Virus record (IMG/VR): IMGVR_UViG_3300022602_000150
Span: 1-49,641 of that record
Reading direction: 5' to 3' (one strand)
Origin: a virus
Length of the DNA stretch: 49,641 nucleotides
Shown here: piece by piece, positions 1 to 49,641 of the stretch
Numbering within the stretch: position 1 is the stretch's first letter
Layout: every line of letters begins with the position of its first letter
The notes under the pieces: model-generated
Databases searched by the model: none
What the model saw: the letters and a program-made list of their open reading frames with translations, nothing else
Told to the model about the DNA's origin: nothing
Made by a program: the position numbers and the translations under genes

Positions 1-165
1 GTTGGCTTTCTCCGAGTCTGGATGATTGGCCACGGCGAGGTATCTCTCGAAGAAGCTGAGCTGATCTGGCACCATATCCCATGTACGACGCAGTATCGTC
101 AGGTTATGCCTGTCGATCGCCTTGGCCAGCATGTGCTGAGGCCAGTCTATCATACCCCTGCTCAC
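1..165 (-). CDS. Unknown protein, N-terminal part only (runs off the left edge)
   Basis: An open frame on the minus strand continues to the window edge, so only about 55 codons are visible. The GTG at 165 overlaps the TGA of the preceding gene (GTGA) and has an AGGGAAGGA ribosome binding site about 8 bases upstream. An in-frame ATG at 153 begins MIDWPQHMLAKAID and is the alternative start, but its spacing to AGGGG is poor. The visible part is soluble-looking, with alternating hydrophobic and charged residues and no signal peptide. It is the last visible gene of the accessory operon that starts at 2840. I do not recognise it. Reading frame confidence is fair; function is unknown. Confidence 0.55.
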   Translation of the reverse strand, partial: MSRGMIDWPQHMLAKAIDRHNLTILRRTWDMVPDQLSFFERYLAVANHPDSEKAN

Positions 166-1031
166 AGCATGAATCCTTCCCTCTTTGGATTGGTGTACAC
201 CATCTTGAACCATCTGCTGGCATCGGCATCCAGCTCCGGCATGGGAAAACCACATGAATCGCGCAGCATCGAGCCAAGCTCCCTGGCGGCATGCTCTGGG
301 TTTGAATTCATCACCGTCGACCACTTGGCTGAGAACCAATCGTAATCGTTTATGTCGGTGTGCCGCACCCTGCGCCTCACCATGTCAGCCATGGCAGATC
401 TGGCACCGAGCATGGCCCACGTGCCGTTGTCGACGTCGCGGCCTATGCTGGCCCATATGGTCAGGCGATTGAGGTTACCCCTCCATATGCGCTTCCATTG
501 TCCGGCGAAATCAGCCAAGGGCTTGCCATCCACGTAGCTCATCTTTATGCCCTCCCTGTATCCGGCTCGCCACGCCTGGTAGGGTGTGCAGTTCTGCACG
601 GTGGTGCTGGCCACCGAATCCACCTGGTAATAGCGTATGTCCCAGCAGAAGTCGGTGGTGTTGCCAGCCTCGTGCGTGCTGCTGGACAGCATGGATCCAC
701 TGTCCCAGATCTTTATGCCGCCGTTGCCATACTCGAGGCCGTTTATGATGTTACGGCTCTTGAAGCTGAGGCAGGCATCCTCCATCCCCGAATCATCCAT
801 CTCGCCGTCCAACCCACCGTCCTCGATCCAGTTGTCGCCGTCCACGGTGACGAACCGCCGTGTGGTGCTGGCGTTGGCGCAGGCCTTGTGCGCGGCATCA
901 AACCCGAGGACGCCGTGCACGCGCTTGGCATGCGGTGCCAGGCTGCACAGCCTCTGCCAGTTGGCGTCGGCGTTGGGCTCGTCGTAGCTGATGAGGAACA
1001 CGTCCACGTCCATCGGCCTAAACGCCACCAT
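162..1031 (-). CDS. Glycosyltransferase-like protein, VDGD family, paralogue A
   Basis: A 289-residue protein. The N-terminal region (about residues 10-70) has the pattern FLISYDEP..A..NW..L, then P.AKRVHGV.G...AH..CA, then VTVDGD at 62-66. The Asp-Gly-Asp at 64-66 sits where GT-A fold enzymes carry the DxD motif that binds a nucleotide-sugar through a metal ion. The next gene upstream (1018-1692) has the same motifs in the same order, so the two are paralogues; this one is longer by about 65 residues at the C-terminus. The start at 1031 has AGGGAGAGG about 5 bases upstream and overlaps the previous stop by 14 bases; ATG 1013 is an alternative. A sugar-transfer role on phage DNA or the host surface is inference. 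Substrate unknown. Confidence 0.6.
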   Translation of the reverse strand: MVAFRPMDVDVFLISYDEPNADANWQRLCSLAPHAKRVHGVLGFDAAHKACANASTTRRFVTVDGDNWIEDGGLDGEMDDSGMEDACLSFKSRNIINGLEYGNGGIKIWDSGSMLSSSTHEAGNTTDFCWDIRYYQVDSVASTTVQNCTPYQAWRAGYREGIKMSYVDGKPLADFAGQWKRIWRGNLNRLTIWASIGRDVDNGTWAMLGARSAMADMVRRRVRHTDINDYDWFSAKWSTVMNSNPEHAARELGSMLRDSCGFPMPELDADASRWFKMVYTNPKREGFML

Positions 1032-1692
1032 GGAACCTCTCCCTGAGCCATTCGAAATCGTTTATCATCCTCAGAGCATCCGTGTCGCCGCGGTTGGCTT
1101 CGAAATATGCGACGGCATCTGAAGCGCCGCGCAGCACGCTGTCAGCGAATGGCACGGGATTGGCCTTCGTGAGCCATGTGTCCAACCTCTGCCTGCTCTC
1201 GCCAGAGTCACCATTGGCGATGTTGTTGCACAGCTTTATGCATTCCCTGAACGCGCTCTTCCATGACTCGTACTCGCTGGTGTTGTATCTGGTGGTGGCA
1301 GGCACCTCATGCATCAGCTTCATGTTGCCAACCGTGGTGGTGAAGTCAAGCCAGGTGCCGTTGAAACCCAACACGGCTCGACGAGGCCACAGCTTTATGC
1401 TACCATAACCATATGCCAACCCGTTGACCGGATTCATGCTGCGCCACACATGCAGGTACCCCGTGTCATAGACGGGAGGTTTGTATGAGAACACGCTGTG
1501 GTCGTCGACGACGGTGTCGCCGTCCACCGTCCAGAACATGTTCGTGAAGCTCAGCTCGGCACAGCGCTTGTGGGCGTTGTGTATGCCCTTGATGCCATGC
1601 ACGCGCCTGGCATGCGGCATGCGAGATGAGAGGTGTTGCCAGTTTAGATCGGCCTCTGGTTCGTCATAGCTGATGAAGAATATATCATGCAT
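1018..1692 (-). CDS. Glycosyltransferase-like protein, VDGD family, paralogue B
   Basis: A 224-residue protein, clearly related to its neighbour at 162-1031. Shared features are FFISYDEPEAD.NW..L at residues 5-21, PHARRVHGIKGI..AH..CA at about 26-44 and WTVDGD at 54-59, with a candidate metal-binding DxD (D57, D59). The C-terminal half is less conserved but keeps an '.NGL.YG.GSIKLW' segment found in both copies. The start lies 3 bases after the stop of the GT8-like gene, with only a weak ribosome binding site, so translational coupling is likely. A GT-A-type fold is inferred from motifs. An alternative is a related nucleotide-sugar-binding protein without transferase activity. Confidence 0.6.
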   Translation of the reverse strand: MHDIFFISYDEPEADLNWQHLSSRMPHARRVHGIKGIHNAHKRCAELSFTNMFWTVDGDTVVDDHSVFSYKPPVYDTGYLHVWRSMNPVNGLAYGYGSIKLWPRRAVLGFNGTWLDFTTTVGNMKLMHEVPATTRYNTSEYESWKSAFRECIKLCNNIANGDSGESRQRLDTWLTKANPVPFADSVLRGASDAVAYFEANRGDTDALRMINDFEWLRERFHGGV

Positions 1693-1695
1693 GGT

Positions 1696-2484
1696 TCAGA
1701 CGCCAACCAATCGTTCGACGCGTTCTATGTATGCATCAACCAGGGCTGCATCGCAGCGATGGTGCACGGGAAGGCGTATGGCCGACCCACCAAGCGTCAG
1801 CTTACCGGCATCGGCCACGTCTATGCCTTGGCCACGCGGATCGTGCTGCATGAAGGTTGGCACGGTGTTGGTGACTCGCCATTCCTCCGCCATGTCTGTC
1901 AGCCTCAATGCCAGGGAGAACGCCAGATCGGTCGTGAGCTCTGGTGGGGAATATCTATAGCTGAGGCATCCCTTTGAGACCATGTCCCAGTCCTTGAACA
2001 CCTGCTCCGCCATCTTGAAGTGCTCATAGACGGCCGGTTTCTTCTTGAAGAACATGAATCCGGCATGCACGTCAGCGAGCTTGCGATCCACGAAGAATGA
2101 CCTAGCATCGTGCCCCACCACGGAGTTGCACATGCAGAAGTCACCGGTTGACATCAGATCCCACCAAGGTTCGATGTCTCTGGTGAACAGCATATCAGCA
2201 TCCAGCTTGATGGTCTCATCATATGGGCTCAGGTATATGGCCTTCCACTCGTTGTGTATCTTACGGGTGTCTGTGGCTGATAGATCTCCCCATGGTATGT
2301 CGATGATGTTATCGAACGCCCAGGCGTATCTATCGGGGACGCGGTCCCCCGGTGTCACGGCTATGCTGAGGGACTTGGCGTTCCGCTGGGTGTGCCGCAG
2401 GCTGATGGCTAGCGCGTATGCCATCCTGACGTAATCGTTGCGGCCGTTGTTCTGCGCGAACGTCAGGAATCCCCGCGAGTTCAT
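1696..2484 (-). CDS. Glycosyltransferase, family 8-like (GT-A fold)
   Basis: A 262-residue protein with a clear GT-A signature: an N-terminal Rossmann-like part (FLTFAQNNG at 6-14; ALAISLR at 24-30; LSIAVTP at 39-45), then 'N.WKAIYLSPYDETIKLDADMLF', with D95-A96-D97 as the DxD metal site. Further on are a 'DVHAGFMFF' strand and a late 'MQHDP' segment that could give the histidine ligand seen in retaining GT8 enzymes. It would transfer a sugar from a nucleotide donor; the acceptor cannot be read from sequence. The start codon overlaps the previous stop (ATGA), with GGAG five bases upstream. It is the second gene of the accessory operon, followed by two VDGD proteins, suggesting one glycan or DNA-modification pathway. 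Confidence 0.72.
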   Translation of the reverse strand: MNSRGFLTFAQNNGRNDYVRMAYALAISLRHTQRNAKSLSIAVTPGDRVPDRYAWAFDNIIDIPWGDLSATDTRKIHNEWKAIYLSPYDETIKLDADMLFTRDIEPWWDLMSTGDFCMCNSVVGHDARSFFVDRKLADVHAGFMFFKKKPAVYEHFKMAEQVFKDWDMVSKGCLSYRYSPPELTTDLAFSLALRLTDMAEEWRVTNTVPTFMQHDPRGQGIDVADAGKLTLGGSAIRLPVHHRCDAALVDAYIERVERLVGV

Positions 2485-2840
2485 TTGAACTCCGAAAAGT
2501 CTGCCACCGATTTGGATGCAGCGTCGTCCGATATCCTCTTGTATTCCACCCTATACATGTTGGTTGCCTCGAAGTATCTCGAGAAGCATTCCTCCATGAA
2601 AGATCCCACATCCTCTATCTCTATGGGATTGCCTATGCTGTCTAACAGCACCACGGTGTCCCTACCCATGCCCTTGAGCATGTGCAGGAAGGATAGCAGC
2701 TCCCTATCGATGTCAAACACACCGCCGCCATGCCTATATCGCAGCATGGCCATGGCGCTGACCCTGACGGCATCCTTGCCGTCCAGCAGATCATTGCGCT
2801 GTTCTATGAAATCAAAGGCTTCTTTGCGTTTGGTGATCAT
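2481..2840 (-). CDS. Unknown 119-residue protein, first gene of the accessory operon
   Basis: A 119-residue protein beginning MITKRKEAFDFIEQRNDLL. It is hydrophilic, rich in charged residues, predicted mostly helical, with no membrane segment and no motif I can name. The start has TAGGAG nine bases upstream. A TTGACT/TATAAT promoter directly precedes it and the predicted transcript start lies only about 16 bases before the ATG. The ribosome binding site is also the right arm of a 9-bp inverted repeat with the end of the preceding late gene (2910-2918), so expression may depend on which promoter made the mRNA. It overlaps the glycosyltransferase by ATGA. Function unknown. Confidence 0.6.
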   Translation of the reverse strand: MITKRKEAFDFIEQRNDLLDGKDAVRVSAMAMLRYRHGGGVFDIDRELLSFLHMLKGMGRDTVVLLDSIGNPIEIEDVGSFMEECFSRYFEATNMYRVEYKRISDDAASKSVADFSEFK

Positions 2841-2847
2841 GGATCAA

Positions 2848-2918
2848 GGCTCCTACCGTTAGATTATACGATAAAAGCTGGTTAAGTCAAACCCAGATGC
2901 GGATGGTCAGTAGGAGCC
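2848..2918 (-). promoter_or_regulatory. Inverted repeat that can sequester the ribosome binding site of the 2481-2840 gene
   Basis: GGCTCCTAC (minus strand 2918-2910, the end of the 2907-3848 gene) is perfectly complementary to GTAGGAGCC (2856-2848), which contains the ribosome binding site TAGGAG. The 53-base loop holds the promoter. RNA started at the promoter (about 2856) lacks the first arm; read-through RNA from the late operon has both. This is the kind of logic known for T4 gene e, where only one class of transcript exposes the ribosome binding site. The pairing is seen; the regulation is inferred. Confidence 0.5.
2863..2890 (-). promoter_or_regulatory. Sigma-70-like (early class) promoter of the glycosyltransferase operon
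   Basis: On the minus strand TTGACT (2890-2885), a 16-base spacer and a perfect TATAAT (2868-2863). The predicted start is near 2856, just before the TAGGAG ribosome binding site. Same -35 and following TA as the promoters at 28101, 31475 and 32456. Confidence 0.78.
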
Positions 2919-3848
2919 CAGGCTGTTGGTTCTGGTGTATGCCGGAGGTGACACGCTGACCACACCGGTCGAGGTGTAGGTGTAGACGTTGCTCTGTATG
3001 GTTCCGGTGGATGTCGCCACCACGTTGCCACTGAGGCTGAAGTCGGCCTTGAATGATATGGCGTCGCCGTTGCCACCGTTCTCATGCAGCGCACCCGATG
3101 TGGATGCTGACACGGTGTATGTCAGATATGAGAAGGTTCCAACCCCGACCGTCGAGAATATGGGTTGGTATGTGCCGGTTAGGTTGTAGAAGCCCAAGGA
3201 GTATGTGGTGCCTCCTGTGCCGGTCTGCGTCGTGCCCGTGGCGCCGAACCGTATGGTACCCATCTGGGACAGCATGGCCGTGATGGCCGAGTCAAGTGGG
3301 TAAGACGGGCTGCCTGTCCTCAGCGCGGTGAGCTCTATCTGCCCTCCGGAGTTGAAGAAGAACCTCGCCTGATCCTCGCTGGGGAAGCTGACGGTGAAGC
3401 CGTGGTATATGTCAGCACCCGACCATCCGCCGGTCTTGCCGCTGATGCCAGCCAGTGCCGTGGTCATCTCGGTGGATGCGGCGTTCAGCCTGTTGCCGTC
3501 GAGGTCAGCCAATATGGCTGGTAGGCTGGGGCTTGAATCCGCGGCTATGAGGTTGCCCAACGTCGGAGTTGGGCCCAATCCCAGCAGGCTGCCGGTGTGC
3601 ACGTTCACGTTGCCGATGGCGACATAAAGCTTGTCCCAGTCGCTGGCCAATATCTTCTTTCCGATCTGGGCAGCCGGTATGGATAGGCCTATCTGGCCAT
3701 ATCCCCTGCTGCCGTATCCCACGCCAACCATGGCGGCTATGGCCGCGGAGGCCGCGGAATCGCTTGGATAGGCCGTGTTGGTGTCATTGGCACCCCTGAA
3801 GGTCATGTAATCCGATGCCAAAGCAACGTTGCCTGTGCCGTAGGTCAT
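2907..3848 (-). CDS. Virion structural (tail fibre-type) protein
   Basis: A 313-residue Gly/Ser/Thr-rich protein. The N-terminal part (about 10-100) contains ASDYMTF..AND, a short helix, VGYGSRGYGQ, and 'G.KILASDWDKLY.AI.NVN.HTG'. That layout matches a structural protein of marine T4-like phages, where a 'GYGQ ... I.A..W..L' pattern is conserved. The middle has 'ARFFFNSGGQIELTA', a segment typical of phage fibre and neck proteins. The C-terminus is beta-rich. It is the last gene of the tail block; the start at 3848 has GGGAAGGG inside the end of the preceding gene. The exact place in the virion is unknown; a tail-associated fibre is the best guess. Confidence 0.65.
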   Translation of the reverse strand: MTYGTGNVALASDYMTFRGANDTNTAYPSDSAASAAIAAMVGVGYGSRGYGQIGLSIPAAQIGKKILASDWDKLYVAIGNVNVHTGSLLGLGPTPTLGNLIAADSSPSLPAILADLDGNRLNAASTEMTTALAGISGKTGGWSGADIYHGFTVSFPSEDQARFFFNSGGQIELTALRTGSPSYPLDSAITAMLSQMGTIRFGATGTTQTGTGGTTYSLGFYNLTGTYQPIFSTVGVGTFSYLTYTVSASTSGALHENGGNGDAISFKADFSLSGNVVATSTGTIQSNVYTYTSTGVVSVSPPAYTRTNSLGSY

Positions 3849-3852
3849 GGTA

Positions 3853-5346
3853 TCATGCCCTTCCCAGTAGGACGACCTCTATGAGTTCAACATCATCGGT
3901 GTCCTTGTTGACCAATGATCTCGCGAATGATGAGTCCCTGTCGTTATTCATGTTAGCCATCGCGACACCTGGTGTCCCGCTGGTCACCAACCTCTGGCCC
4001 TTCCTGACAGGTCCGATGACCTTGCAAGGGACCCTGCCCAGCATGGCCACGAACGGATGGGTGGCATCGTCGCCGGCCAACTCGTTCATCCTAACCGCTG
4101 GGTTGGTCGATACCACGCCGAACACACCGCTATCATAGCCAATGGTGGTCGTGGTTATCTCCTTCTCACCGCCCAATATGACCACGTCTCCGGGGCCAAC
4201 GGGGGTGTCGGTCTCATAGCGTTCAGCGACGTCAGCGTAGAATGCGCTGGTGGCCGTTCCTATGAACAGGTTAGCCGTGATGTTGGCGTTGCTGTCTCGT
4301 ATCACGATGGTGCCTGCGACGGCCGCGTTGCTGGTGCCCGATGCGCCAGCTGCGATGGCATACCTCGTGCCCGATGTCGTCACGTTTGATCCAGGTGTGT
4401 TAACCGTTATGTAGAGCTGATTGCCATCAAACTCCAACGCACCGATCTGAGGTGTGGTCAGTATGGAACCGGATTGGAACAGCAACGGTGCCGCCGTGGT
4501 GCTGCCCGTCTTCAGGGTGACCGTACCGTTCAGGTAGCTGGTGCCACCGACGGAGAGGGCATTGTTGGTTACGGTTATGTTGCCCACGCCCAGCTGACCG
4601 CTGACGATTCCGTTTGTGGTGTAAACGGCCGAGAATTGGTACGAGCTGCTGCCCAGGCTGTATTTGTTGGTGGACGACGGTATGTTGTTCTGGCCGTTCT
4701 TGAACGTGGTGGAATCGCCGCTTAGGCCCACCCCTCCGACGTTTGAGTTGAAGTTGATGCCCGGTGATATGGTGCTGAACCCTGCTATTGCGACAGCCGG
4801 TGTGAACGTGGCGTCCTTGCTTATTATGGCGAACAGCGTGCCGCCTATGGTCAGCCTCCAGACCTGATGGTTGATGGATCCATCGGATATGATGGCCGTG
4901 TCTATCTGAGAATATGTTGGCACCGCGGAGTTGATTGGATCGTTGTTGGTGGCGCTGCCCAGGGGTCCAACCAGGTTCCATGTGGTTCCGTTCCACACCC
5001 AAAGCTGCAGATTGCTGCTATCATACCAGAAAGCACCAACGTTGGTGCCGGTGGTGGGTTTGGTGGAAGAAACGAGGACTCCGCCTGCCGCCTGCCAGCT
5101 GTTCCCGTTGTAGATGTTCAGGACTCCGGTGCTGGTGTTATACCAACCCTGCCCTGTCAGAGGCAGCGCTGGCTGAGCCGCTCCGGCGAAGTTGGTCATG
5201 GTCCACAGGATGTCCTCCATGATGGGTTCGCCGTAGTTCTGATAACCCTTGCCGGGGAACTTTAGGCTTGAATGCGTGGTATCTATGGTCCCATCCGCCA
5301 CCGTTGTGAGCAGAGTGCCATCAAATTTGTATATGCTAGTTGCCAT
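3853..5346 (-). CDS. Tail fibre-type protein with the 'DGT...LTGQ.WYN' N-terminal module
   Basis: A 497-residue protein. The N-terminal module (about residues 1-110) reads YKFDGTLLTTVADGTIDTT..SL.FPGKG..NYGE, then a helix, LPLTGQGWYNTSTG.L..YNG and FWYDSSNLQL.VWNG. The same module opens the plus-strand genes at 40236 and 43960. The middle is repetitive beta-structure. The C-terminal 120 residues (FYADVAERYETD..V.PGDVVILGG, VFGVVSTNPA..MN, 'VP.KV.GPV.KGQRLVTSGTPGVA') match a C-terminal domain common in fibre proteins of T4-like cyanophages. A late promoter lies 30 bases upstream and AGGA ten bases before the ATG. Probably a short or whisker-type fibre; receptor unknown. Confidence 0.75.
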   Translation of the reverse strand: MATSIYKFDGTLLTTVADGTIDTTHSSLKFPGKGYQNYGEPIMEDILWTMTNFAGAAQPALPLTGQGWYNTSTGVLNIYNGNSWQAAGGVLVSSTKPTTGTNVGAFWYDSSNLQLWVWNGTTWNLVGPLGSATNNDPINSAVPTYSQIDTAIISDGSINHQVWRLTIGGTLFAIISKDATFTPAVAIAGFSTISPGINFNSNVGGVGLSGDSTTFKNGQNNIPSSTNKYSLGSSSYQFSAVYTTNGIVSGQLGVGNITVTNNALSVGGTSYLNGTVTLKTGSTTAAPLLFQSGSILTTPQIGALEFDGNQLYITVNTPGSNVTTSGTRYAIAAGASGTSNAAVAGTIVIRDSNANITANLFIGTATSAFYADVAERYETDTPVGPGDVVILGGEKEITTTTIGYDSGVFGVVSTNPAVRMNELAGDDATHPFVAMLGRVPCKVIGPVRKGQRLVTSGTPGVAMANMNNDRDSSFARSLVNKDTDDVELIEVVLLGRA

Positions 5347-5376
5347 TGCAATCCATCCTGCGATTATGTATGGAGA

Positions 5377-5384
5377 TATTTATC
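5377..5384 (-). promoter_or_regulatory. T4-type late promoter (GATAAATA) before the 3853-5346 fibre gene
   Basis: GATAAATATC on the minus strand, 30 bases before the ATG at 5346. Matches the TATAAATA-type box recognised by gp55-containing RNA polymerase. Confidence 0.7.
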
Positions 5385-5390
5385 ACGCTA

Positions 5391-5984
5391 TCACACCGTC
5401 TGTATCCTGATGGTGTAGACCACCTGTATCTGCCTGTTGAGGCTCTTCTGCACGGGGCTGAATATCACGTGTGATATGAGCAATCCGGTGTCTGGACCAT
5501 TGCTGCCGTAGGCCTTCAGCCCAAGCTCGTTGAACACGTAGTTACCCTGCAGATCTGTCGCCGTGTCAAACGCCTCCTGCCCTGCTGGCTCACCCAGATC
5601 CAGGAAGCAGGTCACTATGACATCGCTGTAGGTGCTGCCGGTGCTGTGGGCGAACTGTATGTAGTTGCTGTTGGGGCTGAGGTTCAAGCCGCTCTGATCG
5701 TTGACCACCTTGTAGTAGGTCTCGTTGTAGAGCTGCGCCGATGTACCCACGGTGTTTGGCGGGAGATAGGTGATTATACCGGTCTCGCTTATGCTGGCAC
5801 CGCCGTTACCAAACACCATCTCCTGTATCCAGCTATCAGGCCTGTTGGCTATGGATCTGGCCAGGCTGATGCTGAAGTTCTCATAGTGTATGGCGTTGAA
5901 CTTGTCCACCAACACCTCACCAGTGACGGCGTCACGTATCAACACATGACCTGTTACGAATTGTTTGTGATCAGATTCCATCAT
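5391..5984 (-). CDS. Virion structural protein (baseplate/fibre region)
   Basis: A 197-residue protein, MMESDHKQFVTGHVLIRDAV at the start, followed by TGEVLVDKFNAIHYENFS, 'ARSIANR.DSWIQEMVFGNGG', and a beta-rich C-terminal half ending in 'QIQVVYTIRIQTV'. The N-terminal 25 residues resemble the 47-residue protein encoded just upstream (6000-6143). The pattern, a short beta hairpin then helix then '.FGNGG', is one I associate with small structural proteins in the tail region of environmental T4-like phages. There is no strong ribosome binding site before the tandem ATGs at 5984 and 5981. It ends just before the late promoter of the next fibre gene. Its place in the virion is inferred from position. 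Confidence 0.6.
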   Translation of the reverse strand: MMESDHKQFVTGHVLIRDAVTGEVLVDKFNAIHYENFSISLARSIANRPDSWIQEMVFGNGGASISETGIITYLPPNTVGTSAQLYNETYYKVVNDQSGLNLSPNSNYIQFAHSTGSTYSDVIVTCFLDLGEPAGQEAFDTATDLQGNYVFNELGLKAYGSNGPDTGLLISHVIFSPVQKSLNRQIQVVYTIRIQTV

Positions 5985-5999
5985 ATCGCGCCGTGTCCA

Positions 6000-6143
6000 T
6001 CAAAAGCTCTTGTTAACCAACACCGTGCCCGTCTCCACGTCTATTATCCTCAGGCTGCCGTAGACGAAGAGATGCATGTCCTCATCTGGCAGCTGCTGTG
6101 GCTCGACCTGACCTTGGTCATCTTCGGTTGGGGGTTGCGTCAT
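6000..6143 (-). CDS. Small 47-residue protein, paralogous to the N-terminus of the next gene
   Basis: A short frame not covered by any larger gene: MTQPPTEDDQGQVEPQQ, then LPDEDMHLFVYGSLRIIDVE and TGTVLVNKSF. The last 24 residues align with the start of the 5391-5984 protein (QFVTGHVLIRDAVTGEVLVDKF): V.G...I.D..TG.VLV.K. It fills the gap between the giant gene and the 197-residue gene. A late promoter box (CTAAATA, 6155-6148) ends only four bases before the ATG, so its own transcript would be leaderless or start at the ATG. GAGGAG lies about 11 bases upstream for read-through mRNA. Probably a real small structural gene or a partial duplication; function unknown. Confidence 0.6.
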   Translation of the reverse strand: MTQPPTEDDQGQVEPQQLPDEDMHLFVYGSLRIIDVETGTVLVNKSF

Positions 6144-6147
6144 GATC

Positions 6148-6155
6148 TATTTAGC
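6148..6155 (-). promoter_or_regulatory. T4-type late promoter (GCTAAATA) overlapping the stop of the giant gene
   Basis: GCTAAATAGATCAT on the minus strand; it shares TAAATAGATCAT exactly with the promoter at 39970. The predicted start falls at about 6141, at or inside the ATG of the 47-residue gene, so it may mainly serve the 197-residue gene further on. Confidence 0.6.
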
Positions 6156-9100
6156 TCCTCGTTCCGCTGTGTTGGAGCAGAAATTTGGATTGCTCGCTGC
6201 CGCTGTATTGCAAGCCAAGGGGTGTTGGCTCCCAGGCGTACCCATTTGGCATCCTGACCGAGTTACCAGCATCTATGACCTCCGCGTCCATGCCATGCAC
6301 CGGATTGGCGCTGGCGGCATCCGTGTTGAGCGCCACTATGCGCACGTTCCTCCATCCTATCGATGGTGCATTGCCTGCGGTGAACGCTATGTATCTGCCA
6401 GCCGGCAAGCCAGAGGGCAGGTTGTTTGACGTCGACTCATAGGTACCATTGACCGGATCAACGGAGATGCTGGTCTGCACCTTGCCGTTGACGTAGACCG
6501 TCTCGGCCAAGGGCATCGTGCCGGATGCGGCCGGGAAGTATCTGGTGGTTCCGTCGCCATTGTAGTAGAGGGTGTCATACACCGCCGTCGGAGAATCGCT
6601 GGTGTTTCCAACCGCACGCCTCAGCTCTGATATGAATCCCCTGTTGGGGTATTGCACGGTCGGAGACGGCTGTGTCCTCGCATAGCTTATCAGCTCATCA
6701 TCTATCCACACCGATCCCGGTGCCGATCCGATGGCGGTCATGTCCGCTATCTCTATCTCGTTGGTGTAGACATAGACATCGCTGAGCACCTTGGTCTTCC
6801 TGGAATCGTCCACGGCGATGCTGGTGGTCTTGCCGTTGTTGTCAGTCAGGGTTCTCCAGGCTATGGGCGGTTGGTTGATCTGCCCGGTGGCATATGTCAC
6901 CACCACGTTGCTGTTGCTGGCGGGAGCCGACTGCTGGTTGAACTGTATCACCGATGCCGTCGTCTGTGCGGTCATCGTGATCTGATCGGTCTCGAGGGCG
7001 GGTTGCGACAGCGTTATGGTGCTAGGCGAACCCACAACCACGGCGTTGATGTATGTGCCCCTCGGTATGGAGTTGCCAGAGACCATCATGCCTGGTTCAA
7101 GCTGCGACACGTTGCCGTATGTGGACACGGTGACGCTGTTGGCGGTGGTGTAAACGTTTGATATGGTCGCCGTCGGCACCGTCGCGGTGTTGCATAGGTA
7201 ATCCCAGAGCAGGCTCTGCATCTTGCCATCAACGAACACCATCACGCTGTTGGTGTCGCTGGCCACATCGGCCAGCTGATACGTGCCGCTGGCGTTGCCG
7301 GAGAACGTCTCCGTCACCCAGCCGTAGCTGAGATCCTCCGTGAAGGTGATGACCTTGATCACATCGCCCGGTTGGGAGTTTGGCAGGAATATCACATCGC
7401 CCGGTTCTATGTTGTAATCGAATCCGTAGTTGAGATTGGTCAGCAGCGCTGATATCTTGGCCCCTGCCCTAGGCGCCGCCGCGAAGCTTATGGTCGATGT
7501 CTGAGATTGCGCGTTGGATAGGACTATGTAGCTCTCGGTGGTGGTTGGTGCCAGCTCAACGTTGCTGACGAACACCCTGAGCACGTCAGAGCTGGATATG
7601 CTGTTGGTGAGCACGGCCGTGTATCCGGCCACCTGGTAATCGCTGGGATTTATCAGCACGTTACCGTTGAGCTGCAACGAGACGCTGCTGGCGACCGGTT
7701 CTATGGTGAACACTATCGTGTTACCGTTGGACAGCAGGTATCCAGATTGGGTGAGCAGGGAATTGTCAACGTAGACGTAGAAATCTCCAGGATATGCCGG
7801 GGGCGGATTGAAGCTGAGGGTGTAAACTGTGGTGTTGCCGTCTCCAACGAAGTTATCCATCGGAGGTGGATTCAACGCCAGCCCATTGCTCAAAACCAAC
7901 ATGCTGTTGAACACCGGGACGGAGCTGGTCGGAGGTGTTATGTCGTACCTCTGAGAGCCAGCCTGCACCACGAACTCTTGGTTAGTCACCTGGGAGAAGT
8001 AGCTGGTGTTGAAGGATGTGATGACCACCGTGCTGTTCAACGCGGGGGCCGTTGGCAGTATGACATTGTTCTCGTACACCTGCACCCCTGCAGACTGCAC
8101 GACGCCGTCGACGACCACCATGGTGGTGCTGGGAGATATCAGCTCGAACTCAACCGTGAACAGCGTGCTTTGGCCATCACCCTTGAACACGGCAGTGCCA
8201 AGCGTGTTGGTGTAGCCAGCGTCCACCGTGAGACCCGTGCCGATGCCGGTCGTGCTGGCTTGCGCTATGGGCTCGCTTGGCTTGACGGCATAGATGCCGC
8301 TGCTGTGAATGCTGAGGGCCGACGCTCCCCATTCTAGAGATATGTTGGCCCCGGTGCCAGCACCGCCCGTCAGCCAGACCGTGCCGGCTGGACGCGATGC
8401 GTAGCTACCAGGCTCCGATATGGTTATCCCGTTTGGTTCGATGGTCCCTGTCAGCAGGTTGGTACTGGTCACCGTCAGCAGCGCGGTCACGCTACCGCTG
8501 GTGGATGCATCGCTCGATAGTATGAGCTGATCTCCAACCACGTACCCATTACCGCCCGACACCACCGTGGCGCTGACGATCTGCGTCTCATCCACCCTGA
8601 CCTGGGCCAAGGTGCCGTATCCACCGGCTAGCGTCACTATGTCGCCGCTGCTGTAGTTGACGCCAGGGTTCACCGGATAAGGGTTGATCATATCCAGGCC
8701 CGATCCGCCGGTGCCGATGACCATCACCTGCAGCTTGCCAGCGGCAGGAGGCCTCACGAACACCATCCTATCGGTGTAGAAGTTGATCACATAGTCGGCA
8801 TTGATGCCGTACTCCAGGACCACACCGTCGAGGCTGGCTATGACGCTGGCGGAGTCTTGTGGTTTGACGTCGAGGTCGAACTGGTCGACGATGCCATCCG
8901 TGATGTATGTCTTGGTGGTCACGACCGGCCTGCCTCCGCCGGCCGTGGTGTACACATCCATGCGCATGCTGTTGATCAACCTAGCGTTGTACAGCTCCTC
9001 GGCGTGATCCTCGGAAACCTCTGGTTGCACGAATGACGACCCGTCATTGATGATATCGTATTCGTTGTCCGGTGCTGGTTCAAACGTCTCACCGCTGAAC

Positions 9101-12100
9101 AGCACGAATATGGATGGCACCGGGCTAACGTTTGGTGCCGTCTTAAACGTTATGGTCCTGCCTCCCCACACGGGCTGCACGCTGGCACCCGCGCCTGTGC
9201 CGGAGTGGAAATCTGGGTACACCAGATCGACCCTGCCGCTGGGAACCATGTCGTATCTGCCCCTGCTGACCACCGCCAGCGAGGTTATGGAACCCCCAAC
9301 GCTGACCCCTGACACGAACAGTCGAGCGCTCTCGACCGCGTTGGGTATGTTGAGCAGCAGGATGTCGCCAATCTCGTAGCCGGATCCGCCCTCTATGATG
9401 TTCACCGTCGTTATCCAGTTTGGTATGATCCAATCCGTGCCATAGGTCCTCAGGGCCCCGTCGCTCCAGACCGCCGTGTTTGGAACGTCAACGGGAACCC
9501 TGTTCATGGTGAACGACTTGCTGGTGCCATCGCCGTAGAATGTGTCGTAAACCGGCACCACACCGCCCTGCACCATGAGGTCTATGTACCTATCGAAGTC
9601 GCCGCTGTTACCGTCCCAACCCAGCTGGGTGTCCCAGGGGCTGCGATCCCATCCCAGATCGACCGTGAACCCAAGGCCGCTCATCACGACGCCCTTGAAC
9701 GCCGACCCACCTATCAGCTGGTCACTGCCCAGAGGTGTCATGCCTACCGTGGGCTGATAGTATCTCTGTATCCTGTCGAACGCCCCGTATCCGGGCGTGC
9801 TGCCGCCCTCGTACTGGTATCCCACCACATCCCAACCACCTGTGCTCCAACCCTGAGGTATGCTCGCGACCCTATCGAAGACCAGGGAGGTCTTGATGTT
9901 GCGGATCAGGTTGCCGTTGCGCTGATAGTTCTGATACCATGCCTGCAGGCTTGATGTGCTGGCTATGATGTTGGCATCGGTAGGATCGCTGGGGTTGAGT
10001 ATCCTGCCTTGGTAAGGGGGCAGATCGAAGTCAGCAGTGCTGACCGACACGTTATCCATCGCCGTCCTGCCGCTTATGAATGGCAGCAGCTTGGTGCGAT
10101 ATGGCCTTATCTCGTTTATGTAGCTGAGCAGATTCTCTATGTTATCGCTCTGGTACAGGTCGCCTTGATACAGCGGGTTGTTGAACCCCTCCAGCACGAT
10201 GTGCGATGTCTTGAATATCCAATCCACGAATCCCTGCTCGCTGAGCACATGGTTTATCATGGCGAAGAATATCTGGTTCAGCTCTATGGTGGTGTTGGTC
10301 TCCGGCGTGCCGAATATGGCATATCTGATGCCGTTGAATATCTGGTTGAACTCGATGGTTGGGTTGATGTCGAAACCAACGCTGTCAAACCCACCGTCGC
10401 CGAACTCATCCGATATCACCGCAGATCCATCATAGACGCTGCTGAGTATCTGTATGGTTCCTGATTCGAGGCCAACCCTGCTCCAACCCGCACCGCCATA
10501 CTGCCAAAGCTCCCAGGCGTTGGTGCCGTTGTTGAGCACCTTGGCGACAGAACCCGTGCTAGGGGACGATATCGCGTAGAGATCGCTCTCCGTGTCAACG
10601 ATGTATGTGGGCACGGTCTTGCTGCTGACCCCGGAGGATGCGCTGTACCAATCGGCGAACTCCCAGAACGCAGGGGTGTTGTACTCCTGCCTCCTGATCG
10701 CTGTGAAGGATTTGTTGAAGTAGCTGTATTGATATATCACCCAGAGGTAATTGGTGTCAGCGCTGGCGGTGACCAACACCTTGGCGCCGTCTGACAGCGT
10801 CAGGGCATCCCTCTGCGCTATGGATCTCACGGCATAATCATAGTTGCCGGGCTTGGTTGGTATGGGTTCCTGAGCGTAGAAGTAGGTGGTCCATGATGAC
10901 ACGTTCTGGTTACCGATTATGACGGTGTCGCTCAGCAGCGAGTTGACCGTGTCAACGTATATCTTCGCTGCCGCCTTCCTGTCCTTGAACCAGGTCTGCC
11001 TGGGCCTTATCAGGTTACCGTACCTCTGCGACGCATGCAGCTTCATGTCTGGGACGGGGTTACCCAGACCGTCCACTCCGATGAGGCTGTCGTGCAGCTT
11101 GCGCCAGAACAGGTCATCTATCTGGCTGGTGGCATCCCCTTCCCTGACCAGCTGCCACTGCTTGTGATCGTTGGCATCGTTGGCCTTCTGCGTGTACAGG
11201 ATCTGCATCACCGTGTCGTTGCCGCTGAGGTATCGTCCAACGTTTGACACCAACACCGTGTTGGCGTCTATCGCCGCGTACCAGCTCACGCCATATGCGC
11301 TGGGGTTGGATATGGTGTTTGACATCTGCAGCGTGGTCATCGTTCGATTGGCAGGCAGCGGGATGGTGATGGCGTTCTGCACCCAGAAGTAGTACCAGGT
11401 GTGCGGGTTACCGGATGAATCGTATTCTATGGTCTGCGTCCAAGCCGGATCGCTGGCGTTCCTCACCGTTCCCGTAGGGGTATAATTGATGCCATATTGT
11501 GAGAAGCTCTGATTCGACGCAACATAACTAGCCCAATTTGAAGGCGATACAGGGCTTCGTACCCATTCATAAACATCGACGGTGGTACCAGGAGCGATCT
11601 TGCCCCAATTCTGCCATCTGTAGCTATCCGAGTCAATCTCATAGTCTATGTACCTCACTGTGCTGAGATCCCACCACGTCTTGCCGACGTGCTCGCTCTC
11701 CCATGCCGAATTGGGAGATATGGGATACATGTTGGGATCGCCTTGGTTGTAACCGGCGGGGTCGTTGGTGCTCCTGTAGTCCAGACCAACGTCAGCTATG
11801 CCGGGTATCACACCCTTGGCTGGATCGTAGTAGCTGAGGGTGGCGAGCATGTCCAGGCTGCTCAGGCTGTATAGCTTTGCATACAGCATCAACGAGCTAT
11901 CAACCTTGAGGTTCTCGATCCTGATGCTGGTCCACTGGCCGTTGAACCTCTGATACACCGTCCATCCGTTGATGCCTGGGATGTCGCTTTGGTCGACCCA
12001 TGCGCGATCGCCATCCCTCCAACCGGTGATCGGCGGGTTCGCATCCCTGAGCGCCACGTTGCCAAACCTAACCCTGCGATACACGTAGATGCTACCGCCA

Positions 12101-15100
12101 ACGCCGGTGATGAATGTGTTCTGCGGCACCGTGAACTGCGTTCCGGTGGCATCGACGTTCGACACGGTGTATGTTATCTGGTTGAGCGACCCCACGTCCT
12201 GTATGCCATCCATCGTGATCAGGTCGCCGTCCACCAAACCGTGCGGTCCCTTGCAGACCACCACGGTGGGTTGTCCCGAGACGGTGCTAGCCACGGTGTA
12301 ATCTATGCCCACCGGATCGAGGTTGAACTGCCAAACCGTCCATCCTGTCGCGGGATCCGTGAACTGCCATATGGTGTCGCCGTCCGCCAGCTGCACGTTG
12401 CTGGTGCCGTTGGCGTTGCTGTAGTAGAGGTTGGTCAGCACGGATAGGTTCGCGGCATACCACGGCGTCTCGCCAAGCTTCACGTAACCGGCGGTTGGTA
12501 GATCGGTTGCGAAGTTTGGTCCCAGGTGGTTCCTCAAGGCGAACCTATTGCCCTCCCATGTGGCCGGAGGCACCACGAATCTGTCATCACCGTTGACCAG
12601 GTTTATGACGCCATTGACCTCCCTGCTGCTGTTGGTGTCAGAGAACACCCTTATCTGCTGCGGATCGTTGGCGAACTGTGACTGCGGTAGCACGAAGTCC
12701 ACGTTGGTGTTCAGGGAAAACGAACCGTACCTGCCCAAACGTAACGCGAACTCCTCGTAGTAGTTGAAGGATTCAGCAGCTGGTATGATGTCGGTGTTGC
12801 GCAGTATGGCGTTGATGGCTGACGCCGTGCCCTTCTGCTTTATGAAACCCTGGTAGAACTGGAACTCGGTGCTGTCCTCGAATATGAGATCATCCAGATA
12901 GGTCCTCTTCTGGTAACCGTACATGTGCTTGGACAGGTTGGATATGTCTCCCCTGTCGATCACGCTGTCCTGCGATGTCAGGGTGGTGACGTTCTGCGTT
13001 ATGGGGTCTATGCTGTCGACGTTCTTGGGTTGCTCTATGTTGAAATACTTCCTGAAGTCGTTGGCCGTCTTCTCGAAGTTGCTGACCATGCTCCATGTGT
13101 TGTCGACCGGATTCTGGTAGAGGAAGTATCCGGGTGCGTCAAGCCTGCCTGTCCAGTCGTTGGTCCTGTATGCGTACAGCTTCAACCTGTTCTGGCGTAT
13201 GCCATACAGGGGATCATACATGGTGTCGCCAAACGTGGTCTGGTTGTCAAACACCATCACATGTTCAAGGGTGGTCCTGAACAGCCTCAGGCCGTATATG
13301 CTCTGGGAGTTCAGCGATCTCACCACTATCTCGCCGTCGTATCGTAGTATCTCGAGGTTGTTGTTGTCTATGGGTATGCCGGCCCGATCCACTATTGGAT
13401 ATGTGCCACCAACTATGCCGTTCACGAACTCTATGTTGCCAAACTCCTGGGAGAACTTGGCCTCGTTCGCCAGCGGGCTCAGTGCGATGAAGTTGCCTAT
13501 GGCCCAGTTGGTTTGGCTCCAATACACGAAGTCAACTGCGGATTGTGACCAATCGAAGTTGCCGTTGGTGGCTGAGTTGTAGGAATTGAAAACCCATCCC
13601 TGGTATGTTTGATACCTACCATGGCTGATTATGAAATCGTAGACGTCCTGCACCGTGCCAAATATCGTGCCATATGGCACGGTGTTGATCACCGGTTCGC
13701 CGTCCTTCGTCAGGCCTTGGTTGTATCCCGTCACCTTGGCGTTGCCAAGCACGGAGGTGGTCTTGCCGCCTGTTGGGTTACCAGGTATGATGCTGAACAC
13801 CTGTCCTATGCCGTCGTATCCAAACACCTGCCAGCCGTTGTAGATCTTCTTGACTATGATGCCGCCGTAGAAGCTGCTGCCTATGCTGGTGCTGCGATAT
13901 AGGAACGTGTTTATGTTCTCGCTGGGCACCAACCGGCTCCTGTAGCCTATCTGTCCAAAGCTATCGGCGGTGACCCTCATGTCTGTGCTGCTGTTGATGA
14001 ATGCACCCACCTTGTGGGCCAACCTGGGCTGACCTCCCCTTATGAGGTTACCGAGGTATGGCGTTATGGCTATGCTGTTGCTGACGAGATACTCGCTTAT
14101 CCAATGCTGTATGCCACCGCTTTGGTAGTAAGACAAAGTGCTCTCGTTTGGTATGCTGATGCCCTGTCCGACGGAGGATGGATTCTCCCTCTGCACGTAG
14201 AACTGATCGCTGCTACGCCTGGAGTTGGTGTCAACGTAAACCCATTGATCGGCGCTGGTTCCGGCGAACAGCCTCTCCGTCCTAAGCGTGTCCCAGCAGT
14301 ATTCCATGAACCTCGCGGGCTTCATGAGGTATCCCAGCTCGGCCAGCACGAAGTTGAAGTCCTGGCTGTGAACCCACACGGATTCAACCAGACCTCCATC
14401 CCCAAACTGCCATTCGGCCCTGGCCTGGTCAATGGCAGGCAGTCCTATGACTATGCCAGCGCCCAGCGGCGGCAGCAGATCTCCCTGGCCGTCGACGGGT
14501 ATGCAGCCGAGCAGTCCGGGTCTCGCCCATTCTTGGTACTGGCCAGCACGCGGACCGCCGCGTATGATGCCATCTCGTAGATCAGACCACATGGCGGTGT
14601 TGCCGCTGGTGTATGGCGCGACGCCATACTGTGCATCCCACCAAGACGGCTTCTGTGAGAATCCCAGCATCTCCCATGGATGGGTGTGCGGCCTATCGGT
14701 GTCATAGAACCAGCGGTACATGCCCCTCCAGTTACCAGGCACCTGCTGACCTTGGCGATCGTATTGGTTGTTGTAGTTCCATGAGAACTGATCGTTGAGA
14801 TCGAAGCTGGTGTTGGCTTGGTAGTCAACCTGGTTGGATATGACCCACTTGTCAAACATTGGACGCAGGATGTTGATGTATTCGGATTTGGTGTAATCCC
14901 CTGACCTCCACTTGCCCGGCGCTATGGTCCTGACGTCAAACACCAGTTCAGCCTCGGCATCGCCGTAAGCCGGAGGCATGTTGTTGAACAGGTTAAGCTC
15001 AAACTGCAGCCATGCCTTGGCCACCGGATTGCTCAGTATGTCAGGCGAATATGCCACCGTGTAACCGTCGATGATGGTGCCAAGCGGGTTGCCGCTGTCG

Positions 15101-17616
15101 TCCTCCATCACCAACCTGCTGCCGTCATGCGTCTCGATCACGATGTTCTCACCCGACAGATACACCCTTGGTCGATAGGCAGGCGCCACGCCGAGCCTGG
15201 TTGCCGTTGGAGGTATGTAGGTTGGGTTGGCGGATGCTTGGAACGTGTATCCGCCCTGCACGGAGTCGTAACCGCTGTTGGCCCAAGGGTTCGCCTGCGT
15301 CTTGCCTATGTTGATCTTGGCCAGCGCCGCAGATATCCAATCGCCCGTGGTGTTGTTCAACCCATATCCATTCTTGCTGAGGTTCAGCAGGGACCTCACG
15401 AACTTGCCGTAGAACCTGATGTATTCCCTCTGGGCGAACTGGATGGCCAGCATGGGATCGGTGTTGCTCACGGTGCTGAGAGGACCAACCGACACGTTGC
15501 CGCTGCTAAGCAGCATCAGCTTCAGCATGGGTGCTCGATGCTGCAGCATCTCCTCGCCTAGGCTTGGATCCTTGGCCGTGTCCCTGTAGCTGTTGCTGCC
15601 CAGGCTGTTGCCGGAGAACCCGGTTTGGTTCTCGATTATGCTCGTGAAATGATCCAGCAGCTGGCTCTGGCTCACGGTCTCTATCTCATCGTTGTTGGGA
15701 TTCGCCGTCAGGTTTGGAGGTAGCTCATAGTAGCCGGTGAGATTGGCCGGTGCAGCCGTGTTCCAGGTCTTGACGGTCAACCTGTCACCGGTCTCCAACA
15801 CCCCAGCTGAAACGGTCAGCGATGGTAACCTCGATGCTTGGTCATACCCGACCGTGTAATCAATCCCGTTGACCAGGGTCGTCTGCGTTTGGTTCCTTAT
15901 GAGATAGACCTTGATGGTGGGTAGCTCTCCGGCCTCCTGGGCGGCCGGCAGCTGATCTATCGAGAATGACACCGTGTTTGCGGGAGATGGTGCATGCACG
16001 TTGATGAAATCGTTGACCAGATACTGGCGGCTGGCTGATTTGGATCTGTGCCATCCGTTGCCGTAGTCATTGCTGGATGTGGTCAGATAGAATTGGTAAC
16101 CAGCATAGGTCAGCGTTGACCCGCTGGCGGTGTACTGATAGCGTTGGGTAACCAAGCCATTGGTGAAGATGAACGATCCAAAGGAATCCCTCTTGGGATT
16201 GATGCCCAGCACCGAATCAAACGGGCTGCTGTTGGGGTCATCCGTGTAACCGAATATGCCGTTCCCATTGAACGTCGATCCTGGATACGAGCTCTTGTCT
16301 CCGAGGCTCACGCCGTGGGTGTCAAACAGCTCGAACAACGGTTGGCCATACTGCGCATATTGCTGTCCGGTGTACCTCCAATAACCGCTGGTGTTATACC
16401 AGAGGTTGGTGTTGGAATATCTGCCGTATCTCACGGTGAACCTGTCGCCGATGGCCGGCGTGCCGTCGCCGTTCCGCCCGTCGGTGGCCAACACCAGGTT
16501 GATGTATCCGTAATCCTGCAGCCCGCTGACGGTGAAAACCCTGTCGCTGACGCCGGTGTTGGTGGTGTCATTCGTGATCAACACCCTCATGCCATCGCTC
16601 AATGCTATGGTATCATAGACATATTCGGGCTGCCCTACGACGGTTCCAAAGACATCTGGCAGGGAGTCGATGACCAGATCCACATCTGGCCTGCCGTACC
16701 AACCGTAATCCCAGAGCCTGATGTCCTTGTTGAACTCGATTATGGGCCTGGAGGCGCGCTGCTGGCTGAGATCGGTTATGGTGCTGTTTGAGAGAGATAC
16801 GAGGTCCTCATGGAACCACCTGTTGTGATGGCTCCATTGGTTGTTGTCGGCGCAGTTCCTCGCCATCGTGACATAGATCTTGTCGTAGAATGTGTCGTTG
16901 CCGTCCCAGGATGCCACGTCCCACCCATAGGTATCCCACGGAGGATTGTTCAAGATCGACTCAACAACCAGCGAGATGCCGGTGCCGACGCCGTCAACTA
17001 TCCAAGCGTTGCCATTGTATGAGGATTTCACATCCCTTTCCAGCGCTATGGCCATGCCGTTGGTCAGCGTGAGCGAACCAGACACCACGCTACCTGTCGT
17101 CTCTATCCTATATGATCCGGTGTATGTGTAACCAACCTTGCCTATGATATCCGACGCCGCGTCGGTCACATCCAGCAGGGTTATGGTACCAGGACCGTAT
17201 GGCAGCCATATGTATTTGGTGTAGTTGACGAGCTTATCTATGTCTATGGGAGGTGCCCAGCTGTAGTATTCCTGGTCAAACAGCCTGCTATGGTTATCCA
17301 CGTTGGCACCGTGGAAGGCCAGTTGGTTGACGATGTCGTCATAGAACATGATGTTGTTGGTCATGCCGCTGCTGACATCGGCGCTCACCGCCGTGACGGG
17401 CAGCTGGTAATCCGTCCTCGTCTTGGTCGGCTCGTTTATGTAGTAGTCCGTGCGAGGATCGTAATAGCTTGGCTTGCTGCCTATGTAACCGGTCAGGAAC
17501 TCAACGCTCTCTGGTTGCAGCAGATGATCGAGCGTGGCCGCGAAAAACTTGGTGAGCGTTTCGGTTTGGTTTACGGCCGGTAGTAGGTCTATCGCCCTTC
17601 TCTTGTTATCAACCAT
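6151..17616 (-). CDS. Giant virion structural protein, 3821 residues (gene 7 position)
   Basis: The largest gene in the window. It opens MVDNKRRAIDLLPAVNQTET, and its N-terminal third is rich in Trp, Tyr and Asn (for example 'W..Y....W.G..TFYDKIYVT'). Around residues 1770-1830 is a 'GPHGL.DGD.ITMDGI..V......Y.V..V..T.F.V' segment resembling the FCCH-type beta domain of viral fibres. From about 2740 to 3060 come three or four 'GG.GY..GD.L.L' repeats. The C-terminal 700 residues are beta-rich ('VFVDG..Q', 'YVNGK.Q') and end in 'WEPTPLGLQYSGSEQSKFLLQHSGT'. Its start overlaps the gp6 stop by 8 bases. Position after gp6 matches T4 gene 7, a baseplate wedge of 1032 residues, but homology is not visible by eye. 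Similar giant proteins occur in environmental T4-like phages. Confidence 0.78.
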   Translation of the reverse strand: MVDNKRRAIDLLPAVNQTETLTKFFAATLDHLLQPESVEFLTGYIGSKPSYYDPRTDYYINEPTKTRTDYQLPVTAVSADVSSGMTNNIMFYDDIVNQLAFHGANVDNHSRLFDQEYYSWAPPIDIDKLVNYTKYIWLPYGPGTITLLDVTDAASDIIGKVGYTYTGSYRIETTGSVVSGSLTLTNGMAIALERDVKSSYNGNAWIVDGVGTGISLVVESILNNPPWDTYGWDVASWDGNDTFYDKIYVTMARNCADNNQWSHHNRWFHEDLVSLSNSTITDLSQQRASRPIIEFNKDIRLWDYGWYGRPDVDLVIDSLPDVFGTVVGQPEYVYDTIALSDGMRVLITNDTTNTGVSDRVFTVSGLQDYGYINLVLATDGRNGDGTPAIGDRFTVRYGRYSNTNLWYNTSGYWRYTGQQYAQYGQPLFELFDTHGVSLGDKSSYPGSTFNGNGIFGYTDDPNSSPFDSVLGINPKRDSFGSFIFTNGLVTQRYQYTASGSTLTYAGYQFYLTTSSNDYGNGWHRSKSASRQYLVNDFINVHAPSPANTVSFSIDQLPAAQEAGELPTIKVYLIRNQTQTTLVNGIDYTVGYDQASRLPSLTVSAGVLETGDRLTVKTWNTAAPANLTGYYELPPNLTANPNNDEIETVSQSQLLDHFTSIIENQTGFSGNSLGSNSYRDTAKDPSLGEEMLQHRAPMLKLMLLSSGNVSVGPLSTVSNTDPMLAIQFAQREYIRFYGKFVRSLLNLSKNGYGLNNTTGDWISAALAKINIGKTQANPWANSGYDSVQGGYTFQASANPTYIPPTATRLGVAPAYRPRVYLSGENIVIETHDGSRLVMEDDSGNPLGTIIDGYTVAYSPDILSNPVAKAWLQFELNLFNNMPPAYGDAEAELVFDVRTIAPGKWRSGDYTKSEYINILRPMFDKWVISNQVDYQANTSFDLNDQFSWNYNNQYDRQGQQVPGNWRGMYRWFYDTDRPHTHPWEMLGFSQKPSWWDAQYGVAPYTSGNTAMWSDLRDGIIRGGPRAGQYQEWARPGLLGCIPVDGQGDLLPPLGAGIVIGLPAIDQARAEWQFGDGGLVESVWVHSQDFNFVLAELGYLMKPARFMEYCWDTLRTERLFAGTSADQWVYVDTNSRRSSDQFYVQRENPSSVGQGISIPNESTLSYYQSGGIQHWISEYLVSNSIAITPYLGNLIRGGQPRLAHKVGAFINSSTDMRVTADSFGQIGYRSRLVPSENINTFLYRSTSIGSSFYGGIIVKKIYNGWQVFGYDGIGQVFSIIPGNPTGGKTTSVLGNAKVTGYNQGLTKDGEPVINTVPYGTIFGTVQDVYDFIISHGRYQTYQGWVFNSYNSATNGNFDWSQSAVDFVYWSQTNWAIGNFIALSPLANEAKFSQEFGNIEFVNGIVGGTYPIVDRAGIPIDNNNLEILRYDGEIVVRSLNSQSIYGLRLFRTTLEHVMVFDNQTTFGDTMYDPLYGIRQNRLKLYAYRTNDWTGRLDAPGYFLYQNPVDNTWSMVSNFEKTANDFRKYFNIEQPKNVDSIDPITQNVTTLTSQDSVIDRGDISNLSKHMYGYQKRTYLDDLIFEDSTEFQFYQGFIKQKGTASAINAILRNTDIIPAAESFNYYEEFALRLGRYGSFSLNTNVDFVLPQSQFANDPQQIRVFSDTNSSREVNGVINLVNGDDRFVVPPATWEGNRFALRNHLGPNFATDLPTAGYVKLGETPWYAANLSVLTNLYYSNANGTSNVQLADGDTIWQFTDPATGWTVWQFNLDPVGIDYTVASTVSGQPTVVVCKGPHGLVDGDLITMDGIQDVGSLNQITYTVSNVDATGTQFTVPQNTFITGVGGSIYVYRRVRFGNVALRDANPPITGWRDGDRAWVDQSDIPGINGWTVYQRFNGQWTSIRIENLKVDSSLMLYAKLYSLSSLDMLATLSYYDPAKGVIPGIADVGLDYRSTNDPAGYNQGDPNMYPISPNSAWESEHVGKTWWDLSTVRYIDYEIDSDSYRWQNWGKIAPGTTVDVYEWVRSPVSPSNWASYVASNQSFSQYGINYTPTGTVRNASDPAWTQTIEYDSSGNPHTWYYFWVQNAITIPLPANRTMTTLQMSNTISNPSAYGVSWYAAIDANTVLVSNVGRYLSGNDTVMQILYTQKANDANDHKQWQLVREGDATSQIDDLFWRKLHDSLIGVDGLGNPVPDMKLHASQRYGNLIRPRQTWFKDRKAAAKIYVDTVNSLLSDTVIIGNQNVSSWTTYFYAQEPIPTKPGNYDYAVRSIAQRDALTLSDGAKVLVTASADTNYLWVIYQYSYFNKSFTAIRRQEYNTPAFWEFADWYSASSGVSSKTVPTYIVDTESDLYAISSPSTGSVAKVLNNGTNAWELWQYGGAGWSRVGLESGTIQILSSVYDGSAVISDEFGDGGFDSVGFDINPTIEFNQIFNGIRYAIFGTPETNTTIELNQIFFAMINHVLSEQGFVDWIFKTSHIVLEGFNNPLYQGDLYQSDNIENLLSYINEIRPYRTKLLPFISGRTAMDNVSVSTADFDLPPYQGRILNPSDPTDANIIASTSSLQAWYQNYQRNGNLIRNIKTSLVFDRVASIPQGWSTGGWDVVGYQYEGGSTPGYGAFDRIQRYYQPTVGMTPLGSDQLIGGSAFKGVVMSGLGFTVDLGWDRSPWDTQLGWDGNSGDFDRYIDLMVQGGVVPVYDTFYGDGTSKSFTMNRVPVDVPNTAVWSDGALRTYGTDWIIPNWITTVNIIEGGSGYEIGDILLLNIPNAVESARLFVSGVSVGGSITSLAVVSRGRYDMVPSGRVDLVYPDFHSGTGAGASVQPVWGGRTITFKTAPNVSPVPSIFVLFSGETFEPAPDNEYDIINDGSSFVQPEVSEDHAEELYNARLINSMRMDVYTTAGGGRPVVTTKTYITDGIVDQFDLDVKPQDSASVIASLDGVVLEYGINADYVINFYTDRMVFVRPPAAGKLQVMVIGTGGSGLDMINPYPVNPGVNYSSGDIVTLAGGYGTLAQVRVDETQIVSATVVSGGNGYVVGDQLILSSDASTSGSVTALLTVTSTNLLTGTIEPNGITISEPGSYASRPAGTVWLTGGAGTGANISLEWGASALSIHSSGIYAVKPSEPIAQASTTGIGTGLTVDAGYTNTLGTAVFKGDGQSTLFTVEFELISPSTTMVVVDGVVQSAGVQVYENNVILPTAPALNSTVVITSFNTSYFSQVTNQEFVVQAGSQRYDITPPTSSVPVFNSMLVLSNGLALNPPPMDNFVGDGNTTVYTLSFNPPPAYPGDFYVYVDNSLLTQSGYLLSNGNTIVFTIEPVASSVSLQLNGNVLINPSDYQVAGYTAVLTNSISSSDVLRVFVSNVELAPTTTESYIVLSNAQSQTSTISFAAAPRAGAKISALLTNLNYGFDYNIEPGDVIFLPNSQPGDVIKVITFTEDLSYGWVTETFSGNASGTYQLADVASDTNSVMVFVDGKMQSLLWDYLCNTATVPTATISNVYTTANSVTVSTYGNVSQLEPGMMVSGNSIPRGTYINAVVVGSPSTITLSQPALETDQITMTAQTTASVIQFNQQSAPASNSNVVVTYATGQINQPPIAWRTLTDNNGKTTSIAVDDSRKTKVLSDVYVYTNEIEIADMTAIGSAPGSVWIDDELISYARTQPSPTVQYPNRGFISELRRAVGNTSDSPTAVYDTLYYNGDGTTRYFPAASGTMPLAETVYVNGKVQTSISVDPVNGTYESTSNNLPSGLPAGRYIAFTAGNAPSIGWRNVRIVALNTDAASANPVHGMDAEVIDAGNSVRMPNGYAWEPTPLGLQYSGSEQSKFLLQHSGTRS

Positions 17617-20600
17617 TTGATGTTATCCCTAGTTGTGCCTCTGTGATGCTGCTCACCATCTGTATGTCAGACACCTGTGCGCAGCTTATGAATATCTGGT
17701 CCGGGTCGCAGCTGATCTCGAAGAGATCACCAAACGTGGCCTGTGCGTTCTTCGGCACTATGACCACGCTGCCAACCACCGTGGCCAGATTGTAATGTAT
17801 GTAAGCGGCCAGCTCCGTGAAGAAGAAGCTCTGACCGAAATCCCAGTTGCTGAGCGCGAAGTAATCATCTATCTGCTGCTTCACCAGGCTCTTGACCTCG
17901 TTGGCGCTGAGCGTGCTGTTTGCCGTCTGCACCACCTTGAAAACCACCTGCAGGCTTGGATCAGCCTGTGCACCAAACAGCAGCTTGTAGCTGACCGGAT
18001 GCCATATGATCTGGTCGGTCATCATCTTGAACTGTTCGAAATAGCCAAACGTGGCCCTCAGCTGGTTTGAATCTGGAGGCACTGGTTGCGAATCTGCCGA
18101 TCCGCCGGTGATTATCCAGTTCCTCAGCGCCGTGTCGTATGATGCGGTCAACACGTATATGTCGATGAGATTCATTATGGCAGGATCTATCCTCTGATCA
18201 TAGGGAGCATAGTGCTTCCATATGAAGTTGAGATAATTCCTACCAACCCTCACCTTGTAATCAGCTGATGCATCAACCAAGGCATTGTTTGATATCTGAT
18301 AGAACTTGTATGTATCTGCGGCAAACGCCACCGAGTATGTGTTCCAATAGGATGACCCAGGTGCAGGTATGAGGGCGGTGGATGAGAATATCTGACCGGA
18401 ATTCATCGGCATCGGCTGCCAAAATTGGTAACCATCAGTGGTCATCGAGGTCTGCCAAAACACCAGCTTAACGTTGTTGCCACTTACGGCAGAGATAGCC
18501 GAAAATTCATCAGGATTATCAGGTATCCCCTCCACGAGGCTATCCCAGAAGGTGATCTGCACGCTGCTGGGATCAGCGTAACCATCTGGATAAACGAACT
18601 GATTCTTGATCTTCCATAGATAGTTAGTGCCAAGCGGTGCCGCACTGTTTGGCTCGGTGTTTATGCCAAGCACGTTTATGCTGTCATTGAGGGCGTTTCC
18701 GCTCGTGGGATCAACCACCTTGGTCGTGTTGGCGAAGAAGAAACGAGCCTCCTGTACGCTCTCGAAGACGTACTGCTGTGATCTAACCTGTATCTGCCAG
18801 CTGGTGGTTAGGTAAGACACCTTTATGAGCCAGCTGGAATCCATGCGCGTGCTGCTGGTGTTACCTGCGAATGCCAGGCTAAACGTGTCGCTGTTGCTCA
18901 GGTTGTCATTGGTTATCACTATCCATGACAATAGCAGCGGGTCATAGCGTATGCCAAAGGTCTGCTTGCTGTCTATCGCCGCTGATATGCTTGCTATCTC
19001 ATCGGTGGTAAACGTGGTCCTGAGAGACGGATAAACCGCTTGAACCGTATCGCCGTCGATGACGACGTTTGAAAGTGTCACTGCCCCTGATCCATTCGCC
19101 AATGTACCAGTGCCTGTTGGTCCTATGCCGTTGCCTACAACACTGACAACGGATGCCCAATTTGAGCTTGAGAACTTGACCAATGATCCTGTGGTTATGT
19201 ATGCCGCGGTATCGCCAAATGGTGCACCAGAACCTATGCTGGCTGCTGATCCTCCCCTGTAGAATGATCCGGATCCGTTACCGACGGAACTCGTGTTAGA
19301 TTTCCACGTCAGGTTGCTGGGTATCTGCCTCGGGTAGTAGGCATAGAAGAAATCACGAAGCTCTATCCCGACGTTGGCCAATGAGCCAGATCCGCTTATC
19401 ATCGGTTGTATGTAGTTGGTCACCAGGGATTCGGAGCTCAATATGCTGTTGACAGAGACCACGCTTTGGTTGAGATTGATCTGATAGTAGAGGATACCAT
19501 CGTCTCCCAGCACGTTGGTGTTCTGATACGCGCCGGTTGGATCGTTTATGTCCAGGTATCTGCTGTGGCCGCTGTAGGTCCTGTTGACCGCCTTGACCTT
19601 GAGGGCCTGGCTGCTCTGCAGGGGGTACAGGTTGTAATCCTCACCGTTGACCATGCGGTCCTGGGTGTAGTACACCTGAGATGCGTTCAGCGCTACCTGC
19701 GCGTTGGTCTCGGTGGCTTGGCTGTTGGAGACGGTGTACTGCAGCGCCGAGTTGAACGCCAGGCTGAAGGTGTTGCCTATCTGATCAGCGTAGGTGAAGT
19801 TGAACTTGAGGTTGGTCATGTCCTGCGGGCGTATCTGATACTGCAGGCCGTTGCTGGTCCGGTACCAAACCCTGAGCAGCCCTATGGGCACGTTGCCGAA
19901 GCTGCCATCCGCGAAGCGTATGCTTATCTGATCGTTGCCGTTGCTGTCCCTGGTTATCACGCTGAATATGTTGCGTATGCCGCGATCCACGCTGTTGTAG
20001 ATCACGTTGAAACCGTTGACGCTGGGCACCTGCGTCCAATCACCGGTGTCGAGCCCGTTTGAATCTATGTTCTGCACCCAGACGTCGGTTTGGTTGACGC
20101 CGTTGGCGTTGATGTCGATGACCCTGTTGGCCACCGGCAGGTCCAGCTGGAAGTCGCTGTGCCCCATGGTCCCCTGCTTGAACATGAGGAAGAACCCGGT
20201 GTTGGCGCTGCCGTATCCGTTGCCATCGACCTGGTATATCAGATACCAGCTGTTGATGGGGTTGGGCGTGCGTTCTATGAAGTATCCGGTCTGCCCCAGC
20301 TGAGACAGGGTGGCATCCGTGGGTGCGAAGTCTGGGTTGACCAGCTCGAACTGCATGCTGACGCCAGACACCGATGCGGTGAATGGCACCACGCTGGTGG
20401 GTATGGCGGTGTTGTTGATGGCATATAGATCGGTTGGTATGCCGTTTATGGTGCCACTCTTGCTGGGATTGCCAAACTGGTTGGTGGGATCCAGGCTGGC
20501 ATTGAGCACCAGCACGAACTGCTCGTACCAATCAGGGTTGTTCTGGTCGTTCCAGTTTATGGGTATGTTCTTGAGGTTGGTCCCGTTGCTGTCATATATG

Positions 20601-20989
20601 TCTTGGTTGGTGACCGCCTGCGTGATCTTCAGCAGGCCGGTTGACGCTATGCAGCGCTGCGGCTGGTAGCTGAGCATGCGGGCCAGCCGGAATATGCTGT
20701 CCCTGCGCTGTGCCGTGTCCAGGAAGTTCTCGCGGGTGTTGAGGTCCATCCTGAACGCCAGGCTGGTGCCCAGATATGCCAGCAGGTCGATGATGGCCAC
20801 GAACTCGCTGGATTCGATCCAGTCGTTGAAATCCTCGGGATAGTTCAAACGTATGTAGGTAACCATCGCCGAACGCAGCGTGTTGAAGTCATATGCGTTG
20901 AAGTTTACCTGGGTGAAGGCGGTGTAGAGAACCTGCCAGTCCTCCGCCGCGAATATCTGCTTCTGCCTCTGTTGCTGTGTGATAGTCAT
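17609..20989 (-). CDS. gp6: Baseplate wedge protein gp6
   Basis: A 1126-residue protein. The N-terminal 160 residues (F.AYDF.TLR.AMV.YIRLNYPEDFNDWIESSEF.A.IDLLAYLG..LAFR.D...RENFLDTAQRRDS..RLA..L.Y.P) are a textbook gp6/J-type baseplate wedge signature. In T4 gp6 dimers form the inner ring of the wedge and bind gp25 and gp53. T4 gp6 has 660 residues, so this copy carries several hundred extra residues in its beta-rich middle (about 350-800). The start at 20989 has AAGGGG-TAAGGG just upstream and lies 10 bases after the gp25 stop. The interval about 18240-19200 looks somewhat more AT-rich than the ends, suggesting a mosaic insert. Assignment is strong. Confidence 0.92.
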   Translation of the reverse strand: MTITQQQRQKQIFAAEDWQVLYTAFTQVNFNAYDFNTLRSAMVTYIRLNYPEDFNDWIESSEFVAIIDLLAYLGTSLAFRMDLNTRENFLDTAQRRDSIFRLARMLSYQPQRCIASTGLLKITQAVTNQDIYDSNGTNLKNIPINWNDQNNPDWYEQFVLVLNASLDPTNQFGNPSKSGTINGIPTDLYAINNTAIPTSVVPFTASVSGVSMQFELVNPDFAPTDATLSQLGQTGYFIERTPNPINSWYLIYQVDGNGYGSANTGFFLMFKQGTMGHSDFQLDLPVANRVIDINANGVNQTDVWVQNIDSNGLDTGDWTQVPSVNGFNVIYNSVDRGIRNIFSVITRDSNGNDQISIRFADGSFGNVPIGLLRVWYRTSNGLQYQIRPQDMTNLKFNFTYADQIGNTFSLAFNSALQYTVSNSQATETNAQVALNASQVYYTQDRMVNGEDYNLYPLQSSQALKVKAVNRTYSGHSRYLDINDPTGAYQNTNVLGDDGILYYQINLNQSVVSVNSILSSESLVTNYIQPMISGSGSLANVGIELRDFFYAYYPRQIPSNLTWKSNTSSVGNGSGSFYRGGSAASIGSGAPFGDTAAYITTGSLVKFSSSNWASVVSVVGNGIGPTGTGTLANGSGAVTLSNVVIDGDTVQAVYPSLRTTFTTDEIASISAAIDSKQTFGIRYDPLLLSWIVITNDNLSNSDTFSLAFAGNTSSTRMDSSWLIKVSYLTTSWQIQVRSQQYVFESVQEARFFFANTTKVVDPTSGNALNDSINVLGINTEPNSAAPLGTNYLWKIKNQFVYPDGYADPSSVQITFWDSLVEGIPDNPDEFSAISAVSGNNVKLVFWQTSMTTDGYQFWQPMPMNSGQIFSSTALIPAPGSSYWNTYSVAFAADTYKFYQISNNALVDASADYKVRVGRNYLNFIWKHYAPYDQRIDPAIMNLIDIYVLTASYDTALRNWIITGGSADSQPVPPDSNQLRATFGYFEQFKMMTDQIIWHPVSYKLLFGAQADPSLQVVFKVVQTANSTLSANEVKSLVKQQIDDYFALSNWDFGQSFFFTELAAYIHYNLATVVGSVVIVPKNAQATFGDLFEISCDPDQIFISCAQVSDIQMVSSITEAQLGITSNG

Positions 20990-20999
20990 CCCTTACCCC

Positions 21000-21389
21000 T
21001 TAAACCATCTGCGCTGCCCGTTGATCGAAGGTCAACGTGAAGGTGTCAATAACGTTGTACGGCACATACAGCAGCTCCATCTGTATCAGTATGCCTTGGT
21101 CAAACTCGGTCACGCTGATGTTCTGAAGCTGAACCCTGCTGTCATTGCTGATGACCTGCTGCGCCTGGTATGTTATGGCATCCACGGTCACCGGATCGAA
21201 CGGGTCAAACAGCAGGTTCCAGATGCCGCATCCGTAGGTTGGCATCATCAGCCTCTCGCCAGGACGGGTGTAGAAGTTGTTGAGTAGGTCGCGCTTTATC
21301 AGCTCTATGTCCGCGAACTGCTGGACCTTGCTGCTGGTGTCAAGGGTGCTGTAACCGACGAATAGCTTGTTCTTCTGTAGAGTTGCCAT
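21000..21389 (-). CDS. gp25: Baseplate wedge protein gp25
   Basis: A 129-residue protein, the same size as T4 gp25 (132). It has 'D.ELIKRDLLNNFYTRPGERLM.P.YGCGIW.LLFDPFD', the central E-P-R-type core of gp25, which joins the baseplate wedge to the tail sheath and is also conserved in type VI secretion TssE. The remaining helix-strand layout (QQVISNDSRV.L..I.V) is also typical. The ATG at 21389 has CAGG upstream, and a late promoter box lies 27 bases before it. Genes for gp5 and gp6 flank it, as expected for a baseplate operon. Confidence 0.93.
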   Translation of the reverse strand: MATLQKNKLFVGYSTLDTSSKVQQFADIELIKRDLLNNFYTRPGERLMMPTYGCGIWNLLFDPFDPVTVDAITYQAQQVISNDSRVQLQNISVTEFDQGILIQMELLYVPYNVIDTFTLTFDQRAAQMV

Positions 21390-21416
21390 GGTACCTGTTC
21401 GATTCTGTGCGTGTGT

Positions 21417-21424
21417 TATTTATG
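21417..21424 (-). promoter_or_regulatory. T4-type late promoter (CATAAATA) before gp25
   Basis: CATAAATAAC on the minus strand, 27 bases before the gp25 ATG. An 8-bp inverted repeat (TGCGTGTG / CACACGCA, 21408-21415 and 21448-21455) flanks the box, so read-through RNA could fold around it. Confidence 0.7.
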
Positions 21425-21467
21425 GCCAGATTAACCACCATGATAAGCACACGCAGAGCGGATATCG

Positions 21468-23582
21468 TCAGGCCAGCTTGGGTATGTTGCCCCTGAAGTT
21501 GGTGGCCTCAGCCCTGCGCCTGTTGGTGAGCCATTCGATGACCTGCCCGCCCGCCTTGTTCCATCTCAGGAACTCGTTGGTGGCTTGGTCAAAGTTACCT
21601 TGGTTGAGCACCTTGAGCAGTGTGCTGTTCTTGAACGCATTGGCGCCCACGTTGAAGGTGAAGCTGGTCAGCATGTCAAACTGCGGTTGTGTTATCTGCA
21701 CGGTCACGCCATTGCGAACGGCGGTCATGGCCGGCTGTAGATCCTGCTGCAGCAGCGTGTTGACCTGATCGTCGGTGAGTGCCTGGGAGATCGGTATCTT
21801 GTCGTTGCCAACCTGCACGTATTGCCCCTGTATCTCGGCTGGCAGCAGCTTGTGGCCAACCCCTATGCTGGGTAGATGGGCCACGTCATTGTAGACCGTG
21901 TTCTTGACACCCTCGTATCTCTTGATGAACTCGATGCCGTCTGGGCTTATCTGGTAGGTGCCGGGTGCCTTGAGATCCGTGCTGGCCCCGGTGTATGTGT
22001 ACTGCGGGTTGCCGTTGGCGTCATAGCCAGATCCGGTGTATGTGCCAGGCTGCATGCCGGGTTTGGGGGTACCCACCAGGTTCAAGGGCGTGCTCTGATC
22101 GGGGACGGTCGCGCCCTGAGGCAGCACCCTGCCGGAATAGCTATCGGTGACCGGACCGGTGGGCACGCTCTGCTCCACGTGATCGTTGGTGCCAGGCACG
22201 TTGGATCCGTGGTAGTCGTATGGTTCGTGGTATGGTAACCTGTACAGTATGGTGTTGCGGTTGATGAACTTGAACGTGCCGTCGCCCTGTATGAAGTTAT
22301 CCTTCTGGATGTATTCTATGGGTTCCCTGGCATCCGGCGCGGGTATGGCATCCGCCGCCGGGGGTCCGTTGAGATGTATGTATTCCCCCGCGACGTAGAC
22401 GTTGCCCGGCGTGCCTATGGACACGTTGGAACCCGAGGTCATGTGTAGGTTACCAGATGCCTTGACGTCGATGTTGCCGTAGCTGTAATCATACATGTTC
22501 CGCCTTGAGGTGCGGGCGAAATCCCTGTTCGATCTGACGAAGAAATCGTTGCCGCTGGTCATGTTGATGTCGGTGTTGCCATTGATGGTGATGTAACCGC
22601 CATCGGTGCCGCTTATGACCGCGTTGCTGCCGACCACGGTGCTGTTGCCAGTGGTCACGTTGGTGTTGGCATCGTTCCTAGCCTTGATGTTGATGTTCCT
22701 CGCGGCCTCTAGGTTGAGGTCCAGGTCGGCTCGTATGTTGATGCTGCCCTGGCTGCGTATGCTGATGTCGCCCAGGCCGTATATCTCCATCTCGCCGCCG
22801 CTGTTCATGCCCATCCAGTTGTTGCCCTGCCCACCTCCCATGTAGACGCTGCCGTCGCTGTCGTTGATCAGTATCTGCGCACCGGTCCTGGTCCGCAGGC
22901 GTATGTATGACTGCCCGGGGTTGTCGTCCAGCACGAACTGGTTCTGGCCAGGCGTCAGTATGCCGTACACGCTGTTGATGGGATCGTCGCGCCTCGCTCC
23001 AGAGCTGCTGACTCCCCTGACCGGATCCTGGTCCAGCCCCAATCGCTTCAGTGCATCAGCCAATGGCGTGAACACCGGCCTGTTGGGGCTGCTGATGTTG
23101 ACGTTGCCCTGCTTCTTGTTGTATTCCACCACCGGTATGGTGGCCGTGGTGTTGTTCCCAGGTATGCCGGGTACCATGTGGTTCATGTTCTGTTGATACA
23201 GGCAGGCGAACCATATGCCGCGCCCCGGATCTCCGTTTATGAAGCAGACCAACACCTCGTTGTTGACATCGGGCGGCACGAACCAGAAGCCATAGCTGCG
23301 CTGGGTGTTGGTCCAGTCACTGCCCTCCGTGTTGTCATACACGTTGGTGGCCCCGGCGAATGGGCTGGCATAGCTGCAGATGTACCAGGAGTTTGGATCG
23401 GTTGGTTCGCCGCCCAGCTCGGGTATCCACACCTGTATCCTACCCATGCGCTGCTTGTCATCGACCTCCTTCACGAATCCCACGTAGATGCTGTTTAGCG
23501 GGGCGGCCCTGCCCTGCCCCGCTAGCTCAAAGCTCTTCGGCGATGAAGTGGTCCTGCTGAACCCGTGCGAACCTCGTCCCAT
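21468..23582 (-). CDS. gp5: Baseplate hub protein gp5 with C-terminal lysozyme domain
   Basis: A 704-residue protein. The N-terminal 130 residues form the OB-fold of gp5 ('YVGFVKEVDD.QRMGRIQVWIPELGG', 'GFWFVPPDVNNEVLVCFINGDPGRGIWFACLYQ'). A repetitive Asn/Ile-rich stretch (about 270-400, 'GDISIRSQGSINIRADLDLN') is the beta-helix of the cell-puncturing needle. Residues 547-704 are a T4-type lysozyme (GH24): Glu557 in 'RYEG', Asp566 in 'YND' and Ser572 in 'LPSIGVGH' have the same spacing as E11-D20-T26 of T4 lysozyme, with Ser replacing the usual Thr. In T4 gp5 the lysozyme lies between OB-fold and helix; here it is at the C-terminus. The role is puncture of the outer membrane and local digestion of peptidoglycan during infection. 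Confidence 0.92.
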   Translation of the reverse strand: MGRGSHGFSRTTSSPKSFELAGQGRAAPLNSIYVGFVKEVDDKQRMGRIQVWIPELGGEPTDPNSWYICSYASPFAGATNVYDNTEGSDWTNTQRSYGFWFVPPDVNNEVLVCFINGDPGRGIWFACLYQQNMNHMVPGIPGNNTTATIPVVEYNKKQGNVNISSPNRPVFTPLADALKRLGLDQDPVRGVSSSGARRDDPINSVYGILTPGQNQFVLDDNPGQSYIRLRTRTGAQILINDSDGSVYMGGGQGNNWMGMNSGGEMEIYGLGDISIRSQGSINIRADLDLNLEAARNINIKARNDANTNVTTGNSTVVGSNAVISGTDGGYITINGNTDINMTSGNDFFVRSNRDFARTSRRNMYDYSYGNIDVKASGNLHMTSGSNVSIGTPGNVYVAGEYIHLNGPPAADAIPAPDAREPIEYIQKDNFIQGDGTFKFINRNTILYRLPYHEPYDYHGSNVPGTNDHVEQSVPTGPVTDSYSGRVLPQGATVPDQSTPLNLVGTPKPGMQPGTYTGSGYDANGNPQYTYTGASTDLKAPGTYQISPDGIEFIKRYEGVKNTVYNDVAHLPSIGVGHKLLPAEIQGQYVQVGNDKIPISQALTDDQVNTLLQQDLQPAMTAVRNGVTVQITQPQFDMLTSFTFNVGANAFKNSTLLKVLNQGNFDQATNEFLRWNKAGGQVIEWLTNRRRAEATNFRGNIPKLA

Positions 23583-23616
23583 GCGTCTATCACCCTATAG
23601 TTTGAATACCAGATAC

Positions 23617-26031
23617 TTAGCCACTAGATCCAGAGGTTTGCCCTGATATAACTGACTGTCCCAGCGGATCCTTGTATGCCGACAGCGTCTGCGTGAAGCT
23701 ACCGCTCTTGAAGGTGTTGGTAACCTCCGTGACACCATAGAACCCGTTGAAGAACTGGCTGGTGTTATCAAATTTCATCAAACCTGTGCGCTCGTCGTAG
23801 TTCTCACCCGTCCTGAAGGACAGCAGGAACATGTTGGTTGACGCCAGATAGTTGGCCCTGATGTCGCTGCCGTTCTGGTTGGATTGCTTTCCAAAGTTGG
23901 CGGCCGTCTGATCCTCGTCGATGTTGCCCTGTCCCATCCAATAGGGGTCTCCCCTTATCTCTATCTCAATGGTGGCAAACGACGGCGCCGAGCTGAAGAT
24001 CTTGTCAAACGCTGAGCCGGCGAAAGCCCTGCTGGAAGGGATGCTTGTTGATCCAGAGTTAGGCATGGCCTTGTTGGAGTCATTGCTCTGCTCGGTGGTC
24101 TGTGCCGTGGGATCGTTGCTCTGCCTTATGACCAACGGGAACGGGCTTATCGGGGCCGATGATATGCTCACGTCCTCCGCATATCTGGTCGCCTTGGAGG
24201 CCGACAGCAGGGTGCTGTATGCCGCCGCTTGCGCCGCGATGGATGGATTCTTAAGCGCGGCTTGGTCAACCACCAGCTGACCTTGGCTCTTGTCACCAAA
24301 CCTGATGGCGCTGTTCTGCGACGATTTCACGGCCTGCGTCTGCGCCGACAGCGCAGACTTCTGTGAGGCTATCAGCGATGCCTCCCTGCCACCGGCCTGC
24401 GCCAAGGCCGTGTCAAGCTTCTGCGACTGCTGCTCTATGTTGGCCAGCAGCTGCTTCTTGGAGTATTGCCCTTGGTTCTTGAGATCACCCACGCTGTGGG
24501 CGAACACCGGACCCTGGGTGTAGTTCTGATAGCTGTTGGTGGCCTCAAACTGCGGCAATGCCAGCACCCAAGCGTTCTCCACGTTTATGTCAAACCGTAT
24601 GATCTCAGTGTTGAGGCCCGTGTAGATGTAATCGTACTCCTTTACCAACGCGCCATTCGTTGACAGTTGGTTGTACTTGGCGGTGGCCACCGATTTGGCG
24701 GATATGGTGTTTATGGTGTCCCTGTCTGATGCTCCCTTGATGGTCTTGTGCATCAACACGCTGTAGGTTATCTCCCTGATGTAATCCCCGGTGTAGGCAT
24801 CCCATCCCGTTATCTTGACGCTGCTGTGTATCATGGGTATCTGCAGCAATCCCTGCGTAAGCAGCTCCGAGCTAGCAGACGTGCCTTGGGGATCAACCTG
24901 TATGTAGCCAGCCGATTGAGGGCATGTGCTCCATATGTAGTTTATTATCTGTTCGATGGACACGCCGTGGCCGCATTTGAACGTGGTCGTGCCGTCATGG
25001 TAGGTCAAGGTCATGTCGGAGTTACGTTGGTTCTGCTTGTCAACCTCCGCCGATCTCAACGGCCAATCCCTTATGGCCGGGTCTATGTTGAACTTGTAGG
25101 TCGTTATGGAGAAGTTCTGCTCGTTGACGGCGGCGGTCAATGCATTTATGGACACGGCTAGGTTGTCAAAGAAATCACCCAGGTTCTTGGCCTTGATGTT
25201 TATCTGCGCCGGAGGTATGGCTATCTCGTTGCTGTGTCCAACGTTGCCGTCGAAGAATCCCTCGATGCTGTATGTGCTGCCAACCTCGGAAACCTTGACG
25301 TCCATCTTGGTCATGCTGACCCTGTACTGGGTGTAGAAGAGATTGGGAGACATTATGGTCCCATCCTCGTTGTATCCGTTGAACCAAACCTCTATGAAGT
25401 ACGGGGCCCTTGACCAGTTTATCACAGGCTGCGATGCCGAGGCTGACAGCATCTTGTCTATGAGGCTCAATCCAAATGGCTCGACCACCGTCATGGTCCA
25501 GGTGGTGCTGGTCGTGTTCATGACCTTATCTCCCGGACCGCAGTTGTTCTTGAACTCGAAGTCGATTATGTTGAATCCGGCCGTCACACCGCTCTCGGCT
25601 ATCACCGTCTTGCTGGCGGCGTTCATCGTTGACAGCGTCCCATCCATCTCGTATGCGGTCGGCTCGCTGGTTAGTGACCAACGTATGTGGTATGTGTAGT
25701 TGGCATAGATGTTGAGCGGGTTTGGACGGGGGTTAAAGCCTATGCCCGACGATGCCAGCGCGGATGCCACGGTCTTCTGGTTAGCTGCGGTGGATGTCTG
25801 TGCGCTGCCGGATGCCAATATGCTGTTGGCCATCTGCTGGCCGGCGGAGCTTATCTGACCAGCAGTGGCGGCGCTGACGATGGTGGTTGCCGATTTGGTT
25901 GCGCCGGTATCCAGCTTGTTTGGTATCGGAGCCACGCTGCCGTTATCCACGACGTATTGCACCTTTATGTCGGTCGCCTTGCTTGGTGTTGCGCCGGGTG
26001 CGGCTCTGGACGTCGCGGGTCCGCCTGGCAT
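23617..26031 (-). CDS. Large baseplate hub protein (gp27 position)
   Basis: About 804 residues from ATG 26031, which overlaps the gp53 stop as TGATG; the open frame extends upstream to 26145 but that part lies inside gp53. The N-terminus (MPGGPATSRAAPGATPSK) and a segment around 30-110 are low-complexity Ala/Ser/Gln. Residues about 115-400 are beta-rich with 'APYFIEVWFNGYNEDG' and 'YRVSMTKMDVKVSEVGSTYSIEGFFDG'. Residues about 500-700 hold an Ala/Gln/Ser coiled region. The C-terminus has 'RGDPYWMGQGN' and 'FFNGFYGVTEVTNTFKSGSFTQTLS', a hub-protein pattern known from cyanophage-type T4 relatives. Lying between gp53 and gp5, it probably replaces T4 gp27 as the hub partner of gp5; that is inference. 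Confidence 0.72.
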   Translation of the reverse strand: MPGGPATSRAAPGATPSKATDIKVQYVVDNGSVAPIPNKLDTGATKSATTIVSAATAGQISSAGQQMANSILASGSAQTSTAANQKTVASALASSGIGFNPRPNPLNIYANYTYHIRWSLTSEPTAYEMDGTLSTMNAASKTVIAESGVTAGFNIIDFEFKNNCGPGDKVMNTTSTTWTMTVVEPFGLSLIDKMLSASASQPVINWSRAPYFIEVWFNGYNEDGTIMSPNLFYTQYRVSMTKMDVKVSEVGSTYSIEGFFDGNVGHSNEIAIPPAQINIKAKNLGDFFDNLAVSINALTAAVNEQNFSITTYKFNIDPAIRDWPLRSAEVDKQNQRNSDMTLTYHDGTTTFKCGHGVSIEQIINYIWSTCPQSAGYIQVDPQGTSASSELLTQGLLQIPMIHSSVKITGWDAYTGDYIREITYSVLMHKTIKGASDRDTINTISAKSVATAKYNQLSTNGALVKEYDYIYTGLNTEIIRFDINVENAWVLALPQFEATNSYQNYTQGPVFAHSVGDLKNQGQYSKKQLLANIEQQSQKLDTALAQAGGREASLIASQKSALSAQTQAVKSSQNSAIRFGDKSQGQLVVDQAALKNPSIAAQAAAYSTLLSASKATRYAEDVSISSAPISPFPLVIRQSNDPTAQTTEQSNDSNKAMPNSGSTSIPSSRAFAGSAFDKIFSSAPSFATIEIEIRGDPYWMGQGNIDEDQTAANFGKQSNQNGSDIRANYLASTNMFLLSFRTGENYDERTGLMKFDNTSQFFNGFYGVTEVTNTFKSGSFTQTLSAYKDPLGQSVISGQTSGSSG

Positions 26032-26342
26032 CACAGATACCCCGAAACGCTGGTCCTGGCAGGTGCATATATGGTTATGCCTGTGACGAAATCCCAGACC
26101 GGATCCCTGATCACGTCTGGGTTCCTCAGCATGAACACCCACCAAAGCTGCGGCGTCCCATAGAGATCATAGCTGAGCAGATCGGCCCTGTATTGGTACT
26201 TCTGGTCAAGGGTCATCAGCGTGTCATTGCTGCTGGCCGTTATGGTCTGTGCCGTCCAGAAATCCAAATAGCTGACGCCTTTCGCCGTGATCTGCGGCGT
26301 GGCATAGTAGGGGCTGCTGGGTAGATAGGTTGATGACGTCAT
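26031..26342 (-). CDS. gp53: Baseplate wedge protein gp53
   Basis: A 103-residue protein with the gp53 signature: 'YY.TPQ...GVSYLDFW', 'LD.KYQYRADLLSYDLYGTPQLWWVFMLRNPDVIRDPVWDF..G..IYAP'. gp53 joins neighbouring baseplate wedges to each other. T4 gp53 is about twice this length; the short form is usual in environmental T4-like phages. The ATG at 26342 overlaps the upstream stop (ATGA) and has GGAGGAGG 6 bases before it; the ATG at 26348 is too close to that site. Translation is probably coupled to both neighbours. Confidence 0.88.
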   Translation of the reverse strand: MTSSTYLPSSPYYATPQITAKGVSYLDFWTAQTITASSNDTLMTLDQKYQYRADLLSYDLYGTPQLWWVFMLRNPDVIRDPVWDFVTGITIYAPARTSVSGYL

Positions 26343-27085
26343 ATCCATCCTCCTCCCTGCATGAGGGATCCGGATCTAAATGCATCCAGGTTAAACTTGG
26401 TGCGCAGCGTGCTGGGCGTGTTCTGAACGGTCATGCTGACATTTATGTTGAACAGCGCTGGCAGCCACACGTAACCGGATCCAGATGTTAGGTTGGTTCC
26501 GGTCAGGGCGGCGATGTTCACCGGGGACTGAGACGGTGTCCTGGCAACCGACGAAGATCCCGTGCCGTTGGTGCCTTGAGCTGCGGTTGATAGGTATCCC
26601 TGATCCACCGGCACGTAGTCAACATCGTTTGGCATGGTCACGAGGAAGGATGTCACTATGACCGGCAGCTTGTTGAACATGTAATCACCGTATGCATCAA
26701 ACAGCAGCACCGGAGGCGGGGTACCGGCATTGCCGTCGTTCTGCCCGAAATACATCTTGGTCACGGTCTGCAGGAAGTGTATGCACGCCAACGCATAGAC
26801 ACCCTCGGTTTGGTTCTGCACGGTAAACTGCCCATCCACCTGCAGCTTGGTGGCGTTGGTCCTGGTGTAGGCATACATCTCTTGGTTGACATGCACCAGA
26901 TCTATGTTGGTGTAGGTGACATCCTGCTGATACGTGATCGTGGGCGTGTAGGGCCACAGCATGCCGTTGGTGGCCCGCAGCGGGTTTATCAATCCACTGC
27001 CATATACGATGTCAACGGCGTCTGGTTTGGCCCGTAGCCTAGCCCTCCTGCCGCTGGCATCGGTGTCGTTAGAGAAGTCAGCCAT
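26339..27085 (-). CDS. Baseplate tail-tube-junction protein (gp48/gp54-like)
   Basis: A 248-residue protein from ATG 27085. The open frame reaches 27172, but a late promoter box lies at 27125-27118 and GGTGGA sits 7 bases before ATG 27085, so the longer form is rejected. Key segments are 'RLRAKPDAVDIVYGSG..NPLRATNGMLWPYTPTITY', 'TNIDLVHVNQEMYAYTRT', 'YALACIHFLQTVTKMYFG', 'GTPPPVLLFDAYGDYMFNKLPVIVTSF' and 'MPNDVDYVPV'. These match the protein located before gp53 in environmental T4-like phages, annotated as gp48- or gp54-like, which caps the baseplate and starts tail-tube growth. Whether it corresponds to gp48 or gp54 cannot be decided by eye. Confidence 0.72.
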   Translation of the reverse strand: MADFSNDTDASGRRARLRAKPDAVDIVYGSGLINPLRATNGMLWPYTPTITYQQDVTYTNIDLVHVNQEMYAYTRTNATKLQVDGQFTVQNQTEGVYALACIHFLQTVTKMYFGQNDGNAGTPPPVLLFDAYGDYMFNKLPVIVTSFLVTMPNDVDYVPVDQGYLSTAAQGTNGTGSSSVARTPSQSPVNIAALTGTNLTSGSGYVWLPALFNINVSMTVQNTPSTLRTKFNLDAFRSGSLMQGGGWI

Positions 27086-27117
27086 GTGAGATCCACCGAT
27101 GATGCGCGTTATCCTAT

Positions 27118-27125
27118 TATTTATG
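27118..27125 (-). promoter_or_regulatory. T4-type late promoter (CATAAATA) at the head of the tail block
   Basis: CATAAATAATAG on the minus strand, 32 bases before ATG 27085. It shares GGCCATAAATAA with the gp25 promoter. It probably drives the tube-cap, gp53, hub and gp5 genes. Confidence 0.75.
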
Positions 27126-27226
27126 GCCGCTATAAACCCCCTATATAACAAAGGTAAATTGACTTCAACCACGGATGTTCCGCAAATTACAATGGTTTAA
27201 CCAAATCCGTTAAGGAAAGGCGCGTG

Positions 27227-28081
27227 ATGATAAAGGGCTCCCCCACAAAGATAAAGTACCTAACCAATAAGGACCTGTTGGAGGAGATACATACCAGCAA
27301 GAAAACCTACTGCGAATTCATCGAACCCAGATACGGTAACTATGACATCATAGTCAACGATCTCAACAAGGTAACGCAGGAATCTCTGGATGAGGCGCGC
27401 AGGAAGAAGGTCGCGCAGGAGACGATACGACGCAAGAAGGAGATGATATCACAGGGCGTTAAAACCCCCGTCATCAGCTTCACGCTTGACGACGTTCCCC
27501 AAGAAAGCATAGTCATACGCCTGATGACGTTTGAACACATACCTATCAACGAGGAGAAGGTGCACAAGGCCAAGACCGAGGCGGATAGGCACATCAAATG
27601 CAACTTCCCACCATTCCAACATTTCATCATCAAGGATGAGGAGTTCGTGTGCGTGGGCAAGAGCCATTGGCAGGGCGGATTGGAGAACGGATGGTTCTGT
27701 GTCACGCATGGCAAGATGACCAACAGATTGGCCATGATGTTCATGAAGCTGGTTGAACGCTACGGGCATCGAGGTAACTGGCGAGGTTACACATACCTGG
27801 ACGAGATGAAGAACCAAGCGCTGCTACAGCTCAGCCAGATAGGCCTGCAGTTTGATGAGAGCAGATCAGACACTCCTAATCCCTTCGCATACTACACGGC
27901 GGCCATAACCAACAGCTTCACCCGCGTGCTCAACATAGAGAAGAAGAACCAAAACATCCGCGACGATCTGCTGACCATGGCAGGAGCGACACCAAGCTAC
28001 ACCCGCCAAACCGAGAACGAGATGAAGAGGCTGGCAGCCTCAACCGCAACCGCAACCGCCCCCGCCAAGGAGGACAAATAG
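27227..28081 (+). CDS. gp55: Late-transcription sigma factor gp55
   Basis: A 284-residue protein. Residues about 165-265 hold a minimal sigma-70 region 2: 'TNRLAMMFMKLVERYGHRGNWRGYTYLDEM.NQALLQLSQIGLQFDES', 'NPFAYYTAAITNSFTRVLNIEKKNQNIRDDLL'. This is the gp55 pattern; in T4, gp55 directs host RNA polymerase to TATAAATA late promoters together with gp33 and the sliding clamp. T4 gp55 has 185 residues; the extra N-terminal 150 here ('KYLTNKDLLEEI', 'YC.FI.PRYGNYDIIV', 'FIIKDEEFVCVGKSHWQGG') form a domain of unknown role seen in environmental relatives. GTG 27224 is possible, but AAGGAAAGG spaces better to ATG 27227. No strong promoter is visible upstream. It is followed by gp47 and gp46. Confidence 0.88.
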   Translation: MIKGSPTKIKYLTNKDLLEEIHTSKKTYCEFIEPRYGNYDIIVNDLNKVTQESLDEARRKKVAQETIRRKKEMISQGVKTPVISFTLDDVPQESIVIRLMTFEHIPINEEKVHKAKTEADRHIKCNFPPFQHFIIKDEEFVCVGKSHWQGGLENGWFCVTHGKMTNRLAMMFMKLVERYGHRGNWRGYTYLDEMKNQALLQLSQIGLQFDESRSDTPNPFAYYTAAITNSFTRVLNIEKKNQNIRDDLLTMAGATPSYTRQTENEMKRLAASTATATAPAKEDK

Positions 28082-28100
28082 GTCTTAAACTCGTGGTTCG

Positions 28101-28130
28101 TTGACTTATACCAAGCCGCCAAGGCATAAT
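28101..28130 (+). promoter_or_regulatory. Sigma-70-like promoter before gp47
   Basis: TTGACT at 28101-28106, an 18-base spacer, and CATAAT at 28125-28130. It shares GTTGACTTA with the 31475 site. The gp47 ATG is 26 bases downstream of the -10 box. Confidence 0.65.
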
Positions 28131-28156
28131 ACATGCAAAGCCGCCTGGGATAACGC

Positions 28157-29179
28157 ATGAAACACAGAGATATAGATTTCTCGAAGACCGTGGTGTTCAC
28201 TGATCTACACTACGGTCTTCGCAACAACAGCCGCGACCACAACGCTGCCTGCGAGGGATTCATCAAATGGATGATCGAGCAGGCGGAGGAATGGGGCACA
28301 AAGACCTGCATATTTGGCGGGGATTGGCACCACGTGAGATCGGCCATCAACATATCCACCCTCAACTACAGCGTCAGCGGTCTGAGGATGCTGAACGACT
28401 ACTTTGATGATGTGGTGTTCCTCCTCGGTAACCATGATCTGTTCTACCGAGACAAGTATGAGATCCACAGCATACCCTACATCGACCAATACCCTAACAT
28501 ACATCTCATAGACACCATCACGGAGATCGGAGATGTGGCCTTCATCCCTTGGTTGGTGGGTGATGAATGGAAGAAGATACAGAGGATCAAGTCACCCTAC
28601 ATGTTTGGTCACTTTGAGCTGCCCAGCTTCAAGATGAACGCCATGGTGGAGATGCCAGACCATGGCTTGCTAAACAAGGATCACTTCGCCAATCAGAAGC
28701 AGGTGTTCAGCGGGCATTTCCACAAGCGGCAGAACAAGGGCACCATATGGTACACGGGTAACTGCTTCCCACACGATTACAGCGATGCCTGGGATGACGA
28801 CCGCGGCATGATGTTCTGGGAGCCGGGCAAGGAACCCAGGTTCAAGGCATACCCAGGCGCACCCAAGTATCGAACGCTCACGCTAAGCCAGGTGCTGAGG
28901 GATCCCGCGGCACACATAGATGAGAACACCTACGCCCGCATCACGGTTGACGTTGACATCAACTATGAGGAGGCCAACTTCATGAAGGAGATGTTCGAGA
29001 ACGAGCTGCGTGCCAAGGACGTGCATCTGCAGACCAAGAGGTCGGACGACCTTGACGTGGATGAGACGGCTGAGATCAACTTCGAGAGCGTCGACACCAT
29101 CGTGATAACGCATCTGCAGAGCATAGAGTCAAACACCATCGACTCCAACAAGCTCATCAGCATATACCAGGGAGTTTGA
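28157..29179 (+). CDS. gp47: Recombination nuclease subunit gp47 (Mre11-like)
   Basis: A 340-residue calcineurin-type phosphoesterase with all motifs in order: D16-L-H18 (DLHYG), GGDWHH at 54-59, GNHD at 91-94, GHFE at 151-154 and SGHFHKRQ at 185-192. These supply the two-metal site of the Mre11/SbcD family. With gp46 it resects DNA ends for recombination-dependent replication and helps degrade host DNA. Length equals T4 gp47 (339). The ATG has only a weak GGGAT upstream. The gene ends 3 bases before the gp46 start, as in T4-type genomes. Confidence 0.95.
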   Translation: MKHRDIDFSKTVVFTDLHYGLRNNSRDHNAACEGFIKWMIEQAEEWGTKTCIFGGDWHHVRSAINISTLNYSVSGLRMLNDYFDDVVFLLGNHDLFYRDKYEIHSIPYIDQYPNIHLIDTITEIGDVAFIPWLVGDEWKKIQRIKSPYMFGHFELPSFKMNAMVEMPDHGLLNKDHFANQKQVFSGHFHKRQNKGTIWYTGNCFPHDYSDAWDDDRGMMFWEPGKEPRFKAYPGAPKYRTLTLSQVLRDPAAHIDENTYARITVDVDINYEEANFMKEMFENELRAKDVHLQTKRSDDLDVDETAEINFESVDTIVITHLQSIESNTIDSNKLISIYQGV

Positions 29180-29182
29180 TGC

Positions 29183-30964
29183 ATGCTCAAGGTCAAGAAC
29201 ATAACGGTTAAGAACTTCATGAGCGTGGGCGCCGTCACGCAGAGCATCAACCTCAACAAGAACGGCATCACGCTGGTGCTAGGCGAGAACCTAGACATGG
29301 GAGGCAACGGTTCGCGCAACGGCGTGGGCAAGAGCACCATACTCAACGCCATCAGCTACGGCCTATACGGCCTGCCCCTGACCAACATCAAGCGAGACAA
29401 CCTGGTCAACAAGATCAACCAGAAGAACATGAGCGTGAGCATCGAGTTCGAGGTCAACGGCCATAGGTATCGCATAGAACGCGGTCGCAAGCCAAACTTC
29501 TTCCGCTACATAGTGGACGACGAGCATGTCAAGACGCAGGACACTGATGAGGCACAGGGCGAGAACAAGGACACACAGGTCGAGATCGAACGCCTGCTGG
29601 GCCTCAGCCACACGCTGTTCAAGCACATCGTGGCGCTGAACACCTACACGGAACCATTCCTAGATCTTGGTGCATCCAAGCAGCGGGAGATCATCGAGGA
29701 GCTGCTGGGCATCACGCAGCTGAGCAAGAAGTCTGACAACCTCAAGGAGCTGATCAAATCCACCAAGCAGGAGATCGAGCGGGAGGAGTTCCGAATACGC
29801 ACGGTGAAGACCTCAAACGAGAAGATACAGAACACCATACAGGAGTTTGAGCGCAAGGTATCGGCCTGGGAGTCCAACCATCTCAGCGAGATCAGCGTGA
29901 TAGAAGCGGCCATCGATCAGCTGGAGAGGCTGGACATCGAATCGGAGCTGGCATCCCACAGGGACGTTGAGCTGCATCGGGAGCTCAGCAAGGCGGTGGA
30001 GCAGTTCAAACGCGAGGTCACGGCCAAGAACAGGCACGTGTCGCAGCTGGAGACACAGCTTAACGCGCTGATAGCACAATACGATAGGGCCAACGACAGC
30101 AAGGAATGCCCCATGTGCGGGCAGGGCGTCAAGGGGCATAACCATGAGAAGATAGTGGGAGATCTGGTCACCAGGGTGGCTGAGCTTGACTCACAGGTGC
30201 AGGCCGAGAGAGACGAGCTGACCGCCCTTGATTCCCAGCTGGCGGAGATGCAGCCGATCCTAAACGCCATGGGCAAGCCAAGCACGTTCTACCCCACGCT
30301 CAAGGAGGCGTTGGAGCACAAGAACACGCTGGACCAGCTGCACAAGGATCTATCGAAGGAGCGAGATGCCGCTAACCCATACTCCGATCAGGCCAAGACC
30401 CTAAGCGACACTCTGCAGGAGGTCACCTATGATGCACTCAACACATTGGTCAAGGATCGCGAACACCAGGAGTTCCTGCTCAAGCTGCTGACCAGCAAGG
30501 ACAGCTTCATACGCAAGCGCATCGTTGACCAGAATCTGGCATACCTAAACAAGAGATTGGCCGACTATCTGGACAAGCTGGGACTCCCGCACACCGTCAA
30601 GTTCCTCAACGATCTATCAACGGAGATCACGTTCATGGGGCAGGATCTAGACTTTGATAACCTATCAAGGGGAGAGCGCACGAGGTTGATACTGGGATTG
30701 AGCCTCAGCTTCCGAGACATATTCGAGAACACCAACACCGCGATCGATCTCATCTTCGTGGACGAGCTGTTGGACAACGGCATGGATCCAGCCGGGCTAG
30801 AGGGTGCGGTCGGCTTGCTCAAGAAGATGGAGCGCGAGCGTGCCAAGAATGTGTTCGTCATATCGCATCGCGAGGAGCTGATCAACCGCGTGAGCAGCGT
30901 GCTAACCGTGTTCAAGGAGAACGGATTCACGTCATTCAGTGACAACCATGAGCCGGTTAACTGA
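29183..30964 (+). CDS. gp46: Recombination nuclease subunit gp46 (Rad50-like ATPase)
   Basis: A 593-residue SMC-type ATPase (T4 gp46 has 560). It carries Walker A 'RNGVGKST' at 45-52, a Q-loop region 'ALNTYTEPFLDLG', two long coiled-coil arms (about 165-300 and 325-420) joined by the zinc hook CPMCG with C309 and C312, signature 'LSRGER' at 494-499, Walker B 'DLIFVDE' at 522-528 and an H-loop 'VISHRE'. It dimerises through the hook, binds gp47 and drives ATP-dependent end processing. GGGAG nine bases upstream marks the ATG. No anomalies are visible. Confidence 0.95.
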   Translation: MLKVKNITVKNFMSVGAVTQSINLNKNGITLVLGENLDMGGNGSRNGVGKSTILNAISYGLYGLPLTNIKRDNLVNKINQKNMSVSIEFEVNGHRYRIERGRKPNFFRYIVDDEHVKTQDTDEAQGENKDTQVEIERLLGLSHTLFKHIVALNTYTEPFLDLGASKQREIIEELLGITQLSKKSDNLKELIKSTKQEIEREEFRIRTVKTSNEKIQNTIQEFERKVSAWESNHLSEISVIEAAIDQLERLDIESELASHRDVELHRELSKAVEQFKREVTAKNRHVSQLETQLNALIAQYDRANDSKECPMCGQGVKGHNHEKIVGDLVTRVAELDSQVQAERDELTALDSQLAEMQPILNAMGKPSTFYPTLKEALEHKNTLDQLHKDLSKERDAANPYSDQAKTLSDTLQEVTYDALNTLVKDREHQEFLLKLLTSKDSFIRKRIVDQNLAYLNKRLADYLDKLGLPHTVKFLNDLSTEITFMGQDLDFDNLSRGERTRLILGLSLSFRDIFENTNTAIDLIFVDELLDNGMDPAGLEGAVGLLKKMERERAKNVFVISHREELINRVSSVLTVFKENGFTSFSDNHEPVN

Positions 30965-30971
30965 TAACTAA

Positions 30972-31478
30972 ATGATGGCGGTGAACGGGAAAAACAAGGG
31001 GTCTGTCTTTGAACGCAAGATAGCTAACATGCTAAGCGAGCGGTTCGAGCAGCGACTCGGCAAGAAGAACGGTTTCAGGCGTAACCCAGATTCGGGTTCG
31101 TTCTTTGGCGGCAACAACGCCGTGAGGACGGAATCGTACGATCTGGATTATGCCGTGTTTGGAGACCTCATATGCCCAAGGAGCTTCGCATACAGCGTGG
31201 AATGCAAGCATTACAAGACGCCTCCCAGCTTCAAATCGGTGGTGTCTCACAGCGTCAAACAGTGGGACGGTTGGCTGGAGCAGGCCGAGAGGGATGCGGC
31301 ATCCAGCAGCCGCAGGATGAGCCTGATCATCAAGTACAACAACGTGGATGAGATAGTGTTCCTCAGGGAACCCATACCAGGCATGCACCACACCAAATAC
31401 AGGGACTATTTCGTGCATCTGCTGGAGGATTGGCTGAAGCTGCCAGACGATGCGTTCTTCGCGGAGGAGCAGCGTTGA
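30972..31478 (+). CDS. PD-(D/E)xK nuclease-like protein (Holliday-junction resolvase type)
   Basis: A 168-residue protein. The order of motifs fits the restriction-endonuclease fold: an N-terminal helix with Glu ('GSVFERKIANMLSERF'), 'FRRNPDSGSFFGG', a strand with Asp ('YAVFGDLICP') and 'YSVECKHYK', which is the E-x-K motif, then 'SLIIKYNN'. The pattern resembles phage resolvases and nucleases of the Hjc/VRR type. Directly after gp47 and gp46, it would suit processing of recombination intermediates. The tandem ATGs at 30972 and 30975 lack a clear ribosome binding site. Its TGA lies inside the -35 box of the next promoter. Nuclease activity is inferred; substrate unknown. Confidence 0.65.
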   Translation: MMAVNGKNKGSVFERKIANMLSERFEQRLGKKNGFRRNPDSGSFFGGNNAVRTESYDLDYAVFGDLICPRSFAYSVECKHYKTPPSFKSVVSHSVKQWDGWLEQAERDAASSSRRMSLIIKYNNVDEIVFLREPIPGMHHTKYRDYFVHLLEDWLKLPDDAFFAEEQR

Positions 31479-31504
31479 CTTACATCCCACCAATAGGCTA
31501 TACA
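31475..31504 (+). promoter_or_regulatory. Sigma-70-like promoter before the 268-residue gene
   Basis: TTGACT at 31475-31480, an 18-base spacer, and TATACA at 31499-31504. The ATG lies at 31533 with GGAGG before it. Confidence 0.68.
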
Positions 31505-31532
31505 TACAACACCAATCACGGAGGCGAGGCGG

Positions 31533-32339
31533 ATGTTCGGTAACGATTCCAATGGTGGGTTCCAACGCAGGAACTGGGAGAGAACCTATCGGGTCGATCT
31601 CGATGCTGTGACCAAGAGGAACCTACACAACTACATGGGACAGGAGCTGCTGTACTACAACTCCATGGTATCAGAGTTTAACAGCAAGGTCAGGGTGCTC
31701 TACAAGGAGATATCCGACATGAAGGATCAGCAGGAGAAGCTGTGGCTGTTGGTCGCACAGACGGGTCAGGACCTGCGTGCGTTGTCAGGGAAACCCACGG
31801 AGGAGTGGCCGGAGTCATTCAGGTCCCATGCCAACATCATAGCCAAGGATGGTAGATTCTCCATATCCGACCGCATGATGATGATATACGACATCGCCGC
31901 GGCCAAGGCCATATTGGATCCAAACGTGAGGCGATCCATAGCGGCGGAGATACTGCGCTGGGTGCAGCCACAGGCCAAGCAGATAGGCATGGCCAACGAG
32001 AGCTCAACCGGGCAGATGAGATCGCCGCTGCAGATGCTGCAGCCCATGGAGATAGAGAACAAGAGGCACGTGCAGCTAAACGGCGATTCAGCCAGGGTGA
32101 CGTACGACCCGGAGCGCAAGGCCACATCCATCAGGATACCCTACTCCAAGCAGGAGATAGTGATAGAGAACCAGGATCTAACCAAGATGCCGCACGATCA
32201 CATAATCATACGGCAGAAGCCCGGCGTGATACCCAAGATGGACACGCCGTGGCAGCTGACCGTCAAGGAGGGGACAGGCAGGTATCTGCTGGATCTGATT
32301 GACATGGTGCCGTATCCCAAGCGCAAGCCGCGCAGATGA
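31533..32339 (+). CDS. Unknown 268-residue protein with its own early-type promoter
   Basis: A well-supported reading frame: GGAGG eight bases before ATG 31533 and a TTGACT/TATACA promoter 29 bases upstream of the start. The sequence begins MFGNDSNGGFQRRNWERTYR. Residues about 35-80 are helical with a short coiled segment ('FNSKVRVLYKEISDMKDQQEKLW'). Residues 95-160 are helical and charged. The C-terminal 100 residues look beta-rich with basic ends ('HIIIRQKPGVIPKMDTPWQLTVKEG', ending KRKPRR). There is no signal peptide, membrane segment, catalytic motif or zinc ligand set. I do not recognise the family. Position after the recombination genes suggests a DNA- or RNA-related role, but this is only context. 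Confidence 0.6.
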   Translation: MFGNDSNGGFQRRNWERTYRVDLDAVTKRNLHNYMGQELLYYNSMVSEFNSKVRVLYKEISDMKDQQEKLWLLVAQTGQDLRALSGKPTEEWPESFRSHANIIAKDGRFSISDRMMMIYDIAAAKAILDPNVRRSIAAEILRWVQPQAKQIGMANESSTGQMRSPLQMLQPMEIENKRHVQLNGDSARVTYDPERKATSIRIPYSKQEIVIENQDLTKMPHDHIIIRQKPGVIPKMDTPWQLTVKEGTGRYLLDLIDMVPYPKRKPRR

Positions 32340-32348
32340 CGGCGGCCA

Positions 32349-32383
32349 AGAAAAAACCGGAACTGTTAGGCGCAGTTCCGGTT
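32349..32383 (-). terminator. Rho-independent terminator (minus strand)
   Basis: Perfect 11-bp stem AACCGGAACTG / CAGTTCCGGTT (32355-32365 and 32373-32383) with a 7-base loop. On the minus strand it is followed by TTTTTTCTT. On the plus strand there is no U-tract, so it works for leftward RNA. Confidence 0.9.
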
Positions 32384-32421
32384 CAAGGCTACATCGTTGA
32401 ATGCCGGCTCAAAGCATCAAC
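32351..32421 (-). ncRNA. Putative small RNA of about 70 nucleotides
   Basis: A complete transcription unit without a gene: promoter TTGACT-17-TACAAT at 32456-32428 (minus strand), a predicted start near 32421 and a strong terminator ending near 32351. The RNA would have a 5' stem-loop (TTGATGC at 32420-32414 pairing with GCATTCAA at 32404-32397, one bulge), about 13 unpaired bases, and the terminator hairpin. It holds no convincing reading frame. It lies antisense to the leader of the 32461-32757 gene and just beyond the 3' end of the 268-residue gene. I do not recognise the RNA family. It could instead be only the promoter and terminator of a decaying gene, but the tight spacing argues for an RNA product. 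Confidence 0.6.
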
Positions 32422-32427
32422 ATTGAT

Positions 32428-32456
32428 ATTGTAAGGCAAAGAGGGACCTAAGTCAA
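32428..32456 (-). promoter_or_regulatory. Sigma-70-like promoter of the putative small RNA
   Basis: On the minus strand TTGACT (32456-32451), a 17-base spacer, and TACAAT (32433-32428). Same TTGACTTA core as the promoters at 2890, 28101 and 31475. Confidence 0.68.
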
Positions 32457-32460
32457 AAAC

Positions 32461-32757
32461 ATGGAACAGAAAAACAAGAAATTCTTCCCGCAAGAGGCCA
32501 AACCCAGCGCGCCAAAGGCCGCTCCAAAGTCTGGTCGATCTGGCTTCCAAGCTAGGAAGGTGCCGGATTTCCACCATGCCACCCCCGCCGGACCTTGCAC
32601 CAATCTGCGAGATCTATTTGACAACTACGTGGATACCAACTATAAAAAGATGCCAGATGATCGGCGGAAGGCGCTGTGGCAGAAGGTTGCCATGGACATG
32701 CTGTCCGAACCGTTTGGCAGGATAGGCGAAATAATAGAAAGTCATCTCTCCAAGTGA
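32461..32757 (+). CDS. Unknown small basic protein, 98 residues
   Basis: Begins MEQKNKKFFPQEAKPSAPKA; residues 1-35 are Lys/Pro/Ala/Ser-rich and probably disordered. Residues 40-98 ('LRDLFDNYVDTNYKKMPDDRRKALWQKVAMDMLSEPFGRIGEIIESHLSK') look like a compact helical domain. The ribosome binding site is poor: GAGGGA lies about 14 bases before the ATG. The leader overlaps the promoter of the antisense small RNA. Codon use looks like the surrounding phage genes, which supports it being real. I do not recognise it; a small nucleic-acid-binding protein is possible because of the basic N-terminus, but that is a guess. Confidence 0.55.
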   Translation: MEQKNKKFFPQEAKPSAPKAAPKSGRSGFQARKVPDFHHATPAGPCTNLRDLFDNYVDTNYKKMPDDRRKALWQKVAMDMLSEPFGRIGEIIESHLSK

Positions 32758-33152
32758 GGGATCTACGAGGCACATCATACTCAAACATCATCAAGTTAGG
32801 CACACCATAAGGCTCTCAAATCTCCCCAAGACATAGCGAATAAGACTGCATCATACTGGCTCTAGCATGGTGGTGTGATCCACCCGTGAAAGGATAACGA
32901 ACAGGTTATCACACTCACGACAGGGAACGTGTCCGTGAAGCCCTGGTCCAGGAGAACGGAAGAAAGGATCACAGCCGCCGCCTGTCTGCGCCGCCTGTGA
33001 TGCTCGGATGCCGTCACATGCCGTGCGGCTACCGGGCAGTGTGGTAGACATACCATGACCGAACGTGGGGGTTAGATCCCCCGAGTGCAACACCTCACAT
33101 GCTGGAATTAGGCGTTCCGCCAGCTCGCATAACATGCGCAGGGTGTCACGGC

Positions 33153-33238
33153 ATGACCTATAGACTCATCAGAAGGATCTACATGGCGCGCTCCCCGCAA
33201 GGGGAGTGCTATGACCTCAGATCTATCAGAATGATCTA
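33153..33238 (+). repeat. Two imperfect direct repeats flanking a GCAA-capped hairpin
   Basis: ATGACCT followed by ATCAGAAGGATCTA (33153-33159, 33168-33181) recurs as ATGACCT plus ATCAGAATGATCTA (33211-33217, 33225-33238), 57-58 bases apart. Between them is GCGCTCCCC-GCAA-GGGGAGTGC (33188-33209), a 9-bp stem (one G-U pair) with a GNRA tetraloop. Confidence 0.6.
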
Positions 33239-33250
33239 TAGTATAATATG

Positions 33251-33322
33251 ATGGAAACGTTAGATGATGAAAGAGAAGAGCGCAAGCGATTCGAATTGAA
33301 TCATCTAACTGATGTGCGTTAA
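33251..33322 (+). CDS. Possible 23-residue mini-ORF
   Basis: METLDDEREERKRFELNHLT then DVR, stop TAA at 33320-33322 in the centre of the near-palindrome at 33310-33332; an ATG also lies directly before it at 33248. A TATAAT (33242-33247) overlaps the start region but there is no ribosome binding site. Charged composition looks protein-like, yet the length is too small to be sure. Confidence 0.2.
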   Translation: METLDDEREERKRFELNHLTDVR

Positions 33323-33332
33323 ACGCACATCA
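33310..33332 (-). terminator. Near-palindromic hairpin after the gp26 operon
   Basis: TGATGTGCGT-TAA-ACGCACATCA, a 10-bp stem with a 3-base loop, 21 bases past the stop of the small chaperone-like gene at 33354. There is no U-tract on either strand, so it may be a pause or 3'-end-protecting hairpin rather than a true terminator. Confidence 0.45.
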
Positions 33333-33353
33333 CCAAACAGAGAACACGATGCA

Positions 33354-33578
33354 TCAACCTATGAGCTTACCGCCGCTCTTGGGAGCCATCGCCTCAAAGT
33401 GCCTCTCAACGACCTTGGACATGATCCTGCGCTGCTCATTGGTGGTCAGCCATGCGTCGTTGTAATCCAGCCCGCCGTTCATGTAATACACCAGGGTTGA
33501 TATCTCCTCGTTGATGATCTTGCGATTCCTGTCCATGATCTTCAGCATCTCTGTGATCAGGTCAGGATCCATGGTCAT
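33354..33578 (-). CDS. Small tail or baseplate assembly protein (chaperone-like)
   Basis: A 74-residue protein (MTMDPDLITEMLKIMDRNRK...). Conserved-looking part: 'EISTLVYYMNGGLDYNDAW.TTNEQRRIMSKVVERHFEAM'. A '.YYMNGG...DA' pattern following the gp26-like gene is familiar from environmental T4 phages, where it is taken as a hub assembly factor comparable to gp51. The start ATG overlaps the gp26 stop as TGATG (33578); ATG 33572 is an alternative. It is transcribed with the gp26-like gene from the late promoter at 34478-34485. Exact role uncertain. Confidence 0.6.
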   Translation of the reverse strand: MTMDPDLITEMLKIMDRNRKIINEEISTLVYYMNGGLDYNDAWLTTNEQRRIMSKVVERHFEAMAPKSGGKLIG

Positions 33579-34429
33579 CAACGTCGACCGAAAAAACTTG
33601 TTGGATCGAAGTTTAGGCTATCCTGCCATTCGTGGTTGCATGCCTCGCATCTGGCGGGGACCGTTCTCTGTGGACCTATCTCGTTGAGCCTGTTGACCGC
33701 TTCGATCACGGAATCGGCCTGCCTCTTGGATATGTTGACCAGCCATTCGCTTATCTCTGCCGGATCAACGACGGTGATGCCCTGCTTGATCAGCGTCACG
33801 CTGACGATGCTCCTGCTGACCAGATCAAACGTTATCCTGCTGATCTTCTCGATGCTCTCCGCCAGTATGCTGGCCTTGGTGATCTCATCTATGTTCTTGT
33901 TCTGCTCGTCTATGGCCTTGAGGGTCCTGTCCTCCTCGAACTGCTTCTGTATGAACATCTGCCTCATCTCCAAGCTGTAGGGTCTGACCCTTATCTCCAG
34001 CTCATCGTCGATGGTGACCATGGTGTCGCTGTCCTCCACGTACGACATCATGCTCAGCACGTGATCGCAGTTGACCTCGAACGTGTTCTCCTGTCCGCAG
34101 CTCGGGCATCTGCGATCTATGTCATACTTGCCGCCGGTGGTGCTGACCTTGATGCCTAGGAACAGTGCCTCTATGTCGGGGACCAGCAGCTTCTTGACGT
34201 TCTTCACGTCTGGTGCGCAGTTCCTGATCACGCTCTCCAAGGCCTTGCCGTTCAGCATGGCGTCGGGGGTGTTGAGCATGATGTCGTCTATGGCGCTGAG
34301 CCCATATACCGCGATCTCGCCCTCCTCGTTGACGGTGACCTCGTTGTCGGTGTACCATCTACCCAGCGTTGGTAGCTTGAGATACAGCGACGGCTGCCTG
34401 AAATACCGCTTTAGCGGGTTATCGCCCAT
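33578..34429 (-). CDS. gp26: Baseplate hub protein, gp26-like (T4 base plate family)
   Basis: A 283-residue protein from ATG 34429, with GAGG 8 bases upstream; the frame could begin at GTG 34438, which would spoil that spacing. Features: 'NPLKRYFRQPSLYLKLPTLGRWYT' at the N-terminus, 'E.AVYGLSAIDDI..NTPDAMLNGKALESVI.NCAPDV' and 'L.V.DIEALFLGIKV', the usual order in the gp26-like base plate family. CPSC (C108, C111) and CEAC (C261, C264) could bind one zinc ion, bringing both ends together. T4 gp26 is a minor hub component of 208 residues. It is followed by the small chaperone-like gene and driven by a late promoter 48 bases upstream. Confidence 0.75.
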   Translation of the reverse strand: MGDNPLKRYFRQPSLYLKLPTLGRWYTDNEVTVNEEGEIAVYGLSAIDDIMLNTPDAMLNGKALESVIRNCAPDVKNVKKLLVPDIEALFLGIKVSTTGGKYDIDRRCPSCGQENTFEVNCDHVLSMMSYVEDSDTMVTIDDELEIRVRPYSLEMRQMFIQKQFEEDRTLKAIDEQNKNIDEITKASILAESIEKISRITFDLVSRSIVSVTLIKQGITVVDPAEISEWLVNISKRQADSVIEAVNRLNEIGPQRTVPARCEACNHEWQDSLNFDPTSFFGRR

Positions 34430-34441
34430 GTTTTCCACCTC

Positions 34442-34449
34442 TATAAATA
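34442..34449 (+). promoter_or_regulatory. T4-type late promoter (perfect TATAAATA) for the tape-measure gene
   Basis: TATAAATAATC on the plus strand, 73 bases before the ATG at 34523. It faces the minus-strand box at 34478-34485. Confidence 0.82.
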
Positions 34450-34477
34450 ATCATGCCGAGTCATGCCATTATATTGA

Positions 34478-34485
34478 TATTTATG
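34478..34485 (-). promoter_or_regulatory. T4-type late promoter (CATAAATA) for the gp26-like operon
   Basis: ACATAAATATC on the minus strand, 48 bases before ATG 34429. Its predicted start (about 34471) lies to the right of that of the opposing promoter (about 34456), so the two transcripts overlap at their 5' ends. Confidence 0.7.
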
Positions 34486-34522
34486 TGGCGCAGATCGGTG
34501 GCAGCTGAAAGAAATCGTAACC

Positions 34523-37500
34523 ATGGTAGATATATCAGATCCCAGCAAGGTGTTTAGGATAAGCGACGACCAAGCCAGCAAATGGGCGAGGGAGTCCACC
34601 CTATCAGGATTGCTGTCTGAGGCAAAAGGCTCGACCGAGTACCTCAAGGCATTGGTTGATAGCAACGACAAGATATCTTCAGATGACAAGCAGAGGTTTG
34701 AGCGCAACCTAGACATGTCCAGGAGAGGTCTAAAGGCACAGGAATCTCTAGCCCCTGGAGTCGTTGAAGTCGCACGCAGCATAAGAGGGCTTGACGGAGA
34801 CCTGCTGTCTGGTTTCAAGAGCATGCAAAGCACCATGTCCACCCTGCAATGGGGCGGCATAACCAAGGTTCTAGAGTCGATGGCCTCTACATCCAGCTCC
34901 AAGCTGACGGAGATGGGCAATGCAGCTTCCGGCGCCGCCAGTGGCTTCCTAAAGCTCGGTGCAGGGTTGTTAGAGGTTGGTGCCGTGTTGCTGTCATCCT
35001 ATGATAGGATAAAGCATCTAAACGACGAGTATCTAAACATGTACAAGTCCGGCATCAACTTTGATGGAGGCCTCAAAGGCATGACGGCCTCGGCTCTCGA
35101 GATGGGGATCACCGCCGATGAGATGGCCAAATCTTTCACCCAGTTCAGCAGCGTGGTTACGACCTTAGGCACCAAGGGTACGGTCAAGCTGGTCAAGGAA
35201 TTCACCAGCGCTGGCAACACATTGGCATCACTTGGCATGACCGTGTCTGAAGGCACGGACGCCATATTGGAATATTCGCAGATGCTGCGCAGCACGGGAG
35301 ATCTCAGCAACAAGACCACCGAGCAGATCACCAAGGGAGCCACCGAATACTACACAGAGCTCAACATGTTGAGCGCCATAACCGGCAAGAATCGCAAGGA
35401 TCTGCAGAAGGAGCAGGAGGATCGCCGCAAGAACATAACACTTAACCTAGCCATGTCTCGATTGGATAAATCCACTCGCGAGAAGATTCAAAGTAACATG
35501 AAATCCTTCTCGAGATATCCAAAGGAGATGCAAGAGATACTTGAGCACTCAGTTAATAGCTTCCTCCTAACCAAAGGAGATGCCATGACTTTGCTACCCG
35601 AGAAAGAGAGGTTGTTGGTATCGCAGACCGACGGTCTCAGAGATGTCCTCAACAACATAGCAAAAAACATCAACAACGGGGTATCAGAAGATACCTTTGA
35701 TGAATTAGACGATGTGATCACCAACAAGATACCGAAAACGATAGCCATGGGTGCTACCGCTGCATACGCTAAACAAGATTCAAACTACAGCCAAGCGCTA
35801 CAGCTTGGGCAATCCATCAATCAAGACACGGCTGAAATGATTGTTACCAGAAAGAAGCTTAATGCCCAGGTTGATCAGATATACGAAAAGGAGAACGGCG
35901 TCAGATCAAAGGCAGCCATCCTAGCCGAGCTGACGCAGAACCAAGCCAAGGATTCAACCAAGGTGGTCAACGACATGCAGCAGGCCACGGCTAGGGTTAC
36001 GGCTGGGTTTGACAATCTGATGACCAACGTGCTATTGCCTCTGATGCCGATAATGTCAACGTTCGCCAAGGGTATAGGGCTGATCGCCAGCGATCTGCAG
36101 CCACTAGCAGCTGGTATCGGAAAGCTGCTTGGCTACATTGGACTCGGCGGCACCGGAACGGATGATAAGGACGGACAAGGTGGCCCGGGGCTTGGGGCAC
36201 ATGCCGTGTCCATCGCGGTCGAAACGGCTCTGGCCCTCTACGGCATCAAGAAGGGTGTTAGCCTGTTTGGCGGAATAGCCAAGATGTTTGGCATGGGCGG
36301 CGGCAGGGTTGCCGTGCCAGGCATGCCCAAGGGACCTCAGCTACCCAACATCTTCAAGAGGATGATGGGATTTGGCAACGTCAAGGAGCTGGAGCAGGAG
36401 GCCGAGAAGGCTGGCGGCGGTTTGAAGTCAGCGATGTCCAGCATCACCAGCAGCATACGAGAGGTCATGGGCAACCTATCCGGCGCCCTCAAGGACACCA
36501 TGTCCAACGTCACCGGCATGCTGAAGACATCCCTGTCAGACATCACCGCAGGGGTCGGGGACGGCATAAAGAACCTAGCGGCTGGCATTGGACCAGCGCT
36601 GACCGATCTCAGCAAGGGCATCGGAGACAGCCTCAGCAACCTCAGCAAGGGCATAGGAGACGGGATACGCAACATATCAGCCGGGCTTGGACCAGCGCTG
36701 ACCGATCTCAGCAAGGGATTGGGCAGCGCCATCAAGAACCTCGGCAGCGGCATAGGTGCCGCCATAGGTGATCTGGGAGATGGCATAGGCAAGGCCATAG
36801 GTGGCCTCGGCGCTGGCCTCGGTCAGGGTGCAGGTAAGCTGTTTGAAGGCATAATGCGCGGGCTAGCCGGCGGACTTACAGCCATGGCCAACCCAGAGAT
36901 ATTGCTGGGAGCTAGCATACTGGCCGGCAGCATAGCCGTCATCGGTGCCGGCATAGCTGGTGCCGCTTGGATCATGGGCAAATCCTTGCCAACCATGGCA
37001 GAAGGTCTAAAGAGCTTTGATTCCCTCAACGGTGAGAACCTAGAGAAGGTTGGGCTAGGCATGATAGGCCTTGGCGCCGGCTTGGCTGCGATGGGCGCTG
37101 GTTCGGTCGTGAATGCCATAGGTGGGTTAGCCAGCAGCATACTCAACTTCTTCACTGGTAACGATCCCATCAAACAGCTGAAGCGATTCGCTGAGCTAAA
37201 CGAACCTCTCAAGGAGACCGGACCGACGCTCAACAGCTTCGCCGACGCGTTCAGCAAGGCGATGTCAGTCCTGAACACGGTAAAGCTTGATCCAAACGTG
37301 AAGACCAGCCTCGATCAGCTTAGGGACTTAATGACGGTTGACACGGGAGGATCCTGGGCGGGATGGCTGACTGGTACCAATCAGAAGCTAGCTGATACCA
37401 TAACCGACATGGCCAAGAGCCTAGGTGTGGCCATGCCGTTGCTTAGCGCTAGCCTGATATCCGTCAGTGGTATAGACGGTAAAAACCTGCTTGATGTCAG

Positions 37501-38116
37501 CACAGGCATACTGGCACTAGGCAATGCATTCAAGGCGCTAGGTGAAGGCACCGCGATCAAAGCGGTTGGAGGGTTGGCTGACAGCATAGCATCCTTCTTC
37601 ACCGGCAAGGGTGACACGGTGGCCGAGCTAAAGAAGTTTGGCGATGTGACCAATCCTCTAACCAGCGCGGCACCCGCGCTTGGTATGTTCAGCACGGCGT
37701 TCAAATCAGCGGTAGACACGCTCAACTCTACCAAGCTAGACCAAGGTGTGCTATCAACCATGGATCAGATCAAGGGTCTGATGGGCGCTGATTTCAGCGG
37801 CATGTTTGGCGGCGCACCAAAGGTAATAGGGCAGGTTGGCCAGTTGGCCGACAGCATAGGTAACCTAGCCGCCAAGACGGCTGATCTGCAGAACGCGGCA
37901 TCGGGCGGCAGCAACGCGGGCGGTGCCAAGCTGCTAAGCCCCAGCGATCTGCAGAAGCGCACCCTGGGATTCTACGACGACCAAAAGCAGAGCAACGCCA
38001 ACATGATAGCCCTGCTACAGATGGTCAACACCAAGCTGGACACCATAAACGAGACCGCTGAATCCGGATTGTCCAGAACGGTCAGGGCCATAAAGTCGGG
38101 TGGATCTATATATTGA
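34523..38116 (+). CDS. gp29: Tail tape-measure / hub protein (gp29-like)
   Basis: A 1197-residue protein. Residues 1-130 are helical; 140-480 are long amphipathic helices ('LYMNMYKSG'-type charged and Ala-rich segments). Residues 677-786 contain ten consecutive 11-residue repeats of the form G-I/L-G-x-x-I/L-x-x-L-x-x. A hydrophobic segment follows (about 790-820, 'LLGASILAGSIAVIGAGIAGAAWIMG') that may insert into the membrane at ejection. The C-terminal third has two related '.GLGAGLAAMGAGS.VNAIGGLASSI..FFTG' modules. This composition and its place before the portal gene fit a tape measure, which sets tail length. T4 gp29 has 590 residues, so a longer tail is expected if the same ruler rule holds. 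The ribosome binding site is weak. Confidence 0.8.
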   Translation: MVDISDPSKVFRISDDQASKWARESTLSGLLSEAKGSTEYLKALVDSNDKISSDDKQRFERNLDMSRRGLKAQESLAPGVVEVARSIRGLDGDLLSGFKSMQSTMSTLQWGGITKVLESMASTSSSKLTEMGNAASGAASGFLKLGAGLLEVGAVLLSSYDRIKHLNDEYLNMYKSGINFDGGLKGMTASALEMGITADEMAKSFTQFSSVVTTLGTKGTVKLVKEFTSAGNTLASLGMTVSEGTDAILEYSQMLRSTGDLSNKTTEQITKGATEYYTELNMLSAITGKNRKDLQKEQEDRRKNITLNLAMSRLDKSTREKIQSNMKSFSRYPKEMQEILEHSVNSFLLTKGDAMTLLPEKERLLVSQTDGLRDVLNNIAKNINNGVSEDTFDELDDVITNKIPKTIAMGATAAYAKQDSNYSQALQLGQSINQDTAEMIVTRKKLNAQVDQIYEKENGVRSKAAILAELTQNQAKDSTKVVNDMQQATARVTAGFDNLMTNVLLPLMPIMSTFAKGIGLIASDLQPLAAGIGKLLGYIGLGGTGTDDKDGQGGPGLGAHAVSIAVETALALYGIKKGVSLFGGIAKMFGMGGGRVAVPGMPKGPQLPNIFKRMMGFGNVKELEQEAEKAGGGLKSAMSSITSSIREVMGNLSGALKDTMSNVTGMLKTSLSDITAGVGDGIKNLAAGIGPALTDLSKGIGDSLSNLSKGIGDGIRNISAGLGPALTDLSKGLGSAIKNLGSGIGAAIGDLGDGIGKAIGGLGAGLGQGAGKLFEGIMRGLAGGLTAMANPEILLGASILAGSIAVIGAGIAGAAWIMGKSLPTMAEGLKSFDSLNGENLEKVGLGMIGLGAGLAAMGAGSVVNAIGGLASSILNFFTGNDPIKQLKRFAELNEPLKETGPTLNSFADAFSKAMSVLNTVKLDPNVKTSLDQLRDLMTVDTGGSWAGWLTGTNQKLADTITDMAKSLGVAMPLLSASLISVSGIDGKNLLDVSTGILALGNAFKALGEGTAIKAVGGLADSIASFFTGKGDTVAELKKFGDVTNPLTSAAPALGMFSTAFKSAVDTLNSTKLDQGVLSTMDQIKGLMGADFSGMFGGAPKVIGQVGQLADSIGNLAAKTADLQNAASGGSNAGGAKLLSPSDLQKRTLGFYDDQKQSNANMIALLQMVNTKLDTINETAESGLSRTVRAIKSGGSIY
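36589..36717 (+). repeat. 30-bp perfect direct repeat inside the tape-measure gene
   Basis: A 30-base stretch starting TGGACCAGCGCTGACC occurs at 36589-36618 and again at 36688-36717, 99 bases (33 codons, three 11-residue units) apart. It marks a recent duplication within the repeat block. Confidence 0.85.
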
Positions 38117-38139
38117 TCTAGGGCACCCACATAACACAG

Positions 38140-38147
38140 AATAAATA
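38140..38147 (+). promoter_or_regulatory. T4-type late promoter (AATAAATA) before gp20
   Basis: GAATAAATATC on the plus strand, 27 bases before ATG 38175. Confidence 0.7.
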
Positions 38148-38174
38148 TCAAGCTATAATAGGGATTCTCGCAAC

Positions 38175-39971
38175 ATGGCATCTTGGAAGAAATATTTCTC
38201 AGCGGTACCGACACAGGCCAGGCTGCAGCAGCGCATCGCCGCCATGAACAGCGACGGGGGCACCACGCACGGCAGCTCCGCGAAGTACAACAGCTTCCTT
38301 CCAGAGGTGTACAGCGGTGCACCCAATAGGATAGAGCGTTACATACAGTATGAGCAGATGGATCTGGACTCTGAGATCAGCAAGGCGCTGGACACCATCA
38401 GCGATTTCAGCACGCAGAACTACGAGATCAGCGAGGAACCCTTCACCTTCAACTACAAGGGCAAGCTGACAGAGACCGAGATAACGCTGCTAAAGGAGAG
38501 CCTGGCACAGTGGTGCAGCCTCAACAAATGGCAGCAGCGCCTGTGGCGCATGTTCCGCAACACCATCAAGTACGGCGATCAGATATTCATCCGCGATCCC
38601 GAGACCTTCAAGCTGATATGGATTGATCCAACCAAGGTCGAGAAGCTGATCGTCAACGAGAGCAAGGGCAAGGAGATCGAGCAGTACGTCATAAAGGACC
38701 TCGATCTAAACCTAAACACCTTGGTTGGCACCAACATGCTGGTGCATGACCAATACAGCTTCCCCGGAGGATATCCTCGCAGCGGCAATCCTGCGGCAGG
38801 TGCAGGTACGGTCAACTACGGACAGAGCAGCAGCCCCGGCAGCAGGAACAGCCGATTTGACAACATGCCAAACCAATCGGCCATCAACGCCGAGCACGTG
38901 ATGCATCTCAGCCTGTCAGAGGGCCTTGACAACCAGTGGCCGTTTGGCACCAGCATACTGGAGAGCATCTACAAGGTCTACAAGCAGAAGGATCTGCTGG
39001 AGGACGCCATACTGATCTACCGCATCGTGCGTGCACCAGAGCGCAGGGTGTTCTACATCGACGTGGGATCGCTGAGCGGACCGCGCGCCATGCAGTACGT
39101 GGAGCGCATCAAGAACGAGATATACCAACGCAGGATACCCAACAGGACCGGAGGCGGCCAGAGCGTGATCGATGCGGCCTACAACCCCATCAGCATCAAC
39201 GAGGATTACTTCCTGGCGACCAACGCCGAGGGCAAGGGAACCAGGATCGAGACCTTGGGTGGTGGTGAGAACCTTGGCGTCATCGACGATCTCAAGTATT
39301 TCAACAACAAGATGATACGCGGACTGGGCGTGCCCAGCAGCTACCTGCCGACCGGCGCGGACGACGGCACGGCGCAGTACACCGACGGCAAGGTTGGCAC
39401 GGCATACATACAGGAGTATCGCTTCAGCAAGTATTGCCAGAGGTTGCAGAACCTCATGGCTCCCATACTTGACAAGGAGTTCAAGATGTTCCTCAAGCAG
39501 AGGGGCATAGAGATACAGAGCAACCTGTTTGATCTGCAGTTCTTCCCACCGCAGAGCTTCAGCCAGTATAGGCAGATGCAGATAGATGCCGAGCAGGTGC
39601 AGCTGTTCAGCAGCCTCATGGGCACTGAAGCCACCAAGTACGTGAGCAAGCGCTTCGCCCTTGAGCGTTACCTCGGATGGACGGATGAGGACATACTGAG
39701 GAACGAGCAGCTGTGGAAGGAGGAGAACGCCAAGAAGGTCAAGGACAAGACAGGCGCCACCCCAGCCGCGGACGAGAACATAGGGCTTGGCGGGGTCGGC
39801 ATACGTCCTGACGTAGGCGGCGAGGTACCGTTACCCGGAGGCGAGGAAGGCGAACCGCCGCCGGAGGGAGGCGAAGGGGAGGCATCAGCAGGCGGAGCAC
39901 CACCAGCACCAGGCGGGGGAGAGGCACCGCCGGCAGGCGGAGCATCACCGGCACCAGGCGGAGCCGTCTGA
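38175..39971 (+). CDS. gp20: Portal vertex protein gp20
   Basis: A 598-residue protein (T4 gp20 524). Clear portal motifs: 'RIERYIQYEQMDLDSEISKALDTISDFST', 'LWRMFRNTIKYGDQIFIRDPETF', 'VMHLSLSEGLDNQWPFGTSILESIYKVYKQKDLLEDAILIYRI.RAPERRVFYIDVG', 'GKGTRIETLGGGENLGVIDDLKYFNNKM.RGLGVPSSYL'. The portal ring is the nucleation point of the prohead and the channel for DNA. From about residue 533 the protein has a Gly/Pro/Glu/Ala-rich low-complexity tail ('GGEEGEPPPEGGEGEASA') longer than in T4, likely disordered. A late promoter lies just upstream. The stop overlaps the next late promoter. Confidence 0.95.
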   Translation: MASWKKYFSAVPTQARLQQRIAAMNSDGGTTHGSSAKYNSFLPEVYSGAPNRIERYIQYEQMDLDSEISKALDTISDFSTQNYEISEEPFTFNYKGKLTETEITLLKESLAQWCSLNKWQQRLWRMFRNTIKYGDQIFIRDPETFKLIWIDPTKVEKLIVNESKGKEIEQYVIKDLDLNLNTLVGTNMLVHDQYSFPGGYPRSGNPAAGAGTVNYGQSSSPGSRNSRFDNMPNQSAINAEHVMHLSLSEGLDNQWPFGTSILESIYKVYKQKDLLEDAILIYRIVRAPERRVFYIDVGSLSGPRAMQYVERIKNEIYQRRIPNRTGGGQSVIDAAYNPISINEDYFLATNAEGKGTRIETLGGGENLGVIDDLKYFNNKMIRGLGVPSSYLPTGADDGTAQYTDGKVGTAYIQEYRFSKYCQRLQNLMAPILDKEFKMFLKQRGIEIQSNLFDLQFFPPQSFSQYRQMQIDAEQVQLFSSLMGTEATKYVSKRFALERYLGWTDEDILRNEQLWKEENAKKVKDKTGATPAADENIGLGGVGIRPDVGGEVPLPGGEEGEPPPEGGEGEASAGGAPPAPGGGEAPPAGGASPAPGGAV

Positions 39972-39977
39972 TAAATA
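39970..39977 (+). promoter_or_regulatory. T4-type late promoter (GATAAATA) overlapping the gp20 stop
   Basis: GATAAATAGATCAT on the plus strand, 21 bases before ATG 39999. It overlaps the TGA of gp20. Confidence 0.7.
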
Positions 39978-39998
39978 GATCATAACGGAGCCTATGCG

Positions 39999-40226
39999 AT
40001 GAGAGCAGACGAGTTTGACATGGAGTACAGGGATCTTGCCAATGACAGGCAGGATCAAGCCCATGTCAGCGACACCCGCAAGACGAGGATGACGCTCAGG
40101 AATCTCAACAAGCTGAAGAAGATGCGTGCGGCACAGGATCTAGAGAACGCCATGCGCATGGACACGCTGGAGATAATATACGGTGCGGCCGGTGAGGAAG
40201 CCGGCATGTCGCCGGGTGGTTTGTGA
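39999..40226 (+). CDS. Small prohead-core-type protein, 75 residues (gene 67/68 position)
   Basis: MRADEFDMEYRDLANDRQDQ, then 'SDTRKTRMTLRNLNKLKKMRAAQDLENAMRMDTLEIIYG', a single charged helix. A small protein with a '.TRKTR.TL..LNKLRKMR' helix directly after the portal gene is common in environmental T4 phages; its T4 counterpart position is occupied by core proteins gp67 and gp68. GGAG lies about 8 bases before the ATG, and a late promoter 21 bases before. A scaffold or core role is inferred from position only. Confidence 0.62.
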   Translation: MRADEFDMEYRDLANDRQDQAHVSDTRKTRMTLRNLNKLKKMRAAQDLENAMRMDTLEIIYGAAGEEAGMSPGGL

Positions 40227-40235
40227 GGTGAATCG

Positions 40236-43200
40236 GTGCCATATGTCATAAAGAAATCCGATGGCACGCCGCTGGTTACCATACCAGACGGTTCGATCGA
40301 CAACACCACGACCAGCCTAACGCTGATAGGCAAGGGTGCCGATAGCTTTGGCCTCTACATAGATCAGAACTTCGTGAACCTGCTGCAGAACTTCGCGGCC
40401 GCATCGGCTCCGACGAATCCACTCACAGGGCAGACCTGGTACAACACCACGACGACCTCTCTTAACGTCTACGATGGCACGATATGGAGGACTGTGGTAC
40501 CCTATTTCACCGGCACCACAGGCACAACCACCGCCGTCATAAGCATCTACAACGATACCGCACAGTTGACCATAGCTCAGAACAAGGTGATATCGGTGAG
40601 CGTCAGCAAGGCCCTGCCGCTGTCAACCCTGCTTGGCACGATATACGTGAATGATGTGCCTTATGATTTCGCATCAGCCTTCCCGCAGGGATTGTTGGCA
40701 GGTATCAACCTAGCCACAGATCCAGCGGGATTCCAGTTCGTAGGCACTGCCACCAGCGCCAACGTGTTGACCACCGCTAGGCAGATAAGCATCACCGGAT
40801 CCATGACGGGCAACGTGATGTTCGATGGCAGCGGCAACGTCAACCTGTCAGTCAGCTTCGCAAACGTCTACACGGATCACGCCGGCAACGTGTCAATCGG
40901 CAATGCCAATGCCTTCGCAAACACGGCGAACGTGACCACCATAGCCGGCACATACACGGCGGTGACGGTCAACGACGGAGGCCAGGTCATAGGCGGCGGC
41001 AACATACTCAACAGCGACGTGATAAACGCTCTGGGATACACACCGTGGTCTGGATCAAACGTCAACGTGGCCGCACAGGGCAACACCGTGATACAGAGGG
41101 ATCAGTTCGGCAACTTCAACGCCAACGTGATGACCGGCACGGCCACATACGCACAGGCATTGTCTACACCCGTCACCATAAGCATCTCCGGTGATGTCAT
41201 TGGATCGGTTGAGTTTGATGGCAGCGGCAACGCCGTGATACAGAGCAACCTGGTCGCGCAATCAAGCCTAACGCCGGGCGTGTATAACACCGTGACGGTT
41301 GACACCAAAGGCAGGGTAACCAACGCTGCGGTGGTTGATGTACCTCCAGTAGGCAGCATGCTGCTGTACACCCAGCAGGCATATGTCCCCACGGGATGGG
41401 CCGTCTGCAATGGACAGACCGTGACCACAGATGCAGGAACCTTCACCACCCCTAACCTCAGCAACGTTTCGGTCGGGGGTGCCTACTATATAATGAAGGT
41501 TTTTAACTACCTAGATCTGCCCTCGAACTCTATCTCTGGTGGGAACATCAGCGTTGAGCTCATACCAGGGCAGCTACCTCACATAGATTTCTCTGGCGGT
41601 CCAAACATAGCATACCCTCCGTTGGTATACAGCCCTCAGTTTAACGTGATGGGACAGACATCAAGCGTTTCGGTCCCAACCGTCATACCTCAGCCAGATG
41701 TCAGCTCGAACGTGTTCTACGACGCCGCGGCATTGCTGCTGTCAAACGGTGATTCCAACGCCATTTACATGAGCCAGGTTGACATATTTGGTGATCTCAG
41801 CTCCATGACCGTGTATGAGGTGTTGTACAATCTAAAGCTTCGTGAAAACTCCGGCTTGCCTCCCAGGTGCGGTAAGTATATGCTTAGCTATAGCGATATA
41901 TACGATTACTCAGCCGCGCTTGGCATACCGGTGGATCAGACATACTTCACCATATCGCTACAGGACACAATGGCCCTCATAAAGGTGGCCGATCTCAGCA
42001 ATAGGTTCAACTTCCTAGGAATATATCCCAGCGACAGCAACCTATTTGGCGCCATGTATCTGGATTTCAACAAGTACATGGCGATATTGAGGGGGCAACC
42101 GTCGACGACGGTTGGCGACACGCTGAAGGCCAACAACCTTTCCACCACCAACGATACCTACACGGATTCCCTGACCAACGCCAATCTCATCGAACAGATA
42201 GCATCAACCATATCAAACGCCGAGGCTGCGGTTAGGTTATACATCGCCAATTCTAGCTTGGTGGATATAGTCAATTCCTTGATACCCGGTGCCGAGCTTC
42301 CAGCCATAGCTTTGCTGCTGTCTCAACCATCAAACACCACGGGCAATTCGAACGTTCACGGATCCTTCAGCACGGTTGATAGCAGGAACATATACTACGG
42401 CGGCAACATTTCTCTGTCAACTCCTGGCTACGGGGGCGGGTCATACAACAACACCGCACCGTCGGTAGCAGGACAGTTCTATCAAACCATCAATTCTGCT
42501 AGATATGGTTTGAACGGCAGCAACGGTAATGCGTCGCAGGAAGCACTGAGCAACTACACCGGAACAGGCATATCTGACAGCCAGATATCCGGAACAGGAG
42601 GTGTGTCATCAGGTGGATCGACCGCAGGCGGGGGAACGAACGGGCCTATCGCTGCGATTGGCGGGTTGTCTACCACAGCATCAAATGGTCAGCCGGTGGT
42701 ATCAGCGGATAATCCTGGTGCATTGGGTGCATCGGTCCCTGGTGCTGCGTTTGACAGTGGCATACCAACAGCGTTAAGCGTCCCCGTTCAAACGAATGCA
42801 GCCTCTGGTGCTATAAACGCCGTTAACGGGTCGCAGGGATACGTGAACACCGAAGGGGGATTTGACTCCATCAATAATAACTATCAAACCAACGCCACCC
42901 TGCAGGCAGCCGGCGGATTGTCAACCAATCTAACGGTTGGCAGCATAACACGCATAAACGATGACGGTTCTTCATATTCCAGTGGCACAGTGCCAGCTGG
43001 TGCATACGGCATGGGATTCTTCACAGGTACTGCCGTGCTTAAACAGGCGCAATTAGCCGGTATCGTAACCGCCGATCAACCATTAACCCCTGCAACTCAG
43101 TTAGCCGTGCAAGCCTGGTACAACGCTAACTATGCATATCCCACTGCTGCAGCCGCGGTTGGGACAGCAAACGTGACGGCAGGCATGGTCGCAATCGGAT

Positions 43201-43904
43201 GGTTTGGGCAAGCCATACAGACAGCCATTCTGAACGCTTACGTATCCAATCCAGACACGCCGGTGGCAAACTGCTTAACACCCTTGCAGGCGTCCCAAAA
43301 TTCGAATTGGGTGAGAAATCCAGATGGCTCTCTGAAAACGGTTGGCCAGCTGGTAGCACAGTATAACGCTACCTACGGCAGTTTCACGTTCAACCCCAAC
43401 GGCACAACAACCGTGACCACCAACAAACTCGTGAGCGCATTCAGCAATACATCAGTGCAGATGCCAGCTGGAGCCGCAGATACAAGCCAGAATCAGCAGC
43501 TTTCAACGCTAAATTCGCTGTTGAGCAATCAAAAACTTTATGCGGCTGCAGCAACAAATCCGGCAACGTCTGCCGCCTTTCTGGCAGATATATTTGGCAC
43601 AGGCATACCAGGCACCTTGGTGCCTAACAATATAATTCCGATAACGACGCCTTCTGACAATGTTGTTGACAACAACAACATTGGTACCCCATCAATTGGG
43701 TCAAACATAGGCCCAGCGTCCCTAGTGCCTGACATAACCGTTAGCTCGCCCACCGGTCTCGCCGCCGCCAACGCTGCCGCCAATCCGCATAACGATGACA
43801 CAACACCAGCAACGCCTGCCGATCCCACCCCGTCTACTCCATCTACTCCAACTCTTATGGCCGGAGGGCCCGGTGACGATAGCAACAACGATTCCATCGC
43901 ATGA
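40236..43904 (+). CDS. Tail fibre protein with internal collar domain and a long C-terminal extension
   Basis: A 1222-residue protein with GTG start (GAGGTG 7 bases upstream). Residues 1-90 are the shared fibre module (KSDGTPLVTIPDGSIDNTTTSLTLIGKG, 'NPLTGQTWYNTTTTSLNVYDG'). Two 'ISI.GDV.G.V.FDGSGN' beta repeats follow (about 185-330), then a phage tail collar domain at 373-420 ('GSMLLYTQQAYVPTGWAVCNGQ', 'TTPNLSNV', 'YYIMKVF'). In the paralogue at 43960 the protein ends there; here another 800 residues follow, with 'YMLSYSDIYDYSAALGI', long Ser/Asn/Gly-rich linkers and an 'AVQAWYNANYAYPTAAAAV' helix. The extension (about 41480-43730) is more AT-rich than its surroundings, suggesting transfer. 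Probably receptor-binding. Confidence 0.75.
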   Translation: MPYVIKKSDGTPLVTIPDGSIDNTTTSLTLIGKGADSFGLYIDQNFVNLLQNFAAASAPTNPLTGQTWYNTTTTSLNVYDGTIWRTVVPYFTGTTGTTTAVISIYNDTAQLTIAQNKVISVSVSKALPLSTLLGTIYVNDVPYDFASAFPQGLLAGINLATDPAGFQFVGTATSANVLTTARQISITGSMTGNVMFDGSGNVNLSVSFANVYTDHAGNVSIGNANAFANTANVTTIAGTYTAVTVNDGGQVIGGGNILNSDVINALGYTPWSGSNVNVAAQGNTVIQRDQFGNFNANVMTGTATYAQALSTPVTISISGDVIGSVEFDGSGNAVIQSNLVAQSSLTPGVYNTVTVDTKGRVTNAAVVDVPPVGSMLLYTQQAYVPTGWAVCNGQTVTTDAGTFTTPNLSNVSVGGAYYIMKVFNYLDLPSNSISGGNISVELIPGQLPHIDFSGGPNIAYPPLVYSPQFNVMGQTSSVSVPTVIPQPDVSSNVFYDAAALLLSNGDSNAIYMSQVDIFGDLSSMTVYEVLYNLKLRENSGLPPRCGKYMLSYSDIYDYSAALGIPVDQTYFTISLQDTMALIKVADLSNRFNFLGIYPSDSNLFGAMYLDFNKYMAILRGQPSTTVGDTLKANNLSTTNDTYTDSLTNANLIEQIASTISNAEAAVRLYIANSSLVDIVNSLIPGAELPAIALLLSQPSNTTGNSNVHGSFSTVDSRNIYYGGNISLSTPGYGGGSYNNTAPSVAGQFYQTINSARYGLNGSNGNASQEALSNYTGTGISDSQISGTGGVSSGGSTAGGGTNGPIAAIGGLSTTASNGQPVVSADNPGALGASVPGAAFDSGIPTALSVPVQTNAASGAINAVNGSQGYVNTEGGFDSINNNYQTNATLQAAGGLSTNLTVGSITRINDDGSSYSSGTVPAGAYGMGFFTGTAVLKQAQLAGIVTADQPLTPATQLAVQAWYNANYAYPTAAAAVGTANVTAGMVAIGWFGQAIQTAILNAYVSNPDTPVANCLTPLQASQNSNWVRNPDGSLKTVGQLVAQYNATYGSFTFNPNGTTTVTTNKLVSAFSNTSVQMPAGAADTSQNQQLSTLNSLLSNQKLYAAAATNPATSAAFLADIFGTGIPGTLVPNNIIPITTPSDNVVDNNNIGTPSIGSNIGPASLVPDITVSSPTGLAAANAAANPHNDDTTPATPADPTPSTPSTPTLMAGGPGDDSNNDSIA

Positions 43905-43911
43905 TGCTTCA

Positions 43912-43919
43912 TATAAATA
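43912..43919 (+). promoter_or_regulatory. T4-type late promoter (perfect TATAAATA) before the second fibre gene
   Basis: CATATAAATACC on the plus strand, 40 bases before the TTG start at 43960. ATGCT and AGCAT flank the box as a short inverted repeat. Confidence 0.8.
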
Positions 43920-43959
43920 CCAGCATATGATCGTCGTTTGAGATATCAGGGATTCGCAT

Positions 43960-45339
43960 TTGACATATAACATAACCAGATCCGACGGCACACCTCTGGT
44001 CAGCATACCAGATAACACACTGGATACCTCTTCCACGAGCCTTACTCTCATGGGTAAGAATGCCCTAAACTTTGGACAATCATACGATCAAAATCTCATA
44101 TCGCTGCTACAGAGGTTCTCTGGATCAAACATCACATCTCCGTTGACAGGACAGATACGATACAGCGCATCGACCACAGGGATAGATGTGTATGACGGCA
44201 TGAGATGGAATGCACACATCCCACCGTTTGACGGTAGATCCGGTGCGGTTGTGGTCAACACCGCTAATGCCAATGTCAGCATCCACGTAACCTTACAAGG
44301 TGGTGCGATAGTGTCAGTGGTAAGCTATTCGGTCATACCAAAGTCATACATGACGGATTACATACAGATAAACGGTGCACAATATAACTTTTCACTGCTG
44401 TTTCCTGATGGCATATATCCTGGTATAAACATACCGGTTACTCCGCTTGGTTCTGACGACATCTACAACCACGCCGGTAATAACATAGATACGCAAGGCA
44501 GGTTCGTCGGACCCGCGACATCCACCAATGCATTCTCCAGATCATCAAACATAAACCTCGTTGGATCACTGAGCGGTGGCGCTGGTTTCGATGGCAGCTC
44601 TAACGTTGACATACCTGTGGTGGTCGCCAACGTCTACGTTGGAAACACCGATGCCACGGTTGCTGGTAGGCACACGCGGGTGACCGTCAGTGATGGCGGC
44701 CAGATAATTGGCGTTGGTAACCTACAGGTATCCGACATAGATGCCGCCCTTGGGTATGCCACCGTTGACACCGCCAGCATATCGGTGACCAAGCTCAGCA
44801 ACACCATAGCGGCCAGGGATGCCAACGGCAACTTCAACGCCAACGTGATGACCGGAACGGCCGCATCGGCCCTTGCTTTCTCGCCACCCGTGATGCTGGG
44901 AATCAACGGGGATGTGCTGGGTGCCGTCAGCTTTGACGGGCTGGATGATGTGACCATATCGTCAAACCTAGCCACGTTCAACGACCTCGAATCTGGCACA
45001 TACAACACGGTCAACGTCGACAACAAGGGCAGGATAACCGCCGCCATCATGGTCGACAACGTGCCCATAGGCAGCCTCGTGCTGATAGGCATAGACAATC
45101 CCATACCCAGCGGTTGGGTCATATGCGACGGCAGCACGGTGCCCATATCCGGCGGCGGATACATAACCACCCCTGCACTGTCCAATCTGATCATCGGATC
45201 AAGCACCGCAGCGGCAGGGGTCGTGGTGCACTCGACCGCGACGGTTGGCAACACCACGGTTGGATCCAACGTGTCTGTGACATCCACAGGCACCAACGCA
45301 TCGCCGGGCGGGTACATATACATAATGCGGGTCTCGTGA
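43960..45339 (+). CDS. Tail fibre protein with C-terminal collar domain
   Basis: A 459-residue paralogue of the first half of the preceding gene. The start is TTG; the protein MTYNITRSDGTPLVSIPDN aligns residue for residue with MPYVIKKSDGTPLVTIPDG of the neighbour, CAGGG lies upstream and no ATG is near, so TTG is credible. Shared parts are 'SPLTGQIRYSASTTGIDVYDG', two 'GD..G.V.FDG' beta repeats and, from residue 371, the collar domain ('GSLVLIGIDNPIPSGWVICDG', 'GGYIYIMRVS' as the C-terminus). The collar begins at almost the same residue as in the larger paralogue (373). Expected to be a short fibre or fibre tip; target unknown. Confidence 0.75.
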   Translation: MTYNITRSDGTPLVSIPDNTLDTSSTSLTLMGKNALNFGQSYDQNLISLLQRFSGSNITSPLTGQIRYSASTTGIDVYDGMRWNAHIPPFDGRSGAVVVNTANANVSIHVTLQGGAIVSVVSYSVIPKSYMTDYIQINGAQYNFSLLFPDGIYPGINIPVTPLGSDDIYNHAGNNIDTQGRFVGPATSTNAFSRSSNINLVGSLSGGAGFDGSSNVDIPVVVANVYVGNTDATVAGRHTRVTVSDGGQIIGVGNLQVSDIDAALGYATVDTASISVTKLSNTIAARDANGNFNANVMTGTAASALAFSPPVMLGINGDVLGAVSFDGLDDVTISSNLATFNDLESGTYNTVNVDNKGRITAAIMVDNVPIGSLVLIGIDNPIPSGWVICDGSTVPISGGGYITTPALSNLIIGSSTAAAGVVVHSTATVGNTTVGSNVSVTSTGTNASPGGYIYIMRVS

Positions 45340-45357
45340 TCCACCGTCAGGTCACCC

Positions 45358-45382
45358 AAATAGTTGGTTTTCCAACCTATTT
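45358..45382 (+). terminator. Probable terminator hairpin after the fibre genes
   Basis: AAATAGTTGG (45358-45367), TTTT loop, CCAACCTATTT (45372-45382): a 10-bp stem with one bulged C, ending in TATTTG. The U-tract is short, so it may be weak. Confidence 0.5.
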
Positions 45383-45404
45383 GCCGCCGATAACAAATAT
45401 CAGC

Positions 45405-45412
45405 ATTAAATA
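45405..45412 (+). promoter_or_regulatory. T4-type late promoter (ATTAAATA) before the acidic prohead gene
   Basis: CATTAAATAATC on the plus strand, 43 bases before ATG 45456. One mismatch from TATAAATA, but the trailing ATC fits the other sites. Confidence 0.6.
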
Positions 45413-45455
45413 ATCTTTGAGTCTGTTGAGATTTCACAAAAAGGAGAGCTATCAC

Positions 45456-46421
45456 ATGAGCAAGAAACTTGAACAAGTGCTAGAGTACCTGATCGCAGGT
45501 AAGCAAGACGCCGCCAAGGCGCTGCTGCATCAGGTCTTCATAGAGAAGGCACGCAAGATACACGAAGACATCATGTCCCACGACGACATGGACGAGGAGT
45601 CCATGATGGGCGACGAGGGTGATGACTTCAGGCATGACGTAATGGGCAAGCATGACGACCACCTGGAAGAGCTCAGCAATGAGATCGACGCCGAGGAGCA
45701 GATGTCCGAGGACGATGATGCAGGCATGGGCGGAGACGACGTCGACGTCGAGGACGACATGATGGACATGGACGACATGGGTGGCGATGACGCCGCTGAT
45801 GGCGACATGGATTCGGACGATCTCGGTGACGATGTCGCTGATGATGGCATGGGCGGCGATAACATGGGCGATATCGAGGACACCATCGGTGATCTCGAGG
45901 ATGCGCTTGCTGAGCTGAAGGCCGAGTTCGATCGCCTCGAGAAGGGCGAGGAGGATTCCGAGGAAGCTGGTGAGGAAGAAGCCGGCGAGGAGGAAGATTC
46001 CGAGGAGGATTCCGAGGAAGAGGACATGGACGAGAGCTGGTTGGAAGAGGATTGGGATGACCTTTCCGAGGCCGTTGAGCTCGAGAAGGTCAGCGTGCCG
46101 GCGAGCGGCGAGGTAGGCAGCGGCAAGTACAGCTCGGCTGATGCCAACGCAAAGGCCAAGAGCCCGATCGCAACCAGCCAGACGTCCCGCATGGGTGCCA
46201 AGCCCATCAAGACCGACGACAAGAAGCACAGCGGTTACAACCGTGAGACCGCCCCGTCCAGCAAGGACATGGGCATCACCAACCGTCGCAAGTCAGCTGA
46301 GACCGGCATGAGCAAGGTCAGCAAGGAAGGCAACAGCGCGGCGGCCCTCAACAAGACGGTCTCTGAGTTCGGCATCAACAAGGATGCCATGAGCCCCCTG
46401 AGCAAGAGCCCAAGGAAGTAA
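45456..46421 (+). CDS. Acidic prohead core protein
   Basis: A 321-residue protein from ATG 45456 (AAGGAG upstream; the frame extends 39 bases further without support). Residues 1-40 ('KLEQVLEYLIAGKQDAAKALLHQVFIEKARKIHED') resemble the N-terminal helix of prohead core proteins such as gp68. Residues 42-205 are extremely acidic, almost only D, E, M and G, as in T4 gp67. Residues 210-321 are basic and Ser/Lys-rich, with 'EKVSVPASGEVGSGKYSSADANAKAKSPIA', a segment conserved in prohead proteins of environmental T4 relatives. It probably fills the prohead and is cut by gp21. Codon use is unlike the tail genes (few ATA or AGG), suggesting high expression. It is followed by a strong terminator. Confidence 0.7.
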   Translation: MSKKLEQVLEYLIAGKQDAAKALLHQVFIEKARKIHEDIMSHDDMDEESMMGDEGDDFRHDVMGKHDDHLEELSNEIDAEEQMSEDDDAGMGGDDVDVEDDMMDMDDMGGDDAADGDMDSDDLGDDVADDGMGGDNMGDIEDTIGDLEDALAELKAEFDRLEKGEEDSEEAGEEEAGEEEDSEEDSEEEDMDESWLEEDWDDLSEAVELEKVSVPASGEVGSGKYSSADANAKAKSPIATSQTSRMGAKPIKTDDKKHSGYNRETAPSSKDMGITNRRKSAETGMSKVSKEGNSAAALNKTVSEFGINKDAMSPLSKSPRK

Positions 46422-46441
46422 GGTTCCATAGAAGCTAACGG

Positions 46442-46474
46442 ATCACCGTGGAAATGAAATCCACGGTGATTTTC
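46442..46474 (+). terminator. Rho-independent terminator after the acidic prohead gene
   Basis: ATCACCGTGGA (46442-46452) pairs with TCCACGGTGAT (46460-46470) over a 7-base loop, followed by TTT. It separates the acidic prohead gene from gp21, which has its own late promoter. Confidence 0.85.
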
Positions 46475-46515
46475 CGCAAAAAAACAATGGTATTCAGTGG
46501 GATCAGGATTGTTTC

Positions 46516-46523
46516 ACTAAATA
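46516..46523 (+). promoter_or_regulatory. T4-type late promoter (ACTAAATA) before gp21
   Basis: CACTAAATATTTTC on the plus strand, 28 bases before ATG 46552. It is the only candidate promoter for the gp21-gp22-gp23 run. Confidence 0.65.
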
Positions 46524-46551
46524 TTTTCGGCACTCGAAGGGTACCTGTAAC

Positions 46552-47187
46552 ATGAACAACAACATACTGGTGGAACACCTAAATTATGATACGGCAAAGG
46601 CTGAGGTGATCGCGGAATCAACCGAATCCGGCGGCAAGAACTTCTACATGAAGGGCATATTCATACAGGGTGGCATACGCAATCACAACGGTCGCGTGTA
46701 TCCGGTCAACGAGATACGCAAGGCGGTCGAGTCCATCAACGATAGCATCAAGAAGGATGCCGGCGTGCTTGGCGAATGTGATCATCCCCAGGAGCTCCAG
46801 ATACATCTGGATCGCGTGAGCCATAAGATCACCGATATGTGGATGGATGGGGCCAATGGGTATGGTAAGCTTCAGATACTGCCGACCCCTTGTGGTAACA
46901 TAATCAAGACGCTGCTTGAGTGCGGCGTGAAGCTGGGTGTCAGCTCACGCGGTTCTGGTAACGTCAACGACGATGGTGAGGTCAGCGACTTTGACATGCT
47001 GACGGTGGATATCGTCGCCAAGCCCAGCGCACCGAGTGCATATCCCGTGCCCATGTACGAGGCTATCATGAACCGCAGGAATGGCAACAAGATCCACGAG
47101 CTGGCCGAGGCTGTTAGGTATGATGCATCCGCACAGAAGCATCTGAAGAACATACTCACCGGCTGGGTAAACGAATTGAAGTTTTAA
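46552..47187 (+). CDS. gp21: Prohead core protease gp21
   Basis: A 211-residue protein, the same size as T4 gp21 (212). Signature: 'FYMKGIFIQGGIRNHNGRVYP..EI.KAVE', 'GVLGECDHPQELQIHLDRVSHKITDMW', 'LGVSSRGSGNV', 'VDIVAKPSAPSAYPVPMYEAI'. His78 in the CDHP motif and a serine at 131/132 in GVSSRG are the expected catalytic residues of this serine protease family. It cuts scaffold and capsid proteins after (L/I)-x-E and then itself. Ribosome binding site AAGGG is about 10 bases upstream. The gene order 21-22-23 is as in T4. Confidence 0.95.
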   Translation: MNNNILVEHLNYDTAKAEVIAESTESGGKNFYMKGIFIQGGIRNHNGRVYPVNEIRKAVESINDSIKKDAGVLGECDHPQELQIHLDRVSHKITDMWMDGANGYGKLQILPTPCGNIIKTLLECGVKLGVSSRGSGNVNDDGEVSDFDMLTVDIVAKPSAPSAYPVPMYEAIMNRRNGNKIHELAEAVRYDASAQKHLKNILTGWVNELKF

Positions 47188-47202
47188 CAGGAGTCAGGTC
47201 TG

Positions 47203-48423
47203 ATGGAAAATCAACTGAAAGAGCTGCTTGAGAACGAGGTGCTTGGCGAAGAGGTCAAGTCCGCGCTCCAGGAAGCCTTTAACAACAAGATCAAGGAGAC
47301 TGAGACCAAGCTGCAGGAGGCGTATGCCTCTCGCTATGAGCATGACAAATCAGTACTCGTTGAAGCCATGGACAACATGCTGACCGATGCAATCAAGGCA
47401 GAGCTATCCGAATTTTCGGAGGATCGCACCGCACTGATAGCGCAGAAGGCAAAGCTATCGAAGGCAACGTTGGCCGCAAAGCGCGTCTACGAAGCCAAGA
47501 TGGCACAGCATGTCAAGCTGCTAAACACCTTCCTGGGCAAGCAGCTCAAGGAAGAGGTGGCAGAGTTCGCGGCTGATCGCAAGCGTTTGGAGACACAGCG
47601 CAGGCAGCTGGCCAAGGAGATGCAGACCGTCAAGGAAAGCAGCCGTAAGCAGCTGGCAAACCGCGTGAACAAGCTTGAGGAATTCGTGATCAAGAACCTC
47701 TCGGAGGAGATCGCGGAGTTCCAGGCTGATAAGAAGGCATTGGTTGAGCAGCGCGTAAAGCTGGCAGCCGAAGGCAAGAAGCGCCTGCAAGAGACCCAGA
47801 GCAAGTTCGTCGGCAAGGCTACCAAGCTGATCGACAAGACGCTCAACGAGGTCATACGCAGCGAGCTGGTGCAGTGGAGGGACGACATCAAGGTTGCTCG
47901 CGAGAACAACTTCGGTCGCCGTATCTTCGAAGCCGTGGCAGCTGAATACATGGGCAGTTACCTATCGGAAGGCAGCGAGATCAAGAAGCTGCAGAAGGTG
48001 CTGTCTGACACCGAGCATAGGCTCAACGAAGCCAAGGCCGATGCCAAGAAGAAAGCAACGCTCGTAGAGCAAGCCGACTCCAAGGTAAAGGCAGCCAACG
48101 ACAGAGCCACGAGGCTCGAAACCATGGCTGAACTGCTGGCGCCTTTGGGCCGTGACAAGAAGGCAGTGATGGAAGAGATGCTCAGGGACATCAAGACGTC
48201 CAATCTGAGGGAAGCTTTCAATCGCTATCTTCCTGCCGTGATCAACGGCAATCCACAGGTTGCGCAGGGCAAGTCAACGCTTGCTGAGGGTAACCAGACA
48301 AAGTCCGTGGCGATCACGGGAGACAGGAAGAACAAGCTGAACGAAGCTGTGGCTGAGGAATCAAGCGCAGGCGGCAGCGATATCGCTTCCATACTATATC
48401 TTGCAGGAATAAACAAGGTTTAA
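47203..48423 (+). CDS. gp22: Prohead scaffolding protein gp22
   Basis: A 406-residue protein, longer than T4 gp22 (269). Almost entirely alpha-helical and charged, with long heptad-like stretches ('KAKLSKATLAAKRVYEAKMAQHVKLLNTFLGKQLKEEVAEFAADRKRLE', 'NRVNKLEEFVIKNLSEEIAEFQADKKAL'). A repeated 'LS(K)...EEIAEF.ADK.AL..Q..KLA' unit occurs about every 75 residues. The C-terminus carries an L-A-E candidate gp21 cleavage site. It forms the inner core that shapes the prohead and is degraded before packaging. AGGAG precedes the ATG. It lies between the protease and the capsid gene, as in T4. Confidence 0.92.
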   Translation: MENQLKELLENEVLGEEVKSALQEAFNNKIKETETKLQEAYASRYEHDKSVLVEAMDNMLTDAIKAELSEFSEDRTALIAQKAKLSKATLAAKRVYEAKMAQHVKLLNTFLGKQLKEEVAEFAADRKRLETQRRQLAKEMQTVKESSRKQLANRVNKLEEFVIKNLSEEIAEFQADKKALVEQRVKLAAEGKKRLQETQSKFVGKATKLIDKTLNEVIRSELVQWRDDIKVARENNFGRRIFEAVAAEYMGSYLSEGSEIKKLQKVLSDTEHRLNEAKADAKKKATLVEQADSKVKAANDRATRLETMAELLAPLGRDKKAVMEEMLRDIKTSNLREAFNRYLPAVINGNPQVAQGKSTLAEGNQTKSVAITGDRKNKLNEAVAEESSAGGSDIASILYLAGINKV

Positions 48424-48437
48424 GGAGAACTGAACAA

Positions 48438-49637
48438 ATGAGCAAGAATTTATTTGAGACTCACTGGACGGCTACCAAGACCGCTCTTTGCGAAGGCCTC
48501 ACCGGCAACCGCAAGAAGGTCATGGACGTCATCCTCGAGAACACCAAGAAGGACCTGCAGAGCAAGTCCGGTATATTGTTCGAGAGCGCAACCCCTGGTG
48601 CCACCAGCGCTGGTAACGTTGCTACCCTGAACAAGGTCATCCTCCCAGTCATCCGTCGCGTTATGCCGACCGTGATTGCGAACGAGATCATCGGCGTGCA
48701 GCCAATGACTGGTCCAGTTGGCCAGATCCACACCCTGCGCGTTCGCTATGCTGACACGTTCGGTTCGCCGAATCCGGTCACCGCTAGCACAGAAGCGCTG
48801 AGCCCATTCGATATCGCTCGTTTCTACAGCGGTAACGGCAACAGCAACACCCCGAAGGCAGCTCCGGTTAGCGTCCTCGAAGGTACCGCTGGCAAGCGCC
48901 TGAACATCCAGATCCTCAAGGAAACCGTTGAGGCGAAGACCCGCAAGCTGAGCGCTCGCTGGACCTTCGAGGCTGCTCAGGATTCGCAAGCCCAGCAAGG
49001 CATCGACATCGAGGCTGAGATCATGGCTGCCCTGGCACAGGAAATCACCGCAGAAATCGACCAAGAGATCTTGGTTAGCCTGCGCACCCTGGCTGGCACC
49101 ACCCTCACCTACGATCAGGGCGCAGTTAGCGGTACCGCTACCTACGTCGGTGATGAGCACGCTGCATTGGCGATCCTCATCAACCGCGGCGCAAACCTGA
49201 TCGCTGCTAGGACCCGTCGTGGTGCTGGTAACTGGGTCGTCGTTAGCCCAACGGCTCTCACGATCCTCCAGTCTGCAACGACCTCTGCGTTCGCTCGTAC
49301 CACGGAAGGCACGTTCGAGGCTCCAACCAACACCAAGTTCGTTGGCACCCTGAACAACAGCATGCGCGTGTACGTCGACCAGTACGCAGCTGACGACACC
49401 AACGTGCTCGTCGGTTACAAGGGTCCAGGCGAGATCGACGCTGCGGCATACTACTGCCCATACGTCCCGCTGACAAGCTCGGGCGTCATCATCGATCCGA
49501 ACACCTTCGAGCCGGTCGTGAGCTTCATGACCAGGTACGGCTACCTAGAGCTTTCCAACACGGCAAGCAGCTTGGGTAACGCAGCCGATTACCTCGCAGG
49601 AATCGGAATCAATACGGCCCATCTAAAGTTCTTGTGA
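48438..49637 (+). CDS. gp23: Major capsid protein gp23
   Basis: A 399-residue protein. 'ATLNKVILPVIRRVMPTVIANEIIGVQPMTGPVGQIHTLRVRY' is diagnostic of gp23, as is 'YLELSNTASSLGNAADYLAGIGI' near the end. It builds the hexamers of the head. L47-F48-E49 followed by Ser fits the gp21 cleavage rule (L/I)-x-E, so about 49 residues would be removed on maturation. It is clearly shorter than T4 gp23 (521), mostly in the middle, so the insertion domain seems reduced or absent. Ile is coded almost only by ATC (one ATA) and Arg mostly by CGC/CGT, unlike the tail genes. AAGGAG lies before the ATG. The stop is 4 bases before the window end. Confidence 0.96.
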   Translation: MSKNLFETHWTATKTALCEGLTGNRKKVMDVILENTKKDLQSKSGILFESATPGATSAGNVATLNKVILPVIRRVMPTVIANEIIGVQPMTGPVGQIHTLRVRYADTFGSPNPVTASTEALSPFDIARFYSGNGNSNTPKAAPVSVLEGTAGKRLNIQILKETVEAKTRKLSARWTFEAAQDSQAQQGIDIEAEIMAALAQEITAEIDQEILVSLRTLAGTTLTYDQGAVSGTATYVGDEHAALAILINRGANLIAARTRRGAGNWVVVSPTALTILQSATTSAFARTTEGTFEAPTNTKFVGTLNNSMRVYVDQYAADDTNVLVGYKGPGEIDAAAYYCPYVPLTSSGVIIDPNTFEPVVSFMTRYGYLELSNTASSLGNAADYLAGIGINTAHLKFL

Positions 49638-49641
49638 TTTA

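Follow-up and report, generated by a model that had tools for sequence, protein, structure and literature searches.

The closest described systems come from phage T4, in which the long RNAs of genes e, soc and 49, initiated upstream, hide the Shine-Dalgarno sequence (SD) in a helix, and a promoter in or beside the 5′ arm of that helix gives rise to a short, translated RNA (PMC3014915). In the case of gene e, late local promoters produce the short RNA, the long RNA that is silenced is an early one, and the reported effect is about 100-fold (PMC3014915). In the same line, the homing endonuclease examples I-TevI, I-TevII, I-TevIII, segB and mobE of Aeh1 are all hairpin-controlled late genes carried on early or middle polycistronic RNAs (PMC2988022). 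Published examples of the switch amount to a handful of late genes in T4 relatives. A further lead is offered by IS10 and IS50, where the ribosome-binding site of the transposase is covered by a fold in read-through RNA but not in RNA made from the internal promoter, an arrangement that serves insulation; these are the ends of mobile elements, and phage timing plays no part in them.

The junction described here belongs to an uncultured T4-like virus known from a 49.6-kb fragment (IMGVR_UViG_3300022602_000150, positions 1-49,641; this whole stretch is called the window). The window encodes a gp55-like late sigma factor, an SbcCD-like nuclease, and portal, protease, capsid and baseplate genes. 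A DNA search of the phage record collection gave no near DNA relative of it, and no Rfam family, tRNA or tmRNA was found in the window. Two other regions of the window deserve a record: about 570 bases at 32760-33330 hold no convincing gene and match no Rfam family, tRNA or tmRNA, with perfect inverted repeats at 33259-33309 and 33310-33332, and a strong inverted repeat at 32354-32384 (AACCGGAACTG/CAGTTCCGGTT), terminator-like on the minus strand, follows the gene at 31533-32339. Around the junction, the genes follow each other on the minus strand in the order F, E, a 66-nt gap, D, C, B and A:

5377-5383, minus strand: late-type box ATAAATA, 5′ of the tail-fibre gene F (3853-5346)
3853-5346, minus strand: gene F, tail-fibre-like, matching tail-fibre families
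2907-3848, minus strand: gene E, an ORF, last gene of the tail-fibre unit and putative source of read-through
2909-2907, minus strand: TGA stop of gene E
2481-2840, minus strand: gene D, which encodes 119 aa and opens the accessory operon, with its ATG at 2840
1696-2484, minus strand: gene C, predicted GT8-type glycosyltransferase, its start overlapping the D stop (ATGA)
1018-1692, minus strand: gene B, paralogue of gene A
162-1031, minus strand: gene A, operon member, conserved in relatives

The original prediction spoke of a late structural gene followed by a glycosyltransferase operon, and both labels stand up well. Gene F matches tail-fibre families and carries its ATAAATA box at 5383-5377; moreover, E homologues in relatives are found directly 3′ of a tail-fibre-like gene. 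The sequence libraries gave no match supporting the glycosyltransferase label, which is nevertheless a fair one on the basis of the predicted structure of gene C: it matches glycogenin (Foldseek, E 1.3e-9), with LgtC also among the matches, and it combines the two traits that define GT8 enzymes, a GT-A fold of the glycogenin/LgtC kind and a DxD motif (in KLDADML), and gene C is accordingly a predicted glycosyltransferase of the GT8 type. Gene D has no family model in Pfam, PHROGs or NCBIfam. Its family counts several hundred members in viral contigs, and four query sequences detected no homologue in cultured phage records. The predicted fold of D (pLDDT 89) consists of a long helix, two beta-hairpins with a helix between them, and a second long helix, and shows weak matches to DUF4376-containing viral proteins, from which we claim no function. 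Three D homologues (L282, L283 and L284) lie on contigs that were assigned to bacterial MAGs (Neomarinimicrobiota RS350, Gammaproteobacteria MED685), probably phage contigs caught up in these bins.

For the E-D junction itself, a switch had been proposed in which the end of E pairs with the ribosome-binding site of D in read-through RNA, with an early-type promoter in the loop. The elements found there are the following:

2918-2910, minus strand: distal left arm GGCTCCTAC, the last three codons of gene E, directly before the TGA
2885-2890, minus strand: -35 box TTGACT; TTGAC is conserved at this junction in close kin
2868-2878, minus strand: local left arm GCTTTTATCGT, its position conserved in relatives
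2863-2868, minus strand: -10 box TATAAT
2860-2867, minus strand: loop ATAATCTA of 8 nt, holding five of the six -10 bases
2849-2859, minus strand: local right arm ACGGTAGGAGC, containing the SD
2855-2857, minus strand: predicted transcription start, 6-8 nt past the -10 box at the edge of the right arm, placed from the promoter match
2856-2848, minus strand: distal right arm GTAGGAGCC, holding the SD of gene D and perfectly complementary to GGCTCCTAC
2850-2855, minus strand: Shine-Dalgarno TAGGAG, 9 nt before the ATG

The perfect nine-nucleotide complementarity that takes in TAGGAG is present as proposed, every element lying on the minus strand where it had been placed, and exact GTAGGAGCC-type sites occur only twice in the window, both at this junction. 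The promoter is indeed found between the two distal arms, as a sigma70-type site that matches 11 of 12 positions with a spacer of 16 (TTGACT-16-TATAAT), and its predicted start at 2857-2855 falls at the second arm. A second, local stem (2878-2868/2859-2849), wholly intergenic and made of 11 pairs, three of them G-U, had been overlooked. No terminator-like site (a GC-rich stem and a T run) exists between E and D, at 2840-2910.

Computed folding of the window RNAs gave similar energies for the two stems, with -11.7 kcal/mol for the local one and -12.8 when only the nine distal pairs are counted. The ensemble of the longest RNAs tested is divided between the two stems at about 50:50, and either of them hides the SD. 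The probability that the SD is unpaired was 0.000-0.003 (0.001) in all the read-through RNAs tested and 0.52-0.62 in RNAs starting at 2857-2855, which supports the proposal that the SD is hidden in the former and free in the latter; sequestration of the ribosome-binding site in predicted read-through RNA can be considered well supported. With the SD fixed and the 101 nt upstream shuffled, a Watson-Crick helix of at least 9 pairs covering GGAG arose in 8 of 2000 shuffles, and the local 11-bp helix with G-U pairs in 3 of 2000. Each stem alone is thus expected by chance a few times per thousand, and a reader scanning 49 kb will meet such things, so it could be argued that the two stems arose by coincidence and that D is expressed from its own promoter with no role for either of them. 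We regard this as highly improbable and already disfavoured: the D start shows the only significantly stable upstream fold among the 27 gene starts of the window (z -2.67, p 0.017), and relatives whose sequences differ also have a structure at this position.

Those relatives had to be reached indirectly. Direct searches with the D, C or E proteins of the window found almost no kin, and the neighbour gene at 5391-5984, used as query, led to 39 loci. Around 10 of them, plus L002, keep the E-D junction, with D proteins 35-40% identical to that of the window. D alignments were used next in three scans that yielded several hundred confirmed relatives each, the best 80 of each being retained, and after near-duplicates were dropped 124 non-redundant D starts remained. 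The arm sequences of these junctions differ and the layout is the same, the loop containing a promoter and the right arm containing the SD or lying next to it, as seen in the hairpins CAATCGC-tagataa-GCGATTG (L009/L037) and CAATCGT-atgacata-ACGATTG (L007) or in the arm pairs CTCGTGA/TCACGAG (L005), AATCTA/TAGATT (L003) and AACTCCACTTG/CAAGTGGAGTT (L002). In the window's kin, the loop region carries TTGACW-17-NANNNT, the TTGACW standing exactly 17 nt before NANNNT in close kin while the spacer varies, and the left arm overlaps the -10 box, so that RNA from this promoter lacks the left arm.

The comparison changes which stem matters. The original prediction expected both arms to be conserved, and what relatives keep is a hairpin with the promoter in its loop, whose left arm lies between the genes, over part of the promoter; for the arm within the end of E, the relatives examined offered no counterpart. 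That the E-end/SD stem by itself constitutes the switch is therefore unlikely, even though it is a perfect nine-base-pair match, rare among shuffles, and takes up about half of the read-through ensemble. Its left arm consists of the last three codons of E, which a ribosome covers whenever E is being finished, and a simulated ribosome at the E stop abolished the distal stem and left the local one at 0.99. It is the local stem that matches the position and layout of the hairpins in relatives, and the distal one is an auxiliary, alternative partner of the SD. Relatives that keep the operon and lose the complementarity, an outcome that would speak against the switch, were looked for and are not the general case.

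At the level of the whole set, the region from -52 to -4 of the D starts folds more stably than its shuffles, with a mean z of -2.49 and p≤0.05 in 68 of 124 cases (p≤0.01 in 48), compared with a mean z of -0.28 for control gene starts of the same loci (p≤0.05 in 6 of 52, p≤0.01 in 1 of 52; Mann-Whitney 1.2e-9). The controls were required to have an SD-like motif and a gap of 40-110 nt, and their base composition may differ from that of D leaders, which shuffling corrects in part. Because the sequences are related, these p-values are inflated and not fully independent, and the conservative test is the one at cluster level: when D proteins are clustered at 60% identity, the median p is ≤0.05 in 6 of 11 clusters (Wilcoxon p 0.0024), two of these six owing their signal to a separate terminator and not to an SD hairpin. 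An earlier statistic compared the pairing of -16 to -6 with shuffles confined to the upstream part and gave a weaker signal (30/124), because the stem ends at the edge of the SD in many kin; the whole-fold statistic was adopted after that result, so its choice is partly post hoc. Moreover, removal of the upstream RNA raises the computed SD accessibility from 0.26 to 0.56 at D and from 0.56 to 0.67 at controls (p 5e-9). The signal is uneven. Significant folds occur in only 12 of the 49 members of the largest D cluster, close kin such as L004, L008, L012 and L045 fold weakly, and in the L007-like group the stem ends at the GGAG edge and leaves the SD partly open in read-through RNA (0.4-0.7).

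Sigma70-type sites are found in the short region upstream of D in 53 of the 124 cases, against 6.8 in shuffles, and the class of promoter inside the hairpin varies among lineages. A second, large lineage (L205, L206, L089, L116 and others) has a late-type AAATA box in the loop, up to 19 pairs and clear covariation; in most of the L205/L089 cases, CATAAATA or TATAAATA lies at -33, as in a T4-type late promoter. Six pairs changed on both sides in this late-promoter lineage (score 0.246, reached in 0 of 500 shuffles, with slid versions at ≤0.155), and among the window's own close kin covariation is thin, with one compensated pair. The left arm in the late-promoter lineage starts no more than a few bases away from the E stop, where a terminating ribosome could open it. 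Since the palindromes sit on the core promoter, the usual place of an operator, a dimeric repressor bound around the -10 box might be imagined to shut the promoter at the DNA level. This reading is quite unlikely in view of arms that are almost completely different between lineages and still pair, of frequent G-U pairs, which RNA tolerates and a DNA palindrome does not, of the variable loop length and of a right arm that tracks the SD.

In a third set (L121, L162 and L187), TTGACA and a TATAAT-like -10 box are found in the loop of long stems. At L075:5950-6003, L121:5950-6003 and L162:3950-4003 a T run directly adjoins the right arm that holds the SD and precedes the ATG, so these hairpins are possibly intrinsic terminators with a promoter in the loop. 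True terminators are also present at the same place in related viruses: distant kin insulate D by a terminator and then a promoter, with a TATAAT-like site after the terminator in L025, L029 and L032. In L100, L106, L107, L108, L113 and L118 the terminator is strong (GCCAGTT...AACTGGCTTTTTTT-like) and separate, and a late-type TAAATA box comes after it, just 5′ of D, a combination that is an alternative form of insulation. Extending termination to all the hairpins, with the hiding of the SD as a by-product, is improbable nonetheless, as the stem lacks a subsequent T run in the window and in most of its close kin and the right arm runs into the SD and the start codon. Part of a marine group with TTGACA-17-TATACT showed no convincing hairpin.

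Altogether, a promoter-in-hairpin translational insulator at the D start is the best explanation, and we hold it with reasonable confidence from sequence comparison and computed folds. RNA entering from the tail-fibre genes would contain the left arm 2878-2868, which would fold onto 2859-2849 and hide the SD of D, with the end of E (2918-2910) supplying a second, competing partner. RNA from the promoter in the hairpin would start within the right arm, lack both left arms and leave the SD free, so that D would be translated only from its own promoter. Hiding D should lower C as well, since C starts inside the stop codon of D. In the window phage and many relatives, the D operon is probably translated from internal-promoter messages only, and not from tail-fibre read-through. 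The pairings, the accessibilities, the promoter matches and the conservation are shown here by computation, and we infer the occurrence of read-through, the early use of the promoter and the change in translation.

Compared with T4 e, soc and 49, the mechanics are the same, with an SD predicted to be paired in the long upstream RNA and to open once a local promoter gives a short RNA devoid of the 5′ arm. The parallel originally drawn with gene e thus stands for the SD-hiding hairpin with its local promoter, and the promoter classes are reversed: the local promoter of the window is sigma70-type and not a late one (TATAAATA), which is found in the L205/L089 lineage instead, and the long RNA would come, not from early or middle genes, but from genes that look like tail genes with a late-type box. 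With both promoter class and long-RNA class reversed, the junction lacks two defining features of the T4 e/I-TevI class and keeps its mechanics. The controlled genes also differ from gene e, and the homing endonuclease cases share the layout of hairpin, promoter and SD, of which the window would be the reverse, with no endonuclease or intron at its junction. To IS10 and IS50 it is alike in insulation.

A sigma70-type promoter downstream of genes with a T4-type late box makes it likely for the window that D is expressed from early-type transcripts and stays silent when late transcription reads through. The SbcD-like gene is also preceded by a sigma70-type promoter with TTGACT (28101-28130, 10/12), and its T4 counterpart is early or middle, which fits early use of such promoters without proving it. 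Early on and late off is a plausible description of the window, resting on promoter class and late-looking upstream genes, and not a general rule. Since the lineage with the strongest hairpins carries a late promoter there, the shared function resembles an insulator against upstream transcription more than a clock for early and late expression; what the lineages share is a D gene cut off from transcription upstream and dependent on its own promoter. In pelagimyophage genomes, cassettes rich in GT8 enzymes have been described next to tail fibres, with a proposed role in modification of the host surface (PMC7029224), and early expression of such enzymes would make sense. In a fuller version, the junction would be a T4-type switch of reversed polarity: owing to a host-type (early) promoter within the SD-hiding hairpin, a surface-sugar operon would be translated from early transcripts only and would be silent on late read-through, with sister lineages using a late promoter in the loop or a terminator instead of the hairpin, and with insulation being what is selected. 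This version is put forward tentatively, its chances being slightly below even.

What is new is that one junction would carry this switch in many uncultured T4-like phages, where the hairpin is maintained through changes of promoter class and elsewhere gives way to terminators. The junction may in this way be regarded as a natural experiment on what selection protects, which appears to be insulation from neighbouring transcription. It also gives a sequence rule that may help, in uncultured phages, to locate where transcription starts and which operons are under separate control, among them the glycosyltransferase cassettes that adjoin tail fibres.

Follow-up and report, generated by a model that had tools for sequence, protein, structure and literature searches.

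A predicted small RNA gene with a conserved UGAGCC loop between two genes of huge T4-like phages

RNA regulation has been little studied in huge lytic phages, and a small RNA (sRNA) gene in such a genome would escape protein-gene annotation. We asked whether the minus strand of one short intergenic region in a phage of this type encodes an sRNA and, if so, how that RNA would act. The DNA analysed (the window) is the whole of a 49.6-kb virus record (49,641 nucleotides) which by gene content comes from a T4-like phage, with genes for a late sigma factor, an SbcD-like nuclease, a portal protein, a prohead protease and a baseplate hub protein. Its capsid protein is 84–95% identical to those of contigs of up to 543 kb, and the closest cultured relative by this protein is Sinorhizobium phage Phosso (469 kb, 77.6%). 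The region in question lies between two plus-strand genes encoding proteins of 268 and 98 residues (p268 and p98), neither of which matches Pfam or PHROG at the cut-offs applied.

The minus-strand unit occupies positions 32350–32456, between the p268 stop codon and the p98 start. Its features and the genes on either side are given below; member counts refer to the ten related phages described later.

31533–32339, plus strand: gene for the 268-residue protein (p268); the sRNA terminator is directly 3' of its stop codon
32350–32383, minus strand: intrinsic terminator, a perfect 11-bp hairpin (32383–32355) followed by TTTTTTC
32350–32421, minus strand: predicted sRNA of about 72 nt, matched by covariance model R1; 71–92 nt in relatives
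32384–32395, minus strand: single-stranded linker holding a second, diverged copy of the loop motif
32396–32421, minus strand: bulged stem-loop H1 with loop UUUGAGCCG, showing compensatory changes among relatives
32406–32411, minus strand: UGAGCC loop motif, in 9/10 members (the loop of L144 is AAACCUG)
32428–32433, minus strand: -10 box TACAAT, with a spacer of exactly 17 in 10/10 members
32451–32456, minus strand: -35 box TTGACT, matching T[TA]GAC[CTA] in 10/10 members
32461–32757, plus strand: gene for the 98-residue protein (p98); the sRNA runs antisense to the leader of this gene, from about -40 to -111

Read along the minus strand, the elements follow one another as TTGACT-17-TACAAT-6-GUUGAUGC UUUGAGCCG GCAUUCAAC GAUGUAGCCUUG AACCGGAACUG CGCCUAA CAGUUCCGGUU UUUUC. 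An earlier note on this DNA had reported a promoter TTGACT-17-TACAAT at 32456–32428 on this strand, followed by a bulged stem-loop and a perfect 11-bp hairpin with TTTTTTC, and all of these are present where it placed them. It had also described the unit as antisense to the p98 leader, which is correct by position, and as adjacent to the 3' end of p268, which agrees with a terminator lying just past the p268 stop. The claim that no protein frame separates promoter and terminator holds as well: no short open reading frame is apparent when the sequences of the window and its relatives are read, and an ATG near the sRNA 5' end is followed by a stop after one codon in the window and at once in most relatives. 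The 5' end itself, at about 32421, is predicted from the position of the -10 box. Folded as a 72-nt RNA, the predicted transcript reaches -26.5 kcal/mol (z = -3.7), with no equally stable structure among 200 shuffles. The motif copy in the linker reads GUAGCC in the window and UGAGCC in most relatives.

A generic consensus promoter scan of the window returned 10 sites against 13.5 expected, and a generic terminator scan returned 13 terminator-like sites against 12.7 expected; neither count is significant, but stricter criteria do give a significant result. The exact pattern TTGAC[AT]-17-TA.AAT has a single match in the window, and four matches against 0.67 expected when up to one mismatch is allowed. 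The earlier note placed this promoter in a class common to three others in the window; TTGACTTA occurs four times against 0.58 expected, and the other sites have plausible -10 boxes. These three sites (2883–2890, minus strand; 28101–28108 and 31475–31482, plus strand) each stand about 45–60 bases upstream of a gene, their -10-like boxes being TATAAT, CATAAT and TATACA with spacers of 16, 18 and 18, and they are probably the phage's host-type promoters. For terminators, the criterion of strength was a T-rich tail after a stem that pairs perfectly over 10 bp or more. By this criterion there are 16 strong terminators in 732 kb of strand from six related records, which sets the background density at 0.022 per kb. 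Six of the 16 belong to the sRNA unit, one per record, and the sRNA terminator is the only strong one in the window.

The p268 region, used as a DNA and a protein query against cultured phages and viral contigs, gave zero matches, and the related contigs were then obtained by way of the capsid protein. The sRNA unit is present between p268 and p98 in ten distinct phage lineages, on contigs of up to 453 kb: the window, L126, L104 (with the same unit in L124), L116, L132, L135, L138, L143, L144 and L140. The nine members other than the window came from a pattern search with one conserved element nearby, motif searches and a protein-profile search. The L147 locus ends at a contig edge and is counted outside the ten.

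In every member the promoter is the top-scoring sigma70-like site among 910 candidate placements per 210-nt region. We do note that the -35 box is a weak TAGAC- in five members and that several individual promoter scores are not significant taken singly. H1 is likewise present in all ten, with UGAGCC in the loop in nine. Across seven sequences, four of its eight stem pairs are altered on both sides and 85.7% of the H1 cells are paired; none of 500 shuffles matched either the cells paired or the covariation score. The terminator is a perfect hairpin of 10–16 bp in all ten members, and the mean identity of its arms is 0.30, against 25% by chance. Arm identity close to chance in hairpins that are perfect indicates that the pairing has been kept while the letters were rewritten. 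The order of constraint is loop, then H1 stems, then terminator arms.

A covariance model (R1) built from seven members matched the three that were not used in building it, L143 (E = 3e-9), L144 (E = 2e-4) and L140 (E = 3e-4). All matches fall at the p268–p98 junction, and the model finds one strong copy in each member record searched. In seven members the RNA folds with z values of -3.7 to -6.9. Compensatory stem changes in related phages, which the earlier note had named as support for an sRNA, are found together with recovery of unused members by the model. Where a relative retains the two neighbouring genes, the promoter, the terminator and both stems are retained as well rather than lost.

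Mirror hairpins are able to form on the plus strand, and it might be supposed that the conserved element is a leader structure of p98. In each of the ten, however, only the minus strand has the T-run 3' of the hairpin; the promoter is on that strand too, and nine G-U pairs of the minus-strand H1 become A-C on the plus strand. On these grounds the leader structure was rejected, and we regard it as the least probable of the readings considered here. Comparison of the related phages establishes the promoter, the two hairpins and the conserved loop, and on the same evidence the minus-strand unit is very probably a real sRNA gene.

The distribution of the unit follows that of its neighbours, since it is found wherever complete p268 and p98 genes adjoin. 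Four relatives (L107, L108, L111 and L113) keep p98, with p268 not seen in the stretch covered, and three (L105, L110 and L130) keep p268, with p98 not detectable; the sRNA unit is absent from both groups. In L107 an upstream RusA-like gene overlaps p98. Model R1 found no copy elsewhere in two long records, G002 (518 kb) and G006 (543 kb).

These losses bear on the suggestion that the hairpin is simply a terminator, halting minus-strand transcription that reads through from the gp26 side ahead of the plus-strand operon. The nearest minus-strand genes (33354–34438) are indeed oriented towards it, and it is the strongest terminator in the window. However, where p268 or p98 is missing the terminator, H1 and promoter are lost together while gp26 remains. 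A terminator acting by itself would also leave unexplained a conserved promoter of fixed spacing and a conserved H1 loop, for which reason this very improbable reading was rejected.

No counterpart of the sRNA was found among cultured phages by DNA similarity, the one weak match covering 30 promoter bases only, and the exact motif pattern had zero matches in the genome_contigs collection. No Rfam 15 family matched the unit in a gathering-level scan of the window, and it was also unmatched in E-value scans of 32300–33400 and of the regions from four relatives. The prediction of a new phage small RNA in the earlier note is thus far supported. Judged by its sequence, the sRNA is a new family of a kind already known, the phage intergenic sRNA with its own promoter and intrinsic terminator. 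The family has been defined by comparison alone, and its loop motif predicts a target sequence.

In our view, the best explanation, which we hold at a probability of roughly 0.6, is that the gene specifies a base-pairing regulator made by the host polymerase, with UGAGCC as its seed. Host RNA polymerase would start a minus-strand RNA of about 72 nt inside the p98 leader from the sigma70-like promoter, and the intrinsic terminator just beyond the end of p268 would stop its transcription. The RNA would fold as two hairpins with a short linker between them, and UGAGCC would serve as the seed for pairing in trans with a GGCUCA-bearing RNA, probably one of the host's. That the sRNA acts mainly by pairing in trans has, we judge, about an even chance of being correct. 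Because the sRNA is fully complementary to the p98 leader, an additional effect on p98 is possible. We infer the transcription, timing, ends and trans pairing from these elements: a sigma70-like promoter makes expression by the host polymerase, probably early in infection, likely, and the U-rich 3' end would be compatible with Hfq.

The invariant loop in its varying frame suggests trans base-pairing or contact with a protein. The loop of a purely cis-antisense RNA could drift, because its complement drifts along with it, and this favours a trans partner or a protein. The main rival is control in cis, as by lambda OOP or P22 sar, which would have the sRNA pair with the p268–p98 transcript in the p98 leader, leading to cleavage or to a block of p98, with the loop merely initiating the pairing. 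It agrees with the full complementarity to the leader that follows from the position of the unit, and with the restriction of the unit to this junction: every complete junction has it and no genome without either gene does. The loop is, moreover, U-turn-like (YUNR, as CUGA or UUGA) in eight of ten members, and the YUNR U-turn motif has a role in antisense RNA loops. Nevertheless, complementarity in cis would persist whatever the loop sequence, yet nine of ten members keep UGAGCC and most repeat it in the linker, while the terminator arms are randomised. The sRNA also begins some 40 nt ahead of the p98 start codon, which leaves the ribosome-binding site uncovered, and the gene linkage is explicable by two or three independent losses of the block. 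We consider control in cis possible but doubtful.

The partner of the loop was sought in phage sequences. GGCTCA is not enriched in six phage records, and among GGCTCA targets at translation starts in these records only the antisense p98 leader recurs. Duplex searches of the sRNA against p98, a large RNA downstream of it and 4 kb upstream were mostly no better than with shuffled queries. A TGGCTCA close to the beginning of the large RNA was weighed as a pairing partner and discarded, that sequence being absent in L116, L135 and L138. In this search, limited to phage sequences, the conserved UGAGCC loop has no conserved phage target. As a separate observation, the p98 homologs of L104, L138 and L143 have repeated AGGCTCA-like heptamers, at intervals of 20–40 bases, towards the 3' end of the gene; these complement the sRNA motif and are weaker or absent in the window.

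The lack of a pairing target in the phages searched would also agree with a loop that contacts a protein, the sRNA binding or titrating a host or phage RNA-binding protein via the repeated UGAGCC, as would the presence of the motif in a hairpin loop and again in the linker of most members. Each RNA has just two UGAGCC copies, however, whereas known titrating RNAs carry far more, and we know of no protein with a preference for UGAGCC. We think this explanation unlikely, and retain seed pairing in trans as the preferred reading.

The large RNA lies downstream of p98, before the minus-strand gp26 pair.

32846–33235, possibly to a hairpin at 33309–33332, plus strand: large structured noncoding RNA of about 390 nt or more

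Over 12 sequences it has 66 consensus pairs, 38 of them with compensatory changes, and its invariant motifs are GTGAAAGG.TAACG, AAAGGA, ACCG and GGAA.TAGG....CCGCC. It is present in L126, L104, L116, L132, L135, L138, L143 and L140 and further in L107, L108, L111, L113, L110, L130, L120 and L105, and so occurs in more lineages than the sRNA. Rfam 15 holds no match to it, and a model of its core (R2) finds one strong copy per genome; in PA5oct and Phosso the same model gave no convincing match. It is possibly a new class of large ornate RNA in huge phages, and may be a more notable find than the sRNA. We note that both of these cultured phages have a gene-poor or gene-free stretch of about 1 kb near the baseplate hub gene, at about 75.85–77.1 kb in Pseudomonas phage PA5oct (NC_071039.1; L198) and at about 229.76–230.77 kb in Sinorhizobium phage Phosso (PV764938.1; L197). 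A further group of contigs (L152, L153, L155, L156, L166, L168 and L170) has, directly after the p268 homolog, a hairpin with a conserved stretch resembling AGATCGATYTCAGATGTAGCTGAATCG. In many cases there follow a box of T4-late type, similar to TATAAATA, and a long sequence that resembles a different structured RNA.

A more far-reaching and tentative proposal is that the sRNA takes part in takeover of the host, being transcribed early by the host polymerase and pairing through its UGAGCC loop with a conserved host RNA, within a two-RNA locus shared with the large RNA. If this were true, the sRNA and the large RNA, on opposite strands and about 400 bases apart, would form a locus kept between the recombination and baseplate genes of these phages. 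A locus that combines an sRNA with a much larger RNA would be a good entry point to the RNA biology of these phages.

Comparison with known phage RNAs indicates several partial likenesses. Lambda OOP RNA (77 nt) is antisense to cII, with an overlap at the 3' end of its coding sequence (PMC12197685, PMC5869508). The window sRNA is similarly a small promoter-to-terminator RNA on the opposite strand between two phage operon genes, complementary to a neighbouring mRNA, but it overlaps no coding sequence, belongs to a lytic T4-like huge phage and has a conserved UGAGCC loop; no sequence-family link between the two was found, an Rfam match being absent. P22 sar RNA (68/69 nt) base-pairs with the mRNA of ant and interferes with initiation of its translation (PMC12197685). 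It is similar in size and in its antisense position near a translation start, whereas about 40 nt separate the window sRNA from the p98 start codon. CfrI, an antisense RNA of about 225 nt at psbA in the T4-like cyanophage S-PM2 (PMC12197685), also comes from a lytic T4-like phage, but the window sRNA is shorter, is not at psbA and was negative in the Rfam search. The ncRNA candidates of PhiKZ (about 100 and 180 nt) resemble it as jumbo-phage RNAs with two stem-loops; they have been interpreted as UTR-derived (PMC8545117), whereas a promoter of its own is predicted for the window sRNA. Lambda PreS, of about 88 nt, is Hfq-dependent and acts on host dnaN (PMC12197685); it is comparable in size and serves as a model of how a phage sRNA can act on its host in trans. 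By analogy, the sRNA described here may be likened in build to lambda OOP and P22 sar and possibly also to PreS.
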